NCBI GenBank assembly: GCA_016215705.1
Contig: JACRIR010000012.1
Span: forward strand, 1-7,511
From: Candidatus Poribacteria bacterium
GTDB taxonomy: Bacteria > Abyssobacteria > SURF-5
DNA: 7,511 bases
Direction: 5' to 3'
The notes beneath the pieces were generated by a model. The model was not told the DNA's origin. It made no database searches and saw only the letters and a program-made list of their open reading frames with translations. Below are positions 1-7,511 of this stretch, piece by piece. The position numbers and the translations under genes were made by a program. Every line of letters begins with the position of its first letter. The stretch's first letter is position 1.

Positions 1-1631
1 ATGGGCAGCTTTTCTTTTCCCTGGGAATGCTCAATCCCCTTCTCTGCAATTCTCTGCGAGGGCGCAAAGGCCGTAAATTCGGGCTTGGAGGCAAAGTGTT
101 TGAGAGCCTCTTCGTATTGCTGTTTCGCCAATTCACGCTTCCCGAGTCGATCTGCCAGGATACCTCGCGAAACAAGCGCGACTCCGCGAACATCGAACGG
201 CGCAGCCGGATCGACAGCCTGCTCCAATACCGCGTATGCGCCTTCGTTATCTCCCAATGCGTCCCGTGTCGATGCGCTGCCGAGGACTAACCGTCGAGTA
301 TCGAGGGTGGATAGCTTACCGGCGAGCAAATCGTCCCACGCTTTCCGCGCATCTTGAAACTTCCGCGCTCGATGCAGTTCGAGCACGCGTCGGGTCGCAC
401 GGATTTCTTCGCTCTCGGCATTGAGAGCCCCGCTGATGAGCGCTTCGCTCGCAGGAAGGCTCGGCTGATCCGTCTTTGATCCGAGAGTAAACGGAACGAA
501 AGAGCCGAATGGCGCATGCGGCTGCATCTTGGCTGAATGCCAAAGTGTGCGCGTAGCCGGCTGTACGACGGCTGAATTTAGAACGCCAAGATTCGCGACA
601 GTGGACGCATTCGCGAAATTCTCCCCGGTCCGGTCCCTCAGAATCTCAGCCGCTATCTCTGGTGTAATGCTCCCCAGATGCCTGCGCACGGCATTCTCCA
701 TCCCGGCTCGCCGGCTGAATGAATCCGGGTGTCGATAACGGTCGTACGGAATCATCTCAGATGTTCTTGCATGATTTGCCTGAGCGAACCAATCACCGTC
801 GGGAGTACCGCGCTCAGGCCGGAAAACTGCACATCTGTTCGGAGTGCATTCGACCATCGCAATATCGCCCGAGGCATCGGCAAGCACGAGGAACGCCGAG
901 ATACCTCTCCGCTTCGGCGCCGAAATAATTTGAATAGCCTCCTCGACGGTCCTTGCCTTCTGAAGCGCTCGCCGATGCGGCCACGATGGAAAGAAGAAGC
1001 TGACTTGCGGGTCGCTTACGAAAAAGTTCAGCGAGATTGCCAGACCCGCTTCATTCACACCCACTGTTGGCAGTCCCACAAGCGGCCAGCCGGCAAAAAT
1101 ATAGTCAAGGTCATCACCGTCCGGATGATAAATGGCAACCAACGGTTTGCGCCGGCCAAAGCCGTCGCCCCAGTCGACGTTTCTCCCGATGAGCGCTTGT
1201 CCATCGGCGGTAGCGCTGCGGGTGGCGGCAAAAACCGTCGAACCCGCGGCGAGACTCAGGATGGATCGCATGACGTTCCTCGGCGGCACACCGAGAACGG
1301 AAGCCATGCCGGCAATTTCCTCATGGAAGCCGCTGTCCTCGCCGATCGGCGCGAGGCCGTTGTACAGCGGCATATAGATGCTATTGAAAAGGAAACCACC
1401 CACACCCGCTTTGGAAACGAGATGCCTATAATCCTCAAGCTGGTAGTCATAAACTCGCCGCAAGTCCGGCCCCAAAAGCTCCGCCTGCTGGCGGCCCATC
1501 TCGCGGTACGGCCCATAAAGATGAAGAACAATCAGGTCGCCGACGTCCTCACGCCGTGGCTCCTCTCCTGAGGCCGACACCGCAGGCAATATGACCAACA
1601 CAATCAACAGCAATGCGAGCGCTCTTCTCAT
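1..1631 (-). CDS. C45-like Ntn acyltransferase/hydrolase with TPR-like tail, Ser in place of the catalytic Cys (partial, runs off the left edge)
   Basis: An open frame of 543 codons runs from ATG at 1631 to the window edge with no stop. Residues 1-20 form a Sec signal peptide (MRR, hydrophobic core, VSA cleavage site), so the product is probably exported. The body resembles the C45 acyl-CoA:6-aminopenicillanate acyltransferase family: a YREMGRQQAELL motif near 42-53, the junction AAGSTVFA at 128-135, then ATADGQALIGRNVDW at 140-154, NEAGLAIS near 193-200 and ANH at 285-287. In fungal acyltransferase the chain self-cleaves before Cys103 and Asp121 is important; here D153 aligns with Asp121, and S131 replaces the Cys. 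Residues about 405-520 look like TPR helices (e.g. LGKRELAKQQYEEAL). The start at 1631 is chosen for its GGGAGG site (1639-1644, 7-nt gap) and signal peptide; an in-frame ATG at 1706 with AAAGGTGA (1711-1718) is the alternative. The substrate is unknown; amide hydrolysis or acyl transfer is inferred. The 3' end is missing. Confidence 0.85.
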   Translation of the reverse strand, partial: MRRALALLLIVLVILPAVSASGEEPRREDVGDLIVLHLYGPYREMGRQQAELLGPDLRRVYDYQLEDYRHLVSKAGVGGFLFNSIYMPLYNGLAPIGEDSGFHEEIAGMASVLGVPPRNVMRSILSLAAGSTVFAATRSATADGQALIGRNVDWGDGFGRRKPLVAIYHPDGDDLDYIFAGWPLVGLPTVGVNEAGLAISLNFFVSDPQVSFFFPSWPHRRALQKARTVEEAIQIISAPKRRGISAFLVLADASGDIAMVECTPNRCAVFRPERGTPDGDWFAQANHARTSEMIPYDRYRHPDSFSRRAGMENAVRRHLGSITPEIAAEILRDRTGENFANASTVANLGVLNSAVVQPATRTLWHSAKMQPHAPFGSFVPFTLGSKTDQPSLPASEALISGALNAESEEIRATRRVLELHRARKFQDARKAWDDLLAGKLSTLDTRRLVLGSASTRDALGDNEGAYAVLEQAVDPAAPFDVRGVALVSRGILADRLGKRELAKQQYEEALKHFASKPEFTAFAPSQRIAEKGIEHSQGKEKLP

Positions 1632-1844
1632 TGTGCTGCCTCCCATCGTGGATATTTGTTTGATGCGCAGACGGGCAATTTTCCTATGATGGCTTTCATC
1701 CGACATACAATCACCTTTCTTGAGCAACATAAAGGAAGTGAACCTTTGAGCCGACACGGCGAATATTCTATACCTTTTGATGAACCGGACACAAGCTGGA
1801 CGAAGGAAAGGGGTGTGCAACATAAAAGGTGCTTAAGCCCACGT

Positions 1845-1873
1845 TTGACAACATCCCTCGCGGGCCCTATAAT
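1845..1873 (+). promoter_or_regulatory. Consensus sigma70-type promoter upstream of the penicillin-acylase gene
   Basis: The -35 box TTGACA (1845-1850) and -10 box TATAAT (1868-1873) both match the sigma70 consensus in all six positions, with the optimal 17-nt spacer. Transcription would start near 1880, giving a leader of about 185 nt before the GTG at 2065. That leader contains the long palindrome. The sequence match is exact; use in the cell is inferred. Confidence 0.75.
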
Positions 1874-1956
1874 TGCTTCTGTTTACACCCCGGCATAATC
1901 TCAGAGAAGAATATCTGTTCTTCGCAGGACATTCTCTGGAAAACTGGTGATCGTTT

Positions 1957-2003
1957 CCCTTAATTCGGGGACACCATGTCGCATGGTGTCCCCGAATTAA
2001 GGG
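1957..2003. repeat. Perfect 47-bp palindrome, REP-like
   Basis: Two perfectly complementary 22-bp arms (1957-1978 and 1982-2003) flank the 3-nt loop TCG. The left arm begins CCCTTAATTCGGGGACACC. There is no T-run after either arm, so it is not a standard intrinsic terminator. The TTAATTCGGGGACACC core resembles palindromes that I recall near IS200-like REP-associated tyrosine transposases in many environmental genomes; this is from memory and no transposase is present here. It sits inside the predicted leader of the penicillin-acylase gene, where the RNA would fold into a very stable hairpin. Confidence 0.8.
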
Positions 2004-2064
2004 CTGTTCCTTGCACAGTTAACCATGCCGCAGGCGTAGTCAAGCGCTACCAGGGATTCTGTTC

Positions 2065-4476
2065 GTGAAAAAGTTTCTTATCATCGTTTGCGTCACTTGC
2101 CTCATCATGATAACGGCGGCTTCTGTCGCCTTCTTCTATGGACGCAAAATGTTGGCCGCCTCGCTGCCCCGGATATCCGGCGAATTGTCATTGCCGGGTC
2201 TCTCCAAACAAGTTGAAATCTATCGCGACGAATACGGAATACCCCACGTCTATGCTCAGAATGAAGACGACTTGATGTTCGCTGTCGGCTTCGTCTGCGC
2301 GCAAGACCGCCTCTTTCAAATGGACATCATGCGCCGCGCAGCCACCGGCCGGCTGGCGGAAATCTTCGGTGAAAGCATTCTCGAGTCCGACCTGCTGGTG
2401 CGAACGGTTGGATTCGAGCAGATAGCGAAACGCCAACTCACCTATTCTTCTCCCGCGACCCTCGCAATGCTGCGCGCATATTCTAGCGGAGTGAACGCCT
2501 GCGTCGACCGTCTTGACGCCTTGCCACCCGAATTCCGAATGCTCGGATACCGGCCCGAACGCTGGCAGCCGACCGACACACTCGCAATATCGCGATTGCT
2601 CGCGTGGCAGCTTTCTTTCAATTTCGAGAGCGAAATCGTCATGCTCAAGATCGCCGCCAGGCTTGGGCTGCGCCGCGCCCTCGAACTTGGTCCTGCATAT
2701 CCGCCAACAGGGCCTTTCATTGTTCCCGCAGCAATCAGCGAGAATCCGCCCCCAATGCCGGAGGTGGCCGAAGGCGTGCGTCTGCTCGATGCGATTGTCG
2801 GTTCCCCCGGTGGAAGCAACAGTTGGGTGATAGGCCCGTCCTTGTCGAAAAGCAACGCCCCGATTCTTGCAAATGATCCGCACCTGAGCGGCACACGGAT
2901 GCCCTCGCTGTGGTACTATGTCCATCTTGTCGGCGGCGGCTACGATGTTATTGGTGGCCTTGTTCCCGGCACTCCGCTCCCCATGCTTGGGCACAACCGC
3001 AGAATCGGTTGGGGCCTGACCAACATGACTGCCGATATCCAGGACCTGTTCATCGAGCGTCTGAACCCGCAAGACCTCAAAGAGTACGAGTATGACGGCA
3101 GATGGGTTGAGATGGATACAAGAACCGAGCGCATCTCGTTCCGCGTGGCCAAACGCAAACTCTCGTATATCGAAAAAGAAATCAAACGCACGATACATGG
3201 CCCGCTCTTGAACGACATTGTCCCCGGTGTGGCTGACGCGATCAGCTTGAGCTGGACCGGCTTTGAGCCCACTCTCGAGTTCGAGAGCTTGCCCGCTATC
3301 AGTAGGGCCGGGAATTGGAGCGAGTTCTGCCTCGCGCTCAGCAAGTTCGGGGTTGCGCCGCAAAATTTCATCTATGCCGACGTTGATGGGAACATCGGAT
3401 ACTATGGCGCAGGGATCGTTCCCATCCGCTCCACCGGGATCGGAATATATCCGCTGAAGGGGTGGACAAGCGAGACCGCATGGAAAGGATTCATTCCTTT
3501 TGAAGAGATGCCCCACGTTTTGAATCCGATTGAAGGCTTTATTGTCACTGCCAACAACCGGGTAATCGGAAGCGAATACAACCGCTTCCTGGGGGCCGAG
3601 TGGGCCCCGAGGTTCCGCTACGAGAGGATAGAGGAACTTATCAAGGCGCAAGACAAGCACGATTCGCAGGATATTGCGCAAATGCAGGGCGACTCAACGT
3701 CGCTACTCGCAAAGTTGGTCTGCGAAAGCATCCTGCCGGCTCTCGAAAACCTGCCCGATCAGACGTCGCGCGAAGCGGTCATGCGTCTTAAAGAATGGAA
3801 TTTCGACAACTCTGCCGACAGTGTCGCGGCCACCATTTACCACGAGTTCTTCCTGAAATTCACCATGAACACGTTTGTCGATGAAATGGGGGAGGAGTTG
3901 GCCAAGGAATATCTTGAAGACTACTACTTGTGGCTCGAAAGGTTTGTTTCGCTCATGCAGGATGGGTCGCGCTGGTTCGATGACGTTCGCACCGAAAAGA
4001 TCGAGACAAGGGACGACATGGCTGCCAGAAGCTTTCAGCAGGCCGTTTCAACGCTCGAGGAAAAACTGGGAAGCGATATCTCAAAATGGCGATGGGGTCG
4101 CATGCACACCGTGGAACTCCGCCATCCGCTCGATCGCAACCGGATCGTTAAAGCGCTGTTTAATATGGGGCCATTTCCGTTTCCGGGCGATGGCGAAACA
4201 ATAAATCGGGCCACCTTCGATTTCAATCAGCCGTATCTTGTGACCATGACCGCTTCAATCAGGCACATCATGGATTTCTCGCACGTGCAGAACACCCTCG
4301 GGATTCACACAAGCGGACAATCCGGCAATCCCTCAAGCCACCACTACTCCGATCTCTCCCAGAAGTGGCTCAAAGGTGAATACATACATTTGATGATGGA
4401 CCGGGAAGATTTTTCCGAAGGAGTCGAAGGGCGCCTAATCTTGAAACCCGTACACCATGTGACACGGCGAGATTAA
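2065..4476 (+). CDS. Penicillin-acylase-family (peptidase S45) amidohydrolase, membrane-anchored or exported
   Basis: This 803-residue protein has the usual length of S45 penicillin acylases, Ntn hydrolases that cleave amide bonds of penicillins, acyl-homoserine lactones or other N-acyl compounds after self-processing into two chains. Residues 3-24 form a hydrophobic signal peptide or anchor. The A-chain signature is clear (IYRDEYGIPHVYAQNEDDLMFAVGF near 52-76, CAQDRLFQMDIMRR at 78-91). The nucleophile motif GGSNSW spans 249-254, with S251 (codon 2815-2817) the expected new N-terminus of the B chain; LANDPHL follows at 268-274. YADVDGNIGYYGAG (437-450), TANNR (495-499) and SGNPSSHHYSDLSQKW near the C-terminus are also family hallmarks. 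The GTG start at 2065 follows AGGGA (2052-2056, 8-nt gap) and yields a clean MKK signal. No key residue is missing, so it looks active; the natural substrate cannot be read from sequence. It is divergent to another Ntn-type gene. Confidence 0.93.
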   Translation: MKKFLIIVCVTCLIMITAASVAFFYGRKMLAASLPRISGELSLPGLSKQVEIYRDEYGIPHVYAQNEDDLMFAVGFVCAQDRLFQMDIMRRAATGRLAEIFGESILESDLLVRTVGFEQIAKRQLTYSSPATLAMLRAYSSGVNACVDRLDALPPEFRMLGYRPERWQPTDTLAISRLLAWQLSFNFESEIVMLKIAARLGLRRALELGPAYPPTGPFIVPAAISENPPPMPEVAEGVRLLDAIVGSPGGSNSWVIGPSLSKSNAPILANDPHLSGTRMPSLWYYVHLVGGGYDVIGGLVPGTPLPMLGHNRRIGWGLTNMTADIQDLFIERLNPQDLKEYEYDGRWVEMDTRTERISFRVAKRKLSYIEKEIKRTIHGPLLNDIVPGVADAISLSWTGFEPTLEFESLPAISRAGNWSEFCLALSKFGVAPQNFIYADVDGNIGYYGAGIVPIRSTGIGIYPLKGWTSETAWKGFIPFEEMPHVLNPIEGFIVTANNRVIGSEYNRFLGAEWAPRFRYERIEELIKAQDKHDSQDIAQMQGDSTSLLAKLVCESILPALENLPDQTSREAVMRLKEWNFDNSADSVAATIYHEFFLKFTMNTFVDEMGEELAKEYLEDYYLWLERFVSLMQDGSRWFDDVRTEKIETRDDMAARSFQQAVSTLEEKLGSDISKWRWGRMHTVELRHPLDRNRIVKALFNMGPFPFPGDGETINRATFDFNQPYLVTMTASIRHIMDFSHVQNTLGIHTSGQSGNPSSHHYSDLSQKWLKGEYIHLMMDREDFSEGVEGRLILKPVHHVTRRD

Positions 4477-4663
4477 TTTGCCCCTCTGATAAAGGGTTAA
4501 CGAAGGCAGTACGAAGGTGAGCGACGCCAGAACACGACAAGACTGGTTCCCCTCCAATCAAAGAGGTAACGAAGGTTTGCGACGCCGGGACACGGAGGAA
4601 ATAGTTCCTCCTTTCACTAAAGGGGGGATTTCCCCTAAGCACGCTCGGTAAGTTGGGGAAGAC
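4477..4663. repeat. Spacer with a duplicated 26-bp element and small hairpins
   Basis: Two copies of a 26-bp element lie at 4511-4536 and 4569-4594, identical at 22 of 26 positions (shared blocks ACGAAGGT, GCGACGCC and ACACG) with a 58-bp period. An extra ACGAAGG at 4500-4506 precedes the first copy. Small inverted repeats surround the copies: CCCT/AGGG (4482-4485, 4493-4496), CCTC/GAGG (4551-4554, 4563-4566) and an 8-bp stem at 4607-4614 with 4619-4626, loop CACT. A GGGG-ATTT-CCCC hairpin (4624-4635) overlaps the last and is mutually exclusive with it. I see no T-run for a terminator and no clear promoter, so read-through from the upstream gene is possible. Confidence 0.6.
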
Positions 4664-5794
4664 ATGAAAACGAAAGCATCGACAGGCGATTACTTCAGAA
4701 ACATCCTTCAAACTCGAACCGACTATCTCCGCGATTTCAAGAAGCGAACCGGCAAGAAGATATTCGGATGCTTTTGCAGCTACACGCCCGAGGAACTCCT
4801 TCACGCAGCAGGCATTCATCCGGTGCGCCTCTTTGGCGGGACCGAGGACATAACTCAGGCCGACACCTTGATGCAAAGCTTCGTTTGCCCGTTTGTGCGA
4901 GGTGTGCTCGACACCGCTCTCAAAGGCGGATTCGACTATCTCGACGGAATCGTGCACGCCTACACGTGCGACGCAACGTGCGGCCTCTTCGGCATCTGGC
5001 AACGCAACATAAAAACCAAGTTCACATATATGTTCTCGCCGCCATATTTCCTGAGCGAAGGCTCTTTGCGTTATCTTGTCAGAGAGCTTAACGCGCTCAG
5101 AAACGCTCTCGAAAAACATTTACAGACTCAAATAACCGACGAATCAATATCGGAAAGCATCGAGCTGTACAACCGCAGGCGCTCTGTATTGAAAAGACTA
5201 TATGGGTTGCGGGCGGCCAATCCCGTTCCCATCTCGGGAAGCGAAACGCTCGAGGTCGTCCTTGCGGGCGCTCTCATGCCGGCCGATGAGTTCTCGGATG
5301 CAGTGGAATCACTCATCCCCGAGATTCTGCGACCGGTCGGATGCGGCCAGGACTCTCATCGCGTGTTCATCTCGGGCAGCGAATTGCACGATCCGGAGAT
5401 TCTCAGGGTCATTGAAGAGGCGGGCGCTACAATAGTCGGCGACGACCTTTGCACCGGCGCCAGAAGCTTCTTCGATCTTGTCGGGCCCGACGGAAATCCC
5501 CTCGAAACGCTTGCGCGTCGCTACATTTCGCGCACACCCTGTCCCAGCCGTTTGCCTGCAAAACGCAGACTTGAGTTTATCCTCGACGGCATGCGCGATA
5601 GCCGGGCCCAATCCCTCATTTTCATAATACAAAAGTTCTGCGATCCCCATCTTGCAGAACAGCCTTTCCTCAGCGAAAAATTGAAAGCGGCCGGCATCCC
5701 CAACATGGTCCTCGAGGTGGAACACCGTCTTGGCCCCAGCCGCGAACAAATCCGCACTCGAGTCCAGGGCTTCCTTGAAATGCTCGAGCACTGA
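4664..5794 (+). CDS. 2-hydroxyacyl-CoA dehydratase-family subunit (HgdB/BcrB-type), orphan
   Basis: The 376-residue protein matches the Fe-S component of 2-hydroxyacyl-CoA dehydratases and benzoyl-CoA reductases. These enzymes use a low-potential electron from an ATP-dependent activator to remove water from, or reduce, CoA thioesters in anaerobes. Visible signatures are FGCFCSYTPEELLHAAG (34-50), HPVRLFGG, FVCPFVRG (73-80), YTCDATCG (100-107), GDDLCTGARS (259-268) and KFCDPH (324-329). Nine cysteines are present; C38, C75, C102, C263 and C326 lie in motifs conserved in the family and are the likely cluster ligands. It is cytoplasmic, with no signal peptide. The ATG at 4664 follows GGGGA (4655-4659) at a short 4-nt gap, so the site is modest. 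Such proteins usually work as a two-subunit pair plus activator, none of which is here. It may pair with subunits encoded elsewhere or be a stand-alone type such as the YjiM or double-cubane-cluster proteins. The substrate is unknown. Confidence 0.88.
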   Translation: MKTKASTGDYFRNILQTRTDYLRDFKKRTGKKIFGCFCSYTPEELLHAAGIHPVRLFGGTEDITQADTLMQSFVCPFVRGVLDTALKGGFDYLDGIVHAYTCDATCGLFGIWQRNIKTKFTYMFSPPYFLSEGSLRYLVRELNALRNALEKHLQTQITDESISESIELYNRRRSVLKRLYGLRAANPVPISGSETLEVVLAGALMPADEFSDAVESLIPEILRPVGCGQDSHRVFISGSELHDPEILRVIEEAGATIVGDDLCTGARSFFDLVGPDGNPLETLARRYISRTPCPSRLPAKRRLEFILDGMRDSRAQSLIFIIQKFCDPHLAEQPFLSEKLKAAGIPNMVLEVEHRLGPSREQIRTRVQGFLEMLEH

Positions 5795-5818
5795 ATTGAG
5801 AAAAAGGCTGATTTGCCG

Positions 5819-5841
5819 CAAAGGCTCAAAGAGCGCAAAGA
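5819..5841. repeat. Dispersed 23-bp repeat, copy 1
   Basis: A purine-rich element (CAAAGGCTCAAAGAGCGC followed by AAAGA) matches 6730-6752 at 20 of 23 positions in the same orientation. Both copies lie outside genes and are followed by a purine-rich tail. No function is evident. Confidence 0.5.
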
Positions 5842-5900
5842 GAAGAATAAGAACGGAAAGATCGGGATGAGATGAAAGAGAAGCGCGTGTTCTCTCCAAT

Positions 5901-5928
5901 CCAAAATCCAAAATCTAAAATCCAAAAT
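5901..5928. repeat. Heptamer tandem repeat, CCAAAAT x4
   Basis: Four consecutive 7-bp units read CCAAAAT, CCAAAAT, CTAAAAT, CCAAAAT, followed by a degenerate ATAAAT that runs into the stop codon of the YceI-family gene at 5934. A partial CCAAT precedes the array. Heptamer arrays of this kind are well known in cyanobacteria and appear in other environmental genomes; the role here is unknown. The 139-bp convergent spacer (5795-5933) also has a weak inverted repeat (AGAGAA 5877-5882, TTCTCT 5890-5895) without a T-run, so it offers no convincing terminator for either gene. Confidence 0.7.
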
Positions 5929-5933
5929 ATAAA

Positions 5934-6596
5934 TCAGTCCGCCAGATCTATATTCGTTCGCGGCGTGGCCACAACATCCATATAGAGGATAGCCTCATCC
6001 TCATTGCGCACCGCTCCCAACATTATGCTGAAAGGCTTTATTCCAAAATCGCTCTGTTTGAACCGGAGTGACGCCTGGCCGCGGAGTTCCTCCCCTTTAT
6101 CACTCACCGTCACGGGAAACGACACCGACCTCTTCACTCCATGAATCGTCAGTTCACCGCTGACAATGTACTTCCCGTCGGATTCCTTTTCTACTTTCGT
6201 CGACTGAAACTTCATTTTCGGAAATCTCGCAACATCCAATTGCTCCGCCGATTCCATTGTTGCCTGAATCTTCTTGCGGTCCTTGTCGCTCACGACTTCA
6301 GTCAGCCCGTACTTCTGGCGAACCGCAGGCTCATCCACTTGCAGCGAATCGGCGCGAGTCTCGACCGACATCGACGTCGCCGATGGGAACTCGGGATCGA
6401 AGCTGGTGCCGCCCGAGAAGTCGGTTGCGCGGATCACGTGATTGTGCGCGAATGCCGCCGCGACCCCGCCCCTGAACAGCCGCACAACCAACTCGCTCTT
6501 GGCGGGATCAATCACATACTGCGCGGCCATTGCCGGACGCGGAATCGCCATTAGTGACACCACGATAGCAAATCCGATGCGTACAAGCTTCAGCAC
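5934..6596 (-). CDS. YceI-family periplasmic protein
   Basis: The 220-residue product has a Sec signal peptide (LVRIGFAIVVSLMAIPRPAMA, cleavage after AMA near residue 24) and a mature domain of about 196 residues. It starts AQYVIDPAKSELVVRLFRGG and continues with FAHNHVIRATDFSGG, FPKMKFQSTKV, VSGELTIHGVKRSVSFPV and KQSDFGIKPFSIMLGAVRNEDEAILYMDV. These are the strands of the YceI lipocalin-like barrel, whose studied members bind isoprenoid lipids; some genomes link the family to acid or osmotic stress. The domain looks complete. The frame extends upstream to another GTG at 6638, but I place the start at the GTG at 6596: GAGGAG sits 6 nt upstream (6603-6608) and this start puts the signal peptide at the N-terminus. 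The extra 14 residues of the longer form would spoil it. The gene is convergent with the dehydratase gene. The ligand is unknown and I see no clear promoter. Confidence 0.9.
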   Translation of the reverse strand: MLKLVRIGFAIVVSLMAIPRPAMAAQYVIDPAKSELVVRLFRGGVAAAFAHNHVIRATDFSGGTSFDPEFPSATSMSVETRADSLQVDEPAVRQKYGLTEVVSDKDRKKIQATMESAEQLDVARFPKMKFQSTKVEKESDGKYIVSGELTIHGVKRSVSFPVTVSDKGEELRGQASLRFKQSDFGIKPFSIMLGAVRNEDEAILYMDVVATPRTNIDLAD

Positions 6597-6729
6597 GATC
6601 AACTCCTCGATCTCCGAGACACAGCCAAATCGATTCACATTCAGGACAAATCAAATTCGCATGTCTTATGCTATTATTTCACGCATTCCCCGATCCGGCC
6701 ATACATATCGGCTCGAAGCTTCCCCATCA

Positions 6730-6752
6730 CAAAGGCGCAATGAACGCAAAGA
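6730..6752. repeat. Dispersed 23-bp repeat, copy 2
   Basis: This copy (CAAAGGCGCAATGAACGC followed by AAAGA) differs from 5819-5841 at three of 23 positions. The two copies flank the YceI-family gene in direct orientation, about 910 bp apart. Confidence 0.5.
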
Positions 6753-6883
6753 AAAAGAGATCCGGAACTGTCTCGTAATTGGTGCACCGCCTTTCGCCTT
6801 CTCCGTGCTGCTAACTCTTAATTTCTTGAAATCTTGTTGTGATTCTTATAACCACAGTTCGATAACTCATTGTCGGCAAATGG

Positions 6884-6903
6884 ATTCCTGCCTTTGCGGG
6901 AAT
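6884..6903. repeat. ATTCC...GGGAAT inverted repeat
   Basis: The sequence ATTCCTGCCTTTGCGGGAAT forms an 8-bp stem (one G-T pair) with loop CTTT, and is followed by GATAAAG. Its layout is close to the Neisseria dRS3 pattern ATTCCC-N8-GGGAAT and to similar dispersed hairpins in other bacteria. It carries no T-run, so a terminator role is unlikely. Single copy in this window. Confidence 0.55.
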
Positions 6904-6922
6904 GATAAAGAAGAGGCTGTTC

Positions 6923-6970
6923 ATTCGTGTAATTCGTTTCGCGCCTTGCGCGATTCGTGACATTCGTGAT
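6923..6970. repeat. ATTCGT nonamer repeats flanking a GC hairpin
   Basis: Two 9-bp units (ATTCGTGTA at 6923, ATTCGTTTC at 6932) and two more (ATTCGTGAC at 6953, ATTCGTGAT at 6962) flank a 5-bp stem CGCGC-CTT-GCGCG at 6940-6952. The arrangement is ordered rather than random, but no function is known to me. Confidence 0.55.
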
Positions 6971-7062
6971 CCCAGAGTTTCTTCTTTCTTTGGTTTCTTT
7001 TTTTTGTTTTGGCTGCGGCTATGCTGCGCCGTGCTCTCAGTGGCGACCTAGTGACGTAAAGC

Positions 7063-7096
7063 AAAAACCCCGCATTCGCTCTCACGAGATGCGGGG
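7063..7096 (-). terminator. Intrinsic terminator of the cold-shock gene
   Basis: Read on the minus strand, an 8-bp stem CCCCGCAT/ATGCGGGG (7089-7096 and 7068-7075) is followed by five Ts (7063-7067). A 3-bp CTC/GAG pairing in the loop can extend it. It lies 27 bp past the stop codon of the cold-shock gene. Confidence 0.85.
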
Positions 7097-7123
7097 ATTT
7101 ATGCGCAGTAGTTATGGAGACCT

Positions 7124-7324
7124 TTACAGCTTCACAACGTTCTCTGCCTTCAGGCCCTTTGGGCCCTGGACCGTGTCGAAACGAACGCGGTCGTTCTCCG
7201 AAAGGGTCTTGAAGCCACCTCCCTGAATGGATGTATGGTGGACGAACACGTCCGGCCCATTATCCTGGGTAATGAACCCAAAACCTTTCTGATCATTGAA
7301 CCACTTTACTGTTCCTTCTGCCAA
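7124..7324 (-). CDS. Cold-shock domain protein, CspA family
   Basis: The 66-residue product is a complete single cold-shock domain of standard family length. It has the opening GTVKWFN (4-10), RNP1 KGFGFI (13-18) and RNP2 VFVHHT (26-31), whose aromatic residues stack on single-stranded RNA or DNA. Such proteins act in the cytoplasm as RNA chaperones, melt hairpins and can act as transcription antiterminators. The start is TTG at 7324, supported by an unusually long ribosome-binding site (7331-7341) and by the MAEGTVKWF alignment. The gene is monocistronic, with its own promoter (7467-7495), leader, leader terminator (7373-7410) and 3' terminator (7063-7096). The leader architecture suggests attenuation, perhaps by the protein itself. 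Paralogues are common in bacteria, so I give no specific csp letter and cannot say whether this copy is cold-induced. Confidence 0.96.
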
Positions 7325-7330
7325 CTCTTT

Positions 7331-7341
7331 TCACCTCCTTA
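7331..7341 (-). promoter_or_regulatory. Extended Shine-Dalgarno site of the cold-shock gene
   Basis: TAAGGAGGTGA on the minus strand is an 11-nt exact complement of the usual 16S rRNA 3' end, 6 nt before the TTG start. It fixes the rare TTG as the initiation codon and may compensate for it. Confidence 0.9.
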
Positions 7342-7372
7342 GCTGAAATCTTCGGGTAAGGCATCTTCACAT

Positions 7373-7410
7373 AAAAAAATCCGCAAGAGCGGACCAAAAC
7401 TCTTACGGAT
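7373..7410 (-). terminator. Leader terminator (possible attenuator) upstream of the cold-shock gene
   Basis: On the minus strand ATCCGTAAGAG (7410-7400) pairs with CTCTTGCGGAT (7389-7379): 11 bp with one G-U pair and a 10-nt loop. Six further Ts follow (7378-7373). It lies between the promoter and the coding start, so it would end most transcripts at about 85-90 nt unless overridden. A rival helix is possible: TTCGCAAAGAG (7446-7436) can pair with the terminator 3' arm over ten base pairs with one bulged A. The alternative reading is the end of a separate short RNA. Confidence 0.75.
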
Positions 7411-7466
7411 CTGAGCGGACGGCTTTACGAACTAACTCTTTGCGAAGAGCTTTACTCTCGGAAAGA

Positions 7467-7495
7467 ATTTTAGCACAGGCGCCGCAGTTTGTCAA
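7467..7495 (-). promoter_or_regulatory. Sigma70-type promoter of the cold-shock gene
   Basis: On the minus strand TTGACA (7495-7490), a 17-nt spacer and TAAAAT (7472-7467) form a near-consensus promoter, and TGC directly before the -10 box gives an extended -10. Transcription should start near 7460, leaving a leader of about 135 nt. Confidence 0.85.
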
Positions 7496-7511
7496 GCAAA
7501 ATTTAGGAAAA

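Follow-up and report, generated by a model that had tools for sequence, protein, structure and literature searches.

The leaders of cold-shock protein (csp) mRNAs, such as that of Escherichia coli cspA, are the textbook example of RNA thermosensors, which control translation and mRNA decay. The E. coli cspA 5' UTR, represented in Rfam by RF01766 (cspA thermoregulator), resembles the leader described here in being a structured csp mRNA leader with two alternative conformations; however, it acts on translation and stability, unlike the candidate attenuator of Abyssobacteria. The thermosensor in the Listeria cspA leader is also short and refolds with temperature, but it does so to expose the ribosome site (PMC8079631), whereas the Abyssobacteria leader has a predicted terminator instead. 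Csp proteins themselves alter read-through at intrinsic terminators, raising it in some cases and lowering it in others (PMC9765468, PMC11648934, PMC8307031): E. coli CspA, CspC, CspE, and CspD lower intrinsic termination, according to PMC11648934 (citing Bae 2000) and PMC9765468, and Bacillus subtilis CspB and CspD favor termination at several sites (PMC8307031). A reference title in PMC7858274 records an E. coli Csp as negatively regulating the transcription of cspA, and a relative of the Csp discussed below, PDB entry 3i2z, is named accordingly. The targets of Csp proteins in E. coli and B. subtilis are other genes, whereas the terminator predicted here sits in the csp leader itself. Finally, riboswitch-, trp-, and PyrR-type attenuators with an anti-antiterminator place the same set of mutually exclusive helices (1:2, 2:3, and 3:4) before a gene; the Abyssobacteria leader differs from these in lacking a leader peptide, a known aptamer, or an Rfam class and in serving csp genes only. 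Our search of the open-access literature, which did not cover subscription papers, found no precedent for a terminator/antiterminator switch in a csp leader.

The window, i.e., the whole stretch of 7,511 nucleotides that was analyzed, carries on its minus strand a csp gene whose product matches the cold-shock domain PF00313 (E 5.2e-27) and has CspB proteins as its closest solved relatives (structure search, E 1.8e-22). Other genes of the window encode a penicillin amidase family protein (2065-4476), a 2-hydroxyglutaryl-CoA dehydratase D-component family protein (4664-5794), and a YceI-like protein (5934-6638). The extended -10 promoter originally proposed ahead of the cold-shock gene is borne out, with TTGACA (7495-7490), a 17-nt spacer, and TG ahead of TAAAAT (7472-7467), together matching 11 of 12 consensus bases. 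RNA predicted to start at ~7460 would have a leader of ~135 nt up to the TTG at 7324; this leader folds more stably than its own dinucleotide shuffles (z -3.0) and holds, as had been claimed, a hairpin (7412-7377, stem of 12-14 pairs) followed by a T-run. From promoter to gene, the features, all on the minus strand, are the following:

7490-7495, minus strand: -35 hexamer TTGACA, conserved in 12/12 homologous leaders
7467-7472, minus strand: extended -10 hexamer TAAAAT; a -10-like hexamer at about equal distance from S1 in 12/12 leaders
7454-7459, minus strand: S1 (GAGAGT; RNA GAGAGU), 5' strand of hairpin H1 and putative anti-antiterminator at the predicted RNA 5' end (alignment columns 2-7)
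7445-7453, minus strand: S2 (AAAGCTCTT; RNA AAAGCUCUU), predicted switching strand, with S1 (via 7450-7445) or S3 as partner (12-leader alignment)
7412-7438, minus strand: P2 region, a hairpin of variable sequence (GAG...CTC) nested within the antiterminator helix (predicted folds, most leaders)
7399-7410, minus strand: terminator 5' arm, with 12 pairs in the alignment (98.6% of cells paired)
7396-7404, minus strand: S3 core (AAGAGTTTT; RNA AAGAGUUUU), terminator 5' arm and first loop bases (alignment, column shuffles, pairing probability)
7379-7390, minus strand: S4, terminator 3' arm (hairpin prediction, alignment)
7373-7379, minus strand: T-run, where the short terminated RNA is predicted to end (match of model R1, 7460-7373)
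7332-7340, minus strand: Shine-Dalgarno site AAGGAGGTG (read directly)
7124-7324, minus strand: csp gene, CspA-family cold-shock domain protein of 66 aa with a TTG start (ORF; PF00313; CspB-type structures)

For comparison, we used three genomes of Candidatus Abyssobacteria, each of which has five csp genes, four of them close relatives and one divergent. All 12 close copies share the promoter layout and the leader, which aligns over 92 columns. In every case, an intrinsic terminator is predicted downstream of the promoter and ahead of the start codon, and a comparable GGAGGTGA Shine-Dalgarno site lies at the same place. R1, a covariance model of this leader, matched exactly four times in each of the three genomes, always ahead of csp; it matched nothing in 383 other genomes and no cold-regulon gene other than csp. 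The 12 leaders are not independent, as only three genomes, all of one family, carry them. They share no start codon or ORF of the kind that leader-peptide attenuation would require, and downstream of the terminator they share no structure sequestering the Shine-Dalgarno sequence. The original prediction had recognized no named riboswitch class, in agreement with our Rfam scans, in which no family reached its gathering score in the window or in the 12 leaders; RF01766 scored 28.8 bits in the window against a cut-off of 78, over the coding region, and reached its gathering score in 0/12 leaders.

The divergent fifth paralogues (L005, L041, and L042) have different leaders, which also contain terminator hairpins, so every csp gene found in the phylum has a leader terminator. 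We considered and rejected the same switch for these three, given that a consistent S2:S3 helix is absent from them.

The aligned leaders contain helices that compete for the same strands. The terminator, S3:S4 (H3), is paired in 98.6% of cells and includes two pairs with compensatory changes on both sides. At the predicted 5' end, S1 and S2 form hairpin H1 (7459-7454/7450-7445), paired in 91.7% of cells. S2 is also complementary to S3 over 9 bp (H4; 7453-7445 with 7404-7396), again with 91.7% of cells paired, compared with 35-61% when one strand is slid against the other. Consequently, H1 and H4 compete for S2, and S3 can pair either with S2, forming the putative antiterminator, or, in part, with S4. 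The sequence that separates S2 from S3 has a mean pairwise identity of only 0.41, yet a small hairpin is nested there in most folds. In nearly all leaders, S1 is similar in sequence to S3, and S2 to S4.

This arrangement departs from the one first proposed. The first leader hairpin had been placed at 7449-7445/7440-7436, which can be drawn, but the conserved 5' hairpin is H1. The segment 7436-7446 had been expected to act as an antiterminator by pairing with the terminator 3' arm; the ten pairs are drawable, but 83 of 500 upstream-leader shuffles equaled their -9.6 kcal/mol, and similar duplexes are unremarkable in the other leaders when these are shuffled one by one. Nor is a 3' arm helix conserved, 417 of 1000 column shuffles being as good. 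On the alignment, the conserved partner of the predicted antiterminator strand is instead the terminator 5' arm plus loop.

The S2:S3 helix fared differently when we shuffled the upstream alignment columns and sought the best helix in a common register with the terminator 5' arm and loop. The 9-bp helix (91.7%) was equaled in 1 of 1000 shuffles and a 7-bp version (97.6%) in 0 of 400, as was the case for 8 and 10 bp (0/400 each); for the duplex of the window itself, 1 of 500 shuffles was as good. When the leaders are taken singly, only 4 of the 12 have an S2:S3 duplex better than 95% of shuffles. In the terminator loop, the first half, whose bases pair only in H4, has an identity of 0.73 versus 0.27 for the second half, and the H1-loop bases that are paired in H4 alone are conserved too. 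The S2 and S3 strands hardly vary, and hence the 12 leaders contain no two-sided covariation in S2:S3. Support for this helix comes from conservation, register, and thermodynamics, which together identify a conserved predicted helix that excludes the terminator. The promoter, the terminator, the conserved mutually exclusive helices, and the restriction to csp are established computationally, and the assignment to the transcription-attenuator class, made originally from the single leader, is backed by the comparison of 12, in which both S2:S3 and the terminator are conserved.

Folding up to the terminator loop, with S4 absent, gave H4 with a probability of 0.89-1.0 in 11 of 12 leaders at 10, 37, and 60 °C, the exception being L004, in which H4 is weak (0.3-0.5); the probability of S1:S2 in these folds is near zero. 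Once S4 is included, the terminator probability is near 1 in almost all leaders and S1:S2 tends to return. Judging from these two sets of folds, we expect the RNA to be antiterminated at first and to become terminated only if S4 displaces S2 in time. Since the finished terminator always wins at equilibrium, a switch needs kinetics or a factor. Equilibrium pairing is almost constant between 10 and 60 °C (L007 alone shifts, at 60 °C), and we rejected an equilibrium thermometer because the predicted pairing scarcely differs over this range.

Collectively, we consider it likely that the leader is a cis-acting, three-strand, csp-specific attenuator with S2:S3 as the antiterminator. Given that the same predicted switch precedes every close csp copy in the phylum, Abyssobacteria probably control Csp production by aborting or completing the message. 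We infer that termination occurs in the cell, that it is decided by a kinetic race, and that Csp takes part with a particular sign. The 5' end of the nascent RNA would fold as S1:S2 once the polymerase leaves the promoter, and as S3 emerges, S2 is expected to swap onto it. When S4 emerges at the U-tract, it must displace S2 from S3 for the terminator to form, and the freed S2 could rejoin S1; by the layout, the last bases of S4 would reach the unpaired start of S3 only when the polymerase is at the U-tract. Strand exchange would compete in time with polymerase escape: if slow, it would lead to read-through and Csp synthesis; if fast, to an aborted RNA of ~88 nt. Ample Csp may speed the exchange, or bind the pyrimidine-rich S2, and so bring about termination as negative autoregulation, and cold or titration of Csp may slow the exchange, so that the gene is read. 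Csp as the effector is a tentative assignment, to which we give somewhat less than even weight. The sensed signal would most likely be the level of Csp or RNA chaperone, with cold as a modulator, and negative feedback is the favored sign of the effect.

The sign could also be the reverse, with Csp melting the terminator hairpin or keeping S3 single-stranded and thereby promoting its own read-through. The anatomy of the leader permits this and the reduced intrinsic termination reported for E. coli CspA, CspC, CspE, and CspD (PMC11648934, citing Bae 2000, and PMC9765468) speaks for it. Against it stand the length of the terminator stem (12-14 pairs), the further brake that four paralogues under positive feedback would need, the preference of B. 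subtilis CspB and CspD for termination at several sites (PMC8307031), and the record of an E. coli Csp that negatively regulates the transcription of cspA (a reference title in PMC7858274; the name of 3i2z); we think this reading unlikely. Similar doubt attaches to an RNA thermometer acting on transcription, in which temperature alone, with no protein, would set the choice between antiterminator and terminator. Cold should indeed slow strand exchange, and csp leaders serve as thermosensors elsewhere, as in the E. coli and Listeria cspA leaders introduced above; those thermosensors, however, act on translation and mRNA stability, and the near-constancy of the equilibrium folds, with H4 before S4 and the terminator after it, argues against temperature as the sole determinant.

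Two other readings would dispense with the switch altogether. The best-conserved elements are the terminator and the 5' hairpin, as would be expected of an unregulated partial terminator that lets through a fixed fraction of transcripts from a strong promoter, the 5' hairpin merely protecting the mRNA end, and a hairpin at that position could stabilize the message. This would leave unexplained both the match, in one register across 12 leaders, of S2 to S3 with its terminator-loop bases and the reappearance of this logic with different sequences (see below), and we rate it as slightly less probable than either of the preceding readings. Alternatively, two hairpins that share stem words (AAGAGT/ACTCTT) could be paired sites for a protein, Csp or other, with cross-pairing as a by-product. 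The resemblance of S1 to S3 and of S2 to S4 is what such sites would produce, but conservation extends to the terminator-loop and H1-loop bases whose sole pairing is in H4, and we hold this to be quite improbable.

Leaders with a comparable organization precede csp genes in other lineages. In Desulfobacterota (Desulfobaccales, Syntrophobacterales, and Deltaproteobacteria records; loci L076, L080, L083, L086, L101, L112, L131 (~1335-1460), and L145-L155), csp leaders start with GUUUAGCAUGUCAGAC; in folds without the 3' arm, this element is paired to the 5' arm and loop of the terminator (AUGCUAAA). The loci scanned had no Rfam match. All 11 matches of R2, a model of this leader, in four genomes precede cold-shock domain genes; over 386 genomes, none known beforehand to carry the element, R2 had no match. 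In these leaders, GUUUAGCAUGUCAGAC is also complementary to CUGACUGCU, located after the terminator. In Nitrospirota (L058 and L096; the last ~120 bases before the csp start at position 1501), two islands are conserved, the predicted antiterminator strand GAAGUUUUUG and the terminator (GGCCACAAAGACUUUUA-CUUUGUGGCC, loop ACUUUUA); as long as the 3' arm has yet to emerge, GAAGUUUUUG pairs with the terminator and its loop over some 11-12 bp. By these predicted pairings, the Desulfobacterota and Nitrospirota leaders follow the same switch logic as the Abyssobacteria leader, to which they are unrelated in sequence.

Inspection by eye of Desulfuromonadales-type csp leaders (L064, L069, L090, L097, L102, and L123) revealed a 5' GTTTGTGTAAG-like element, with a TTACACA-like complement downstream around terminator-like hairpins, and these leaders possibly represent a further attenuator type. 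A leader terminator as a universal csp feature was rejected, since it occurs in 2 of 22 csp leaders in diverse phyla and in 19 of 78 in a mostly Desulfobacterota set, compared with 12 of 145 control ORFs for both.

A broader and speculative proposal, which we regard as on balance unlikely, is that the csp leaders of several phyla independently evolved attenuators that gauge RNA-chaperone capacity through the speed of strand replacement, with Csp shortage, through cold or titration, as the on state. If so, the leader would measure the protein's own activity, strand exchange. A csp-only attenuator in at least three lineages with unrelated sequences would suggest a second, transcription-level control of RNA chaperones. 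The two exclusive helices make the putative switch directly testable with purified polymerase and Csp, and a little-known candidate phylum gains a defined candidate regulatory RNA that is absent from Rfam.

The window also contains, at 1965-1995, a palindromic REP-like repeat, TCGGGGACACSATGTCGCATSGTGTCCCCGA, with 176 forward and 158 reverse matches in the genome, counts that may overlap, the repeat being a near-palindrome. It has zero matches in the two related genomes, which suggests a recent expansion in the source genome. One copy, at C190:2677, lies just upstream of another csp leader.
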